IMG/VR virus record: IMGVR_UViG_3300037427_000580
Coordinates: 1 to 52,852 of that record
Direction: 5' to 3' (one strand)
DNA length: 52,852 nucleotides
Origin: a virus
Made by a program: the position numbers and the translations under genes. Each line of letters opens with the position of its first letter. The first letter of the stretch is position 1. The notes beneath the pieces were generated by a model. That model made no database searches and was not told the origin of the DNA. It saw only the letters and a list, made by a program, of their open reading frames with translations. Below, in pieces: positions 1 through 52,852 of the stretch.

Positions 1-384
1 AAATCCCTTATCAACAGCCTGTTTAATTTTCTCCCAAGCTATTGTTTTCTTTGGATAAGGACCACAAACAATCTCTTTATCACCTTCGGCTAATATCGCT
101 AGTGATAGTACATCATTTGGATCAAATCCAATATCTGAATCAATGAACATCATATGGGTATAACCACTACGTAAAAATTCATCAACACAATAATTTCTTG
201 CTCTAGTTATTAGAGACTCATTAAACAAATAGAACATCTTTATATCCATATTATAAGCTTGTCCTATCTTAGCTAAGTCACAACTAGATTTTGTATACAT
301 ACCATGGCATTGTCCGCCATACATCGGGGTAGCTACAAAGATTTTCTTTTTACGTAAATCTTCTAACTCAACTGATATTTCCAA
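1..384 (-). CDS. GT-A-type glycosyltransferase, 3' end outside window
   Basis: An open frame of 128 codons runs off the left edge, so the C-terminus is missing. The start is a TTG at 384, preceded by AAGGAG at a spacing of seven bases; an in-frame TGA lies just upstream and no ATG is available. The segment FIDSDIGF around residue 85 holds a DxD-like motif typical of the metal and nucleotide-sugar site of GT-A glycosyltransferases, and the opening (FVATPMYGGQCHG) matches the phage proteins annotated as glycosyltransferases in marine T4-like genomes. It has its own sigma70-like promoter. The acceptor could be LPS, a virion protein or DNA; nothing here decides. Confidence 0.7.
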   Translation of the reverse strand, partial: MEISVELEDLRKKKIFVATPMYGGQCHGMYTKSSCDLAKIGQAYNMDIKMFYLFNESLITRARNYCVDEFLRSGYTHMMFIDSDIGFDPNDVLSLAILAEGDKEIVCGPYPKKTIAWEKIKQAVDKGF

Positions 385-413
385 AATCAAACTCCTTGTT
401 CATTATTAAAACC

Positions 414-443
414 ATTATATACCAAAAAGCCCATCTTTGTCAA
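414..443 (-). promoter_or_regulatory. sigma70-like promoter for the glycosyltransferase at the left edge
   Basis: On the minus strand TTGACA (438-443) is followed by TATATA (416-421, spacer 16) or TATAAT (414-419, spacer 18). Transcription would begin near 407 and leave a short leader holding the AAGGAG site. The -35 lies in the loop of the terminator hairpin of the preceding gene. Confidence 0.7.
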
Positions 444-454
444 GACAGGCTTTT
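424..454 (-). terminator. hairpin after the MoxR/CobS-like gene
   Basis: Arms AAAAGCC (425-431) and GGCTTTT (448-454) can pair; on the minus transcript the second arm reads GGGCTTTTT. It sits 14 bases after the stop of the ATPase gene and works as an intrinsic terminator by appearance, although the T run is partly inside the stem. Confidence 0.5.
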
Positions 455-467
455 CTTTTTTTATTGA

Positions 468-1658
468 TTAGTAAGGTATCTCTTCACTATCAACAGTTTC
501 ACTATCAGTGGAAACTTCACTATCAATTTTAGTGTATAAATCTTTGAAAGATAATTTAGTATCTTCATCAAATCTATTTATGCACATATCAATGGCTGTC
601 ATTTTGTCATTGAAAATTGAGAAGGCTTTCGCTATGTGAACTAGCCTTCTAGTTGAGATAATCTCATCAACACCACCATCATAGAAAGTTTTTCTAATGA
701 TATCAGCCCAATCGACAAGTTTATTTGAAAAATTGATATCGTTGATTTTCAAATCATCAAATACTTTACCAAGTATTTTCTTTTCAATTGAAACTGAAGG
801 GTATTCTTGCTCAACAGTAATTGGGAACCTCTCAAGAAAGGCTTCATTCATTACGTTGGTACCGATAAATCTACCATCATCAGAACCCTTACCTTTAGTG
901 TTAGCAGTGGCAACAATAGTGAAACCAGCTTTTGGTTTAACAAACTCACCAGTTTTCTTGATGAAATAACCTTTGCCCTCAAGAATAGATTGAAGACACA
1001 TAACTTTGGCTGGGTTAGCCAAGTCAAGTTCATCAAGAAGTGCTACTGCACCCTTTTCCATCGCATTGATGATAGGGCCTTTGAAGAACTTTGTATCGCC
1101 CTCAATAAGTCTGAAACCACCGATTAAATCATCTTCATCAGTTTCAACAGTAAAGTTGATTCTGATAACTTCTCGCTTGGCTTGGGCACAAGCTTGTTCG
1201 ATACCGAATGTTTTACCATTACCAGACAAACCAGTCACATAAATTGGGTAAAACATTTTTGAACTAACAATCTTTTTAATAGATTGAAAGTTACCGAACG
1301 GAACGAAAAGTGGATCAATCGCAGGGATTAGATTCTCAGTAAAACCGTTATGATCAACAGTTAAACTAGCTTTAGGGGCTGGTATATAAGCCGCTTCAGC
1401 TTGATTGGGAACCTCCCCAATAACTTCGGCTTTAACAGCCGTTGTAGCAGTTTCTTGTTCACCTACTGGTAGCTGATACAAGCCTCTGCCGACACGGTAC
1501 TTCCAAGCACCGTTATCGTCTTTAGTATAGATTAAAAAGTTCGGTTTGGGAAACCCCATACCTTGAATCTCTTTAATCTGGGCGGCAGTAATTGTGTTGG
1601 TACCGAATTTCTCAATTGCAGTATCAACAAATTTCTGTTGTTTATCATTTAAAATCAT
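468..1658 (-). CDS. cobS-like: MoxR/CobS-like AAA+ ATPase
   Basis: This 396-residue protein has an N-terminal domain of about 75 residues and a AAA+ module: Walker A GLSGNGKT at 143-150, Walker B ALLDELD at 206-212, and a sensor-1-like TIVATANT near 250. It resembles the proteins called CobS in marine T4-like phages. In bacteria, CobS and MoxR ATPases work with a VWA-domain partner, as in cobaltochelatase or in maturation of other complexes. The gene directly upstream in transcription encodes such a VWA protein, so the two probably act together. A role in cobalamin synthesis is doubtful because no other cobalamin gene is present. It is driven by a strong cassette promoter (1703-1730), with GAGAGTG as ribosome site. 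Confidence 0.85.
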   Translation of the reverse strand: MILNDKQQKFVDTAIEKFGTNTITAAQIKEIQGMGFPKPNFLIYTKDDNGAWKYRVGRGLYQLPVGEQETATTAVKAEVIGEVPNQAEAAYIPAPKASLTVDHNGFTENLIPAIDPLFVPFGNFQSIKKIVSSKMFYPIYVTGLSGNGKTFGIEQACAQAKREVIRINFTVETDEDDLIGGFRLIEGDTKFFKGPIINAMEKGAVALLDELDLANPAKVMCLQSILEGKGYFIKKTGEFVKPKAGFTIVATANTKGKGSDDGRFIGTNVMNEAFLERFPITVEQEYPSVSIEKKILGKVFDDLKINDINFSNKLVDWADIIRKTFYDGGVDEIISTRRLVHIAKAFSIFNDKMTAIDMCINRFDEDTKLSFKDLYTKIDSEVSTDSETVDSEEIPY

Positions 1659-1702
1659 ATTTTCACTCTCTCTAATTATTAAAAACGAATCACTTACACT
1701 AT

Positions 1703-1730
1703 TATAATAGCAGGTTCTCTGGAAAAGTCA
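1703..1730 (-). promoter_or_regulatory. early promoter, cassette copy 1
   Basis: TTGACT (1725-1730), a 16-base spacer and TATTAT (1703-1708) lie upstream of the MoxR/CobS-like gene. The flanks ATATGGTTTGAGGGG (upstream of the -35) and GTAAGTGATTCGTTT (downstream of the -10) recur at 4.15 and 4.48 kb. Confidence 0.8.
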
Positions 1731-1747
1731 ACCCCTCAAACCATATT

Positions 1748-4102
1748 TTATGCCACTAAATCAATAAATTTTGAAAGCATTAATCGGCTAGACTTTTTAC
1801 CTTTGTTAGCTTTTCTAAAAGCTTGTCTTATCTGAGCCGTAGTAGCAGTTTCAGAAACTTCTATTGAACCATTTGAAGTTTCTAAATCTGAACCGAGAAC
1901 TGCAAACTGGGTAGTGTAACCAGTATCTGTCCTATTGGATAGTATTGTGAATTTTTCTTTTTTCATTTCTACCCAAGCTGATTCTTTTTGAAGATGGCTC
2001 ATTTCTCTAGGCAATTCACTTATCGCTGAAGTTTTTCTATTTGGAAGAATATGAAACCCTATCACATTAGTTTGGGTAAAATCAGCTAGTGACTTCAAAA
2101 GGGTTCTAGTCACTACATCACCACCATACCAATCACCATAATTAAGTCTATATTGCCTTTTAGTTATTGGGTTGACAAAAGAATGTCTTGGTTTTCTTGA
2201 GAACCCATATCTCTTTTCAATATAAGCTTTACCCAATCTAGCATCACCTTCAAAGTGGGACCAGTAATAAAGTGGGTGACTTTCTCCATCAGTTAAGAAA
2301 ACTGTATTGACAATATCTAATCTATTTTTCTTTTGAAACATTGTCACCAAAGTATGGGCTGAAACTATCGCATCATTCAATGGAGTACCTGACAACCAAA
2401 ATCTTTTCTGAACATAATAGCTACCATATTTACTACTTTGTCTATATCTATTTTCCCAATATTTACCAATCGCTAGAACAGTAGCCGCGGCTTTTTGAAA
2501 TTCTATTCTAGACATTTTGTTATTGAAAAATTCTAATAGATGAAAATGACTAGAAAAGGTAGTTTCATTTTTTCTATGCATTTGTGAAGATTGATTCTCA
2601 TTAGCTTTTTCTATATTCTGAGCAAACCACCCATCATTATTATCTGAGAAAGCATATACTACAAAAGGTATCTGAACTTGTCGGCAAAAGCTAACTAAGT
2701 TTAATAACTGATCTACAGTATTTGATAACTGACTAGCCATTGAACCACTCCAGTCTATAAACATTATTAAACCGTGGTTCTTACCATCTGGAACAATAGT
2801 CATCTTTTGAAAAATGTCATCTGAAAATTTGTAGTTGTTCATTTTCAAAGTATCGATAACCCCAGTTTTAGAAACTGTCGCCCTCTTATATTCGGCAGCC
2901 TTTTTCTTCATTTCAAATTCTTTAACAAGGTAGTTGATAGTCTTTTTATTGTTGACTTGAAATTCTTTGTACATTTTCATACCAGCATTAATCATATCGG
3001 TATTTTGAGAAACATCTTTAAGAATTTCTTTATAACTTCTAACTCTTTCAGTTATTTCTTTTTCTTTAAGATTAAGTTTGAAATTTTTAATATCAATATC
3101 TTTAGAAGTTGAACCAAATTCTGTTTTAAGATTTTCTTCTAAGGCTCTATCAGTTTCAGAGATGGGTAAATCAGGATCAAGAAGATCGTTTTCACCACCA
3201 TCTTTACCAGACTCACCTTCTTCAGAAGAATTTGTTAAAACTTCTTTATCGCCATCAGAGTCATCTAAGCTAGAACTATCAGCATCACCACTGTCGCCAT
3301 CATCGCCGCCATCATCTGACTCACTATCATCATCAGAGTCTTCAGAACTAGATGAATTTCCTTCTTCATCAGTTTCATCATCACCCCAACCATCATCAGA
3401 AAGGCCTTGCTGATAGTTTTCAAAATCATCATCACCATCTTCATCATCAAATTCATTATCGCCATCTTCTACCTCATTTTCTTCTTTTTGCATTTTCATC
3501 ATTTGATCTGCTATAGCCTCTTCTTGGGCTTTTTCTTCTTGATGTTCTGCTTTTGCCATATCAAATAATTCGTGAGCAACTTTAATTGCATCATCAAAAG
3601 TTTCTAGGGCAGCCATTTTGTCAACCCAAACTTTTTCATTCTTTTCTATTTTAACGCCAACTGTTTGCCCACACTTGAACAAAACATTTAATCTATCTAT
3701 CAGCTTATAGTTATTAATATGTTCGGCATCTTTACCGAACAAACCTTCTGATAATAATTTCTTGTAAGATTTAACAAAAGAACTTCTCAAACCAGGATAT
3801 CGCCTCTGAATTAATTTCTCAATTCTGGCATCTTCAACTACGTTTAAGAAAGTTTTGAAATTCTTAGGATTATCAGTACATTCTGATAACCATTTATCAG
3901 CATCGGTCCATAATGCATGGCCAACTTCGTGCCCTACTAAATGATCATATGTAAAATCTTTCATATCTTCCCATAGTGGGAGAGTTAAGATACGATCTTT
4001 TACATTGAAACTTGCAGTATCAACACTACCGTGGACAATATCAATATTTTCTGTCGCTAATAGTTTGGCAAGAACTTCTTTTGAATTAATATTTAATGTC
4101 AT
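1748..4102 (-). CDS. HExxH metalloprotease-like and VWA-domain protein (CobT-like)
   Basis: A 784-residue protein with an unusual architecture. Residues 58-62 are HEVGH, a zinc metallopeptidase motif, followed at about 88-93 by VEDARIE, a possible third ligand. Residues about 205-310 are a very acidic Asp/Glu/Ser linker. The C-terminal half is a VWA domain with a complete MIDAS: DWSGS at 450-454, SGTPLNDA further on and then TDGES. Bacterial CobT combines an acidic linker with a C-terminal VWA domain and partners the CobS ATPase, and the next gene here is CobS/MoxR-like. I infer a two-part AAA+/VWA machine that may process or remodel a protein or metal complex in the infected cell. Its target is unknown. 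Confidence 0.85.
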   Translation of the reverse strand: MTLNINSKEVLAKLLATENIDIVHGSVDTASFNVKDRILTLPLWEDMKDFTYDHLVGHEVGHALWTDADKWLSECTDNPKNFKTFLNVVEDARIEKLIQRRYPGLRSSFVKSYKKLLSEGLFGKDAEHINNYKLIDRLNVLFKCGQTVGVKIEKNEKVWVDKMAALETFDDAIKVAHELFDMAKAEHQEEKAQEEAIADQMMKMQKEENEVEDGDNEFDDEDGDDDFENYQQGLSDDGWGDDETDEEGNSSSSEDSDDDSESDDGGDDGDSGDADSSSLDDSDGDKEVLTNSSEEGESGKDGGENDLLDPDLPISETDRALEENLKTEFGSTSKDIDIKNFKLNLKEKEITERVRSYKEILKDVSQNTDMINAGMKMYKEFQVNNKKTINYLVKEFEMKKKAAEYKRATVSKTGVIDTLKMNNYKFSDDIFQKMTIVPDGKNHGLIMFIDWSGSMASQLSNTVDQLLNLVSFCRQVQIPFVVYAFSDNNDGWFAQNIEKANENQSSQMHRKNETTFSSHFHLLEFFNNKMSRIEFQKAAATVLAIGKYWENRYRQSSKYGSYYVQKRFWLSGTPLNDAIVSAHTLVTMFQKKNRLDIVNTVFLTDGESHPLYYWSHFEGDARLGKAYIEKRYGFSRKPRHSFVNPITKRQYRLNYGDWYGGDVVTRTLLKSLADFTQTNVIGFHILPNRKTSAISELPREMSHLQKESAWVEMKKEKFTILSNRTDTGYTTQFAVLGSDLETSNGSIEVSETATTAQIRQAFRKANKGKKSSRLMLSKFIDLVA

Positions 4103-4132
4103 AAACGAATCACTCTCTCTAATTACTCTTAT

Positions 4133-4160
4133 AATCTATCATACTGGCAGGTTTTGTCAA
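4133..4160 (-). promoter_or_regulatory. early promoter, cassette copy 2
   Basis: TTGACA (4155-4160) follows the shared ATATGGTTCAAGGGG box. At a 16-base spacer the -10 would be TAGATT (4133-4138), weaker than in the other copies. Downstream the shared AGAGAGAGTGATTCGTTT leads straight into the ATG of the VWA gene at 4102. Confidence 0.65.
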
Positions 4161-4189
4161 CCCCTTGAACCATATTTTTTTATTAATTC

Positions 4190-4411
4190 TTATACGGCAG
4201 TACCGTCATCAGTATCTAATTCTACTGTTGTGATAGACATCAAATCATCAGCTTTAAGGCCTTCTTGCTCAAAACCTGCGATAGCATTAGCTTCAGAAAT
4301 AGAGGCAGTATCGCCGTAAGAATTAGCAAAAGTAGTGCTAACTATGAACTTATCGCCGTCAGCAGTAGTAGTTAAATGTTCAATTGATGTTGTAAAAAAT
4401 GTATTTGGCAT
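4190..4411 (-). CDS. small early protein of unknown function
   Basis: A 73-residue protein beginning MPNTFFTTSIEH. I place the start at the ATG at 4411, which has an AAAGAGAG ribosome site. A longer frame starting with GTG at 4447 would begin inside the promoter cassette and is unlikely. The product is mildly acidic, rich in Thr, Ala and Asp, with no membrane segment, cysteine pair or family motif that I recognise. A strong dedicated promoter and a position at the head of the early cluster suggest high early expression, as for many T4 host-takeover proteins. That is only an inference from position. Confidence 0.65.
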   Translation of the reverse strand: MPNTFFTTSIEHLTTTADGDKFIVSTTFANSYGDTASISEANAIAGFEQEGLKADDLMSITTVELDTDDGTAV

Positions 4412-4457
4412 ATTTTTTCTCTCTTTGTTATTATTAAAACGAATCACTTACACTTAT

Positions 4458-4485
4458 ATAATAGCAAATTGGTAGGTTATGTCAA
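4458..4485 (-). promoter_or_regulatory. early promoter, cassette copy 3
   Basis: TTGACA (4480-4485), spacer 16, TATTAT (4458-4463). It carries the shared ATATGGTTTAAGGGG box upstream and GTAAGTGATTCGTTT downstream. Just above it, AACCATAT (4493-4500) and ATATGGTT (4513-4520) can form an AT-rich hairpin at the end of the preceding glycosyltransferase gene. Confidence 0.8.
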
Positions 4486-4518
4486 CCCCTTAAACCATAT
4501 TAATTTAAAAAAATATGG

Positions 4519-5424
4519 TTAACCTTGAAAATTAGTAATTAATTTCATATTATAATTATTAGGCTTGTTTGTTAAGTTTTCTTTTACACCTGGTTTATAT
4601 CTGAGTTTATTTTTCTTAAATGGTCCATAGTCAACATAATGATGCCATCTACCATATTTCCAAACTACTCTAGCTACATCTGGGTGTAAGTCAGCTAACA
4701 TTTTAGATTTATTAATTGTACCATCTACATTATATCCAGTCTTTTTAAACTGATCATTCTCTGTAAATTCTGCGTGGTAAAACTCTTCAGTATTACCACC
4801 CTTAACAGTTTGTGTTGCTGATTTACCTTGCATAAATGCATTGAACTGAATCGTAACATCTCCATCTTTCAATACTCTTAAACAAATATCAGTATCTTCA
4901 TTATATCTACCACGCCACCTGTGTTTACAATCGTTTCTAATCAGCAATGTGGAGTAGATTCTTGTATTTGCTACAAATGGTGGATATTTCTGATTTGGTG
5001 CAATAAAGAATCGATACTGAAATCCAGAGATAGGAACATTTTCAAATCTTTCTACGAAATCTTCGGCAGCCCTAAAGATTACACCACTCTCAACACGTAT
5101 ACGAATATTATTATGTAATCTATAAAAATCATCTATATTATCATCTAGTACCCAATGATAATCTGCACCAATAGATATTGAATGATCCCAACACCAGTTT
5201 CTTGCTCTCCCTGGGCCATCACCATGGTTACTAAAGGGAAGTTCTAATAGTGTTACATAATCACGTATTTTAAAATTATCTAAAGCTTTCTGATAATTAT
5301 CCCAATCTTGTGGTTCAACTGAAATATAATGTGGTATTTTCATTCTAGCTAGACTTCTTGAAGTCTTCATAGATTCGTGGCGTGTTTTTGATATTATATA
5401 AACTGGGTGTCTAGGATTTGTCAT
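4519..5424 (-). CDS. TET-associated-type glycosyltransferase (TAGT-like)
   Basis: A 301-residue GT-A-like enzyme. Visible motifs are SVEPQDWDNY at 35-44, a GPGRARNWCWDHS segment at 70-82, WVLDDN at 91-96 (the acidic metal and sugar-nucleotide site), and RYNEDTDICLR at 173-183. This set matches, from memory, the TET-associated glycosyltransferase family, which in phages can glycosylate hydroxymethylated bases made by TET/JBP dioxygenases. No TET/JBP gene is in the window. It overlaps the preceding glycosyltransferase gene by an ATGA and ends a run with a methyltransferase further upstream. DNA hypermodification is the leading idea; surface glycan modification is the alternative. Confidence 0.75.
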   Translation of the reverse strand: MTNPRHPVYIISKTRHESMKTSRSLARMKIPHYISVEPQDWDNYQKALDNFKIRDYVTLLELPFSNHGDGPGRARNWCWDHSISIGADYHWVLDDNIDDFYRLHNNIRIRVESGVIFRAAEDFVERFENVPISGFQYRFFIAPNQKYPPFVANTRIYSTLLIRNDCKHRWRGRYNEDTDICLRVLKDGDVTIQFNAFMQGKSATQTVKGGNTEEFYHAEFTENDQFKKTGYNVDGTINKSKMLADLHPDVARVVWKYGRWHHYVDYGPFKKNKLRYKPGVKENLTNKPNNYNMKLITNFQG

Positions 5425-6374
5425 TCAAAAAATTTCTCTAATGTTGGCCTTTGTGATGTTTTTATTTCTATATCATTAATTATATAATCATACTCTTTTC
5501 TGAGCAAAGTGTCAAGTCCCAAATTATTCCATTTTTGTTCACTTATACTATCTGCTTTATTCCAAGCACTTTCAAAAAAATGTTGGACAATAAAAGATTT
5601 ATCTGATATCTCATCTATACTAGGCAAAGTATGCCCAAATAATTCTGTCTTTCCATCTAATCGTGTTGGAGTTTCCATTGAGTAGCATTTACTCTCACCC
5701 AACCAAGCTGGCAGAGGACAGAAATATATCGGTTGATAAACTTTGGCTGTAGTATCTGTTGAACATATTTTCTTTACTGTCCATAATACTGAGTTCCATT
5801 CATCTGAACTAGCTTTGGGATCAGTTTCTAATTTCTTCATTATCCAAATTGCCAAGTCGTGTACTTGCTTAGATGTATTGGGCCCAACTTTAATTGGGAA
5901 AGCAGTTAATTCTTTTCCGTCCCAACTATTGTCGTGTACTTTCATTGGTGGTTTATTTTCGCCCCATTGTGGTGCAAATCCACCAGTCTTTTTACTTGGC
6001 ATTGTAGCGAACCAAGAATCATATTCTGGTAAAGGCTTCAATACTACGGCGTCCATATCAAGTACTACACCCTCTACTTGTGATGCTCTCTTTAATCTAA
6101 TTGCATCAGCAACGTGGGCTATTGAATGGCCGTTAGTTAATGCTTTATGAACTATCTCATAATTTAACATTGAACTTGCATCTTTTATTTTGATAGATGG
6201 ATATTCCCAGTATGTAACTTTCTGATATGTCCAGACTTCAACTTCATTGCCCATCTTTTCGTGAGCCTTAAATACTAATTCGTGAAATGGAGAGAATCTT
6301 AATTCACTTCCTCTCCAAGAAGTGGGACTACTTGATTCTGTAGGCTTATTGCTCCAGAATAAAATTATTTTCAT
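5421..6374 (-). CDS. DxD glycosyltransferase (Gly_transf_sug/GT32-like)
   Basis: A 317-residue protein with the signature of sugar-binding DxD transferases: AHVADAIRLKRA followed by GVVLDMDAVVLKPL around residues 85-115, where DMD binds the metal and nucleotide sugar. The rest resembles GT32-like enzymes that act on oligosaccharide acceptors. It overlaps its neighbours on both sides by four bases, so it is translationally coupled with the unknown protein upstream and the TAGT-like enzyme downstream. The pair may add two sugars in sequence to one acceptor. Acceptor and sugar cannot be read from the sequence. Confidence 0.75.
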   Translation of the reverse strand: MKIILFWSNKPTESSSPTSWRGSELRFSPFHELVFKAHEKMGNEVEVWTYQKVTYWEYPSIKIKDASSMLNYEIVHKALTNGHSIAHVADAIRLKRASQVEGVVLDMDAVVLKPLPEYDSWFATMPSKKTGGFAPQWGENKPPMKVHDNSWDGKELTAFPIKVGPNTSKQVHDLAIWIMKKLETDPKASSDEWNSVLWTVKKICSTDTTAKVYQPIYFCPLPAWLGESKCYSMETPTRLDGKTELFGHTLPSIDEISDKSFIVQHFFESAWNKADSISEQKWNNLGLDTLLRKEYDYIINDIEIKTSQRPTLEKFFE

Positions 6375-6712
6375 TCTTCAATCCATCTCATTAAAGAGTT
6401 TTTAGTAATCTCTAACTTAGGGTACCACATAGATTTTGTTTTCTCTGTTGGTTTCATCTCTGAGTCAACTGCTGAATACTTTCGACAAAATTCTTCAAAG
6501 TCTTCTTTGTTTCGAAAATGTAATTGTATAGTTTTGAAAGTTTTTTTATCTTCTTGCTTATACTCTGGCATTTCTTTCCAGTGTTGTTTCCAAGGTTCTT
6601 CAACTACAGTTTCATCAAGTTCTGGCATAAAAGAAGTTAAGTCTGCATTGGGTTTTTCTTTGACGCCCAATAGACTTTCATACTCCGTAGATTCTTTAAC
6701 GTCTTCTGACAT
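6371..6712 (-). CDS. conserved phage protein of unknown function, in glycosyltransferase operon
   Basis: A 113-residue acidic protein with no membrane segment. The C-terminal half, residues 58-105, contains TIQLHFRNKEDFEEFC and then TEKTKSMWYPK. From memory this 'HFxxxEDxxEFC ... TKSxWYP' pattern recurs in phage proteins, sometimes next to ParB-like nuclease domains and DNA-modification genes; I have not verified this. It has a good AGGAG site and a sigma70-like promoter (6747-6775), making it the first gene of the transcript that carries both glycosyltransferases. It may be a DNA-binding or adaptor partner of them. Confidence 0.65.
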   Translation of the reverse strand: MSEDVKESTEYESLLGVKEKPNADLTSFMPELDETVVEEPWKQHWKEMPEYKQEDKKTFKTIQLHFRNKEDFEEFCRKYSAVDSEMKPTEKTKSMWYPKLEITKNSLMRWIEE

Positions 6713-6721
6713 ATGATTCTC

Positions 6722-6922
6722 CTATAATTTTATAGCTATGGTTACCAGTATAGCAATTAATAACACGTTTGTCAAGATCATTTGAATACATAATATTAAA
6801 TGATACCACACCCATCTATGCTTATATAAATTCTCTTTAGAAAAAGTTAAATCTTCGGCTTGTTCTTCTTCTATTTCAACTGGGTGCTTTTTTATACCGA
6901 GTGTTGTCAACCAATCCATCAT
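6722..6922 (-). CDS. small C-terminal membrane-anchored protein
   Basis: A 66-residue protein with a hydrophilic, acidic N-terminal part and a hydrophobic C-terminal segment at residues 42-65 (IQMILTNVLLIAILVTIAI), a single transmembrane helix ending at the C-terminus. This would be a tail-anchored inner-membrane protein. It overlaps the stop of the deformylase-like gene by four bases. A second ATG follows the first directly, so the start may be at 6922 or 6919. The promoter for the next operon lies in its 3' end. Function unknown. Confidence 0.6.
   Translation of the reverse strand: MMDWLTTLGIKKHPVEIEEEQAEDLTFSKENLYKHRWVWYHLILCIQMILTNVLLIAILVTIAIKL
6747..6775 (-). promoter_or_regulatory. 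sigma70-like promoter for the glycosyltransferase operon
   Basis: TTGACA (6770-6775), spacer 17, TATACT (6747-6752), lying inside the 3' end of the small membrane-protein gene. Transcription would start near 6740, leaving a short leader with AGGAGA before the ATG at 6712. Confidence 0.7.
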
Positions 6923-7362
6923 GATAAATTCCTTTTTCTTAACTTATCTAATTTTCTTTTCTTTCTTTGAGCAAGTTCTAAATGATATCTATTTGCTCGA
7001 CTCGTAAATCTTATACCATCTAATGTGTCTATAGCTTGTTGAAATAGTCCAGCAGTTACGTTCTCAAACTTGATAGTATTAACAGTACCATCTAGTCCAG
7101 CATATCTACATCTAATTTCTTTATGTCTTTTAACTTTGAGAAACAATCCAGGATATTGATAATGTGTTTCTTCGTTTAGAAACATCTGTTCTGATTTATT
7201 TACTATAATCGGATTAAACACTGGAATTATAGTCTCAGCATCACCAGGATTACCCAGGACGAATGCTTTTGCATCTATTGATAAATCACTAGCAGTTATA
7301 CATAATAACCGAGTTTTTAGTAATTTAGCTTTGAGTTTGTCGAATATTTCTTGGTTGTTCAT
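6919..7362 (-). CDS. peptide deformylase homologue lacking catalytic residues
   Basis: A 147-residue protein that aligns by eye with phage peptide deformylases through KAFVLGNP, VFNPIIVNKSE, YPGLFLKVKR, IRCRY, TIKF and LDGIRF, plus the RANRYHLELA tail. All three catalytic motifs are altered. The GxGLAAxQ region reads ITASDLSID (22-30), EGCLS is replaced by EETHYQYPGLF (64-74), and HExxDH reads QQAIDTLDG (108-116). The metal-binding Cys and both His are therefore missing, as are the Gln and Glu, and it cannot deformylate. Retention of the fold suggests a structural or decoy role, for example at the ribosome exit or in the virion. It overlaps the genes on both sides. Confidence 0.75.
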   Translation of the reverse strand: MNNQEIFDKLKAKLLKTRLLCITASDLSIDAKAFVLGNPGDAETIIPVFNPIIVNKSEQMFLNEETHYQYPGLFLKVKRHKEIRCRYAGLDGTVNTIKFENVTAGLFQQAIDTLDGIRFTSRANRYHLELAQRKKRKLDKLRKRNLS

Positions 7363-7483
7363 AATCTCTTTCTAATTTTCTATTCAATCTTCTATCTTTA
7401 GCTTTACCAGATTTCTTAAAAGATTTTTCCCAGGCTCTACTAAGTGAATGAGTCTTATCTCGTTTTATTCTCTCGTTTGCCAT
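7325..7483 (-). CDS. short basic protein
   Basis: A 52-codon frame fills the gap between the methyltransferase and the deformylase-like gene, overlapping them by 29 and 38 bases. The product (MANERIKRDKTHSLSRAWEK at the start) is very rich in Lys and Arg and is likely helical and nucleic-acid binding. A GGAG lies 12 bases before the ATG, which is rather far. It is supported by gap filling and composition only; the gap might instead be untranslated. Confidence 0.45.
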   Translation of the reverse strand: MANERIKRDKTHSLSRAWEKSFKKSGKAKDRRLNRKLERDYEQPRNIRQTQS

Positions 7484-8027
7484 ATAAGTTTATCGCTCCA
7501 TTTTTTATCTTCACTTCGTCTTGTTGCCAATCTGGCCTTTCATCAAAATAATACCAAGCACAATTATCTTTACCAACTGATTTACTATCTGGGATCCATT
7601 TTACTCTACCAACACTTATAACACTACGTAACATATCTTGATATGGTATGCTTTGTTTCGTGTGGATCCAATCTGCATCAAATAATAAAAACATACCAAC
7701 TTTACTAGAAAATTTCTCTATCATACTATGTAGGATTTTCCTATCCCAGGGTGGATTAGTTATGATAAATTGTGTAGATGGTTTTATAATCAATTCAAAC
7801 ATATCCCACTTTTCTATCCAATCAGCTTGGGGTTCAATATCAGAAGCTAATTGCAACTTTGCACCTGTACAATGATCTTCAATATGTTCTACTAATGTAC
7901 CATCTCCAGCACATGGCTCAATATAAGTAAAATTATATGGCAAGTGAGGTACCACTGGAAGAAAAGCTTCCAACGGGGTTGGGTAGAAATCTCTTTCTTT
8001 TCTTTCATAGTCACTCCTCTTTCCCAT
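7455..8027 (-). CDS. SAM-dependent DNA methyltransferase-like protein
   Basis: A 190-residue protein with motif I EPCAGDG at 37-43 (SAM binding) and motif IV NPPW at 91-94 in the context FIITNPPWD, as in N6-adenine or N4-cytosine aminomethyltransferases. The N-terminal YPTP at 15-18 is common in phage methyltransferases of this type. It is short and shows no target-recognition domain, so specificity cannot be guessed. It shares one base with the KdsB stop region, so it is coupled to that gene. Protection from restriction, or marking DNA ahead of the glycosyltransferases downstream, are both possible; NPPW argues against cytosine-C5 methylation. Confidence 0.75.
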   Translation of the reverse strand: MGKRSDYERKERDFYPTPLEAFLPVVPHLPYNFTYIEPCAGDGTLVEHIEDHCTGAKLQLASDIEPQADWIEKWDMFELIIKPSTQFIITNPPWDRKILHSMIEKFSSKVGMFLLFDADWIHTKQSIPYQDMLRSVISVGRVKWIPDSKSVGKDNCAWYYFDERPDWQQDEVKIKNGAINLYGKRENKTR

Positions 8028-8701
8028 TATATTCTATTTCTCTTATGCCACATTTCTAAATCTTCGTGTGTGTTTATTTCAATACCATCAAATTTCACTT
8101 TAGCTACACCTATCTCAACTTCATTTTTTAACCAACGTAACTGTTCTAATCCTTCTATTGTTTCTTCTTCTGAAACACCATAGTGTGGATAATTCCACAA
8201 TGCACTTCTTCTATAACCATATACACCCAAATGCCATTCACCATAACCAGTAATACCTCTACCAAACCAACAAGCTTTACTATCTGCTCTAACAAGCTTT
8301 ACAGAATTTGGATCTTTCTTCTGTTCTTCTGGCATATCTGTGTATACAGTACTAACTGGATAATAATCTAATAGTTCAACACATTTCTCTATACACTCTA
8401 CAGTAACATCTGGCATATCGCATTGTACATTTATAAACTTCTCATACTTATCTAGTTCTTTCCATTTCATTGCACCAGCAACACGTTCAGTACCATTGTT
8501 GTACATAAATTGATCAAAGTATACTACATCAGCAAAAGATGAAATTACATCATCATCTGTAGCAATATAAACTGGAAGTCCTGATTTACCAGCGGCTTTC
8601 GCCACATACTTCACCATAGGGATACCATTTAATCTAGCTATAGCTTTTCCATGAAATCTTGTACTTCCATATCTAGCTGGTATGACAATACAAGTATTCA
8701 T
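8027..8701 (-). CDS. kdsB: CMP-KDO synthetase-like cytidylyltransferase
   Basis: A 224-residue protein beginning MNTCIVIPARYGSTR. A longer frame to 8797 exists but runs into gp46, and the ATG at 8701 follows the gp46 stop by one base. Motifs of the family are present: IPARYGSTRFHGK (nucleotide loop), NNGTERVA, NVQCDMP (metal-binding Asp), LGVYGYR, and EGLEQLRWL near the end. KdsB activates KDO with CTP for the inner core of LPS or for capsule. Length is close to the bacterial enzyme (about 250). Phages carry KdsB rarely; here it lies with other sugar genes and may remodel the host surface against superinfection or feed a modification pathway. Confidence 0.85.
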   Translation of the reverse strand: MNTCIVIPARYGSTRFHGKAIARLNGIPMVKYVAKAAGKSGLPVYIATDDDVISSFADVVYFDQFMYNNGTERVAGAMKWKELDKYEKFINVQCDMPDVTVECIEKCVELLDYYPVSTVYTDMPEEQKKDPNSVKLVRADSKACWFGRGITGYGEWHLGVYGYRRSALWNYPHYGVSEEETIEGLEQLRWLKNEVEIGVAKVKFDGIEINTHEDLEMWHKRNRI

Positions 8702-8702
8702 C

Positions 8703-10418
8703 TTATGCGGCAATTCTACTAAAGTTTTTAATCTTTTCGAATTTGATTTGATTTCTAAACTTTTCAGCAAGAATATCTCCTTTGTGTGAGATAACAAACA
8801 CGTTAGTTTGATTATCCAATTGATTTAACAATTTCAAAAATTCATCACACCCATTATTATCTAAAGATGCATCAAACACTTCGTCTAGCACTAATAAATT
8901 TGTATTAATAGAGTTCTTTAGTTTAGCTATTGCTCTCCAAGTAAACAGTAATGCTAAGTCAATTCTCATCTTTTCACCTTCTGAAAATGATGCATAAGAA
9001 AATTCATCTCTGTGTCTACTTCTGATTACTTCATTGAATTGCTCATCTAACTCAAACAACACGAAAAAATCTAAAGCGGCAAGATATTTATTAATCAATT
9101 TATTCATAACGGGTACGTATTGCTTAATAATTTTCTTTTTTATTCCATCATCTTTCAACATATTTACTGCTACACCAAACAACTCTTTCTCATTGACTAA
9201 CTCTTCTTTCTTAGTCTCATATATCCTTTTATCATCTTCGTGTGTCTTTAAAGTTTCTATAGCATCAGTAGAATCTACACCCGTAGATTTTATCTTTTCA
9301 ATTTCATCTTGATTTTTCTTTATAGACTTATTTAGGGATTTTATATTTGAATTATTCTCGGTTATCTGTGTCTGTAGTGAATTAAGTTCTGTTTGCTTTT
9401 CCATCAACTCCATAATTCTTTTATCAAGTTTAGCAACTTCATCTACAAGTTTATCTTCACCATCATATATTTCTTTCTGTTGTTCTTCGTGTTCTGCTAT
9501 CTTTTGTTTCTTGATAGTCTCATCAATTTCTTGTGAACAAGTTGGACAATTATTTGTTTCAGCAAAGAACTGGATCTTTTTTTGTATGTTCTTTACTTTA
9601 GTACTCATTCTTTTGTGTATATCATCAAGTTTAGTTCTTTTAGTTTCTTCACCTTTAAGTGGTAAAACTTTCTCTGATAGTTTTTCAATATCTAACAATA
9701 TAGTATTAGATGTTTGTGATAGATCATTTATCTCATCTTGGGCACCATCAATCAATCCTTGAAATGTAGCTATCGTATCATCATTCTGTTCTTTAAGCTT
9801 ACGGATATATGATTGTTGGGTTTCTATCTTATTCATAAGTAAATCTATTTGATAGTCTGTATCACGGATCGATTCTCTGTTATCTGCTACTCTATCTTTT
9901 AGTAGTTTACCCATATTAGAGAATATACTAATGTCTAATAAATCTTCTATAACTTCTCTTCTATGAGCAACAGATAGTTGCATAAATGGAATAAATGTAG
10001 ATGCACCGAGTACAACTATTTGAGTAAAAGATTTAAAGTTTAATTTGATAATAGTTTCTTCTAATTGCTTTTGATAATCTCTAGAAGAACCGGGTTGATT
10101 AAGTAAAGTATTATCTTGATATATTTCAAATAAAGCTGGCTTAATTCCTCTCTTAATAATATAGTCTGTTTTACCAATAGTAAAATTAACGTGAACTTCT
10201 AAACCACCCATATTAATTGAGTTAAGCATTTGAGACTTAGAAATTTTTCTAAATGGTTTATTGAATAGTACAAAGCATAATGCATCAAGTATAGTAGATT
10301 TGCCAGATCCATTTTCTCCAACAATAATAGTGTTTGCATGTTCATTTAATTTCACTTTAGTCCATACGTTACCCGTTGATAAGAAATTCTTCCAACGAAT
10401 ATCTTTAAAATAAATCAT
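8703..10418 (-). CDS. 46: recombination endonuclease subunit gp46 (SbcC/Rad50-like ATPase)
   Basis: A 571-residue SMC-like ATPase: Walker A GENGSGKST at 34-42, a central coiled coil with the zinc-hook CPTC, the signature FSEGEKMRIDLAL, and Walker B LLVLDEVFDASLD near the C-terminus. With gp47 it forms the Mre11/Rad50-type complex that resects DNA ends for recombination-dependent replication and degrades host DNA in T4. Its start overlaps the epimerase gene by 14 bases. In related phages gp47 and gp46 lie close together; here three metabolic genes separate them. Confidence 0.95.
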   Translation of the reverse strand: MIYFKDIRWKNFLSTGNVWTKVKLNEHANTIIVGENGSGKSTILDALCFVLFNKPFRKISKSQMLNSINMGGLEVHVNFTIGKTDYIIKRGIKPALFEIYQDNTLLNQPGSSRDYQKQLEETIIKLNFKSFTQIVVLGASTFIPFMQLSVAHRREVIEDLLDISIFSNMGKLLKDRVADNRESIRDTDYQIDLLMNKIETQQSYIRKLKEQNDDTIATFQGLIDGAQDEINDLSQTSNTILLDIEKLSEKVLPLKGEETKRTKLDDIHKRMSTKVKNIQKKIQFFAETNNCPTCSQEIDETIKKQKIAEHEEQQKEIYDGEDKLVDEVAKLDKRIMELMEKQTELNSLQTQITENNSNIKSLNKSIKKNQDEIEKIKSTGVDSTDAIETLKTHEDDKRIYETKKEELVNEKELFGVAVNMLKDDGIKKKIIKQYVPVMNKLINKYLAALDFFVLFELDEQFNEVIRSRHRDEFSYASFSEGEKMRIDLALLFTWRAIAKLKNSINTNLLVLDEVFDASLDNNGCDEFLKLLNQLDNQTNVFVISHKGDILAEKFRNQIKFEKIKNFSRIAA

Positions 10419-11163
10419 CTACCCTCTTTCTCTTTACTTTCTCTAAATAATCTGAAATTTCTCTAGTGGGTTTCCAACCCAACTTTAAAACTGGAGATAT
10501 ATCCATTTCATTATTATTTACTTCGAAAGATTCACCTTCCATTTTTTTAACCCATACCATATTAAGATTCTCGACAATATCAGTTAGCTTAGTAGTCTTG
10601 CCTGAACCTATGTTATATACACTATACAGTTGTTTAAAGTCTTTGTCAAGAAAAAAGATTATAGCATCTACAATATCTTCAACGTGGATAAAATCTCTCG
10701 TATGATCTGTGACATATTCTAATCTATTGTAATATAGCTTAGTCATAAACATATCTTTTCTACTACGTGGTCCGTATACTGTAGAAAATCTTAAACCCAA
10801 TTGCTCTGGCATTGCCGTTGCTTCGTTCATCTTTTTAGTTGCCGCATATGGATTCTTCCACCAATGTATCGCACTAGATGAAGAAGCATAGATTAATTTC
10901 TTACCATAATGATGACAAACTTCTTGAACGTGTTTAGTGTTTTCAACATTCTCTCTGTAATACTCTTCTTCATTACCTATACTATTTCTAACACCAGTCA
11001 TAGCGGCAAGATGTATAACTACTTCTGCATCAGTAGAAAATAATTTTATATCTTTCTCTCTTTTAAGATCCCAGTAATCAATTTTATAACCAAGTCTTTC
11101 TAACTTTGGACATAAAGTCCCACCAATAAAGCCATCACAGCCAGTTACTGCTATCTGTGTCAT
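10405..11163 (-). CDS. NAD(P)-dependent sugar epimerase/dehydratase (extended SDR)
   Basis: A 252-residue protein with the Rossmann motif TGCDGFIGG (GxxGxxG) at 7-15, IHLAAMTG around 50, the SSSS catalytic serine region and YAATK (YxxxK) near 104, and RDFIHVEDIVDAI, which is typical of NDP-sugar epimerases of the GalE/RmlB type. It is shorter than most (about 310), having lost part of the C-terminal substrate lobe. It lies between the APS-kinase-like protein and gp46, in the metabolic insert of the recombination operon. Likely substrate is a UDP- or dTDP-sugar; which one is not visible. Confidence 0.85.
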   Translation of the reverse strand: MTQIAVTGCDGFIGGTLCPKLERLGYKIDYWDLKREKDIKLFSTDAEVVIHLAAMTGVRNSIGNEEEYYRENVENTKHVQEVCHHYGKKLIYASSSSAIHWWKNPYAATKKMNEATAMPEQLGLRFSTVYGPRSRKDMFMTKLYYNRLEYVTDHTRDFIHVEDIVDAIIFFLDKDFKQLYSVYNIGSGKTTKLTDIVENLNMVWVKKMEGESFEVNNNEMDISPVLKLGWKPTREISDYLEKVKRKRVDDLF

Positions 11164-11170
11164 AATATTT

Positions 11171-11611
11171 CTACTTGAGAAGTTTTCGAAAATGCAACTT
11201 TAAAAAGTTCAGTATGTCTGTAGTGCCAGGGCTGAAATCTGCCAAGCATTTGTGTAGTTGGTTTATGTCTATCCATTTTTCCACTCTATAATCAATATCT
11301 AAATAATGGGGTACTTCAAACAGTTGATTTGTATCTTCATATTTACTTTCTTTGATTGTATCCATCCATATAGTAAAATCAGCTTTAACAATATCTCTCA
11401 TCTCTTGACGAGGTGCTATAAAATCTAAAATACCTTTTTGTTGCACCATTCGTTCTAATTGGCGCCATCTACCACGTTCACTAAAATCCCAATCATTATG
11501 TAATGTACGATAGAAATCTGCATTGTGATGTGGTATACAAAAATGATATGCTAATTCTTTTGCTAAAGTTGTTTTCCCTGAACCGGGTAAACCGAATATT
11601 AATATTTTCAT
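11171..11611 (-). CDS. adenylylsulfate kinase-like P-loop kinase
   Basis: A 146-residue P-loop kinase with Walker A GLPGSGKTT at 7-15. The order ADFYRTLHNDWDFSERGRWRQ, then FIAPRQEMRDIV, then a hydrophobic strand and KESKYEDTNQLFEVP follows the plan of APS kinase (CysC): the substrate Arg/Asp region, the 'FIxPxxxxR' element and the lid. It is shorter than bacterial CysC (about 200). In bacteria the product is PAPS, the sulfate donor for sulfation and sulfur assimilation. Another small-molecule or nucleotide kinase is possible. Its start overlaps the thioesterase stop by an ATGA. Confidence 0.7.
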   Translation of the reverse strand: MKILIFGLPGSGKTTLAKELAYHFCIPHHNADFYRTLHNDWDFSERGRWRQLERMVQQKGILDFIAPRQEMRDIVKADFTIWMDTIKESKYEDTNQLFEVPHYLDIDYRVEKWIDINQLHKCLADFSPGTTDILNFLKLHFRKLLK

Positions 11612-11973
11612 TTGAATAAATCTTTCAATGTATCTTTAATTTCTTGTGGTATTCTAGTGGGTTTTTCATCAACGACATATGCACACTTTACTATAGCTAG
11701 AAATATTAAATCTTTATCTCTAGTTATCACTTGATTTAAACCAACACTTGCACCTTTTATGTAATCTAAATTAGTTGTTACTGTTAGTATATCATCAAAT
11801 CTTGCAGGAGATTTGAAGTCTGCACAGACATTAGCTACTGTAAAATTAAATTTAAGATTATAATCACGAATTGGTTCTGAACGAGCCCTTTCTATATACT
11901 TAAAATAATTAGCATAGTAAACTACTCCTAAAAAATCTGTATCTTCATGATATACTCTTATAGTATGTTTCAT
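11608..11973 (-). CDS. 4HBT hotdog-fold acyl-CoA thioesterase (YbgC-like)
   Basis: A 121-residue single hotdog domain. The family signature is near the N-terminus, RVYHEDTDFLGVVYYANYFK, with the catalytic Asp13; the usual His of the 'VVYHANY' motif is Tyr20 here, and ERARSE follows as in YbgC. YbgC-type enzymes cleave acyl-CoA thioesters and in proteobacteria are tied to phospholipid synthesis and the Tol-Pal region. I know of few phage examples. The start codon shares a base with the gp47 stop, and a consensus sigma70 promoter lies just upstream within gp47, so this gene heads the metabolic insert. Activity may be altered by the His to Tyr change. Confidence 0.85.
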   Translation of the reverse strand: MKHTIRVYHEDTDFLGVVYYANYFKYIERARSEPIRDYNLKFNFTVANVCADFKSPARFDDILTVTTNLDYIKGASVGLNQVITRDKDLIFLAIVKCAYVVDEKPTRIPQEIKDTLKDLFK

Positions 11974-13034
11974 TAGACTTCCATATACAAAGCTTCATTA
12001 TATAATGTTCGCATCAAACTGTCAAGCTTTTTCTTGGGGACAGATGTTTCCATATTTTCGATATATTTAGAAAGTATAGTAACAGTATCTTGAGTTTGAT
12101 TAATTAAATCATCATCACCTTCTAAGTGTAAATTCAAATGATCGTCTACTATCTGTATTGCTATTGGACTTTCTTGATGAAGTTTATCCATAAACAAATC
12201 AAACGTATAAGGATTTTCTTTTTGTTGAGTTACTACTTTAACATAGGTACCTTCATACATAGAATAATCTTGATGTAAAATCTCATCAGAAGTTTTCTTA
12301 ACATCATCATAGAATATCTTATGAAACATACGATAAGGATTACGTATCATTTCTAATTCTCTTGTATTAGTATCAAAGATATGAAAGCCTTTGGGATCTT
12401 GATAATCACTCCAAGTAAGTTCATATTGTGTACCAAGATAATTAATATTACTATTAGTAGATTTTGTGTGGAAGTGGCCAGAAACAACCATATCAAAATT
12501 TTTAAAATCTTCTACACTCATACCGTGTTCGTTAGTTACACCTCTCATCATAGGTGAACCAGCAATTTCTAGATGTCCGAAACAAACTTGTGCTTTAGAG
12601 TTTTTAATATGATTCATACTATCAGAATAATTACTAGAATTAATCCATGGTAAAAATAGAATGTCAGTTCCATCAAAAGTTTGTACTGAAGGATCTGAAT
12701 AGTAAGAAACTTTATGTTTATCAAATAGTTCAGCCATAGAATTGATATCATTTGTGTTCTTATATGGTACATCATGGTTACCAATAATAACGTGAAAATC
12801 AATCCCTCTATCTAAGATAGGGTGTAATAGTGTATCTTTAAGATGTCTGAGAGTTACAAAGTTTATATACTTACGTCTATCTACAATATCACCAAGATGT
12901 ATTACAGTATCTATGTGGTGTTCATCTATATATGGTAGAAATATATTATCTACAAATCTTTTGAAGTAATCTAAAAAGTGTTGCGAATCATTTCTAACAC
13001 CCCAATGGGTGTCATTAATTATAGCTATCTTCAT
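11973..13034 (-). CDS. 47: recombination endonuclease subunit gp47 (SbcD/Mre11-like)
   Basis: A 353-residue calcineurin-like phosphoesterase with all metal motifs: NDTHWG at 7-12, LGDIVDRR near 47, IGNHD near 85, and VSGHFHTKS near 185. It is the nuclease half of the gp46/gp47 complex that processes DNA ends in T4 recombination. It directly follows gp55 (stop and start adjacent) and its last codons contain a perfect sigma70 promoter for the genes downstream. Confidence 0.95.
   Translation of the reverse strand: MKIAIINDTHWGVRNDSQHFLDYFKRFVDNIFLPYIDEHHIDTVIHLGDIVDRRKYINFVTLRHLKDTLLHPILDRGIDFHVIIGNHDVPYKNTNDINSMAELFDKHKVSYYSDPSVQTFDGTDILFLPWINSSNYSDSMNHIKNSKAQVCFGHLEIAGSPMMRGVTNEHGMSVEDFKNFDMVVSGHFHTKSTNSNINYLGTQYELTWSDYQDPKGFHIFDTNTRELEMIRNPYRMFHKIFYDDVKKTSDEILHQDYSMYEGTYVKVVTQQKENPYTFDLFMDKLHQESPIAIQIVDDHLNLHLEGDDDLINQTQDTVTILSKYIENMETSVPKKKLDSLMRTLYNEALYMEV
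11997..12025 (-). promoter_or_regulatory. consensus sigma70 promoter inside the gp47 3' end
   Basis: TTGACA (12020-12025), spacer exactly 17, TATAAT (11997-12002), both hexamers matching consensus. Transcription would begin near 11990, 17 bases ahead of the thioesterase ATG, with GGAAG as ribosome site. It would drive the thioesterase, kinase, epimerase and gp46 apart from the upstream operon. Confidence 0.75.
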
Positions 13035-13589
13035 TTATTCAGCCATAAATTTGTCTAGGGGAGCAACTGTCTTTCTTTTCTTTCTACGTTTATGTTCTTC
13101 AAAATTTACTATGAAATCATTCATATACTCTTCACTCCATTCATTATATTTTATCTTATCAGCATAAGTATTATTATTACCATCGTGAGTATGTCTTTCT
13201 GACGTTTCACCGAATAGGTTAGTATTCTCTGATGCTTTATACTTTGTATACAAATACTTCTTCTCTTTTTGTATACGTCTTAAAAATGCAAAATAAATTA
13301 TTTGTGTAAAATATGCAAAAGGATTTCTGGATTTCTCTGGATTAAAGTTGTCAATATATTGTAAACAATTTTCTACTCCATCAGATATCATTTCTTCTCT
13401 GAATGTATAATTCACAAAATTTGGCTTATATGATAAATGTGTTGCTATCTTCATAATACAATCACCGATATAAAACGGCACTCTAGGGCGAGTATCTGAT
13501 TTTGAATCAATAACAGATTCTCGGTATTTAATCATTTCTGCTAGGAATTTTTTGTTATCCACATAATTATGTTTCTGTCGCTTAGCCAT
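13035..13589 (-). CDS. 55: late-transcription sigma factor gp55
   Basis: A 184-residue protein similar to T4 gp55, the small divergent sigma that directs host RNA polymerase to TATAAATA late promoters with gp33 and the gp45 clamp. The middle, GVENCLQYIDNFNPEKSRNPFAYFTQIIYFAFLRRI in outline, is the sigma region 2-like helix set for core binding and -10 recognition. I start it at the ATG at 13589, which overlaps the previous stop as TGATG; a TTG one codon earlier is less likely. At least nine exact late promoter motifs in this window are its expected targets. Confidence 0.92.
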   Translation of the reverse strand: MAKRQKHNYVDNKKFLAEMIKYRESVIDSKSDTRPRVPFYIGDCIMKIATHLSYKPNFVNYTFREEMISDGVENCLQYIDNFNPEKSRNPFAYFTQIIYFAFLRRIQKEKKYLYTKYKASENTNLFGETSERHTHDGNNNTYADKIKYNEWSEEYMNDFIVNFEEHKRRKKRKTVAPLDKFMAE

Positions 13590-13954
13590 CAATGCACCGT
13601 ATGTGGGAATGTATTAGAACTGTAAATTTTTTTCATAGCCTGTTTCACTCTTTCTTTCATTGTTTCTTCTGTTTCTGGTTCCATTTCGCCTCTAACATTA
13701 ACAAGAGACTTATAATAAAATTCTTGTGTTTCTTTAGGTACTTCATTAGACATTATCACATGTTGCATACTAATGTCAACACTTATTTTCTCTTTCTCAA
13801 ATGGTACCCAAAATGTAGTAATCATAGCTGGACCACCAAAGTGCTGAATGAAATCCAACTTGAGTGGTTCTGATACTGTAAGTTTAGTATCATCTTTATA
13901 TGTTATGTCAGCTATCAATGTTTCACCATTTGATAGTTTAATTACAGATATCAT
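13589..13954 (-). CDS. conserved phage protein, possible Sm/LSM-like fold
   Basis: A 121-residue protein. The first 50 residues, MISVIKLSNGETLIADITYK followed by DDTKLTVSEPL, have the pattern of a small beta-barrel in which a ligand is bound by the opening strands, as in Sm/LSM-like proteins, which some marine T4-like phages are said to encode. The C-terminal third is helical and charged. It lies between UvsW and gp55 and overlaps both (17 bases and a TGATG). An RNA-binding role is a guess from fold pattern only. Confidence 0.55.
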   Translation of the reverse strand: MISVIKLSNGETLIADITYKDDTKLTVSEPLKLDFIQHFGGPAMITTFWVPFEKEKISVDISMQHVIMSNEVPKETQEFYYKSLVNVRGEMEPETEETMKERVKQAMKKIYSSNTFPHTVH

Positions 13955-15452
13955 CTTTTAACCTTATGTTGTATATCTTATAATCAAATTCTTCTTCATT
14001 ATACATTTTCACTCTGACGGCAAAGTGTTTAAGAGTAAAATTATGCCAAGACTTCCAAGATAAATCATCAGAAATATCGTATAGAGTCGCCAAAACTTTT
14101 TTATCACTTTTACGTAATCCTCTACCTATAGATTGTAAATTTCTTATACGAGACTTACTAGGACTAGCAAAAATAATATTGTGTAAGTTTCGTATATTAA
14201 TGCCAGTTGAGAATGTGCCATAACTAGCCACGATAATTGCATCTGACTCTTTCTCAGTAATTTCCCTAGCACGTTCTCTTTCTTGAGCATCAACCCCTCC
14301 ATATATAAAAAATACTTTTCGTTTACCATTTACACTACTATTTATGAGTTCATAAATTATTTTACCATGTTTTTCTACCATCTGAAATAATATAAGAGTA
14401 TTACCTTTTCTACTTAATGCTAAGTTTTTTATAAAATTATTTCGTGGTGTATGTCCTGCAAGAAATTTAATCTCTTCATCATACTTCGCATTACTCATCA
14501 TTTTACGTGTAGTATCAGTATATTTAAGTACTAATGCTTTAATTTTCAAGTCTGCTATTGTCTTACTATCAATTAATTCTCTAGTAGATATGGCCTTCAT
14601 AACTGGACCAAACAATCCCTCTAGTACTAATCTATGTGTTTGTGTTTCATCTAATGTACCAGTAAAGCCAAATCTATATTCACAATTCTCTAACTTAGTC
14701 ATTATCTTTGTAAGAGAGTTAGCTTTGAATAAATGTGCTTCATCACCTATTATCATATCAAACTGATCAAACCATTTCTTTGGTAATTTATAGATAGATT
14801 GCCAAGTTGAAATAAAAATGTCTGCATCTGCATTTTTGTCTTGACCTGACATAATTAAATGTGTAGAATAGGTATTGTTAGAATCAGAATAATCTTTAAA
14901 ATCTTTATCTAACTGATATACAAGTGATGTTGTGGGAACTATTACTAATTTACGCCCCGGAATATAATCACATAACATAAAAATAATCAAAGATTTACCA
15001 CTAGCAGTTGGAGATAATATCAAGGCTCTTTCGTTTCGGATAGCATGGGCAAATGCTCCTAATTGATAATCTCGAGGCTTTATTTTATAATTTTTACAGA
15101 AGAGAGCGGCCTCGTTTAACGATATATCATTTATATCATCTAAGCCGTCACGTATATCTAAATCGTAATCTCTTTGTTCAGCAAAAAGTTTTAAGTGATG
15201 TAGAAGTCCCCGATATATAAGTTTAGTGTTGACATTGAATAATCTAATCTTACCGTCCCAATAGCGATTACGATAAGCTGGCATAAATGAAGCCCCAGGT
15301 ACATCAAATGTAAAGTACTCACTTAACTCTTTGGCGATACCAGTTTCTGTCTCAATAGAGACATATACGGCGTCTCTTTTGGAGATTCTGATGGTATCTC
15401 TTCTTTGTCGGGAAATATTTTTAGTGTCTTGTATGGATAACTCTTTGTCCAT
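13938..15452 (-). CDS. uvsW: RNA-DNA and branched-DNA helicase UvsW
   Basis: A 504-residue superfamily 2 helicase collinear with T4 UvsW. The N-terminal FTFDVPGASFMPAYRNRYWD matches its double-stranded-DNA-binding domain; then come Walker A SPTASGKS, DEAH (IIGDEAHLF) and the C-terminal SIGRGLRKSDKK (motif VI). UvsW unwinds R-loops and branched intermediates, helping the switch from origin-dependent to recombination-dependent replication. The T4-like core begins near residue 22, so the first 20 residues are extra or the start lies further in; no clear ribosome site marks the ATG. Confidence 0.93.
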   Translation of the reverse strand: MDKELSIQDTKNISRQRRDTIRISKRDAVYVSIETETGIAKELSEYFTFDVPGASFMPAYRNRYWDGKIRLFNVNTKLIYRGLLHHLKLFAEQRDYDLDIRDGLDDINDISLNEAALFCKNYKIKPRDYQLGAFAHAIRNERALILSPTASGKSLIIFMLCDYIPGRKLVIVPTTSLVYQLDKDFKDYSDSNNTYSTHLIMSGQDKNADADIFISTWQSIYKLPKKWFDQFDMIIGDEAHLFKANSLTKIMTKLENCEYRFGFTGTLDETQTHRLVLEGLFGPVMKAISTRELIDSKTIADLKIKALVLKYTDTTRKMMSNAKYDEEIKFLAGHTPRNNFIKNLALSRKGNTLILFQMVEKHGKIIYELINSSVNGKRKVFFIYGGVDAQERERAREITEKESDAIIVASYGTFSTGINIRNLHNIIFASPSKSRIRNLQSIGRGLRKSDKKVLATLYDISDDLSWKSWHNFTLKHFAVRVKMYNEEEFDYKIYNIRLKDDICN

Positions 15453-15550
15453 AGTATTGCATGATCTTTCTTAAATTTTTCAATTCGCATTTTTAATAGT
15501 GCGATTCTATCTTCGCTATCCAGTGATGAATCTATTCCAGTCGATTGCAT
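15323..15550 (-). CDS. possible small overlapping protein between UvsY and UvsW
   Basis: A 75-codon frame starting at 15550 overlaps the UvsY end by 35 bases and the UvsW start by 130 bases. The part outside other genes encodes a charged helix (SEDRIALLKMRIEKFKKDH). T4 also has small frames between uvsY and uvsW. GAGGG stands 13 bases from the ATG, which is weak. The long overlap lowers confidence; the alternative is that the 63-base gap is a leader for UvsW. Confidence 0.35.
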   Translation of the reverse strand: MQSTGIDSSLDSEDRIALLKMRIEKFKKDHAILWTKSYPYKTLKIFPDKEEIPSESPKETPYMSLLRQKLVSPKS

Positions 15551-15947
15551 TTTTTATCTGAAACCCTCTGTTATTTATCTGTCTTAAAACAGCCTCTAAA
15601 TAGTTGACTTTCTCTTCTTGTACTGATACCCTAAGACTATGTTCTGTAAGAGCATCATCACTATCAACATATAAATCAACTTCGTTCTTTAATAATTTTT
15701 TGTAAAATTGTTCTCTACCAAGTTCTTTTAATTCTTCTTGATCTAGTTCACCTAGATAATACTCTAGTATTAATCTACGTTTCTTTTTAAGTTCAGCTTT
15801 AGCTTGAAACATTTTTATTCGTTCTGCCATAAATATCTTTAAGTATTTATTATGAACTACTGGTATATTCGAACTTTCTGTGGCTAATTCAGTTTCGTCC
15901 ATCTGACTATCTTTATTCCACATTTCCATAATATCTTCAATCTTCAT
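15516..15947 (-). CDS. uvsY: recombination mediator UvsY
   Basis: A 143-residue helical protein matching T4 UvsY (137 residues) in outline: the start MKIEDIMEMWNKDSQMDE, the central KYLKIFMAERIKMFQAKAEL helix with a run of basic residues, and the C-terminal NNRGFQIKNAIDWNRF, which parallels 'IKSRGFAIKHIQDMRAF' of T4. UvsY loads UvsX recombinase on gp32-coated single strands. UvsW follows, as in T4. UvsX is not in this window. Confidence 0.85.
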   Translation of the reverse strand: MKIEDIMEMWNKDSQMDETELATESSNIPVVHNKYLKIFMAERIKMFQAKAELKKKRRLILEYYLGELDQEELKELGREQFYKKLLKNEVDLYVDSDDALTEHSLRVSVQEEKVNYLEAVLRQINNRGFQIKNAIDWNRFITG

Positions 15948-16095
15948 TCACATCTTCCTTTTTACGATAAACTTCTACGTAACTTTCACATTTAGGACAA
16001 GATAAATTAGTTACCATATCATAATCTTCATTATCTTCTTCAATATCGTGATCCCCACCCCAAATCAATTCATTACTACAATGCCAACATCTCAT
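15937..16095 (-). CDS. short zinc-ribbon protein
   Basis: A 52-residue protein with two metal-binding knuckles, CWHC at 3-6 and CPKC at 33-36, separated by an acidic loop (GGDHDIEEDNEDYD). Such a treble-clef or ribbon is common in small phage proteins that bind nucleic acid or protein. The ATG overlaps the preceding stop as ATGA, and the 3' end overlaps UvsY by 11 bases, which supports translation as part of the operon. Very similar small proteins occur next to UvsY in marine T4-like phages, as I recall. Confidence 0.8.
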   Translation of the reverse strand: MRCWHCSNELIWGGDHDIEEDNEDYDMVTNLSCPKCESYVEVYRKKEDVNED

Positions 16096-16346
16096 ATATC
16101 AGTCCCTTTACTTTGTTCTAAAACTTCCACTATCTTCTTTTCAGTAGAACATATAACACGTTCTATATCTTTTGCTCTACCATATTCCATATAAAGTTTA
16201 GCAGTCATTTTTTTAATTAGTACTGGATCGTTAGCACCATTAATACACTCTTCTACAGTTTCAAATGAAGGCCTTTCGAACACGTACATATCTTTCATTC
16301 CATTGGGTAACAATGTACTAAAAATAATAACAATCAAATAATCCAT
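16092..16346 (-). CDS. small protein with hydrophobic N-terminus, unknown
   Basis: An 84-residue protein. Residues 1-13 (MDYLIVIIFSTLL) are hydrophobic and could be a short membrane anchor or secretion signal; the rest is charged and helical with two Cys (34 and 66), which could form a disulfide if exported. It overlaps the zinc-ribbon gene as ATGA and follows the gene upstream after two bases. No family recognised. Confidence 0.6.
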   Translation of the reverse strand: MDYLIVIIFSTLLPNGMKDMYVFERPSFETVEECINGANDPVLIKKMTAKLYMEYGRAKDIERVICSTEKKIVEVLEQSKGTDI

Positions 16347-16348
16347 AA

Positions 16349-16603
16349 CTATCTCTTTTTTAATTTCTTCTGTGGTTTCTCTATCTGTGGTTCATCTTTG
16401 GGTGATTTATTGAAAATAACTTTCTGTCTCATTGCTAATTGAGAACGGAACTTATGTTTATGTTCTGGTACATTTTCAATATATATCTTTATAGCAGTAT
16501 AACCAAATCCTTTAAATAAAAGTAATCCATCTTTCCATACAATACCCTTTCCCTTATCTAATTCAAGAGCAAAATTACCATATGTGTATGTTAATATAGA
16601 CAT
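16349..16603 (-). CDS. small basic protein, unknown
   Basis: An 84-residue protein with a beta-rich first half (LTYTYGNFALELDKGKGIVW) and a Lys/Pro-rich basic tail (KPQKKLKKR), suggesting contact with nucleic acid or another protein. The ATG at 16603 lies within the -10 box of a sigma70-like promoter, so mRNA made from that promoter would miss the start; only read-through from upstream could use it. No ribosome site precedes it. Function unknown. Confidence 0.55.
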   Translation of the reverse strand: MSILTYTYGNFALELDKGKGIVWKDGLLLFKGFGYTAIKIYIENVPEHKHKFRSQLAMRQKVIFNKSPKDEPQIEKPQKKLKKR

Positions 16604-16630
16604 TATAACACAATTACTTTACTGTGTCAA
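16602..16630 (-). promoter_or_regulatory. consensus sigma70 promoter heading the recombination operon
   Basis: TTGACA (16625-16630), spacer 17, TATAAT (16602-16607), a perfect match, located in the 3' end of the tube-like gene. It would transcribe the dense operon from about 16.6 to 4.5 kb (zinc ribbon, UvsY, UvsW, gp55, gp47 and onward). Its -10 includes the ATG at 16603. Confidence 0.75.
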
Positions 16631-17147
16631 TTGAATACTTCCTATATGCAAATTGAACTGAACCCACTAGATATTCTATTTCAGTTCCTTGCACGTTAAA
16701 TTCTAATGCACCTAAACTTATTGGGTACAAATCTATGAATTTAATTTCAATGTTGGGTTGATATTGTGCAGTAGTAACTAGAAGAGATCCATCTGAATGA
16801 GTTAACCCTGCGTGTGTGTTTGTTTGCTGTAATGTAGATTGTAGATTTGCTCTTTGTTGAAAGTTATCTGGATATCCTAATCCTTCTAACCAATCATATA
16901 TTTCTTTAAAGTTTTTTAAATCTTCGTCTACTTGAAATCTTAAATCTAATGGAGAGAATACAAGCTTATCGCCTGGTACTGGTATCTTAATAAAGATATT
17001 TTCTTGATCTACTTGTCCTAATGTGATGTCTGGTATAGATGCCGCTGTACAAAAATAATTGACATTTGGTAATTTTTGAATAGCAAATTTAAAACCCTGG
17101 GGTGATAAAAAGCTAAGATTTCCGGGCATAGTTCCTTGAAGTGCCAT
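16614..17147 (-). CDS. second tail-tube-family protein (gp19-like; gp3 position)
   Basis: A 177-residue virion protein starting MALQGTMPGNLSFLSPQGFK. The pattern (IPDITLGQVDQEN, KIPVPGDKLVFSPLDLRFQVDED, EWL-type helix, late YPISLGALEF) is that of the T4 gp19 tube family, which is also seen in tube-terminator and baseplate proteins. The main tube gene is at 24.3 kb, so this is a paralogue; in marine T4-like genomes a gene in this place after gp23 is often called gp3, the tail-tube terminator. A late promoter and AAGGAG precede it, inside a 13-base inverted repeat. Confidence 0.75.
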   Translation of the reverse strand: MALQGTMPGNLSFLSPQGFKFAIQKLPNVNYFCTAASIPDITLGQVDQENIFIKIPVPGDKLVFSPLDLRFQVDEDLKNFKEIYDWLEGLGYPDNFQQRANLQSTLQQTNTHAGLTHSDGSLLVTTAQYQPNIEIKFIDLYPISLGALEFNVQGTEIEYLVGSVQFAYRKYSIDTVK

Positions 17148-17190
17148 TGCGTAAACTCCTTATATACTCTATTTATAAGTTTACGCAATG
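17145..17190. repeat. perfect 13-base inverted repeat around a late promoter and start codon
   Basis: CATTGCGTAAACT (17145-17157) and AGTTTACGCAATG (17178-17190) are exact reverse complements separated by 20 bases. The gap holds the late promoter TATAAATA and the ribosome site; one arm contains the ATG of the tube-like gene. Since transcription would start inside the gap, the mRNA has only one arm, so a DNA-level role (operator) or a duplication remnant is more likely than an RNA hairpin. Confidence 0.85.
17170..17177 (-). promoter_or_regulatory. T4-type late promoter, tube-like gene
   Basis: Exact TATAAATA on the minus strand, 23 bases before the ATG at 17147, with TT before it as in the other copies. 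Confidence 0.85.
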
Positions 17191-17202
17191 ACTAGTTTAT
17201 AA

Positions 17203-18222
17203 TTAAGGCTTCATAGCATCAATGCCAGGAAGATAGTCACTCATACCCAATAATTCTCCAGTAGAGAATTTACCATCGAACGGATCTAATTGTCCGTCAT
17301 GAATTTTATTAGCTATCATAACAGCAACGTCAGACACTTCTTCGGGCATATTTGTCATTGGAGCCATTTCTACCATTCCAGTATCCATACCTCCCCAAGT
17401 ATCAGAAGTTTCCCAACTACCATCAATAACAGCCATTACTCTTTCAACATAGTAAGGACCCCATTGATCAATTATAGCAGTCAATTGTGTATTTGGGGCA
17501 AACATAATCATATCAGAAGCTTGTCCAAAAGCTTTCACTCCGTATTCTTCAGCAACTTGTAAAGCCGCTGGTGAATCTGTATGCTGTGTAATGATATCAG
17601 CACCTTGTTGTATTAATACTCTAGCGGCATCGCCTTCTTTACCTGGATCATACCAAGTATTTACCCATACTACATCTATATCAAAATCAGGATTTACAGA
17701 AGTAGCACCTAACCAAAACGAATTAATTCCACGAATAACTTCCGGGATAGGAAATGAAGCAATATAACCAGCTTTACCTTTTTCACTCATCATTCCTGCA
17801 ATCACGCCTTGTATATATCTACCTTCATAAAACTTTGAAGAGTAAACTGACATATTAGGGGCAGTTTTATAACCAGTGGCATGTTCAAATTTCACATCAG
17901 GAAATCTTTTAGCAACTTTTAACATTGCGTCCATATATCCAAATGATGTAGCAAATATAATATCAGCACCTTGCAGAGCCATATTAGTCATAACTCTTTC
18001 AGCATCAGGACCTTCAGCAACATTCTCTACATAAAAAGTTTCTACTAATCCACCTAGTTCTTCTTCAACCATCTGTCGGCCTTGATCGTGCATATATGTC
18101 CAGCCATGATCGCCTACTGGTCCTACATACACAAATCCCACTTTAACTTTTTCATCTGCTAAAGCGGGTGTAATTAAAAATAACGACAATAATACTATTG
18201 TCAATGATCTAATAAAATTCAT
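17203..18222 (-). CDS. BMP-family (PnrA-like) ABC transporter substrate-binding protein
   Basis: A 339-residue periplasmic binding protein. I set the start at the ATG at 18222, which has AAAGGA six bases upstream; the frame extends 29 codons further but only from a TTG. Residues 1-22 form a signal peptide ending ITPALA before DEKVKVGFVYVGP; no lipobox cysteine is seen. GPVGDHGWTYMHD, GADIIFATSFGYMD, EGRYIQGVIAG and a late ADIITQHTDSPA fit the Bmp/PnrA family, whose known members bind purine nucleosides or similar solutes. It is placed between gp23 and the tube-like gene with its own leader. No permease or ATPase gene is nearby, so it would have to work with the host transporter. Confidence 0.93.
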   Translation of the reverse strand: MNFIRSLTIVLLSLFLITPALADEKVKVGFVYVGPVGDHGWTYMHDQGRQMVEEELGGLVETFYVENVAEGPDAERVMTNMALQGADIIFATSFGYMDAMLKVAKRFPDVKFEHATGYKTAPNMSVYSSKFYEGRYIQGVIAGMMSEKGKAGYIASFPIPEVIRGINSFWLGATSVNPDFDIDVVWVNTWYDPGKEGDAARVLIQQGADIITQHTDSPAALQVAEEYGVKAFGQASDMIMFAPNTQLTAIIDQWGPYYVERVMAVIDGSWETSDTWGGMDTGMVEMAPMTNMPEEVSDVAVMIANKIHDGQLDPFDGKFSTGELLGMSDYLPGIDAMKP

Positions 18223-18239
18223 TGATAATCCTTTCGAGG

Positions 18240-18310
18240 GTGTTGCGGCAGGATCGTAAGGAGATACTCTGCCAGTTTTTGATAATACGTTACATTTGTC
18301 GTAACACAAC
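18240..18310 (-). promoter_or_regulatory. structured 5' leader of the BMP gene, candidate cis-regulatory RNA
   Basis: Three complementary pairs lie in the untranslated leader: GTTAC/GTAAC (18289-18293 with 18301-18305), GGCAG/CTGCC (18247-18251 with 18269-18273) and GTGTT/AACAC (18240-18244 with 18303-18307). The first and third share bases 18303-18305 and exclude each other, and the third ends six bases from the ribosome site. A possible -10 (TATATA) is at 18311-18316 with no clear -35. I match it to no known riboswitch class. Confidence 0.4.
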
Positions 18311-18331
18311 TATATAGTATTTCAAAAACCC

Positions 18332-18359
18332 AAAAAAAAGAGGGCCGTTAAGCCCTCTT
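18332..18359 (-). terminator. intrinsic terminator after gp23
   Basis: An 8-base-pair stem, AAGAGGGC (18338-18345) with GCCCTCTT (18352-18359), a 6-base loop, and on the minus strand an uninterrupted run of eight T. It ends transcription of the capsid gene before the BMP gene. Confidence 0.92.
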
Positions 18360-18382
18360 AAAGTTTTTATGTGATACTGAGA

Positions 18383-19795
18383 TTACATTAAGTTATTAAC
18401 TTTTGTTAATCTGTAATACTTGTTACCATCTCCAGAACCAAGTCTAGCCGCAACACCGTTAGCATCAGCAGTAGCGAAAGGATTTGCTACCATACCGTAA
18501 CGAGTTTTGAAACCAATCTTTGGTTGAAAAGATTGCTCACCAATTGCTCTTACCATTTGAAGAGGTACATAAGGACAATAGAAAAGTCCAGCATCAAAGG
18601 CACTAGAACCTTTATACCCTAATGTGTAGTAATGAGCCGCAGAAGCGCCTGAACTTGCAGGTGCGAAATAAGGATCGATATACACTTTGATTCTTCCGTT
18701 AAGAACACCAGCAAATGTATTTCCTGTATCGTCTACGTTTAGGTTGTTGTTTAGAGCAGGTGTGTAGTCAAGTACACCAGCCATTTGAAGTGCAGAAGCT
18801 ACATCAGAAGAACATAACATTACGTTACCTTTACCTCGTCTGGTTGCTTTTGCTAGTTCGTTAGCATCACGTTCAATGTTGAACATTAAGCCTTTGAACT
18901 TTTCAACACTCCAACGTCCATTTGAGTCTGTATCAAGATCAAATGTACCAGCGGCAGTTGTGTTGTTTTGTGAACCAGCTACAGCAGAGTAGTTAATTGT
19001 TCTCACAACTTCTCTGTTGATCTCAGCTAAGATTTCAGCAGATAGTATGTTTGACAATTCGGTTTCAGCATCAAGTCCGTGAATTGCTTTCAAGTCTTGT
19101 GCTAATTCCATTGTGTACTCAGCTTTTAGGGCTCTTGAAACAGCAGTTACAGAAATTTTCTCGATTGAGAAAGCCATTTCGTTGAAACCGTTATTAGCAG
19201 TTCCGTCACCCAATGCTTCACTTTGAGCAGTTGTCATACCTGTGTGGACGTTATAAGCACCACCAGTTGACGAAGCCGATCTTGCAGTAGGATCAGTTCC
19301 TGCCATTACTCCACCAGCAGAAGAGTTAGCCGCTCCGAAAGAGGCTGTATTCGCTCCGTTACCAGCGCCTCTAGATACGTGAGTTCCTGCTTCATTGAAG
19401 AGTGCTTCACTACCTGATTGAGATGCTAGTCTGGATCTCATTGCGAAAATGAGTCCTGTTGGTCCAGTCATTGGTTGAACACCGCAAACATCATATGCTA
19501 TAAGATTTGGCATAGAACGTCTTACGAGTGAGATTAAAACGGGATCAAAAGTGTCTACACTACCAGCAGATGCTGTAGAACTTGAGGCTCCCATTGCGTT
19601 AGTTGGCGCCGCTTCTCCAAGTAGAGAAGGACTTCTATATCCACCAGAACCAGCGTTTTGCTCTCTGGCAGAATTTTCTTGGTTTTCAAGAAGAGTTGCA
19701 GTTACGGCTCTCTTATGGGCATCCTTTATTTCTGCTAAATCAGGGTGCTCAAGAACTGGCTGCCACTTCTTTTGAAGTTCATCAGATTGATACAT
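18383..19795 (-). CDS. 23: major capsid protein gp23
   Basis: A 470-residue protein collinear with T4 gp23. The N-terminal prosequence of about 60 residues ends in SLLGE (E61), followed by AAPTN, a fitting site for the gp21 protease, which in T4 cuts after Glu65. The HK97-type core follows, with RSMPNLIAYDVCGVQPMTGPTG typical of the family. A late promoter stands upstream and the strong terminator downstream, as expected for the most abundant late product. It follows scaffold gp22. Confidence 0.96.
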   Translation of the reverse strand: MYQSDELQKKWQPVLEHPDLAEIKDAHKRAVTATLLENQENSAREQNAGSGGYRSPSLLGEAAPTNAMGASSSTASAGSVDTFDPVLISLVRRSMPNLIAYDVCGVQPMTGPTGLIFAMRSRLASQSGSEALFNEAGTHVSRGAGNGANTASFGAANSSAGGVMAGTDPTARSASSTGGAYNVHTGMTTAQSEALGDGTANNGFNEMAFSIEKISVTAVSRALKAEYTMELAQDLKAIHGLDAETELSNILSAEILAEINREVVRTINYSAVAGSQNNTTAAGTFDLDTDSNGRWSVEKFKGLMFNIERDANELAKATRRGKGNVMLCSSDVASALQMAGVLDYTPALNNNLNVDDTGNTFAGVLNGRIKVYIDPYFAPASSGASAAHYYTLGYKGSSAFDAGLFYCPYVPLQMVRAIGEQSFQPKIGFKTRYGMVANPFATADANGVAARLGSGDGNKYYRLTKVNNLM

Positions 19796-19836
19796 ATTAG
19801 TTTCTCCTTTAAACTATTTTCAGCCTTTAGTTACAA

Positions 19837-19844
19837 TATTTATA
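19837..19844 (-). promoter_or_regulatory. 23: T4-type late promoter, gp23
   Basis: Exact TATAAATA, 41 bases before the gp23 start at 19795, preceded by AATT. Confidence 0.9.
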
Positions 19845-19849
19845 AATTA

Positions 19850-20968
19850 TTACTTTTTGATGCTTCGAGATATGGCCTGCGTGTACGCGGCCATAGAGCC
19901 GTTCACTTGGTTACTATCTTCCTCTATATTCTCCAGAGGTTCTTCCTCACTCACATCATTCTCATTTACCACTTCCCCGTCTTTTGGAAAATAGTTCTCC
20001 TTGATAGTCTTTAGCTTGTCGATATACTTCTCGTCTTCTACATCAACACCTTCAGCTAGGGACTTCAATTTCTCTTTCTGAGTCTCTGTTAGTTCTTCGC
20101 TAACTTGAATGAAAGCTTCATTCTTTTTCATCTCAGATAATGCTTTTTTAACTTCGATATTCTTTTCGATTTCTTCATTGACTGATTTTTCTAGTTCTTC
20201 AACTTTAGAAGCCATCTCATCAACAATATCTACTTTATCTTCTGGAATGTCAATATAGTTTTCTGTGAAAAGATTACGTAAGCCAACCATAAAGTTTTCA
20301 ACGATTTCAGAACGTATGCCTTTTTCGATGGCAAGTTCATTATCTTTAACCCACTCTTCAGCGACATACTCTAGATAATCGTCAAGCTTTTTAGTTAAGT
20401 CTTCTTTTAGAGACTCTTTTTCAGCTTCGATTTCAGCATTCATATCTACTGTTGCGTTTTCTAGTACTTCATTTACTTTTGAAAGTACAGCGGCTTCAAA
20501 GATTGTTGTTGCTTTATCTTTAAAGTCTTCTGACAAATCTTCGTTACCAAATAATGCTTTAACATCATCTGAAATATCGATATCGTCTTTAGATACTTTA
20601 ATTGTTTCTTTAAGTGTTGGTGCTTTTTCAGTTTCAGCTACTTCTTCATTAGCAGGTTTCATCATGGTTGTTACCATATCTTTAACACCTGATTTATTCA
20701 TAGAGTTAAGTTTCTGAACCATAGCATTGATCATACCAACTTTAGTACCAGGGAGTTTTTGAGCAGGCTCACCGGCTCCCTTTTTGGCTTCTTTGCCTGA
20801 ATTTGACTTAGGATCTGGATCTGGAATTTCTGAAGGATCACCCATTGACGCCTTTTTACCTTCGTCAATTGAACTATCATCTGACTCAACAGCTTCAACT
20901 TCCTGATCAGCAACCACGTCCTCGAGGATTTCTTCCTCTTGAGTGTTTTCTTGAACTTGATCGGACAT
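19850..20968 (-). CDS. 22: prohead scaffold gp22
   Basis: A 372-residue, very acidic helical protein placed between protease gp21 and capsid gp23, as T4 gp22. The middle 130-300 is rich in long charged helices (KVEELEKSVNEEIEKNIEVK) as in the T4 core scaffold, with an unordered Gly/Pro/Asp/Ser region at 30-75. The scaffold shapes the prohead and is then degraded by gp21. It is longer than T4 gp22 (about 270), mainly by the N-terminal region. Confidence 0.9.
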   Translation of the reverse strand: MSDQVQENTQEEEILEDVVADQEVEAVESDDSSIDEGKKASMGDPSEIPDPDPKSNSGKEAKKGAGEPAQKLPGTKVGMINAMVQKLNSMNKSGVKDMVTTMMKPANEEVAETEKAPTLKETIKVSKDDIDISDDVKALFGNEDLSEDFKDKATTIFEAAVLSKVNEVLENATVDMNAEIEAEKESLKEDLTKKLDDYLEYVAEEWVKDNELAIEKGIRSEIVENFMVGLRNLFTENYIDIPEDKVDIVDEMASKVEELEKSVNEEIEKNIEVKKALSEMKKNEAFIQVSEELTETQKEKLKSLAEGVDVEDEKYIDKLKTIKENYFPKDGEVVNENDVSEEEPLENIEEDSNQVNGSMAAYTQAISRSIKK

Positions 20969-21008
20969 CTATTTGCTCCTTGTTTTGATCATTTTATTAA
21001 TTACAATC

Positions 21009-21016
21009 TATTTATA
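21009..21016 (-). promoter_or_regulatory. 22: T4-type late promoter, gp22
   Basis: Exact TATAAATA, 40 bases upstream of the gp22 start and just after the gp21 stop. Confidence 0.88.
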
Positions 21017-21020
21017 AATT

Positions 21021-21671
21021 TTATAGTTTTGATAGAAAATCTTCAAAGACTTTCAACTTTACATTCTCTAACTCACTTCTCGAGGCTGTTTTAACCTCAT
21101 TCTGCATGTCAGCGATATCGGCTTCACGTATCATACCGTTATCCCATACCCATTCTTTGCTTTCCATAATGCCATTAACGAAGGCACTAGGTGCAGATGG
21201 ATCAGCAACTATATCAGCGGCAGTTGCTAGATAAAAATCTTTTTGTACTTCTTGGGCGCCGCCCTTTTGCTGTAAACTTCCCATACCACGACTTGATACA
21301 CCAAGTTGTGCGCCTTCTTTCATAAGAGACTCAACTATTTTACCATATGGTGTTTCAGTCATAATTTTTGCTTTACCAATGAAATTAGAACCTTCTTTTC
21401 TTAGTGATGTTATAAGATGTGACACTCTCTCTAAATTAATAGTAGGTCCTTGTGGATGTCCAAGTTCACCATATGCTCTCTTCTTTTGAATATATTCTTG
21501 ATCATATCTTGCTACTTCATTAGCTAGAATGGCACTCGGATAAACTCTTCCATTTCTATTTTTAATATCGCCTTGCATAAAGACACCTTCTATATGAAGA
21601 CTTTTCTTTCCGTCTTTTTCTTCGTGCAGATATTGAACTTCTTCAAAGTTGTCTTCACATATTAGTTTCAT
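21021..21671 (-). CDS. 21: prohead maturation protease gp21
   Basis: A 216-residue serine protease of the T4 prohead type (peptidase S77-like). The catalytic His lies in YGELGHP near residue 72 and the Ser in LGVSSRGMG near 126; IEGVFMQGDIKNRNGRVYP at the front is a family hallmark. It matures the prohead by cutting gp22, gp23 and core proteins after Glu. Its start overlaps the stop of the small protein at 21671, so the two are coupled. Confidence 0.93.
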   Translation of the reverse strand: MKLICEDNFEEVQYLHEEKDGKKSLHIEGVFMQGDIKNRNGRVYPSAILANEVARYDQEYIQKKRAYGELGHPQGPTINLERVSHLITSLRKEGSNFIGKAKIMTETPYGKIVESLMKEGAQLGVSSRGMGSLQQKGGAQEVQKDFYLATAADIVADPSAPSAFVNGIMESKEWVWDNGMIREADIADMQNEVKTASRSELENVKLKVFEDFLSKL

Positions 21672-21928
21672 TAGATTGAATCTCCTGCGGCTACTTGTGT
21701 ACCCGATACTGTAGTAGGTCCACGTAATCCCTGGCCAATAAATAAATTAACTACCATCTGGCCATTAGCGGGTATTTTTATTGTTCCGACATCGGCATCA
21801 TCAGCCGCGTTTCGGACTGTTACAGTTACAGCAGAAGTATGTCCACAAAGATGAACTGCTGTACAGTCATCAAATTTTGTAGTACCAGTAGCTAGTGCTG
21901 TAGATGTCCCTTTTACTGTTATTCCCAT
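21671..21928 (-). CDS. small beta-rich virion-like protein, unknown
   Basis: An 85-residue protein rich in Thr, Val, Gly and Ala, with alternating strands (AVTVTVRNAADDADVGTIKI, then MVVNLFIGQGLRG) like a small Ig-type or decoration-protein sandwich. It lies between the core-like gene and gp21 and shares one base with the gp21 start. This place in the head cluster suggests a capsid-associated protein, but T4 has no equivalent that I recognise. Confidence 0.6.
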   Translation of the reverse strand: MGITVKGTSTALATGTTKFDDCTAVHLCGHTSAVTVTVRNAADDADVGTIKIPANGQMVVNLFIGQGLRGPTTVSGTQVAAGDSI

Positions 21929-21938
21929 TTCTTTGTCC

Positions 21939-22403
21939 TTAATTATTTTGCATAATATCTAAGACTTTCATTAAGCCTTCTGGTCCACTGTCCAGTAACT
22001 TTTCAACTTTAGCCTTAGTATCAGCTTTTTTAATTCTTTTATCGAATGACTTAGTGATCATATTGGCAGTTTGCATATCAATCATCATCTGTTTGCCATT
22101 CTTAAACTTAATTTTTTGAGCCTGTTTATCTTTAACTATCTTACGTAAAGTATCTAAAACGCCTTCATCTAACTTTTTTTTTTCGTCTTCTACTTCGACT
22201 TCTTCTTTGATACTTCCGTTAAAGATATGATCTTGTCCTCTAGGCTCAGCATCAGATTTAGTAACTTTATGTTTAGCTACAAACTCTTCTTCCCCTTTAG
22301 AACGAGGCTTATATTTAATTGCTTCATCATCAGAATCTTTCGGTGCTATGTAATCTTTAGCATCGGCTTCGCCAATGAAATTACTGAACTTCTGTAGTCG
22401 CAT
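21939..22403 (-). CDS. prohead core-like protein (gp68 position)
   Basis: A 154-residue charged protein with a disordered N-terminal half and a C-terminal helical part (KIKFKNGKQMMIDMQTANMI, then KAKVEKLLDSGPEGLMKVLD). It overlaps the gp67-like gene by 23 bases and precedes gp21, the place of T4 gp68. Similar proteins with a 'KNGK ... ANMI' segment occur in the same spot in marine T4-like genomes. Probably an internal core component. Confidence 0.6.
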   Translation of the reverse strand: MRLQKFSNFIGEADAKDYIAPKDSDDEAIKYKPRSKGEEEFVAKHKVTKSDAEPRGQDHIFNGSIKEEVEVEDEKKKLDEGVLDTLRKIVKDKQAQKIKFKNGKQMMIDMQTANMITKSFDKRIKKADTKAKVEKLLDSGPEGLMKVLDIMQNN

Positions 22404-22632
22404 CTGTTGGTTCCTCTACTGGTTCGGCTGTCGCTACTTCTGGTTCTACAGTAACTTCTGGTTCTACTTCTTGAGTTTTCATAAAGTTAGCCGCAACATC
22501 TACTCTTTTTAGTTCTACTGCTTGTGCTACTCTATCTGCCATTAATTTATTAACAGCATTTTTAAACTCACCTGAATTACCAGACATTGCAAAATTTACT
22601 GCATCTGCGGAAGTGTATTCTTTCTCAGCCAT
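22381..22632 (-). CDS. 67: prohead core protein gp67-like
   Basis: An 83-residue protein with a short helical first half (DAVNFAMSGNSGEFKNAVNK) and a C-terminal tail made of Glu, Val, Pro and Thr. T4 gp67 (80 residues) has the same layout and position after portal gp20, and is the source of internal peptide after cleavage by gp21. A late promoter lies 20 bases upstream. Confidence 0.75.
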   Translation of the reverse strand: MAEKEYTSADAVNFAMSGNSGEFKNAVNKLMADRVAQAVELKRVDVAANFMKTQEVEPEVTVEPEVATAEPVEEPTDATTEVQ

Positions 22633-22651
22633 AATTTATTCTCCTATTGCA

Positions 22652-22659
22652 TATTTATA
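22652..22659 (-). promoter_or_regulatory. T4-type late promoter, prohead core genes
   Basis: Exact TATAAATA, 20 bases before the gp67-like start at 22632 and within a short gap after portal gp20. Confidence 0.88.
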
Positions 22660-22664
22660 ATTGT

Positions 22665-24203
22665 TTATTCCTCAGTCTCCAATTCATCATCGGATTCTTT
22701 CTCACCTTCAATTTCTTGATCTATTTGTTCAATATCTTCTTCAGTTTGCTTTAAAACATTCTCTCTAATCCACTTTTGAGAGAAATATCTTCCTGTATAT
22801 TGATCTATATCTTGTAATAAAGTCATTCTTTCTCTTAGAATTTCACCATCTCTTAATTCTGAGAAGTGATTATCTTCTTGAAAGTCAAACTTTAATAAAT
22901 CTCTTACTTCAGCCCATTCACCTAAAGTCATAACACCCTTAAGCATAAGCTGTTTTTCTAATAAAACTAAAAATAATTCTGAGAATTTAGAACGTAATCT
23001 ATTAACAAACTTAGAAAATTTAATTTCATCTCTTGTTATTTCAGAATTTCTACCAACATTAAACTGTGTATCTGTCTCTAATCGTGAGATAGGTACGTTT
23101 AATGATTCATAAAGCTTACGTCTAAAGTATTGTACGTCATCTAATTCACCAAGATTTTGTCCACCTGGTAAAGTAGTAATTTCAGTTCCTCTTCCACCCT
23201 CTCTTCTAGGGAGCCAATAATCTTCTAGCATAGTGAGAAATTTTCTATCATCTCTTACTTCACCAGTATTAGCATCATACACAAGTTTGTTCTTGTGTTT
23301 AATCATCATATCTCTTAGGTATTGTTCAGCTTTTTGCTTCGGTAAATTACCAACATCAATGTAGAATATTCTTCTTTCAGGTGCCCTAGCTAATCTGTAA
23401 ATAACAGTAGCATCTTCTAGCATTCTTAACTGATTAAGTGGTTTAATAGCTTTATGTAAGTGTGATAGTACAGAATAGTTTCTAGTGTCTAAAACTCCAC
23501 TATGACAATAAGCTATGGCATCTGGTGCAATTTTAAGTCCAGAATTAGTATCATTAACACCCTTGTTTTGATATAGATAAAACTCTTCGTACTTCTTATC
23601 AAATACTTCTTTCATTAATGCCGCAGAGTCTATCTTAGCTTTTGGATCTCGTACTGGCTTTTTAACTTTTTTGATTTTTCTTGGATCAACGTAACGTAAT
23701 TCTTTGATACCCAATCTAGGACTTTTTAAATCTATAACACAATGATAGTAAATTCTTCCATCTACATACCATTTACGAAAGATTTCATAACCCTTAGTAT
23801 TCATTCTAAGCATCTTCAGAATAGAATCAAACTCCATACGTATGAGTTCTTTGATATCGTCTGAAAGATAACCCTCTTCAACATCGTCCATGTTGATTTC
23901 TACAGGCATTTGATTATCATCAACAATAATAGCCTCGTTGATGACATCATCTATTGCCCGTTCAGCCTCTGGTTGCAGAGACATTTCTCTGTATTTTGTT
24001 ATAAGGGCTGATTCATTTTTGATTTTATTTTCAAGATCAACTGTTGTTCCGAATGCTCCACCTTCAGCGATAGTTAAAGAACCATCATCTGATGATGGGG
24101 GAACAAATGAAGGTAGATTCTGAGCATCTTTGTCAGGCCTACCTATACGAAATCCGAATAGTTCAACTGCTTCTCGCAGAAAACCCTTTCTTTCTCCTGC
24201 CAT
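22665..24203 (-). CDS. 20: portal protein gp20
   Basis: A 512-residue protein with the T4 portal plan: GREAVELFGFRI start, ERAIDDVINEAIIVD near 80, GRIYYHCVID, the YRLARAPERRIFYIDVGNLPKQKAEQYLRDMM block at 265-300, and GRNSEITRDEIKFSKFVNRLRSKFSELF. The portal ring is the DNA gate, the prohead nucleator and the docking site for the terminase and neck. The block around YRLARAPERR is the region used as g20 marker in surveys of marine myoviruses. Confidence 0.96.
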   Translation of the reverse strand: MAGERKGFLREAVELFGFRIGRPDKDAQNLPSFVPPSSDDGSLTIAEGGAFGTTVDLENKIKNESALITKYREMSLQPEAERAIDDVINEAIIVDDNQMPVEINMDDVEEGYLSDDIKELIRMEFDSILKMLRMNTKGYEIFRKWYVDGRIYYHCVIDLKSPRLGIKELRYVDPRKIKKVKKPVRDPKAKIDSAALMKEVFDKKYEEFYLYQNKGVNDTNSGLKIAPDAIAYCHSGVLDTRNYSVLSHLHKAIKPLNQLRMLEDATVIYRLARAPERRIFYIDVGNLPKQKAEQYLRDMMIKHKNKLVYDANTGEVRDDRKFLTMLEDYWLPRREGGRGTEITTLPGGQNLGELDDVQYFRRKLYESLNVPISRLETDTQFNVGRNSEITRDEIKFSKFVNRLRSKFSELFLVLLEKQLMLKGVMTLGEWAEVRDLLKFDFQEDNHFSELRDGEILRERMTLLQDIDQYTGRYFSQKWIRENVLKQTEEDIEQIDQEIEGEKESDDELETEE

Positions 24204-24232
24204 ATTATATCCTTTACGTGTGTCTAATCATA

Positions 24233-24240
24233 TATTTATG
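24233..24240 (-). promoter_or_regulatory. 20: late promoter variant, gp20
   Basis: CATAAATA on the minus strand, one base from consensus, 30 bases before the gp20 start. Confidence 0.65.
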
Positions 24241-24263
24241 ACTCACGAAATCACTTGCTGGAA

Positions 24264-24812
24264 TTAAATTCCGCCTGCATTTCCTGTAGTACCACCTGAT
24301 ACTTCCCAATAATCATACTGAAAAGTCACAGTATATTCTTGGATTGTTTCGGCGTCCCAAGCCATATCTATAGTAGACACTTCTGATGGATATAATCCGA
24401 CAAAGTTGTATACTCGTAGAATTTCGCCAGTTTTAGAATACTGAGTTACCTGTGCTGAAGCTTTATACAGAGTTGGAGCAGAACCGCCAGTAGTTCTCAA
24501 GTTACCTTGAACACTATTGATAGAGTGATTCCATTGTTCCATTGCATTTCTGATTGTCATATCTTCATCATTAATGATAGTAGGACTCCATTCTGCGTAT
24601 GTTCTATTACCCGCTATCTTAATCTGTCTACCAAAATATGGAACTTCAATAGTTCCTAAAGTAGCCGCAGGTATTTGAGCCCCCTTACACATAAAGGGGA
24701 CTTGAGCATCAGCAACTCCATTAATCGGGTTTGTAATATTCACTTGAAAAAGTGAGTTTCTTGCACCACCCGACTTTAAGGCACCAGAAAATTCGTTTAC
24801 ATTAAAAGCCAT
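24264..24812 (-). CDS. 19: tail tube protein gp19
   Basis: A 182-residue protein of the T4 gp19 family starting MAFNVNEFSGALKSGGARNS. The order (NLFQVNI, FMCKGAQIPAATLGTIEVPYFGR, TIINDEDMTIRNAMEQW, VSTIDMAWDAETIQEYTVTFQYDYW) matches tube subunits. It forms the inner tube through which DNA passes. It follows sheath gp18 by 24 bases, with a late promoter variant in the gap. Confidence 0.93.
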   Translation of the reverse strand: MAFNVNEFSGALKSGGARNSLFQVNITNPINGVADAQVPFMCKGAQIPAATLGTIEVPYFGRQIKIAGNRTYAEWSPTIINDEDMTIRNAMEQWNHSINSVQGNLRTTGGSAPTLYKASAQVTQYSKTGEILRVYNFVGLYPSEVSTIDMAWDAETIQEYTVTFQYDYWEVSGGTTGNAGGI

Positions 24813-24832
24813 TTTTTTATCTCCTGTCTACC

Positions 24833-24840
24833 TATTTATG
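24833..24840 (-). promoter_or_regulatory. 19: late promoter variant, gp19
   Basis: CATAAATA on the minus strand, 21 bases before the gp19 start; it overlaps the gp18 stop codon. Confidence 0.65.
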
Positions 24841-26779
24841 TTGCTTTCCCTACAATTTCAGAAAATTCTATTCCAGAACGAACTGCAACAAAGTTAAGTT
24901 GAATGTAGTTTATTGAACGTGCTGGTTTAACATAAATGTCTCCAACAAATTCGTTTCTATCGATTACTTCACCCGTATTGTTAGTGCCATCACATACAAC
25001 AGCAAAGTCTGTAATACCTCTTCGCCCTTGAACATCTCGTAAGAAAGGCTCTACTAAGTTTTTGAATTGTGAACGTGTGAAAGTATCATTAAATTCAAAT
25101 AGAGTGAATTTAGCGGCAGTTGAGATAGCTTTTTCTAGAACTATAAACAATCGTCTTACATTAATTCTATCGAAAGCACTAGGTTGAGCCAACATAGTTT
25201 TATCACCGAACAATACAGTACCTTGTCCAGGGAATGTTACTACTGGGTTAACACCCTTCTTGTATAGTTCATCTCTATCTGCTTTTGATGGATTGAATGC
25301 TAGTTTGATACAATTCTTAACATTACCTCTATTGAAGCCTGCTGGTGAATACCATGGATCTCTAGTTAAGTCTGTTTGAACCATAAGCCCTGCAGTATCT
25401 CCATTTAAAGGAACATATCTATATACATCATTATATTTGTCATACTGATATTTCCATCCAGAGTCCATAACTGCATAAGAAGAACTAGGTAGTGTATCTC
25501 TATATGCGATAATGTCTGTTCTTTCTTTACCAGCATAAGAGTTGTTATTAACACAATCTGCTCTTTCTGGTGAAACAACTGCTACACAGTCTTTTCTTGA
25601 ACCAGCTATGTTAGATATCATATGTGTAGCTACAGTTACAGCATTTGCTGAACCGAGTACAAGTGATATATCAACATCTTCTGCTGATTTAAATTTATCT
25701 AATCCTGCAATTATGGCAGAAGTACCAGGGCTGGTACCATCTATTCCCTTACTCATAATATTTGTTACAGGTAGAGCCGCGGCCGCATAAGATATACCAG
25801 AACCAGCTGTTCCGTTATTTGTAGAACCAGCTATTTTTCCAGAATTTGTTAAGTTAGTGTTGTGGGCTCCCCACCAAATCCAAGATGAACTTTGATTGAT
25901 TACATCTTTGTAGTAGTTTCCTCCACCTTGTTCTGTTTTGGCGTCAGAAGCTACTGAGACATTTTCCCAAACTTCTAATACTTGTCCTGCAGAACCAGAG
26001 ATTTCTCCTCCATGATCGACAACTACAACGTGTACTGCATCTCCAGTTGAGTTAACTGTATTTGCGTGTGTAGTAGTTGTGGGTGCATTGTCTACACTAT
26101 TAAAATATTCCCATCTTCTTGTAATATTTACTGCACTTCTAGTAACAGTATTACCTGTGTAATTACTATCTAGAGTGATTGTGTTACCAGACATAGATGC
26201 TATCTTACAACTGTGCTTATCTGGTCCTAGTAGAATTAAATCTCCTACAGCGAAACTGTTTCCAGGTGTAAAAGAGTTAGTATTAATTTTTAATAATTTT
26301 GTGTTCTGTGTTATTGTGTGGGTTTGTGCTACTGTTACTGCACTTTCATATGCCGCTTTTCCTTGACATACAGATACTTTTAAACTATTTCCCATTATTC
26401 CAGGATATTTTGCTATCCAGTCACCATTATTAGATGCATGGGTGAAAGCTTCTTCATAGTGTGTAGTATTTTTAACATATGCACCGACTGAACCAGTCAC
26501 GGCATTTTTAGCTGTTGAAGAGTCTACTACTCGTACTGTAAATAAGGAATTACCATAAGATAAAAAGTTTGCCGCAGTAAAGAAGTCACTAGCTGTATTA
26601 GAATTGGGTTTTGAGAAAGTTGATACTAATCTATCTTCGCTATCGATTAATACTCTCTCTTCAACAGGACCCCATTTAAAATGTCCAGCTAATGCCCCGG
26701 TTGTAGTCGAAACTGCAGGCACAACAGTAGTAAGATCAACCTCACTAACATTAACTCCAGGTGATACTTGAAATGCCAT
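24836..26779 (-). CDS. 18: tail sheath protein gp18
   Basis: A 647-residue contractile sheath subunit (T4 gp18, 659). The N-terminus SPGVNVSEVDLTTVVPAVSTT and the C-terminal blocks (GVNPVVTFPGQGTVLFGDKT, DRINVRRLFIVLEKAIS, FEFNDTFTRSQFKNLVEPFLR, GDIYVKPARSINYIQLNFVA) are diagnostic. The middle is variable, as in other sheaths. Late promoter 62 bases upstream. Confidence 0.96.
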   Translation of the reverse strand: MAFQVSPGVNVSEVDLTTVVPAVSTTTGALAGHFKWGPVEERVLIDSEDRLVSTFSKPNSNTASDFFTAANFLSYGNSLFTVRVVDSSTAKNAVTGSVGAYVKNTTHYEEAFTHASNNGDWIAKYPGIMGNSLKVSVCQGKAAYESAVTVAQTHTITQNTKLLKINTNSFTPGNSFAVGDLILLGPDKHSCKIASMSGNTITLDSNYTGNTVTRSAVNITRRWEYFNSVDNAPTTTTHANTVNSTGDAVHVVVVDHGGEISGSAGQVLEVWENVSVASDAKTEQGGGNYYKDVINQSSSWIWWGAHNTNLTNSGKIAGSTNNGTAGSGISYAAAALPVTNIMSKGIDGTSPGTSAIIAGLDKFKSAEDVDISLVLGSANAVTVATHMISNIAGSRKDCVAVVSPERADCVNNNSYAGKERTDIIAYRDTLPSSSYAVMDSGWKYQYDKYNDVYRYVPLNGDTAGLMVQTDLTRDPWYSPAGFNRGNVKNCIKLAFNPSKADRDELYKKGVNPVVTFPGQGTVLFGDKTMLAQPSAFDRINVRRLFIVLEKAISTAAKFTLFEFNDTFTRSQFKNLVEPFLRDVQGRRGITDFAVVCDGTNNTGEVIDRNEFVGDIYVKPARSINYIQLNFVAVRSGIEFSEIVGKAT

Positions 26780-26840
26780 TGTTTATCTCCTTTAAGATTA
26801 TACCAAGATTTTTTGCATTTAGTTTGCTTTATTACACCAA

Positions 26841-26848
26841 TATTTATA
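26841..26848 (-). promoter_or_regulatory. 18: T4-type late promoter, gp18
   Basis: Exact TATAAATA, 62 bases before the gp18 start, directly following the weak terminator hairpin of gp17. Confidence 0.88.
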
Positions 26849-26866
26849 AAAAACACTTTTTAAGTG
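26848..26866 (-). terminator. weak terminator after gp17
   Basis: On the minus strand CACTT, a 3-base loop and AAGTG are followed by six T. The five-pair stem is AT-rich, so termination would be partial; the late promoter for gp18 starts where the T run ends. Confidence 0.5.
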
Positions 26867-26868
26867 AT

Positions 26869-28509
26869 TTAGATTCTATACCAGTTATCTTTGTTTTTAC
26901 TGTTGATAAATTCTTCTATATCAGCTTGATTGTGTACAATTCCTTGCTCAGGCTGTCCATCATCTACAATTGCAAAGGGTAAAGCTTGTTCCTCTAACAT
27001 TCTTAACTTATCATCATAGATTCTTTGTCTTATATCTGTATCAGTAATGTCTCTAAAATATGTTTGTTTGGCTAGCCAAGAGAATAAAACACAACACATT
27101 ACTAAATCGTCATGCGAACCCTCTTCAGCTTCATAGCTTCCATTTCTACTTATAAAAGTAGATAATTCCACTATCAAGTCATAGTCTTGTATAATAAATT
27201 TATCTTGTTCAACTAAATCTTTTAGATTAGAACAACCTATTCTTTTGACTTGTTTTGTTGTTCTTATTCCCATAGATGTAGAACCAGAAAATCCACCACT
27301 TATTTGTTGTCCTGCTCTACCCTTAAGAGTAGTTGACAACATATTTTCATACTCTAAGTCTTGATGTAATATATCTGCTACTTGTTGTCCTATATCATTA
27401 ACTTCAACAAGAACAAATGCTTGATTGTAATGCATTCCCACATTGTATATAATTGTCGGATATACAAGAGGTGACATATCTTTACTTCTAAACTTTGCTA
27501 CTAATTGATATGGCATTTGTGTTATATCTACTACAACAAATGCAGAGTAATCTAAACCAACACCTCTTGAAACATCAACAGACATTGCATATGTGTGTCC
27601 CTCAATAGCATCTTCATATACATCTACTTCTTCCCAAACTTTTCGTGGTTGAACGTGTGCTAAATTTTTTAATTTAGTTGGGTGTATGAGAGTACCAGCA
27701 GAACCGAGAAATTCACAATCAAATTCTTGTCTAAACTGCTCATCTGATGTATTAGCTATCGTTTCTAATTTCCATTGTTCATCTCTTCCTGGTACTTGGT
27801 CCCAATGAACTTCGATAGGTACATATTTACTATTCTTTTCTTCTGCATCAGTCCACATCTTATAGAAATGATTCATACCATTCGGTGTAGATACGATAAT
27901 AACTTTCGAACTTTGTCCAGAAGATATCGTAGGATAAACAGAACTGAAAAACTCTTCAGCCATATTATTACCCACAAATGCAAATTCGTCTAAGAATATC
28001 AGATTGTAAGAACCACCACGAATAGCTGAAGATGATGTTGCGGCTGATACAACTTTAGAACTATTCTCTAATTCTATGTTACCTTTATTCCACACAACAA
28101 TTCCTTGCTGTAACCATTTTGGTAAGTATTCATATGCTAATTGTATTTTACCTAACAAATCTCTTGCAAGAGAACCTTTGTTAGCAAGAATGGCTATGTT
28201 CTGACTATCATGGAATAATATTAGCCATAATATGTAAGCTGTAACTGTTGTTGATTTTCCTGATTGTCTTGGTAGTTTACATATACTAAAACGATTATTA
28301 TTAAATGTTTTAACCATCTCTTCTTGAAAGTCATACATTTCAAAGGGTATTAGTCCTCTGTCTACGTTAATAATCTTAACATAATTCTTTGCAAAGTATA
28401 CTGGATCTTTAGAACATTTTAGAAATTCGTTTACACTATCTTTAGTATATTCAACTTGTACACCCTTTGCTTTAAGATTTGGATTTCCAAGATACGTATT
28501 AGTTGGCAT
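26869..28509 (-). CDS. 17: terminase large subunit gp17
   Basis: A 546-residue packaging motor. The ATPase has RQSGKST (Walker A) at 81-87 and IFLDE (Walker B plus catalytic Glu) at 171-175. The nuclease domain has MSVDVSRGVGLDYS with Asp312 and Asp320, and EEGSHDDLVM near 470 supplies the late acidic residues. It cuts and packages concatemers by headful in T4. The first ATG overlaps the SNase-like gene by 11 bases. Confidence 0.97.
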   Translation of the reverse strand: MPTNTYLGNPNLKAKGVQVEYTKDSVNEFLKCSKDPVYFAKNYVKIINVDRGLIPFEMYDFQEEMVKTFNNNRFSICKLPRQSGKSTTVTAYILWLILFHDSQNIAILANKGSLARDLLGKIQLAYEYLPKWLQQGIVVWNKGNIELENSSKVVSAATSSSAIRGGSYNLIFLDEFAFVGNNMAEEFFSSVYPTISSGQSSKVIIVSTPNGMNHFYKMWTDAEEKNSKYVPIEVHWDQVPGRDEQWKLETIANTSDEQFRQEFDCEFLGSAGTLIHPTKLKNLAHVQPRKVWEEVDVYEDAIEGHTYAMSVDVSRGVGLDYSAFVVVDITQMPYQLVAKFRSKDMSPLVYPTIIYNVGMHYNQAFVLVEVNDIGQQVADILHQDLEYENMLSTTLKGRAGQQISGGFSGSTSMGIRTTKQVKRIGCSNLKDLVEQDKFIIQDYDLIVELSTFISRNGSYEAEEGSHDDLVMCCVLFSWLAKQTYFRDITDTDIRQRIYDDKLRMLEEQALPFAIVDDGQPEQGIVHNQADIEEFINSKNKDNWYRI

Positions 28510-28939
28510 TCGTTTTTCTATCTTCTATGTTTCTATCTCTTTCGTTTATAAAAACTCTATTTTTTAAATGTTCTTCTGCTATATCATCTTTAGATTGTCC
28601 GTGATAAGCAACTGCGTGATGTTCATCAATCATCTTTAGATTTATATTATGTGTACCACCATACCATAATTCTCCAAGTATTCTACCAAACTTTCCCTTA
28701 GCATCATAAGTTTTTGTTCTCAAAGTGACATCACCTGCTGTTACCCATTTAGTAAGAAATTCTTTAGCTTTTAGTCCATACACTTTCTCTTCAGCATCAC
28801 TTGTTCTAGATTCGGGTGTATCGATACCGTGAAGTCTTACTCTTTCTTTATGTAACCAAACTCCGAAACCCAAATCGATATCAACATCAACAGTATCTCC
28901 GTCAATTACTTTTACTACTTTTACATTATATTCGTACAT
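28499..28939 (-). CDS. staphylococcal nuclease-like thermonuclease
   Basis: A 146-residue SNase domain with the catalytic set intact: VIDGDTVDVDIDLG at 11-24, Arg35, Asp40, Thr41 and Glu43 in RLHGIDTPESR, and Arg86 in GKFGRILG. These positions almost equal those of the S. aureus enzyme (R35, D40, T41, E43, R87). There is no signal peptide, so it acts inside the cell or is packaged. It is inserted between the small and large terminase genes and overlaps gp17. It might degrade host DNA or trim DNA during packaging. Confidence 0.9.
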   Translation of the reverse strand: MYEYNVKVVKVIDGDTVDVDIDLGFGVWLHKERVRLHGIDTPESRTSDAEEKVYGLKAKEFLTKWVTAGDVTLRTKTYDAKGKFGRILGELWYGGTHNINLKMIDEHHAVAYHGQSKDDIAEEHLKNRVFINERDRNIEDRKTNAN

Positions 28940-28940
28940 T

Positions 28941-29336
28941 TCATCTCCCGTTTATCATTTTTTGAAGTTCAGCAGTTGAACCAACAAACAATGCATTTGT
29001 TACTTGTTGAGGTTGTTCTTTTTCATCTTCTTTTTTTAAGTCTTTAACTTTCTTTTGAATCTCTAGTAAGTCTTTATTCGCATCTACAAGTGTCTTGGTA
29101 AGTTGAGATACAACTTCAAATGCTCTAGGGTGTTCACTAGCTTTCGCTAAGTCAATTAAATTATCTAAAGCTTCTGTACCCTTTTCAATAACTCCGTACA
29201 AATTTTCTCTTGCATATTTGTAATCGTTATCTACATCTTCAGGCACATTAACTTCTGTTTTTTCTTTTTCTACTTCCACTAAATCAGTCCCCACTTTGAA
29301 AACATCATTTAGATTATCTGTCACATTATTTTTCAT
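28941..29336 (-). CDS. 16: terminase small subunit gp16
   Basis: A 131-residue helical protein upstream of gp17, matching T4-like gp16 in plan: acidic N-terminus, central NLYGVIEKGTEALDNLIDLA and RAFEVVSQLTKTLVDANKDLL coiled-coil helices, and the short C-terminal NALFVGSTAELQKM typical of marine T4-like gp16. It binds DNA and regulates gp17. Its start overlaps the gp15 stop by four bases. T4 gp16 is longer (164). Confidence 0.88.
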   Translation of the reverse strand: MKNNVTDNLNDVFKVGTDLVEVEKEKTEVNVPEDVDNDYKYARENLYGVIEKGTEALDNLIDLAKASEHPRAFEVVSQLTKTLVDANKDLLEIQKKVKDLKKEDEKEQPQQVTNALFVGSTAELQKMINGR

Positions 29337-30169
29337 TGAAAGAAATCTTCCCTATCAAAAGCAAATCCATAATTAGAGTTTGCTGATATTTGGTTTATAG
29401 GAACACTAGCTGAACTATTTGATGTCGGCTGTCCATTCGCTAAAAGTCCTGGTGTTAAAGTTATTTTTTGTAGTTTATCATCTGTCGTACTAATAACTAC
29501 ATTTCCAGTAGCAGTATTACTAGAAGGAATAAACTGATTAACATAAGCCCTACGTATAATACCACGATTAGTAACAGGTCCAAATATATATCCTTTTATT
29601 CTAAATTGAAATGTATATATTATTGCTCTACGTGTGTCAAAATCACCATCATATGTATCTTCTATTGTCATACCAGTAAGCACAGTAGGAACATCTACGT
29701 ATTGATTTAATTCTTTAACTATCTTTATACTATTTGTCCACTCTGGGCGAAAGTATGGTAATATCTGTTCTACTACTTGTACTGCATCTTCATTGTTTGC
29801 GAACATACCATAAAGAACCATATCGATATCATATGGAGCTGGAGTCCAAGTTTGTCTTAAAGTATTGTTTCCTCCACCTTTACCAACTTGTTTATTAGAA
29901 CGAGCTAGTACTCTTTCTGGAGCGTAAAGCATAGATTCAATTTCGAAAGATAACCGCGGTAACACCATTGCTATCTCTCTTCTACCATCTGGATCACTTC
30001 TAAGTTTTGCTAGAAATTTTTCTTTTGGGCCGTATGCAATGGGTACACGTATCTGTTGAGTACTTTCGCCTGCTTTATTGAAACGTACTACATCTATATC
30101 ATTAAACATATTACCAAACATGATAATATATTTACGTATGGCGCTATGATAGTGAAATTGTCCAAACAT
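29333..30169 (-). CDS. 15: tail completion and sheath stabiliser gp15
   Basis: A 278-residue protein aligned by eye with T4 gp15: MFGQFHYHSAIRKYIIMFGN (T4 MFGYFYNSSFRRYATLMGD), RVPIAYGPKEKFLAKL, VLPRLSFEIESMLYAPER, VVEQILPYFRPEWTNSIKI and the ending FRIKGYIFGPV. It caps the sheath and joins tail to head. The ATG at 30169 overlaps the gp14 stop as TAATG; a TTG two codons earlier is rejected because T4 gp15 begins MFG. Confidence 0.92.
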   Translation of the reverse strand: MFGQFHYHSAIRKYIIMFGNMFNDIDVVRFNKAGESTQQIRVPIAYGPKEKFLAKLRSDPDGRREIAMVLPRLSFEIESMLYAPERVLARSNKQVGKGGGNNTLRQTWTPAPYDIDMVLYGMFANNEDAVQVVEQILPYFRPEWTNSIKIVKELNQYVDVPTVLTGMTIEDTYDGDFDTRRAIIYTFQFRIKGYIFGPVTNRGIIRRAYVNQFIPSSNTATGNVVISTTDDKLQKITLTPGLLANGQPTSNSSASVPINQISANSNYGFAFDREDFFQ

Positions 30170-31683
30170 TACCAATCAGTCCCTTCACTAAATGGATTCC
30201 GTTCTGTAAAGTCTAAGAAACCAGTTTTTTCTGTTTCGAATAATTGATTATTCGCTGTTGAGTTTGAGTGTGTTGTATTAGCAGTATTCTCTAATAATAA
30301 TCCACTATTATCTTCAAGTTTAATACCACCTGCAAAAGTTTCTACAGTAAATGTAACTGATGGCACATATGGAGTACCATTAACATTGACATAACCTCTT
30401 CCAGCACTACTCATACTAACACTAGTAACTCCAGAGCCAGTTAATATAGGTGTCCCTGTGGCTGTTTGTCTATCAGGTGGATTAGTAATATTAACTGTTG
30501 GTGGATTTTCATAATATTTACCACCTTCAGTAATTGTAATACTTGTAATATTTCCTTGACTATTAGCTGTAGCTGTTCCAGATGCCGCAAAATGTATAGC
30601 ATTATTTGGAGCGGCAATTGTTATTGTAGGTGCTGAAGTATAACCACCACCTGCAGATTGAACAGTTAAACTTGCAACACCATTATTAGTATTAAGAGAA
30701 GATGTTATAACAGCATCTTGTCCAGAAGGAGAGGCTGTAACTGAAACAGATGGTGGTTGTAAATAAAATCCACCTGCTCTCGTAATATTTGTCCCTGTAA
30801 CAGCTCCACTTGATATTGCCGCTGTCGCTGTTGCATTTAATCTTTGTGTTGTTTCTGGATCTGAGAAAGTTACTGGAACATTTGCTATATATCCAGAACC
30901 ATATTGATTTGTATTTAATGTTGCACCCGTTACTGCACCACCTGATATTGCCGCTGTAGCTAAAGCTTTCTGTGCCGCGGGTGGGGCTCCAAATGTAACT
31001 GCTGGAACAGTTGCGTAATCTCCAGAATTTGTTACTGTAACACTACCAACTCCACCATTTGAGAGTATCGCTGTACCAACTGCTCTTTCTTTATAAGTTT
31101 CAAGAAGTACTTGAAAGTTAAGTACGTTGATAGTGTGTCTTGCGGCCAGATCATCAATCGCTTTAACACCTGTTTCAACAACTTCGTGACTGTATTCGAA
31201 CAACTCACAACGTAAATCATACATCTGTAAAGAACCCATTTGGTAGAATATTGGTTGCTTATCTACATATTTAATTTCGTAAAGCTGTCCTGTGAGTGGA
31301 AAGAATATTAAATCACCTTCCATTGGGCGTTGTATTTTATCGCCTTGATTATCTAACTTAATAGCACCTTCTGGTATTTCTTCTTGATATCTTCTATGTG
31401 ATACTGAGAAAGTAATCTGATCTCTAACTTCTAGATTAAACTTTGATAGAAACTCACCCTCTCCATCAAAACCCTCTACGTTCTTAATATACATTTCTAT
31501 TGGATATGCACTATCAAATTTAGATAATACATCTTCACCAAACAAATCATCTTCTTTTATGAGTTGTCTTGGAATATAGAAATTGTCATAGCCATAAATC
31601 TTAATTGATTCGATTATTAAATCTTCAATTAGATTCTGTTGCCCACTATGAGCATTATTATTAAAATAAAAATTAGTTGGCAT
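30169..31683 (-). CDS. 14: neck protein gp14 with a repeated beta-structured insertion
   Basis: A 504-residue protein. Residues 1-200 match T4-like gp14 (MPTNFYFNNNAHSGQQNLIE, then GDLIFFPLTGQLYEIKYVD), and the C-terminal 60 residues (KLEDNSGLLLENTA, ending TERNPFSEGTDW) are the usual gp14 tail. Between them about 240 residues form five to six repeats of a 'GxGY-xxxP-xVTI' beta unit separated by Ala/Thr-rich strands. T4 gp14 has 256 residues and no such insert. The insert probably protrudes from the neck like a collar fibre or adhesive decoration. Confidence 0.88.
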   Translation of the reverse strand: MPTNFYFNNNAHSGQQNLIEDLIIESIKIYGYDNFYIPRQLIKEDDLFGEDVLSKFDSAYPIEMYIKNVEGFDGEGEFLSKFNLEVRDQITFSVSHRRYQEEIPEGAIKLDNQGDKIQRPMEGDLIFFPLTGQLYEIKYVDKQPIFYQMGSLQMYDLRCELFEYSHEVVETGVKAIDDLAARHTINVLNFQVLLETYKERAVGTAILSNGGVGSVTVTNSGDYATVPAVTFGAPPAAQKALATAAISGGAVTGATLNTNQYGSGYIANVPVTFSDPETTQRLNATATAAISSGAVTGTNITRAGGFYLQPPSVSVTASPSGQDAVITSSLNTNNGVASLTVQSAGGGYTSAPTITIAAPNNAIHFAASGTATANSQGNITSITITEGGKYYENPPTVNITNPPDRQTATGTPILTGSGVTSVSMSSAGRGYVNVNGTPYVPSVTFTVETFAGGIKLEDNSGLLLENTANTTHSNSTANNQLFETEKTGFLDFTERNPFSEGTDW

Positions 31684-31688
31684 TTAAA

Positions 31689-32432
31689 TTATCCAATCAT
31701 GTCCATTACGGGCATAGAAAACTTTGATATTATTTCTTCTTCTAATCTTTTTATCTCTTCTTCAGCTTCGCCCCATATAGCAGAACCATTAAAACTTACA
31801 CCACCAGGGAGTTGCATACCTTCAAACTTCTTGAGATTTTCTCCCCATTGACGTTTGATAAGTTGTGTTGTATATTGTCTTAACCACCAATCTCCCCATA
31901 CAGAAGTATGTGTATCTGGATTTAAAACTTTATAACACTCTACAATAAGATATTCACCAGCAGTTACTTTTGAAACCCAGTCCATATCTATATAAAGTTT
32001 ATCTGTATGTCTATTGAAACGTATACCTTGTTGCCCTACAAATATCTCTTGCATCAAGGCAATATTTTCCATATTGGTATAGTAACCAGAGAAGGCCGAC
32101 TTGCTCCAGTCGAAAACTTCGTTTAATGTTAACTGATATCTAAGATTAAATAGATTGTTTGCATTGAGTCCTGTTCCAACTGGAAAAACTCTAATGATAC
32201 CACTAACAGTTGATGGTATATCAATATATTTGTTTGTAATATTTGCTGTTGTTATAGTATGCTTTAAAAAATCTTTTTCAGTTCCGTCATAATGATAATC
32301 TCTATAGAAAGATAAAGCATCATCAATACGATCATCTACTTGATCATCATCAACATTTATTTCAACAACTGGATGTCCTAATCTTCTAAGACAGTAATCC
32401 TTCAATGTTGTTCTTGAATTGGGAGTTGACAT
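31689..32432 (-). CDS. 13: neck protein gp13
   Basis: A 247-residue protein of the T4 gp13 family: NSRTTLKDYCLRRLGHPVVEI at the start, DRIDDALSFYRDYHYDG near 35, LFNLRYQLTLNEVFDWS in the middle, and WLRQYTTQLIKRQWGENLKKFEGMQLPGGV near 200. It joins the portal and gp14 in the neck. gp14 follows after five bases and a late promoter precedes it. T4 gp13 has 309 residues. Confidence 0.92.
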   Translation of the reverse strand: MSTPNSRTTLKDYCLRRLGHPVVEINVDDDQVDDRIDDALSFYRDYHYDGTEKDFLKHTITTANITNKYIDIPSTVSGIIRVFPVGTGLNANNLFNLRYQLTLNEVFDWSKSAFSGYYTNMENIALMQEIFVGQQGIRFNRHTDKLYIDMDWVSKVTAGEYLIVECYKVLNPDTHTSVWGDWWLRQYTTQLIKRQWGENLKKFEGMQLPGGVSFNGSAIWGEAEEEIKRLEEEIISKFSMPVMDMIG

Positions 32433-32446
32433 AATTTTTCCTTACT

Positions 32447-32470
32447 TTTAATTATGTCTCTATTTATAAT
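32447..32470 (-). promoter_or_regulatory. 13: late promoter of gp13 in a 24-base repeat
   Basis: Exact TATAAATA at 32461-32468. Bases 32447-32470 are identical to 33918-33941 upstream of the next adhesin gene, so promoter plus initial transcribed region (AGAGACATAATTAAA) are duplicated. Confidence 0.88.
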
Positions 32471-32494
32471 ACTTCCTACATTAGTTAGGCTAGA

Positions 32495-33892
32495 TTAGTT
32501 GTCGTCCATATGTGTATTAAAAGGTGTGTTCGTTGAAGTAACATCATCTAAATCTTTCAAATGTCCATATGTACCATTTGCTATAGCAGTAGTTATTTCA
32601 ATGTTTTTTGTAGTATAATTATCATATTTCCAACCATCAAAATTTATACTCTGGCCTTGAGTACCCGCCAATCCAATATCACCAGTTCTGTTACTAGCAT
32701 CTTCAAAAGCACAGTCAATGGCTCTTACGGCATTAGCAGATCCAGAATAAGGAGCCATTACTGTACCATAATTCAAAAATGTACAATGTTTAAATGTTCT
32801 TTTATAAGTAGTACTAGCAGTATTATCATATCTCCAAGAAAAATTACCACCATTCAAGTCAATGATACAATTGAGCATTGAACCAGCACCTTTGCCATCT
32901 CTGGTAATAGCACACTCATAGTTAGTAGTTGAAGTTTGATGTCTATGATAAGTAAGATTGAACATAAATTGACGATAAGTTAAAGTTATTGGATCAGGCG
33001 CACTATTAGAACTACCCCAAGAACTACTGAAAATAGGGTGATCTCGTCTACCAGTTGTTCCGTCGTGATTGTGCCATAAGAATATGTTGTTGGGTTTTGC
33101 ACCTCCACCACAGAATGCAATCCGTTTTTGAGCAAATGGATCTGTTGACGAAGTATCATGTCCAGTACTATGAGTGATTTTGAAATGTCCATAACCTCCT
33201 GCGGCGGGTTTGAGATATATTAAATCACCGTGTGCGGCAGTACTAGTAATCAAAGTATCAAGACTTACTGCATTTGCTTCATCAACACCACCAGTAACTT
33301 CTCTAACTGTTCCCGATGTATGTGCGATATATATGGTTTTGAAAGCAAGTCCAGGAGAGAAATTGAGACTACAAGCTACTGCGTGAGAAGTAGTAGAAAT
33401 ACCATCAGTTGCTTTAAGTCTTAATGTAAAGTTACCAGCATGTGCTGTATTTGTTGATGGTGTAAATGTAAATGTACCACCCGATGCGGCAACATTAGTT
33501 ATCTGATTAGGGCTAGCTGGTGCAGTATCGTAAGCATACGTAATTGGAAAACCTTCTGGATCTTCAGCGGCTATCGTCAAGGCACTTGTAGCACCAGAAG
33601 ACGATAATTCAAGTGAACTAGCTGGTGTTGTAGTAAGTCTTGGCGTTTCATTAGCACCTGTGCTTACTCTATCCCATTCTGCTCCGTCCCAAATATATAA
33701 TGCCTTCGTAGCTGTAGCAAAAGCATAATCACCTGCAACATTACCAGAACTCGGTAATGCGGCCAAATTTGCGTATACTGTTACAGCAGTATCGGAATCT
33801 TTTGTTGAGTCCCAAACACCTTTACTAGTATTGTAAACAAATCCTTGATATATTGCCCCATTACTTGGACTACTTGGAAAGTTTAAGGCCAT
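32495..33892 (-). CDS. modular tail-fibre/adhesin, beta-helix-like C-terminus
   Basis: A 465-residue virion adhesin. The first 80 residues (FVYNTSKGVWDS and ALYIWDGAEWDRV) are a small head domain shared with the neighbours. Residues about 100-185 are a cadherin/Ig-like module (DPEGFPITYAYDTAP, LRLKATDGISTTSHAV). From 190 on, AFKTIYIAHTSG, LDTLITSTAAHGDLIYLKP, FMFNLTYHRH, LNCIIDLNGGNFSW and FKHCTFLNYG look like turns of a right-handed beta-helix and align with the gene upstream. Likely receptor-binding or decoration protein; last of the adhesin array before gp13. Confidence 0.75.
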   Translation of the reverse strand: MALNFPSSPSNGAIYQGFVYNTSKGVWDSTKDSDTAVTVYANLAALPSSGNVAGDYAFATATKALYIWDGAEWDRVSTGANETPRLTTTPASSLELSSSGATSALTIAAEDPEGFPITYAYDTAPASPNQITNVAASGGTFTFTPSTNTAHAGNFTLRLKATDGISTTSHAVACSLNFSPGLAFKTIYIAHTSGTVREVTGGVDEANAVSLDTLITSTAAHGDLIYLKPAAGGYGHFKITHSTGHDTSSTDPFAQKRIAFCGGGAKPNNIFLWHNHDGTTGRRDHPIFSSSWGSSNSAPDPITLTYRQFMFNLTYHRHQTSTTNYECAITRDGKGAGSMLNCIIDLNGGNFSWRYDNTASTTYKRTFKHCTFLNYGTVMAPYSGSANAVRAIDCAFEDASNRTGDIGLAGTQGQSINFDGWKYDNYTTKNIEITTAIANGTYGHLKDLDDVTSTNTPFNTHMDDN

Positions 33893-33917
33893 TTGTTATT
33901 CTCCTCTTAAAATAGAC

Positions 33918-33941
33918 TTTAATTATGTCTCTATTTATAAT
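33918..33941 (-). promoter_or_regulatory. late promoter of the adhesin gene, second copy of the 24-base repeat
   Basis: Exact TATAAATA at 33932-33939, 40 bases before the start at 33892, in a segment identical to 32447-32470. Confidence 0.88.
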
Positions 33942-35968
33942 TATAAAATAGACTGTGAAATTCTTAAAGTCTGATCATCAATTTTAAACAAGTCGTTTAA
34001 ATGTCCAGTTTTATGAGTTGGTACACCAGATTTAGAATATGTTTTATAATGTGCAGATAAGTGACTACCAGCATCAGCACCATCTGTAAATGTTACCCCA
34101 TTTTGATTTCCACCTTGCGAACCACCGATTGTTGGATATCTAGCTTTATCACTTAATCTTATTCCAAATATCTTTCCGTTAAAACATTCAGTACCATTAT
34201 TAAAAGCACCTATGTCTACTTGTCCAGTCATTGAATGAGAGTTTGATATAGTTGTAGTATCTTCTATGCCATCATGGTATAATTTCCATACATTACTTGC
34301 GTTTCTTATTAATGCAATATGATACCAAGTACCTGTAGCAGTAGGTGTCCAACTAAAGTTTGCACTACCACTTGCATTATAAAATCTTATTTTATTAGCA
34401 GTTTGATAATAGTATATCTGACTACCATTAATAGTTATAAGAGTTTGACTTGAGGCAAGTGTATCGAAATTAAACCAACCTTCAATTGTATATTCTCCTG
34501 TACCACCAGCGGCTCCACTTGAATATCTTATAAAGTTATTATTTGTACCAGGAAAATCTCTACTTTTTTGTCCACTAGAAGTAAATGGAAGAGTTGTACT
34601 TGCAGGAACTGTTCCTGTAACTGAATTGCCAGTAGATAAAGTATCTTCTTGACACGATATTAAATCTGTATCTGAATCACTTGTGAATTTTTCTGTGGGC
34701 TTTGAAAAATAAAATGATTGTGTAAATTTAGTACCTTCAGGTGTTGTTCCAGTATCATCATCAAAAGCACAATTAGTTAATTTTAAAGCTCCATCTACAC
34801 CACTATAACTACTAGTAACATCATTGTAATTTACAAAAGAACAATTAATAAAATTGGTAACTGGTACATTAAGATTACTGTTGTTATATTGCCAACTAAA
34901 TTTTGCCGCAGTAGCAGAAGAAGATGGATTATATGTTGTTTGACTTGCACCATCAACTCTATAATCAAATAATACATTTTGAAAAGAACAACCACCTTGT
35001 CTTCCATATGGATCACCAATCATAGCTTCTATATAACTACTTCCTGTATAAATTTCTCTCCAGAATGTTAGATTAAACATTTTTCTCCAATATGTTCTAA
35101 CTGGTGATGCCCCACTTGCGGCAGTATAAGATGCGGCTGTTTGAGCATCTAAAACTTTTGTAGATGTTCCAGTACCAGCTGTATGTATTATAATAATATA
35201 TGTGGGATCTGCACCTGATCCTGCAATTGCAAAATGTTTACCATCAAATAAATCACCAGCATAAGGAGTATCAAAATTTGTATTATTAACATCTAATGTA
35301 AAATATCCATAACTCGAACCAGCTTTTGGAGTTAATTTAACAAGATCACCGTTTTGTGCGGTAGATGTTAGCATAGTAGTTAAACTTATAGGAGATGCTC
35401 TTGTTCCACCTGCTAAAATTCTTTCTGTACCACTTGTTCCAGAATCTGAAATTCCTGTACCACTAAGATATGCATTTTTAAATGCAAGATATGGTGTATA
35501 TGTTGCTTTTAATGTTGCAGTAGCAGTACCAGTATTAACTTGATCACTAGCATTAATAGTTACAGAACCACTCCAAGTACCCTCGTTTGCTTTTACATTT
35601 GTAATTCTTACATGGTTATTAGATGCAGTATGAACAAATGTAGCTGTATTTGTATCTGCAATACCAGAGTTTGATACTGTAACTGTAATTGGTTTTGTAT
35701 CATCTGTAACTGTATATGTTAGATCGGCAGTATTACCACTTGTTCCAAATTCAAAATCAGTTGCATTTAATGTCACAGCTGGAATCGCATTTTGATCTTT
35801 TAAATAATACCAACCAGAACCATTAGATATAAAAACTCTATTTTCTGCTAAAGTATAAGCTAAAGAACCAGCTCCTTGTGAAGCGGCTAGTGTGTTAGTT
35901 AATGCGGCCTTGTTTGCTACATTTAATGTACCTTTTGCGACATATCTTTCTGTACTGTAAGTTGACAT
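33941..35968 (-). CDS. modular adhesin: Ig-like, beta-helix-like and LamG-like domains
   Basis: A 675-residue protein with three modules. The N-terminus (NRVFISNGSGWYYLKD, then an Ig-like unit with VSNSGIADTNTATFVHTASN) is shared with genes at 36, 37 and 46 kb. Residues about 160-430 match the beta-helix-like part of the 32.5-kb gene (LTTMLTSTAQNGDLVKLTP, KMFNLTFWRE, FINCSFVNYND). Residues about 470-640 are a LamG/ConA-like lectin (YTIEGWFNFDTL, GTWYHIALIRN, KLYHDGIEDT, FNGKIFGIRL). It thus links the two C-terminal types and looks like a fusion made by module exchange. Probable glycan-binding tail protein. Confidence 0.75.
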   Translation of the reverse strand: MSTYSTERYVAKGTLNVANKAALTNTLAASQGAGSLAYTLAENRVFISNGSGWYYLKDQNAIPAVTLNATDFEFGTSGNTADLTYTVTDDTKPITVTVSNSGIADTNTATFVHTASNNHVRITNVKANEGTWSGSVTINASDQVNTGTATATLKATYTPYLAFKNAYLSGTGISDSGTSGTERILAGGTRASPISLTTMLTSTAQNGDLVKLTPKAGSSYGYFTLDVNNTNFDTPYAGDLFDGKHFAIAGSGADPTYIIIIHTAGTGTSTKVLDAQTAASYTAASGASPVRTYWRKMFNLTFWREIYTGSSYIEAMIGDPYGRQGGCSFQNVLFDYRVDGASQTTYNPSSSATAAKFSWQYNNSNLNVPVTNFINCSFVNYNDVTSSYSGVDGALKLTNCAFDDDTGTTPEGTKFTQSFYFSKPTEKFTSDSDTDLISCQEDTLSTGNSVTGTVPASTTLPFTSSGQKSRDFPGTNNNFIRYSSGAAGGTGEYTIEGWFNFDTLASSQTLITINGSQIYYYQTANKIRFYNASGSANFSWTPTATGTWYHIALIRNASNVWKLYHDGIEDTTTISNSHSMTGQVDIGAFNNGTECFNGKIFGIRLSDKARYPTIGGSQGGNQNGVTFTDGADAGSHLSAHYKTYSKSGVPTHKTGHLNDLFKIDDQTLRISQSIL

Positions 35969-35973
35969 TCTAA

Positions 35974-37110
35974 TTACCCACCCTTATCGAATATAGCTTG
36001 TATTTGTGCTTGTGTTAATGCGCCATCGTAAACTTGTATGGCATCTAGAGCAGATGGATAAGTCATACCAGAATAAGTATAACCTGCTCCAATTATACTT
36101 ACTCTATTATAACTTGTACTACCAGCAACACTCTTATCTGTAATCTCTTTTGTCATTGTGCCACTAGCATCAACATATCCATCAATATTATTATTTGTTT
36201 TATGTACATAAGCTAACATACGCCAAGTACCATTTATCATAGATGTAGTACCTTTCGTTGCAGAGCCACCTCCACAAACACATATCACACCATCTTCTAA
36301 TCCAAATCCACACCAAACAGATCCTGTAGTATCACCAAAGAAGGGAATACCTGGAGAATATGCACTATTCGTACCATTATTCTGTGTTCCTTTGTACCAA
36401 ACTATAAATGTTTTTCCGTTACTACTATTAGCATTTGCTAATTCACCCATTGTTAAATAAGCACTCGCACTAGTTCCACTTAAATATCCACCATTGAGAG
36501 TACCACCCGTTTGGTTACTATATGATGGTGAACCAGTTGTAGTGGGAGTTCCCCAAGATCCTGTTTTACCCATAGCACCACCATTGAAAGTTAAACCTAA
36601 CAATCGAGTTGTACCAGCTGGTTGATGAAGTTCTTCAGTATAAGAATAAACTACATTTGCAGATGCTTGTCCAGTATTACTCTTAGAATCTTGAGCCGAA
36701 ACTGTAATAGTAAATGTCTTACTTGTACTTGCTACTTTTGTAACTTTTATATGATTATTGCTTGTTGTATGTACAACTGTAGCATCATTAGTATCAGCAA
36801 TACCTGAATTAGCAACTGTAATTGTAAGAGCGGAATTTGCTGTAACATCATCATTGACAGTATATGTTATATCAGCTACAGTTCCACCAGCTGAACCTCT
36901 TGTAAAAGTTGTTGCATTTAAAGATACTGTGGGATTTTCATCAACACTATCTAATCTAAACCAACCAGTACCATTTGTAATATAATAATCTTGCCCTAGT
37001 GTAGAAAATGCAGTATCTCCAGCTGTTAATCCACTAGTGGGTAAAACACTACCATTTGCATAAGGCAAAGCTTTTCTTGTTTGATGTCTTATTGTTGAAT
37101 ATGTTGACAT
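35974..37110 (-). CDS. modular adhesin with Ig-like and LamG/ConA-like domains
   Basis: A 378-residue protein. It opens MSTYSTIRHQTRKALPYANG, close to the gene upstream, followed by the shared DYYITNGTGWFRL and the Ig-like VANSGIADTNDATVVHTTSN unit. From about 170 a lectin-like jelly roll follows (RLLGLTFNGG, KTFIVWYKGT, TWRMLAYVHKTN, SALDAIQVYDGALTQAQI), which is the usual ending of LamG-type domains. Only five bases separate it from the next gene, so the array is co-transcribed; no late promoter was seen directly before it. Confidence 0.72.
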   Translation of the reverse strand: MSTYSTIRHQTRKALPYANGSVLPTSGLTAGDTAFSTLGQDYYITNGTGWFRLDSVDENPTVSLNATTFTRGSAGGTVADITYTVNDDVTANSALTITVANSGIADTNDATVVHTTSNNHIKVTKVASTSKTFTITVSAQDSKSNTGQASANVVYSYTEELHQPAGTTRLLGLTFNGGAMGKTGSWGTPTTTGSPSYSNQTGGTLNGGYLSGTSASAYLTMGELANANSSNGKTFIVWYKGTQNNGTNSAYSPGIPFFGDTTGSVWCGFGLEDGVICVCGGGSATKGTTSMINGTWRMLAYVHKTNNNIDGYVDASGTMTKEITDKSVAGSTSYNRVSIIGAGYTYSGMTYPSALDAIQVYDGALTQAQIQAIFDKGG

Positions 37111-37119
37111 ATTTTCTTC

Positions 37120-38247
37120 CTAATGTGCTGAAAAACCAGTGGGTACGGTACCCTTTATTTTATCACCAATTCTGAAAAAACCTTTAGAAGTTCCAGAACC
37201 ACCACTTGAACCTGAACCAAAATTAAAAACAATATTGCCGTCAGCACTACCACCTAAATTGTGTCCACTTCCAGTAGTCCCAACATTTGAAGCGGGTGCA
37301 CCACCGTCACTCCAACCAATAGTTCCTGTACCATCTTCACTACGCCCTACCCAACATTTTCGGGTGTTTGAATTATAAGCATAATGAAAAACAGCCCCAG
37401 TCGCAGTTCCTAAGTTTGAGCCTGCCCCAGGTGCATACATTTGTGCATTACCACCATAACAATTAACTGTACCCGTAGTATTATAACCAAAAGCACTTGA
37501 AGTTGCTCCGCCAAACAAACCCCACATTAAATATGCTCCAACGGCACCACCACTATTTTCAGAATTAGCTAGTGATGTACCTTCAAAATCTAATTCAAAA
37601 TAATAATTACCAACTCTAAGAGGATTACTTCTCCAAGCCTCTGCTCCAGTACTATTTGTAGCTCCAGATACTGCAAATCCAGAATCGCTACCATTTAATC
37701 CTGAAACACCATTCCAATTAGCACTCCAAGAAAGTGAACCTGGAAAAGTTATTTCTTGTCCTGATGGTTCTAGATATACTGTTTTTGTAGTTGTAGCAAC
37801 ACCATCATTAATTGATAAAGTAAAGTCAAAATCACCACCATAAGTTCCCATTGCAACTCTTACGTGATTATTAGAAGTAGTGTGTGTAAATGTAGCGGCA
37901 TTCGTATCAGCAATACCTGAATTGGCTATTGCCATAGTAGATAGAGTTGCTCCAGGACCATCATCAGAAACAGCATATGTAAAATCCATAACAGCAGACG
38001 AACCAGCATATTTGGAACGGCTGTCAGTAGTTGAATTATCAACTGCTCCAGCCCTTGTTATTGTGATAGTTGGAGCATTAGAGCCTTCTGATAGAATAAA
38101 CCAAGCACTACCATTCCAACAATATAACTTTCTATCACTTGTAGTATATGCTGTTTGTCCTTCAACTAATCCAGTTGTAGGTAAAGCGGCTAAATTTGCA
38201 TATAATAAATGTTCAGGTTCATAACGTACACTTTGATATACTGTCAT
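37120..38247 (-). CDS. modular adhesin with Ig-like and SPRY-like domains
   Basis: A 375-residue protein with the shared head (KLYCWNGSAWFILSEG) and Ig-like module (MAIANSGIADTNAATFTHTT), then from about 185 a domain that resembles SPRY/B30.2: AEAWRSNPLRVGNYYFELDF, HYAYNSNTRKCWVGRSEDG, and a Gly-rich end IVFNFGSGSSGG before FFRIGDK. SPRY-like domains serve as binding modules in phage tail proteins. The swap of a LamG for a SPRY-like end on the same head shows modular exchange. Confidence 0.7.
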   Translation of the reverse strand: MTVYQSVRYEPEHLLYANLAALPTTGLVEGQTAYTTSDRKLYCWNGSAWFILSEGSNAPTITITRAGAVDNSTTDSRSKYAGSSAVMDFTYAVSDDGPGATLSTMAIANSGIADTNAATFTHTTSNNHVRVAMGTYGGDFDFTLSINDGVATTTKTVYLEPSGQEITFPGSLSWSANWNGVSGLNGSDSGFAVSGATNSTGAEAWRSNPLRVGNYYFELDFEGTSLANSENSGGAVGAYLMWGLFGGATSSAFGYNTTGTVNCYGGNAQMYAPGAGSNLGTATGAVFHYAYNSNTRKCWVGRSEDGTGTIGWSDGGAPASNVGTTGSGHNLGGSADGNIVFNFGSGSSGGSGTSKGFFRIGDKIKGTVPTGFSAH

Positions 38248-38251
38248 ATTA

Positions 38252-41200
38252 TTATCTCTCTGTTAAGAGCCAACCTTGAGCGGCATTATAATAAACTAAT
38301 CCAAAGGCTGCCCTATTTGTTGATATTGTTAAGTTAGAAGCATCACCTTGTATTTTATGACTGTTTCTATTAACTGTAATATTATTTGTACCTGCTTGTC
38401 CTGTAGCATCTATAATTCTTAATTCATCACCTATTGTAGCAGAAGCTGGTAATGTAAGTGTTCTAGCGGCAGAACAATCAACAAGATAACCTTTATCTTT
38501 GGCAAGTGTGACATTTGAAGAACAGGCTTCGTAAGCTACTCCACCACCATCAGAACCATCGGCACCTGGAACACTTAATGATACCCATTGATTAGAACTA
38601 CCATCTTCGTATCGTATAAACATTTTAGCTACTGATGAGTCGAACCAGAGATCGCCATTTTTAGGAGTCCCTGGTGCAGTATCACTTACTGTTGCAGAAC
38701 CTGCCGCGGCCGAGACATTGAATGTTCTTAATGCTAAAATATCTCCAGATGCGGGTGCTCCACCTTGGAAAGTAATATTTGGACTTGCATATGTATAGTC
38801 TGTTGTAGGACGTTGTACAATACCGTTAACTGTTACAATTACATCATTTAATCCCACAACAGGATCAGCTAACTTATATACTGTATTCGAACCATTACAA
38901 GTAAAAGTTTGAACATTTATACCAGCTTTATTAGTAAATCCACCTGAAAATGAACGAATCATAACTGCTGTGCCAGATGCAGGTGCTGAACCAAATGTAA
39001 CTGTTGTTCCTGCTATTGTATAATCAGTTGTTGGACGTTGCATCAAGCCGTCTACAGATACAATAATGTTATTTGCTAGATTTGTAGCTATTGGTGAAGT
39101 AAAAGTTGTAGCTGAACCAGAAGCAGTTGCGACAGTAAAATCTCCCCCAAAATTTCCATTAGCACTTACAGAAGTACCACCAGTTGCAGAAATTGTTAGA
39201 GTATTATTAGCATTATGTCCTGCTATTTGAATATTATTTCCTGGTTGAATATTCAATCTTTGTGTGGCGCCTGTTGCTATAACAGTATTTCCACCATTAA
39301 TTGCTACTGATGAGAAAGAGTTACCACCTGCTCCACCAGTAATTGTAATTGTTTTAGTAGTACCTGTACCACTGGCTGTAACTGTTGAACCTACGAAATT
39401 CAATGTTGTAGCCGCAGTTGATAATGAACTACCTTCTTCTTGAATTGTTAAAGAACCACCAACAGAACTTGGTGCCCATCTACTATTTCCATTATCCCAA
39501 ACTAATGCTTGTCCATCAGATGGTGATGCATTATGTACATTACTCAATGCAGATATACTAGCCGCGGCTATTCTTGCATCTGCTCTAGCATTCGTAAAAT
39601 ATAAATTAGATGAACCTTCTGTTATTTCATCAGTATTATCTTTTGTTGCCACTTGTGCATCAACGTAGGCCTTAACAGATTGTTGACTCGGTGGCCTACT
39701 AGCTGAGTTTGTTGACATATTATCTTCATCAATTAAAGATAAATCTCCTGCATCTACATAAGCTTTTACTGATTGTTGTGATGGAGGACGAGTAGCACTA
39801 TTTGTACTCATATTGTCTTCATCAATAAGTGTTAGAGCATTAGGTTGTGCATCTACATATGCTTTAACTGATTGTTGGGAAGGAGGCCTAGTAGCTGAAT
39901 TGGAAGACATATTATCTTCATCAATTAGAGATAATCCAGATGCATCAACATAAGCTTTAATAGATTGTTGTGTAGCAAGTGCTGTCGCTGAGTTTGAACC
40001 CATAGCATCTTCGTCTAAAATATCGGTAACTGATACTGCACCAGTACCACTTAAACCATCAAACTCTACTGTACCTGTTATATTAATACCACTAGCTGTT
40101 GTTTCAAATTTTTGAGAACCATTATGCTGAAGAGTAACAGCACCTGCTGTTTCAAAAAATGCACTAGTTTTAGCTTGATCAACGCTATTAACTCGTATAT
40201 CAGTACCTGAAATTCGTAAGATACCTGTGTCGTTTTCTATTCTTGATTCAGTACCAGTATGATAGATACTTAAATCTTGATCGGTACCAAAGTTTAATCT
40301 ATCATCTGTTGTGCCACCACTGTCACGAAAATTAATCAGTTGCCCGTCTGTGTCTAGTGTACCACCTAATGAAGGTGTAGTATCTTCACTAAGATTTTGT
40401 AAAGCTGAGATTGTAATTGTTTTAGTAGCACCTGTTCCAGAAGCAGTTACTGGAGTACCAACAAAATTTAATGTTGTTCCAGAATTAGATAGAGAAGAAC
40501 CTTCTTCTTGAACTGTTACTCCACCAGCACCGAAATCTGTATAAGCAGAACCATCATTTGTAAACTGCCATTTATCAGTAGTTTCATTCCATCTAATAGC
40601 AACATTAGTAGCAGAACCTCTTTCAATTTCGATACCACCATTTTCAGAAGGAGTACCAGATTGATTACTATTAATTGTTATTAAATTATCAGCAAGTTTT
40701 ATTGTTTCAGTATTAACAGTTGTACTAGTACCTGCTACTGTTAAGTTACCAGATACAATAACATTATGTGAAAATGTAACTTGTCCACCAACACTTTGTT
40801 CATCTCCAGACGCATTACCAGTTTCAAGAAATAGTGTAGTAGCATTTGCAACTTGTAATCTATCACTTATTAATGTTCTGAGTGCTGTATTAGTACCTGT
40901 TAAATTAGTATTAACTAATGTTGTTCTGGCAGTTTCAGCCGTAACTAAACTTCTGATTGCTGTATTTGTTGCAGTTAAATTAGTATTAACTAATGTATTT
41001 CTATTTGCTTCAGCCGTAACTAATGCTCTTATGGCAGTATTAGTACCTGTTAAATTAGTATTAACTAATGTATTTCTATTTGCTTCAGTAGTTATTAATG
41101 CACGTAATGCCGTGTTTGTTGCAAGTACTGTAGAATCGTCTGTACCTCCTGCACCAGCGGCTAACATTGCACCAGTTATGGTACCTGCTGTTATTGTGTT

Positions 41201-41296
41201 ATTTGCGTGAAGTTTTGCGTTTGTACCGAAAACTACTGTTGATGGTGAGTTTACTGCCAAACCATGCTTGGCTACGAATGCTTTTGATGATGCCAT
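38252..41296 (-). CDS. long tail-fibre protein with two tandem-repeat regions
   Basis: A 1014-residue fibre. Residues 63-144 hold three 25-residue repeats (TEANRNTLVNTNLTGTNTAI type). Residues about 145-300 resemble T4-like marine fibre segments (NVIVSGNLTVAGTSTTVNTE). Residues about 425-550 hold four repeats of the DEDNMSSNSATRPPSQQSVK type, each ending KAYVDA. Later, two copies of a VNGxxQRPTTDYT unit follow (about 735-880). The C-terminus (TLPASATIGDELRIIDATGQ, ending GWLLTER) is a common fibre tip in these phages. A late promoter is 41 bases upstream. Confidence 0.82.
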   Translation of the reverse strand: MASSKAFVAKHGLAVNSPSTVVFGTNAKLHANNTITAGTITGAMLAAGAGGTDDSTVLATNTALRALITTEANRNTLVNTNLTGTNTAIRALVTAEANRNTLVNTNLTATNTAIRSLVTAETARTTLVNTNLTGTNTALRTLISDRLQVANATTLFLETGNASGDEQSVGGQVTFSHNVIVSGNLTVAGTSTTVNTETIKLADNLITINSNQSGTPSENGGIEIERGSATNVAIRWNETTDKWQFTNDGSAYTDFGAGGVTVQEEGSSLSNSGTTLNFVGTPVTASGTGATKTITISALQNLSEDTTPSLGGTLDTDGQLINFRDSGGTTDDRLNFGTDQDLSIYHTGTESRIENDTGILRISGTDIRVNSVDQAKTSAFFETAGAVTLQHNGSQKFETTASGINITGTVEFDGLSGTGAVSVTDILDEDAMGSNSATALATQQSIKAYVDASGLSLIDEDNMSSNSATRPPSQQSVKAYVDAQPNALTLIDEDNMSTNSATRPPSQQSVKAYVDAGDLSLIDEDNMSTNSASRPPSQQSVKAYVDAQVATKDNTDEITEGSSNLYFTNARADARIAAASISALSNVHNASPSDGQALVWDNGNSRWAPSSVGGSLTIQEEGSSLSTAATTLNFVGSTVTASGTGTTKTITITGGAGGNSFSSVAINGGNTVIATGATQRLNIQPGNNIQIAGHNANNTLTISATGGTSVSANGNFGGDFTVATASGSATTFTSPIATNLANNIIVSVDGLMQRPTTDYTIAGTTVTFGSAPASGTAVMIRSFSGGFTNKAGINVQTFTCNGSNTVYKLADPVVGLNDVIVTVNGIVQRPTTDYTYASPNITFQGGAPASGDILALRTFNVSAAAGSATVSDTAPGTPKNGDLWFDSSVAKMFIRYEDGSSNQWVSLSVPGADGSDGGGVAYEACSSNVTLAKDKGYLVDCSAARTLTLPASATIGDELRIIDATGQAGTNNITVNRNSHKIQGDASNLTISTNRAAFGLVYYNAAQGWLLTER
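39650..40020. repeat. four coding repeats of about 30 residues in the long fibre
   Basis: Units of the type EDNMSTNSATRPPSQQSVK, each ending KAYVDA, in tandem, the first copy diverged (EDAMGSNSATALATQQSIK). Boundaries are approximate. Confidence 0.85.
40865..41110. repeat. 75-base coding tandem repeats in the long fibre
   Basis: Three full 75-base units and a partial fourth near the 5' end of the fibre gene, encoding TLVNTNLTGTNTAIRALVTA-type repeats. Units differ at several bases. Confidence 0.85.
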
Positions 41297-41336
41297 TAGA
41301 TTTCCCTGTCCGTCTAATAGATTATTATTTTCTTTC

Positions 41337-41344
41337 TATTTATA
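41337..41344 (-). promoter_or_regulatory. T4-type late promoter, long fibre gene
   Basis: Exact TATAAATA, 41 bases before the fibre start at 41296, in the short gap after the dehydrogenase gene; TTTCT and AGAAA flank it as a short inverted repeat. Confidence 0.88.
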
Positions 41345-41349
41345 AGAAA

Positions 41350-42153
41350 CTAAAGTGCATCTATTTTTAATTTATCATTCGCATTTTTAATATAGTTTAT
41401 AATATCTAGTCTACCCATTCCTGCTCCAGTTGAATTTTCTAGATAATATTTATTGATGTATACTATAAAAGCTTCGATATCTTTAGGGAAACATTCTCCA
41501 CCAAATCCTAATTCTCCATCAGAATTGGGAGCTTTCATATGACTTGGTCCAATATTTTTCATTTGTGACAAAGCACCAACCATTTGTTCATAATTTATTT
41601 GTGGAGGTAATTTTCTTTTTAATTCATGAAAAAATGTAACTTTAGTAGCTAGAAAAGAATTATAAGCATACTTAATTGCACTAGCAGTTTGTCTATCTGT
41701 TTCATAAAATCTTTTATGATGAAACACTTTCTTCCAAAAATCGATATTCTTTTTAGATGTTCCACCCACAACAAAGATTTCTTTTGTTTCAAAATCTTCT
41801 TTTGCGTGTTTAGCCCGTAAAAATTCTGGACAATATGTTACATTGTCGCTATATTCTTTTATGAGATCGGGTGTTACAGTACTTTTTAATAATACTGGTT
41901 TTGATGTTCCTATTTGATGTAGTACATCTTTTATTATAGTATCATCACACTCACCTTTAAATGCTCTTAGAGTATCAAAGTTTCCAGGTGCTGGTACACA
42001 AACTATAAAAGCATCTGCTTTTGATGATGTTATTGTTAAATTGTTTTCTAAAACTGGATCTATTAAATCTTGTTTTATTTCTTTTGCATTTTCTTCTAAG
42101 TAATCGCTTACTGTTTTTCCTACTACTCCGTAACCAACAATACCTATTCGCAA
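41350..42153 (-). CDS. UDP-glucose/GDP-mannose dehydrogenase, short form
   Basis: A 267-residue NDP-sugar dehydrogenase. The NAD-binding motif GYGVVG is at 7-12, the catalytic Cys221 lies in GFGGECFPKD, and LKSTVTPDL and EFLRAKHAKED are family segments. It ends soon after the central domain, so the C-terminal nucleotide-sugar-binding domain of the full enzyme (usually about 400 residues) is missing; phages often carry this short type. The start is a TTG at 42153 with AAGGAGAAG before it. It overlaps the cytidylyltransferase gene by 10 bases. The expected product is a uronic-acid nucleotide. Confidence 0.85.
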   Translation of the reverse strand: MRIGIVGYGVVGKTVSDYLEENAKEIKQDLIDPVLENNLTITSSKADAFIVCVPAPGNFDTLRAFKGECDDTIIKDVLHQIGTSKPVLLKSTVTPDLIKEYSDNVTYCPEFLRAKHAKEDFETKEIFVVGGTSKKNIDFWKKVFHHKRFYETDRQTASAIKYAYNSFLATKVTFFHELKRKLPPQINYEQMVGALSQMKNIGPSHMKAPNSDGELGFGGECFPKDIEAFIVYINKYYLENSTGAGMGRLDIINYIKNANDKLKIDAL

Positions 42154-42554
42154 ACTCTTCTCCTTAAATCGCTAGAACTAAATCTATGTTCTCTTTTATT
42201 AAAAAATAATTCAATATCTCTTTTCTTACATATATCACGGCCAGTAAATTCTTTATTTCTATATTCTTCACCTAATATTCTTATATGTATATCGTACATA
42301 GAAAGTATATCATCTAAATCTTGTTCAGTAGAATATGGTATTATTTCATCAACATATTTGATGCCGTTTAATTGAGTATATCTTTCTACGATTGTTTGTA
42401 CAGGTGCATTCTTTTCTTTACGATCAATTGTGGGATCAGTTTGTAGTCCACATATTAAATAATCACATTGCTCTTTAGCTTCACGTAACATCTGAACGTG
42501 TCCAGCATGAAGTAAATCGAATGTACTACAAGTAAAACCTATTTTCATTTTCAT
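42144..42554 (-). CDS. cytidylyltransferase (TagD / HldE-C type)
   Basis: A 136-residue nucleotidyltransferase with the HAGH motif (STFDLLHAGHVQM at 10-22) and SSSDLRRR near the end, the counterpart of RSSTDLxxR. Family members make CDP-glycerol, CDP-ribitol or ADP-heptose. Start at the ATG at 42554 (a second Met follows two codons later). No ribosome site is visible and the -10 of its promoter lies only six bases upstream, so the mRNA may be leaderless. Together with the dehydrogenase it forms a nucleotide-sugar module placed amid fibre genes. Confidence 0.82.
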   Translation of the reverse strand: MKMKIGFTCSTFDLLHAGHVQMLREAKEQCDYLICGLQTDPTIDRKEKNAPVQTIVERYTQLNGIKYVDEIIPYSTEQDLDDILSMYDIHIRILGEEYRNKEFTGRDICKKRDIELFFNKREHRFSSSDLRRRVCE

Positions 42555-42560
42555 ACATAA

Positions 42561-42589
42561 ATCATAACATAAAACTTTATAGTTGTCAA
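42561..42589 (-). promoter_or_regulatory. sigma70-like promoter for the nucleotide-sugar pair
   Basis: TTGACA (42584-42589), spacer 17, TATGAT (42561-42566). It fills the 41-base gap after the 1201-residue fibre gene. The distance to the ATG at 42554 predicts transcription beginning at or near the start codon. Confidence 0.7.
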
Positions 42590-42595
42590 CTACTT

Positions 42596-45500
42596 TTATG
42601 AAACTGCTGTTATTCCATATAAGTTTGATTGTGGTACTTGGAAATCTTTATCGTACACAGATTGTCCTTTAACTACTCTCATATTTGATATATATCCTTT
42701 GAAAGATTCTAAACCAGCTAGTCCTCCAACAGAGAATACATCAGCAGTACTATTACTAGAATCATCTTGTCCAGTATGAACACAAGAACCATTTATCATT
42801 ACAAAAGCCTGATTAGCTCCAGTACCCTTTCTACAAACTGCTATATGAGTCCATTTCTGAAAAGGTATTTCAACTGTAGTATCGAAATTAGAACCAGCAC
42901 CCTTATAATACCACACAAAATGATCAGTAGCCTGTATCGTACTCACTTTTGTTGAGTTATTAGTATTATAGCCCTGATGGCCCCAAAAAGTTTCATTAGC
43001 CGCAGAAGTTCTATCTCTCCAAATCCAAGCTTCCATACAATATGCACCTGAACCAAAAGCGAAATCCGCGTGAGATGGTGTTGTTATATAATCACCAGTT
43101 CCGTCAAAATATACAGAATACATACCACCTATAGGAGCAAAATTAGATACTGCGGCATTTCCACCAGTTGTCAATGAATGATTACCCGCTGAACCATCAG
43201 ATATAGATGCGGCGTGACAAGTTAATAATTTAGTATTTGAAGCTGTAACTGTTTGTCCAGCTTGGAATGATGTTGATGTTGTGAGTGTTTGTAACTTCGG
43301 CTCAAATGGATATTTTGAATCTCTTGTCCATCTAAAATCTCCCATATTGAGAAAACTATAATCAGTAGTCCAATTTTCACAGGCTCCCATAAATAAAGTC
43401 TTATAGTAATTAGCCATATTCATATTTGCAAGCCATTTATTAGTTAAGACACCATTAACAAAACAATTTGTACTATGGCCTCCTGCTTGAGCATGTTTAA
43501 TTGCTTGTCTAGTTATTGCTACGTGATACCAAGTGTCATCAGAACAAGTTACACCACTAGTTTGTTCCCCACCATTTCCTTCTTTAAAGAAACGAAATGT
43601 GTTTTGTCTACATCTAATACCAGGGCCATGAGTCTGTTCACCAGAACTTGTAGTGGGTTGTTGAAATTGGAATATACCACCCTTATCAGCACTTTCTGTA
43701 TGATCTTCAAAACGTACCCAACACTCCAATGTATAATCTGTATATCCATTTGGAACCCAGAAATTTTCAATCCATTCGCCGTTAAGGTTTTTATAAATTT
43801 CAGCTTTATTATCAAAATCATATCTATTAAATGGAATCACAGTCTGATAATTATCACCTTTAGCCCAAGTAGGTATACCAGAAAATTTTACTTGGCTTGT
43901 ATCAGAAGCACTAGCCGCATAGCCATAAGAGTTTCTCCAAGGTACATGGCTAACAGGATCTACAATACCACCCTCTTCAAAATTCCATAAAATTTTACAA
44001 TTAGTAGCAGTCATTGAAACATTAACATTAGTTTCTGATGGATATTTACCACCTGTTTGAGTTAAAGGTCCATTTGGAGGTGTGAAATTTCCAGTATAAG
44101 CGGCTTGTCCCTTCATAAATCTAACATCTGTTATATGTCCAGAGAAACCTGTACCAACATTAAAACCACCTGAACTAATGGCTTCTGTCGCAATTCCAGC
44201 TCCCGACTCTGTGGCTCTTAACTGTCCATTAATATATAATTTAGCAACATTACTAATTCTAGTACCAGCAATGTGATACCAAGTATTGATTTGTAATGGA
44301 TTAGTCGCTGAGTCCATATCATATTTTGGATAATTGGAATCACCCCATTTACGAAATTGTAACTCGCCGTCAACAAAACCTATCCACAATTTACCAGATC
44401 TTTGGCTAGTCGAATGGGGAAGATTATCACCAGATAATATTTGCTGATTAAAATTTGATAAGCCAGCAGAATACTGTTCGCCAGTATTGGTAGCATCAGA
44501 GTAAAAAGATTTTATATAAACCCAACACTCTAGAGAAAAATCTTGTGAAGAAGTTAACTCAAATGCCGCAACTACATCTGAGTGTGTGCTAGACTGTAAA
44601 CCATAAAGTCCAGATTGACGATTTCTAGTTGGAAATAATGCAGAACCACCGTGTATAGATTTATCCCAAGGTGATGTCATATTATAAGGAGAAGCAACAA
44701 TAGCCTCAACTCCACAATCTTGGTAATAATCAGCACCAGTTTGTGTATTTCTAGGCAAAGAGTTCATATAATTTCTACCAGTTAAATCTTTTGTATCTGA
44801 TATGTATGGCATTAAACCTGTTCTAAATATTGTAGTACCTGAACTATAATCTGCTAAAGTTTCCGTAGGTGGTGTGAAGGCTGCCGCATAAGCTTGAGCA
44901 CCTTTGACAATTCTTACGTCAGCTATGTAACCTTTAAAATAATTTCCAGCACTAGCCTGAGTAGCACCCAATCTAACTGTACCAGAAGTTCTATTAAATG
45001 CTTTTACAGTAGCAGATCCAGTAACAGTAGCACTTCCTACTAGAATACCATCAACATAAAATTTTAATCCGTCACTAGCATCTCGACACATTGCTATGTG
45101 ATGCCATTTACAAACATCAAAAAGTCCTATTCCGTTCATATATGCAGGTGAACCAACAATGTCATTACCATCAAATCCACCAACTTGCCATCCAGTTGAT
45201 GCATTATATTTTATTCCTACAACATTTTGAGATTGTCCTGTCGCCGCCATTTCAAATAATGTTCTAGTACCTGAATTATCAAATGACATAAACCACATTT
45301 CTATAGACATAGCACCAGAACCAAATTCAAAATCAGCATTTTCTCCAGGTATATTTTGATCTGTGATATCTAAGTAATCATTGCCTTCAAAATACATACA
45401 ATAACCTTTTGGTCCATAAGGTGAAACACTACCTACAAGCATTTGATCTGTTGAGTTGGACCATGTTAAATTTGATATAGTAGTTCCATTAGACATGGCA

Positions 45501-46201
45501 GTTAATGCTGGAGGTCCAGCACCCCACTTTGAAAACTCATTATACTTATCATTGCCAAATCCTGTCAGAGCCGCCCAATCGTATACTGTATCAGGAACTG
45601 GCTCTAGAGAACTATATTCTATTGTTAATGAATCTGTTCCAGTATTAACACCATCTGTAGCTGATACAGTCAAAGTTGCTCCAGTCCAATCAGTAGCTTT
45701 AGTGTTTGTTATTCTAAGAGTGTTATTTGCTGTAGTATGAACTATAGTAGCTTGACTGGCGTTTGCAATACCAGAGTTAGCGAAAGTAACTGTTGTTGGT
45801 GTTCCTTCTGGTTCTACTACTGTATAAGTAACATCAAGAGTATTACCTGTTGAACCCCCTACTTTAATAGAATCTACACTAAGAGTTATATTTGGAGAAG
45901 TATTAACTGTAGTTATTTTATACCAACCTGAACCATTAGATATAAAAAGTGTATTATTACCACTACTATAAGATAGTGTTCCAGCAGGTGAAGCAGGCCA
46001 AGCCAAAACATCATTATTTGCTACAACTGTAACTGCGGCCCCACCTTGAACACCTAAACCAGCTTCAATGACACTTACGTTAGCTTGGGAATCTGTTATC
46101 TTTAGATTACCACTATCAGCTCCCATAATAACTCTTGAGGCACCTGTACCGATTGTTACAGTATTTCCTGATGTTTGTGAAAACGGAACTTTTTGTACCA
46201 T
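42596..46201 (-). CDS. giant modular adhesin with four LamG-like lectin domains
   Basis: A 1201-residue protein. The first 90 residues are a virion-attachment-like head; SGNNTLFISNGSGWYKI and the Ig-like module (FANSGIANASQATIVHTTAN) at 80-200 are shared with genes at 34-38 kb. Four LamG/ConA-like domains follow: about 265-455 (AMSIEMWFMSFD, KWHHIAMCRD), 550-720 (FSLECWVYIKSF, TWYHIAGTRI), 820-990 (YTLECWVRFEDH, TWYHVAITRQ) and 1035-1195 (YCMEAWIWRDRT, KWTHIAVCRK). All keep the W-YH-A strand core. Probably a receptor-binding or decoration fibre for glycans. A late promoter variant lies upstream. Confidence 0.82.
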   Translation of the reverse strand: MVQKVPFSQTSGNTVTIGTGASRVIMGADSGNLKITDSQANVSVIEAGLGVQGGAAVTVVANNDVLAWPASPAGTLSYSSGNNTLFISNGSGWYKITTVNTSPNITLSVDSIKVGGSTGNTLDVTYTVVEPEGTPTTVTFANSGIANASQATIVHTTANNTLRITNTKATDWTGATLTVSATDGVNTGTDSLTIEYSSLEPVPDTVYDWAALTGFGNDKYNEFSKWGAGPPALTAMSNGTTISNLTWSNSTDQMLVGSVSPYGPKGYCMYFEGNDYLDITDQNIPGENADFEFGSGAMSIEMWFMSFDNSGTRTLFEMAATGQSQNVVGIKYNASTGWQVGGFDGNDIVGSPAYMNGIGLFDVCKWHHIAMCRDASDGLKFYVDGILVGSATVTGSATVKAFNRTSGTVRLGATQASAGNYFKGYIADVRIVKGAQAYAAAFTPPTETLADYSSGTTIFRTGLMPYISDTKDLTGRNYMNSLPRNTQTGADYYQDCGVEAIVASPYNMTSPWDKSIHGGSALFPTRNRQSGLYGLQSSTHSDVVAAFELTSSQDFSLECWVYIKSFYSDATNTGEQYSAGLSNFNQQILSGDNLPHSTSQRSGKLWIGFVDGELQFRKWGDSNYPKYDMDSATNPLQINTWYHIAGTRISNVAKLYINGQLRATESGAGIATEAISSGGFNVGTGFSGHITDVRFMKGQAAYTGNFTPPNGPLTQTGGKYPSETNVNVSMTATNCKILWNFEEGGIVDPVSHVPWRNSYGYAASASDTSQVKFSGIPTWAKGDNYQTVIPFNRYDFDNKAEIYKNLNGEWIENFWVPNGYTDYTLECWVRFEDHTESADKGGIFQFQQPTTSSGEQTHGPGIRCRQNTFRFFKEGNGGEQTSGVTCSDDTWYHVAITRQAIKHAQAGGHSTNCFVNGVLTNKWLANMNMANYYKTLFMGACENWTTDYSFLNMGDFRWTRDSKYPFEPKLQTLTTSTSFQAGQTVTASNTKLLTCHAASISDGSAGNHSLTTGGNAAVSNFAPIGGMYSVYFDGTGDYITTPSHADFAFGSGAYCMEAWIWRDRTSAANETFWGHQGYNTNNSTKVSTIQATDHFVWYYKGAGSNFDTTVEIPFQKWTHIAVCRKGTGANQAFVMINGSCVHTGQDDSSNSTADVFSVGGLAGLESFKGYISNMRVVKGQSVYDKDFQVPQSNLYGITAVS

Positions 46202-46224
46202 AATTTATACCTTACCTTTTTCTA

Positions 46225-46232
46225 TATTTATC
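46225..46232 (-). promoter_or_regulatory. late promoter variant, giant adhesin
   Basis: GATAAATA on the minus strand, one base from consensus, 24 bases before the start at 46201. Confidence 0.55.
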
Positions 46233-46244
46233 TATAGCAAAACT

Positions 46245-46607
46245 TTATCTTGCTACGCCTATTCTTGTTATCTTTAAATTCAATGTTCCTGTTGATGCAG
46301 GTGTTGCTCTTAATCTAAGTGTTCTTGGTGGACCCACATCTGAGTCTGCTGAGAATGTTACTAGATTTGTTGATTGAATATCTGAAAATTGAGTGTAGTC
46401 ACAATCTGTGGCTGAAGTCATAGCTACAACAACTGTACAATAATGAAAGTCTGTGCCCTTTGTCGCCATGATATTATAAACTACAGAACTTGTATCTACA
46501 GCTTGTACAGAGTCAACAGTTGATATTGACGTTCCCGTTGCAGTTGTTGATATCTGTGAATATTTGTCTGCTAAATCCGCAAATATTCTTGCTTTACTTT
46601 TTGCCAT
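46245..46607 (-). CDS. small virion-like protein, stand-alone beta module
   Basis: A 120-residue protein (MAKSKARIFADLADKYSQIS start) whose later part resembles the C-terminal module of the gene just upstream: a strand-rich stretch with FHYCTVVVAM, then FSADSDVGPPRTLRLRATPA and LNLKITRIGVAR compared with LCRIKVQPATTSVKLKIQAT and RIRKA there. It shares one base with that gene's stop region. It may be a separate decoration subunit, or a module that split off. Similar short proteins are common among marine T4-like virion genes. Confidence 0.6.
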   Translation of the reverse strand: MAKSKARIFADLADKYSQISTTATGTSISTVDSVQAVDTSSVVYNIMATKGTDFHYCTVVVAMTSATDCDYTQFSDIQSTNLVTFSADSDVGPPRTLRLRATPASTGTLNLKITRIGVAR

Positions 46608-48157
46608 TATGCTTTCCTTATACGTGTAGCTTGTATTTTAAGTTTTACTGATGTTGTTGCAGGTTGAACTTTTATTCTACATAAATTATCAGCCACATCA
46701 GTAGTTACTGCCATTATGCTTCCGTTACTATTTATACGCCCAAATTCTGAAACGTATGATGAACCTCTATCGTGTGCAACATTATACGTTCCGAAAGAAA
46801 CACCATTTGGATTTGTTGCTTGTATTAGATATTGTGCAGAAATGAAATCAGCAGTAGGAAACTGATCGATAACTGTTGCTGACGTATCATCAAAAGACAA
46901 TATCTCTTTTGTTTTAAGAACAGTTGTATTCGCATAATGAACTTCGTTTTGTGCAGATAGAACTGCTGGTTCTGGTCCATGAGAATCAATTGTAATAACA
47001 TCATTATTTGAAACGGGTTCAGTAAGAACAACTCTTTCACCATTTACGGCTGTCCAGTCTGTTGTTGCTTTTAGTTTAACACCATTCAAAAAGACAGTTG
47101 TTTTATTTAATTCATATTCTAATCTTTGTCCAAATCTATCATTACCATTAAAAGTAGTTTGTCCTTGTGAAGCATTAAATTCAAAAGATTGATAAGGATA
47201 TGCTCCTATAGACTCAACCATTACGACATCATTATTGCCTGCGGCATCTTGAAGAACAATTGCACTACCATTTGTTGCAACGAAATCCGTATTTGCTCTT
47301 AGTCTAAGTCCGTTTAAGAATACTTTAACTCCACCACCTAATGGATTAGCCGCTGTATATGATAATGTTTTACTTCCAGCATCTGAACCACTAATTGTAG
47401 TTTGTCCTGCGGTAGTGACATAGTTGAAGTGATCAAAAGATTCAGAACCATATTGTTCAATAGTGATAATGTTATTGTTAGCAATACCATCTTGAAGAGT
47501 TATTGAATTAACATCTGTTTCTACATAGTCAACTGTTGGGCGTAATTTTACACCATCTTTATAAACTGAGACTGAACCGACTGTATAGTTAAGAACACCT
47601 TGACTATCAGAAGAACCTTTAATTAATGTTTGTCCTGTATTACCAGTAAAATCCCATTGTTGAACAGCTAAAGAGGCTCTAACAGATACGTTAGCAGTAT
47701 GTCTTGAAGAACCTTGATAAGCCGCGGCACCAGTAAATGTAACTGGCCCAGTAAAATTAAATTCATTTGATGAAGTAACGGGTTGAGTAAAAGTAACAGC
47801 ACTATTAAATGTAGCATTCCCGGCAAAAGTAGTATTACCAGACATAGTTGCGCCAGAAAAATTACCTGATGCTGATGCGGCTCCAAATGATAATGTACCA
47901 CTTCCGTCTGTTTTTAGAAAATGTCCTGCAGAACCATCAGTAGCTGGAAAAGTAAGATTTCCATTTGCTATTTGAAATCCACCAGAACCTACTGTAAGAT
48001 TATGTGGATTTGATCCAAGTTCGAAAGTGTGAGTTGCGTTTGCGGAATATGCTCTTCCGTCTCTGATGTTTAATGCTAATTCACCAGCGGTGATATTAGA
48101 TAATGTAGGTACCTTACCCTTAACGGAGGTACGTTTTATCTTTACGACGGAAGCCAT
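46607..48157 (-). CDS. virion structural protein with three repeated beta modules
   Basis: A 516-residue protein with an N-terminal segment (VKIKRTSVKGKVPTLSNITA, then GELALNIRDGRAYS) that marks marine T4-like fibre and baseplate-associated proteins and is shared with the 48.3-kb gene. Three tandem units of about 75 residues follow (VSVYKDGVKLRPTVDYVETD, VKVFLNGLRLRANTDFVATN, TTVFLNGVKLKATTDWTAVN). A C-terminal beta domain is shared with the small gene downstream. No late promoter with exact motif was found in its leader. Confidence 0.72.
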   Translation of the reverse strand: MASVVKIKRTSVKGKVPTLSNITAGELALNIRDGRAYSANATHTFELGSNPHNLTVGSGGFQIANGNLTFPATDGSAGHFLKTDGSGTLSFGAASASGNFSGATMSGNTTFAGNATFNSAVTFTQPVTSSNEFNFTGPVTFTGAAAYQGSSRHTANVSVRASLAVQQWDFTGNTGQTLIKGSSDSQGVLNYTVGSVSVYKDGVKLRPTVDYVETDVNSITLQDGIANNNIITIEQYGSESFDHFNYVTTAGQTTISGSDAGSKTLSYTAANPLGGGVKVFLNGLRLRANTDFVATNGSAIVLQDAAGNNDVVMVESIGAYPYQSFEFNASQGQTTFNGNDRFGQRLEYELNKTTVFLNGVKLKATTDWTAVNGERVVLTEPVSNNDVITIDSHGPEPAVLSAQNEVHYANTTVLKTKEILSFDDTSATVIDQFPTADFISAQYLIQATNPNGVSFGTYNVAHDRGSSYVSEFGRINSNGSIMAVTTDVADNLCRIKVQPATTSVKLKIQATRIRKA

Positions 48158-48208
48158 ATATATGCCTTATTATGTTCAACCCTATATAGGGATATATTTT
48201 AATCTTTT

Positions 48209-48234
48209 AAGTGGGAAGTATAAACTCCCCACTT
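48209..48234. other. strong intergenic hairpin
   Basis: AAGTGGGAAGT (48209-48219) and ACTCCCCACTT (48224-48234) pair over 11 positions with one G-T wobble and a 4-base loop. It follows the stop of the 48.3-kb gene by 19 bases, but on the minus strand A rather than T follows the stem. It may stabilise or process mRNA, or act as a poor terminator. Confidence 0.65.
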
Positions 48235-48252
48235 TATCTTACTCTTTATTTA

Positions 48253-49944
48253 TTAGTAAGTTCCACCATCAATAACACAATCTAGTTGAGCAAGTGCGTG
48301 GCCTGTTCCCCCGGTATTAAGTGTTGTTGTTGGTTCAGCTTGATTATCTTTAAACAAGATGTATTTTCCGTCAGATGCATCTCTTAGAAGTCCAGAATAC
48401 TTTTGTGTATTACTTGCATTATAAGTTCCGTAGAAACCAATGTCAACTGCATCTGCATTTGCACCAGTCTGATTAGCGGCTAACTTCAATGCTGAGTCAT
48501 TAACTGTAACTGTTGTTGAAGATACAGTAGTTGTTGTACCACTAACTGTCAAATCTCCAGTAACAGCTAAGTTTCTTCCTACTGAAACGTCTCTGGTAAC
48601 AGTAATATCTCCATCTGCGTTTCCAAGAGCAATTGTTACTGCGGCATCTTCAGCTCCAGAGTTTGCAATTGTAAAATCATTACCTGCATCGGCTAATGTT
48701 GCAACATAGTTACCAGTTGTATCTGTTCCTAATGCAACAGAGTTTGGCTGAATAGCCGCGGTACCAGTTACGTTACCAGAACCATCAAAAGATGCTGATG
48801 TCCAAACAACATCACCTGTCATTCCGATTGTTCTACCAGTTGCTAATGCTGTGGCTGTACTTGCGTTTCCTGTTACGTTACCGGCAACATTTACTGATGC
48901 TCCGTCTTTAAGTGTAACTACACCAGATGATACTGAAAAGTCACCACTATCAAAAGATGCAACACCTTTGTTTGATGTTGATGCTTCTTCACCTGTGACT
49001 GTTATTGTTCCAGAACTTTCTGCTACATCTATACCTTCACCAGCGGCAAAAGTTATTGTTCCACCCAATGCTGTTGCAGTAGTGTTAGAGCCATCTGAAA
49101 CTGTGATACTTGAATTTGTTAGTTTGCTATTAGCGATAGAACCTGATAACATTGCATTATCTACTGCACCTGCGGCAATAGTTGATACACCAGTATCAGC
49201 AACAGTTATATCACCAGTGATAGTTGCAACAAGTTTACCTATAGTTGCTTTATGTATACCATCATCACCATCATCTTTGAATATTATTTCGTCAGCTATA
49301 GCTGGTACTTCAGCAGTTCCACCTTCAACAGCTAATGCCGTAAGTGCAACTTTATTAGCAGTTGATATATTAGATAATTTACTATCTGCTATTGAACCAG
49401 CAAGTTGGGCATTTGAAACACCAAGTGCTTTTATTGTTACTGCACCTGATGATACAGCAAAATCTGCCGTGGCAAATGATGCTACACCTTTAGCTGTTGT
49501 AGTTGCATCATCTCCTGCAACTGTTACTGTTGAGCCTGAACCAGATGTTGTTATTCCGCTTCCGCCCGCTATTGTTAAAGTACCTGAAGATGGTGCCGCG
49601 TTGCCACTATCTCCTGCAAAAGTATCACCAGCGGCAGTACTAAATGATATTGCGCCGTTTGATTCTCTTGCTATTGTTACTGATGCTGAACCTAGTAAAT
49701 CTATATCATCATAAGCGGATCCGTCTTTAGTTAGACGTATACTTGCACCACCACCTGTGTGTGTAACAGCGGCCGTGTCAACATTATATCTATCACCTGA
49801 GATTGTTATAATGTCAGAACCGTTTGTAGATGAAAAGAGTTTTCTATCAGCAGTATTAAGGGCTAATTCTCCAGCTTGAAGCGAACCTCCTGATGGAGCT
49901 GAACCTCCCGTATTCGATCTTTTTAGTTTAATTACCGCAGCCAT
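48253..49944 (-). CDS. repetitive virion fibre protein
   Basis: A 563-residue, low-complexity protein rich in Ala, Ser, Thr, Gly and Val. It opens with the shared VIKLKRSNTGG and GELALNTADRKLFSS head. The middle holds duplicated units (TTAKGVASFATADFAVSSGA and TSNKGVASFDSGDFSVSSGV; VSNAQLAGSIADSKLSN and VDNAMLSGSIANSKLTN). The C-terminal part (NLAVTGDLTVSGTTTTVSST, then GLLRDASDGKYILFKDN) is shared by marine phage fibres. Likely elongated trimeric fibre. Confidence 0.75.
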   Translation of the reverse strand: MAAVIKLKRSNTGGSAPSGGSLQAGELALNTADRKLFSSTNGSDIITISGDRYNVDTAAVTHTGGGASIRLTKDGSAYDDIDLLGSASVTIARESNGAISFSTAAGDTFAGDSGNAAPSSGTLTIAGGSGITTSGSGSTVTVAGDDATTTAKGVASFATADFAVSSGAVTIKALGVSNAQLAGSIADSKLSNISTANKVALTALAVEGGTAEVPAIADEIIFKDDGDDGIHKATIGKLVATITGDITVADTGVSTIAAGAVDNAMLSGSIANSKLTNSSITVSDGSNTTATALGGTITFAAGEGIDVAESSGTITVTGEEASTSNKGVASFDSGDFSVSSGVVTLKDGASVNVAGNVTGNASTATALATGRTIGMTGDVVWTSASFDGSGNVTGTAAIQPNSVALGTDTTGNYVATLADAGNDFTIANSGAEDAAVTIALGNADGDITVTRDVSVGRNLAVTGDLTVSGTTTTVSSTTVTVNDSALKLAANQTGANADAVDIGFYGTYNASNTQKYSGLLRDASDGKYILFKDNQAEPTTTLNTGGTGHALAQLDCVIDGGTY

Positions 49945-49956
49945 GGGCTAAACTCC

Positions 49957-50634
49957 TTACTTTGCTTTTAAAACTTCTCCGAGTCCCTTTCGAGGACTAT
50001 CTTTTGTCTCTTTATTTATAATTATTGAATCATCAACATCTTTGGAACCATAACAAAGATTCATATAGAAAGTTTTATCTTGTTCTGCTTTCTCTAATTT
50101 TTTCTCATAAACTTCAATTTTTTGAGCCCATTCTATCTGTAGACTTTGTGGAATAGGCATATTTTCATTATCTACTCTTAATATTTTTAAATCTTCTTTT
50201 AATTTTGTATTTTCTTCTTGTAAACGATTAATTTTAGTTTCAAATCTATCTGTATCTTGTTCAAAATTTCTTTTTATATTCATTAAATCATTAACTGGAC
50301 TTATTATTCTTCTTGGCATTTTATCTTGTTCTACAATATTTGCTTTATCTTTAATAAGCTTTGCAGGCCTAATTCTTCTTTTCCAAACTAATTCTAGATT
50401 ATCTTCATAGTATGCTACTTCTTTTTGTAGCTGTACTATCACTTTATCTACACCAGAAATTCTTTCAAGAGCAGAATCTAAACCTTCTTTCTTCTTATCT
50501 AAGTCTTTTAATTTCTTAGCTTGTAGAACTAATTGAGCCCTTAAATTAATTATAACTTGATTTAAGTTAGCTATCTGTTCTGATTGAGATGCTAAATATG
50601 TCTCTTCAATTTCTTCATTACTAAAATCACTCAT
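49957..50634 (-). CDS. coiled-coil protein, unknown
   Basis: A 225-residue protein dominated by coiled coils: about 15-80 (IANLNQVIINLRAQLVLQAK) and 120-190 (FETKINRLQEENTKLKEDL, then KIEVYEKKLEKAEQDK). A basic segment WKRRIRPAKLIKDK near 85-97 lies between them. The place among fibre genes suggests a whisker-like, chaperone or baseplate-linked part. The late promoter of the next gene is inside its 3' end. No family assigned. Confidence 0.6.
   Translation of the reverse strand: MSDFSNEEIEETYLASQSEQIANLNQVIINLRAQLVLQAKKLKDLDKKKEGLDSALERISGVDKVIVQLQKEVAYYEDNLELVWKRRIRPAKLIKDKANIVEQDKMPRRIISPVNDLMNIKRNFEQDTDRFETKINRLQEENTKLKEDLKILRVDNENMPIPQSLQIEWAQKIEVYEKKLEKAEQDKTFYMNLCYGSKDVDDSIIINKETKDSPRKGLGEVLKAK
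50013..50020 (-). promoter_or_regulatory. T4-type late promoter, 48.3-kb fibre gene
   Basis: Exact TATAAATA within the end of the coiled-coil gene, 69 bases before the fibre start at 49944; the following AAGAGACA is like the other copies. Confidence 0.75.
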
Positions 50635-50643
50635 TCATTACTC

Positions 50644-51504
50644 CTAGTAAGTTGCTCCATCTATGTCACCAAAAGTCGGAGTGCCATTTGCGGCAATCTG
50701 TAAAAATTCACCATTTGTTCCCGTTACAAAAGCTAATCTACCAGCAGTTGCTCCAATTGGAACTCCGTTTACTGTAAATGATCTTATTCCTGTACCACCA
50801 CTATTGGCAGATAAAGCTGATGACAAGTTTAAAGTATTTATAGTCGCTGTCCCAGTTACAACTGAGTTTGTAGTTTTGATTGTATTGTTTGCATTTGTGA
50901 TAGTTGTTGTTCCAACAGTCACAGTATTAGCTTGTACTTCTTTAGCACCAACTGTTACAAAGTTATTTGCAGAACCGATACCCATAGCACCAATATATCT
51001 AGCACCTGCAACATAAACTTTTCTTGAACCACTTACAGAACTTGGAATATTTGTACCTATAAAATGTACAATCCCTGCTTGATAATCGAAAAACCATTCA
51101 TCATTGTTACCAGAACCTGTTCCGAATAGTTGTGTACCAGAACTTACTGGATTAGTCGCACTTGCGGCATCTGAATATATTTTAACGAGATATGTTGAAC
51201 CAAATTCAGGTGGAATCCAATCTGTTAAACCAGTTTTCCAAGTTCTTCTTGCTGTAGATGTTCCATCTTCTGCACACTCTATTGATGTTGTAGTATCATA
51301 TATTCGAACATGGGTTGATGTTGCACCCGGTTTAGTTGCGGGAATCTTATCAGCTTTAGTCCAAACTTTATCGCCTCTAATAAGCAATGGAGATACAATA
51401 GCTTCATTCGGTGCTTTCTTAGCCGCATTAGTGTCTGTTTTTGCTACACCATAACCTAACTTTTTCCAAAGATAGTCAATTTTTCCTGAATCAGATATAG
51501 CCAT
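50644..51504 (-). CDS. conserved virion structural protein
   Basis: A 286-residue protein starting MAISDSGKIDYLWKKLGYGV. The first 60 residues (AKTDTNAAKKAPNEAIVSPL, LIRGDKVWTKADKIP) are strongly conserved, from memory, in a structural protein of marine T4-like phages. The middle has beta segments (STYLVKIYSDAA, DEWFFDYQAGIVHFIG), and the end (IRSFTVNGVPIGATAGRLAF, ending GDIDGATY) is like a fibre tip. It probably belongs to the baseplate periphery or a fibre base. It shares one base with the gene upstream. Confidence 0.7.
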   Translation of the reverse strand: MAISDSGKIDYLWKKLGYGVAKTDTNAAKKAPNEAIVSPLLIRGDKVWTKADKIPATKPGATSTHVRIYDTTTSIECAEDGTSTARRTWKTGLTDWIPPEFGSTYLVKIYSDAASATNPVSSGTQLFGTGSGNNDEWFFDYQAGIVHFIGTNIPSSVSGSRKVYVAGARYIGAMGIGSANNFVTVGAKEVQANTVTVGTTTITNANNTIKTTNSVVTGTATINTLNLSSALSANSGGTGIRSFTVNGVPIGATAGRLAFVTGTNGEFLQIAANGTPTFGDIDGATY

Positions 51505-52852
51505 TAGCTTGGATCTCCAATAGATAGTGCTGTTAAACTGTCATCACTATTTAGAACGATTGAAACTAGTATTTGATTTTGATGAGAGTTTGTAGAAGAA
51601 ATTGTTCCAAGAGTCAATGTGAATGTTCTATTAGTATATGATGTTCCGTCTGCTATAATGTCAGCACCTGTTTCAGCAATACCATTACTTCCATTACCAC
51701 CATTTCCTGTGTTTGAGCCTGGAACTCCAGAACCAGCATATTGAATAGATGCATCACCCCAACCATTTAATGAAGAAGCAGAATCGATAGTTGTTCCCGG
51801 TACAGCGACATATAATCCTGAAACTTTTCCAGTCAATGTAATACCGAAACGTGACACAGTTGTTCTCTTAAATGCAAAAACAAAATGTTGGGCGCCAGAA
51901 CGGCCTGTATTTAAATTTGGACCAGCTGGTAAATAACCACTTGCTAAATTAGTTGTGAAGTGCTTTAGTGTATCGTATCGAACAACTGCTTCTGAAGTAC
52001 CTGCTATTGTTCTATTACCTGTCCACACATTGTTTGAATAATAATCAGTAGAACTATTAAAAGCTGGTGTACCACCAGTTAAACTGTGTATACGTTTTCC
52101 ATCTGTATCAAATCCAGCTCCTAGTGAATCTGCTACTGCAATGTTCTCTTCGTCAAGAGATTGACTACCATTATAAGCTTGTACAATAGTCCCTGATAAT
52201 ATTGCGGCACTACCAGTACCATTTGGATTTTTTGCTTTAAGTTGTATTAATTCTGCTCGTTTACCACCACCATTTACAGCAACATTTAGATTAGCTATAG
52301 CATAAGGCGATGAAACACCAATATTAACATTTGGAACACTACTTGTCAACATAGTTGTACTTCCATCTATATTCGCATATGTGTAGTTATTTGTTCCGAA
52401 TGCCGCACCAGAAGTACCTTCTTGATTTGTTGAGTTTTCTACTACAACTGGAGAAGTTGTGTTTTGATAACATTGTCCAGTAAAATTACTAATAGTTACA
52501 CCACTAAGAGTAAGAGTAGCATTATTAGTGTAATATGGTACACCAGAAATATACTTTAAAGTTCCAGCAGAATTTTGAGTTAATGATGCTCCACCAAGAT
52601 TGACTGTCGGTGCTGAAGTAAGACTGTCTTTAATAAATTTAACTGTGTTTGAATTACCCAATGTAGATTGAATTTGATAAGAATGTAAACCCGTGGCGTG
52701 AGAACTTCTTGATACTCTAGCTTTATAACCTTCATATAATCCAGGTGCATATATTCTGGCTGAAGTTGCAACTGATGTACCAGCGGCATTGAAACCATTA
52801 TAATCTGTTTCTGAATCTATAATCAAACTTGAATATGTACCCGCATCATCGG
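51504..52852 (-). CDS. virion fibre/baseplate-like protein, 5' end outside window
   Basis: The frame stays open to the right edge (449 codons seen, including SSLIIDSETDYNGF), so the true start is beyond the window; a TTG at 52826 gives a 440-residue product but has no special support. The visible part is beta-rich with many Thr, Ser, Asn and Gly: TSARIYAPGLYEGYKARV near the start and a C-terminal unit from about 260 (FVFAFKRTTVSRFGITLTGK) with a Gly/Asn-rich loop. That unit looks like a jelly-roll binding domain. Likely tail fibre or baseplate component, family not determined. Confidence 0.65.
   Translation of the reverse strand, partial: DDAGTYSSLIIDSETDYNGFNAAGTSVATSARIYAPGLYEGYKARVSRSSHATGLHSYQIQSTLGNSNTVKFIKDSLTSAPTVNLGGASLTQNSAGTLKYISGVPYYTNNATLTLSGVTISNFTGQCYQNTTSPVVVENSTNQEGTSGAAFGTNNYTYANIDGSTTMLTSSVPNVNIGVSSPYAIANLNVAVNGGGKRAELIQLKAKNPNGTGSAAILSGTIVQAYNGSQSLDEENIAVADSLGAGFDTDGKRIHSLTGGTPAFNSSTDYYSNNVWTGNRTIAGTSEAVVRYDTLKHFTTNLASGYLPAGPNLNTGRSGAQHFVFAFKRTTVSRFGITLTGKVSGLYVAVPGTTIDSASSLNGWGDASIQYAGSGVPGSNTGNGGNGSNGIAETGADIIADGTSYTNRTFTLTLGTISSTNSHQNQILVSIVLNSDDSLTALSIGDPS

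Follow-up and report, generated by a model that had tools for sequence, protein, structure and literature searches.

Periplasmic binding proteins carried by phages are known mainly for phosphate (PstS). Phage PstS is a lone phage-borne binding protein that presumably works with the host permease, and the phage BMP protein described here is likewise encoded on its own, but belongs to another fold family and has another ligand; the two adjoin each other in three loci (L021, L023 and L024). Treponema PnrA and Borrelia BmpD share family (Bmp) and fold with the phage protein, but their ligands are nucleosides and they are only 16–20% identical to it. Brucella 3s99 and Pseudomonas AtzT resemble it more (Z 46–48, 49–62% identity), including the aromatics that stack on the base and the contacts made by Ser-Phe, Glu and Trp; the phage protein differs from both in being a phage product whose gene has no permease or ATPase genes with it, and from AtzT in having His/Asp in place of two Asn. 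AtzT binds guanine, with the contacts described, while the adenine in 3s99, an unpublished structural-genomics entry, is a modelled ligand (PMC6834077). Another related system is the SAR11 purine operon, described as near universal for purine assimilation and with an ABC transporter tied to nitrogen harvesting (PMC11698098). Its BMP protein is orthologous to the phage one (53–57% identity) and its phosphoribosyltransferase also occurs in some phages, but the phages tested have no ATPase or permease neighbours, and a leader RNA preceding the gene is present on the phage side only, being absent from the SAR11-type genomes tested. Finally, the manA and wcaG RNA motifs are structured, candidate cis-acting elements found before metabolic genes of marine T4-like phages (PMC2864571). 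The phage BMP leader is similarly a structured RNA before a metabolic gene of a T4-like phage, but it precedes different genes, and no Rfam model matched it even when stringency was low.

The gene bmp (17203..18222, minus strand) lies in a stretch of 52,852 nt from a T4-like phage in IMG/VR, hereafter the window. It reads from 18222 to 17203, from an ATG through 339 codons to a stop, and its product matches Pfam PF02608 (Bmp) over residues 25–299 with 188 bits (E 2e-55), well over the curated cut-off of 24.1 bits and covering the whole domain, so that the full-length 339-residue Bmp/PnrA protein of the preliminary description is borne out. Sequence search retrieves 3s99 with E 2.6e-135, and an AF2 model (pLDDT 91.6) has the two-domain periplasmic-binding fold, superposing on 3s99 with Z 48.3 over 315 residues. 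The N-terminus (MNFIRSLTIVLLSLFLITPALA, followed by D) looks on inspection like a signal peptide of Sec type, having an AxA site but lacking a lipobox Cys, in keeping with the intact signal peptide claimed earlier.

The gene is placed between gp23, the major capsid protein gene (18383..19795, minus strand, PF07068 E 1.4e-143), and a second gene of gp19/tail-tube-like type (16614..17147, minus strand, phrog_45 E 3.8e-34), which is the late virion gene said to follow it. The terminator reported between gp23 and bmp is also there, in the form of a 9-bp stem with a T run after it (18338..18359, minus strand). A TATATA element upstream of the leader (18311..18316, minus strand) may be a promoter, a weak call judged by inspection, as is the recurrence of TATATA-type elements 5' of many viral leaders. 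The TATAAATA box before the gp19-like gene (17177–17170) counts by position alone, since shuffled sequences contain this octamer at least as often; promoter calls are weak in general, because neither sigma-70 nor TATAAATA scans gave counts above shuffles. The TATATA element is separated from the leader by a short inverted repeat, GTTAC-N7-GTAAC (18289–18305), replaced at the same spot in two diverged phages (L006 and L008) by GTTCT-N4-AGAAC, with both arms changed between phages; such a repeat was seen only in the bmp copies beside gp23. By gp23, the nearest cultured relative is Pelagibacter phage Mosig EXVC030M (64.6% identity), a methylophage being nearly as close, and the order gp23, tail tube, UvsY, UvsW is common to both Mosig and the window. 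In Mosig the tail-tube gene directly follows gp23 and there is no BMP gene, so the site occupied by bmp is empty there. Elsewhere in the window, a TET-associated glycosyltransferase (4519–5424, PF20691 E 1e-42) suggests that the phage glycosylates modified DNA bases; an AAA ATPase with a CbbQ-type C-terminus adjoins a 784-aa protein that has no Pfam match and looks CobT/VWA-like (468–4102), a similar pair being found near BMP in L032; and sugar-nucleotide genes (cytidylyltransferase, NAD epimerase, UDP-glucose-dehydrogenase-like and nucleotidyltransferase, at 8027–8797, 10405–11163 and 41350–42554) are scattered among replication and virion genes.

Missing from the preliminary description is a leader RNA (18220..18281, minus strand, ending at the bmp start codon), recognized by alignment, pair counts and a covariance model score of 77.8 bits. 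It takes up some 45 nt ahead of the start codon and follows the consensus GGCRGAGTA-(2-3 nt)-CTTACGATCCYGCC-...-CCCTCGAAAGGA, the last element lying just 5' of the start codon, shared by viral BMP genes whose contexts are unrelated. Scanning IMG/VR twice with exact patterns and adding the loci from the BMP survey gave 31 distinct versions, each preceding a viral BMP gene (L185 is counted through the match of its leader to that of L191). A search for other genes under the leader yielded none: six contigs (L164, L171, L174, L175, L178 and L183) hold the exact 18-mer but lack the motif's 3' half, and no BMP gene follows. The P1 stem (arms 18273–18269 and 18251–18247, minus strand) is paired in all 25 distinct leaders compared, and three of its five pairs are changed on both sides. 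On four of five measures of pairing, 0 or 1 of 500 shuffles reach the observed value, and on the fifth (further pair types) 37 of 500 do; as shuffles ignore relatedness, P1 covariation is strong support, not proof. The loop CCTT (18261–18258) is complementary to the Shine-Dalgarno sequence AAGG (18233–18230, both minus strand), and a pseudoknot between them is proposed from this complementarity; these pairs hardly vary across leaders, so covariation offers no test of it. Leader cores are 86–100% identical in the eight diverged pairs in which fourfold sites, also computed, differ by 32–56%. A coding role of the leader was excluded, since its loop varies in length by 1 nt and no reading frame is conserved, and by folding energy alone the leader does not stand out (z −0.6 to −1.7).

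The covariance model gives leaders 70.9–85.1 bits and anything else searched at most 18.4 bits. It found none in the bacterial loci searched and only weak, chance-level matches in eight bacterial genomes (the best being this 18.4 bits), and 200 genomes near SAR11 yielded no match to a pattern allowing up to three mismatches. The window has no match in Rfam 15 at the gathering threshold, and three leaders searched at E up to 10 returned nothing sensible, so that an Rfam identity was rejected. Within the viral tree, the leader is present in the deepest BMP subclade and in much of the subclade of the window, a distribution that takes six gains or losses by parsimony. Of the first 80 viral BMP copies, some two thirds have no leader; most of these begin no more than 40 nt from the gene before them, as though they were translated as part of an operon.

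A peptide-pattern scan of IMG/VR found 215 stretches encoding BMP relatives, and relatives and IMG sample numbers suggest that the BMP contigs are probably marine. The arrangement gp23, BMP, tail tube is found in the window, L002–L004, L006, L008, L014 and L015, so the preliminary description was right to place the gene beside the capsid gene in this phage; across phages, the gp23 site is one of several. In other phages (genes said here to be identified by inspection were assigned from the protein by eye only), BMP lies beside ThyX and a gp41-like helicase, the latter by inspection (e.g., L022, L037 and L051), with RNR and PstS (L023 and L024), with PstS and, by inspection, a phosphate-permease-like protein (L021), or with PyrF and PyrD (L005). 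In L041, GMP reductase and a phosphoribosyltransferase-like protein (by inspection) lie upstream and gp59 and a gp32-like protein (the latter by inspection) downstream, L035 being similar but cut off; the GMP reductase of L046 passes the equivalog cut-off. A DNA polymerase (by inspection) follows BMP in L048–L067 and others. BMP directly follows an SU10-type capsid gene in L070 and L076, and at least two unrelated tailed-phage lineages therefore carry it. A second, clearly different Bmp-family protein with a Tat-like N-terminus is encoded in L076 (11032–12024, plus strand, 28% identical to that of the window) and in L259 (1334–2338, minus strand), and the L046 contig also has a second, different paralogue; matches of these paralogues to NF047927 (putative B6 transporter binding protein) are weak and far under the cut-off. 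Two genes downstream of BMP in another viral contig is a RuBisCO-large-like protein (L018, 4311–5378, PF00016 E 1e-21).

The search against phage and bacterial sequences proposed in the preliminary description placed the viral copies in a single clade, with support of 91/32 in a first tree and 95/90 in a second that took in distant leader-bearing copies. Among bacterial proteins, alphaproteobacterial ones come closest (64% identity at best), and the viral clade does not fall inside the SAR11 copies. Pairwise dN/dS among viral copies is 0.07–0.15 (11 pairs), that is, purifying selection. INPHARED isolate phages have no BMP relative at E 1e-5, its only matches being unannotated gut 'Bacteriophage sp.' fragments of at most 41% identity; PHROGs has no family matching BMP, and the open-access literature yielded no description of a BMP gene in a phage. 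The Bmp family is an ordinary one, while as a phage gene it is new as far as could be searched. Its virus-gene flanks, selection and single viral clade point to a viral auxiliary metabolic gene, whose expression and effect during infection are predicted.

What would such a protein bind? The structures nearest to the AF2 model are 3s99 (Z 48.3, 62% identity) and AtzT (Z 46–47, 49–50%), while the nucleoside binders PnrA, BmpD and Lbp reach Z 34–38 with 16–23% identity; the bmp product is thus not closest to the nucleoside-binding branch. The pocket residues (W41, S93, F94, R135, E161, G165, W190, H214 and D216, corresponding to AtzT positions 45, 97, 98, 139, 165, 169, 194, 218 and 220) spell WSFREGWHD, identical to 3s99 at nine of nine positions and to AtzT (YSFTENWNN) at four. 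This signature is present in 81/81 viral orthologues, the second paralogue of L076 being the lone exception among 82 viral sequences; conservation at position 45 is partly a product of sampling, since the loci were fetched with peptide patterns covering it. Identity with the 3s99 pocket makes a purine base, rather than a nucleoside, the likely ligand, with adenine as a first guess. The purine transport role proposed earlier is therefore kept, and its nucleoside part gives way to a base.

Potential partners are found in SAR11-type loci (L154, L108 and L119), with the order ATPase, permease, permease, BMP, phosphoribosyltransferase; a similar protein beside a permease, suggested earlier as something to look for, does exist there. 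A BPD_transp_2 permease occurs in none of ten phage records (the window and nine others, most of them fragments and two of about 145 kb), and a phage-carried permease was rejected on this basis. The phage records of L011 and L021 encode a phosphoribosyltransferase 58–61% identical to that of L154, and the nearest solved relatives of the L011 protein are purine phosphoribosyltransferases. The phosphoribosyltransferase-like family F220 matches nothing in Pfam or NCBIfam, and in the PDB only, weakly, an orotate phosphoribosyltransferase (E 0.03). The window, a 53-kb fragment, has no purine-salvage enzyme. Pocket, phage gene neighbours, SAR11 operon and absence of a phage permease fit a binding protein that borrows the host permease, as the preliminary description had supposed, for nucleosides as well. 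The bmp product, made during infection and exported to the periplasm, would hand purine bases to the BMP-type ABC permease of the host itself; a purine phosphoribosyltransferase, encoded by the host or, in some relatives, by the phage, would convert the base into a nucleotide, and this would feed phage DNA synthesis. In the window phage, bmp would be a self-contained unit behind its terminator, and the leader RNA, which has a 5-bp stem and a loop matching the ribosome-binding site by complementarity, would control translation on a signal, plausibly a purine-related one. We give this whole model (a purine-base-binding protein of the 3s99/AtzT branch, a host permease and leader-controlled translation) a probability of roughly 0.72.

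The evidence also bears on three other explanations. As periplasmic binding proteins are host genes as a rule, bmp could be a piece of host DNA that entered the contig by mis-binning or mis-assembly, an outcome named earlier as one that would refute a phage gene. L002–L004 carry the same bmp and the same neighbours and are nearly identical to the window (one small downstream ORF is at 87%), possibly because they come from related samples, and the diverged phages L006 and L008, with gp23 78–83% identical and the gene order around bmp kept, are the better control against an artefact. This repeated arrangement argues against contamination or mis-assembly, which was dismissed as several contigs agree; together with the 95/90 support of the viral clade, dN/dS around 0.1, several different phage contexts and a leader found before viral BMP genes only, it makes such stray host DNA extremely improbable. 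Purine nucleosides as ligands, with the uptake role otherwise the same, would fit a Pfam family and a fold shared with PnrA, BmpD and Lbp (Z 34–38), and AtzT, differing at five of nine pocket positions, speaks against the base reading; nucleosides are nonetheless unlikely, given the lower identity of nucleoside binders (16–23% against 49–62% for base binders), the 3s99 signature and the operon partner in SAR11, a phosphoribosyltransferase, which acts on bases. It is similarly improbable that imported purine serves mainly as a source of nitrogen, carbon or energy through catabolism rather than as a direct DNA precursor. Allantoicase and ureidoglycolate lyase adjoin the operon in some SAR11-type loci, and the transporter has been linked with nitrogen harvesting (PMC11698098), but phage neighbours are genes of nucleotide synthesis and salvage (ThyX, RNR, GMP reductase, phosphoribosyltransferase), and no purine-catabolic gene was seen beside viral BMP copies.

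There are two readings of the leader, a strongly conserved and undescribed RNA element that we rate as the most novel part of the case. Does it respond to a metabolite, or is it a protein site? T4-like phages have translational repressors, and a small element near the Shine-Dalgarno sequence could be bound by a protein of the phage or of the host, in RegA-like translational repression, or be a fixed structure setting translation efficiency. This has a nearly even chance, although a general phage regulator would be expected on several genes, while the leader precedes BMP genes only, and its loop and joining sequence are strongly conserved, as in ligand-binding RNAs. As a conserved structured 5' RNA with covarying pairs, it would qualify structurally as a candidate riboswitch, and it may switch bmp on and off. 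That it is a new, small, phage-specific riboswitch, sensing a purine-related metabolite and gating translation of the purine-uptake protein, is put forward tentatively, as possible rather than probable.

If the model is true, a purine-base scavenger is spread across both T4-like phages and those whose capsid is of SU10 type, and viruses would draw on the dissolved purine pool used by SAR11-type bacteria, obtaining DNA precursors by import, beyond the breakdown of host DNA. The leader is a candidate regulator seemingly confined to viral BMP genes and, should the riboswitch reading hold, the virus would tune its scavenging to the purine pool of the infected cell.
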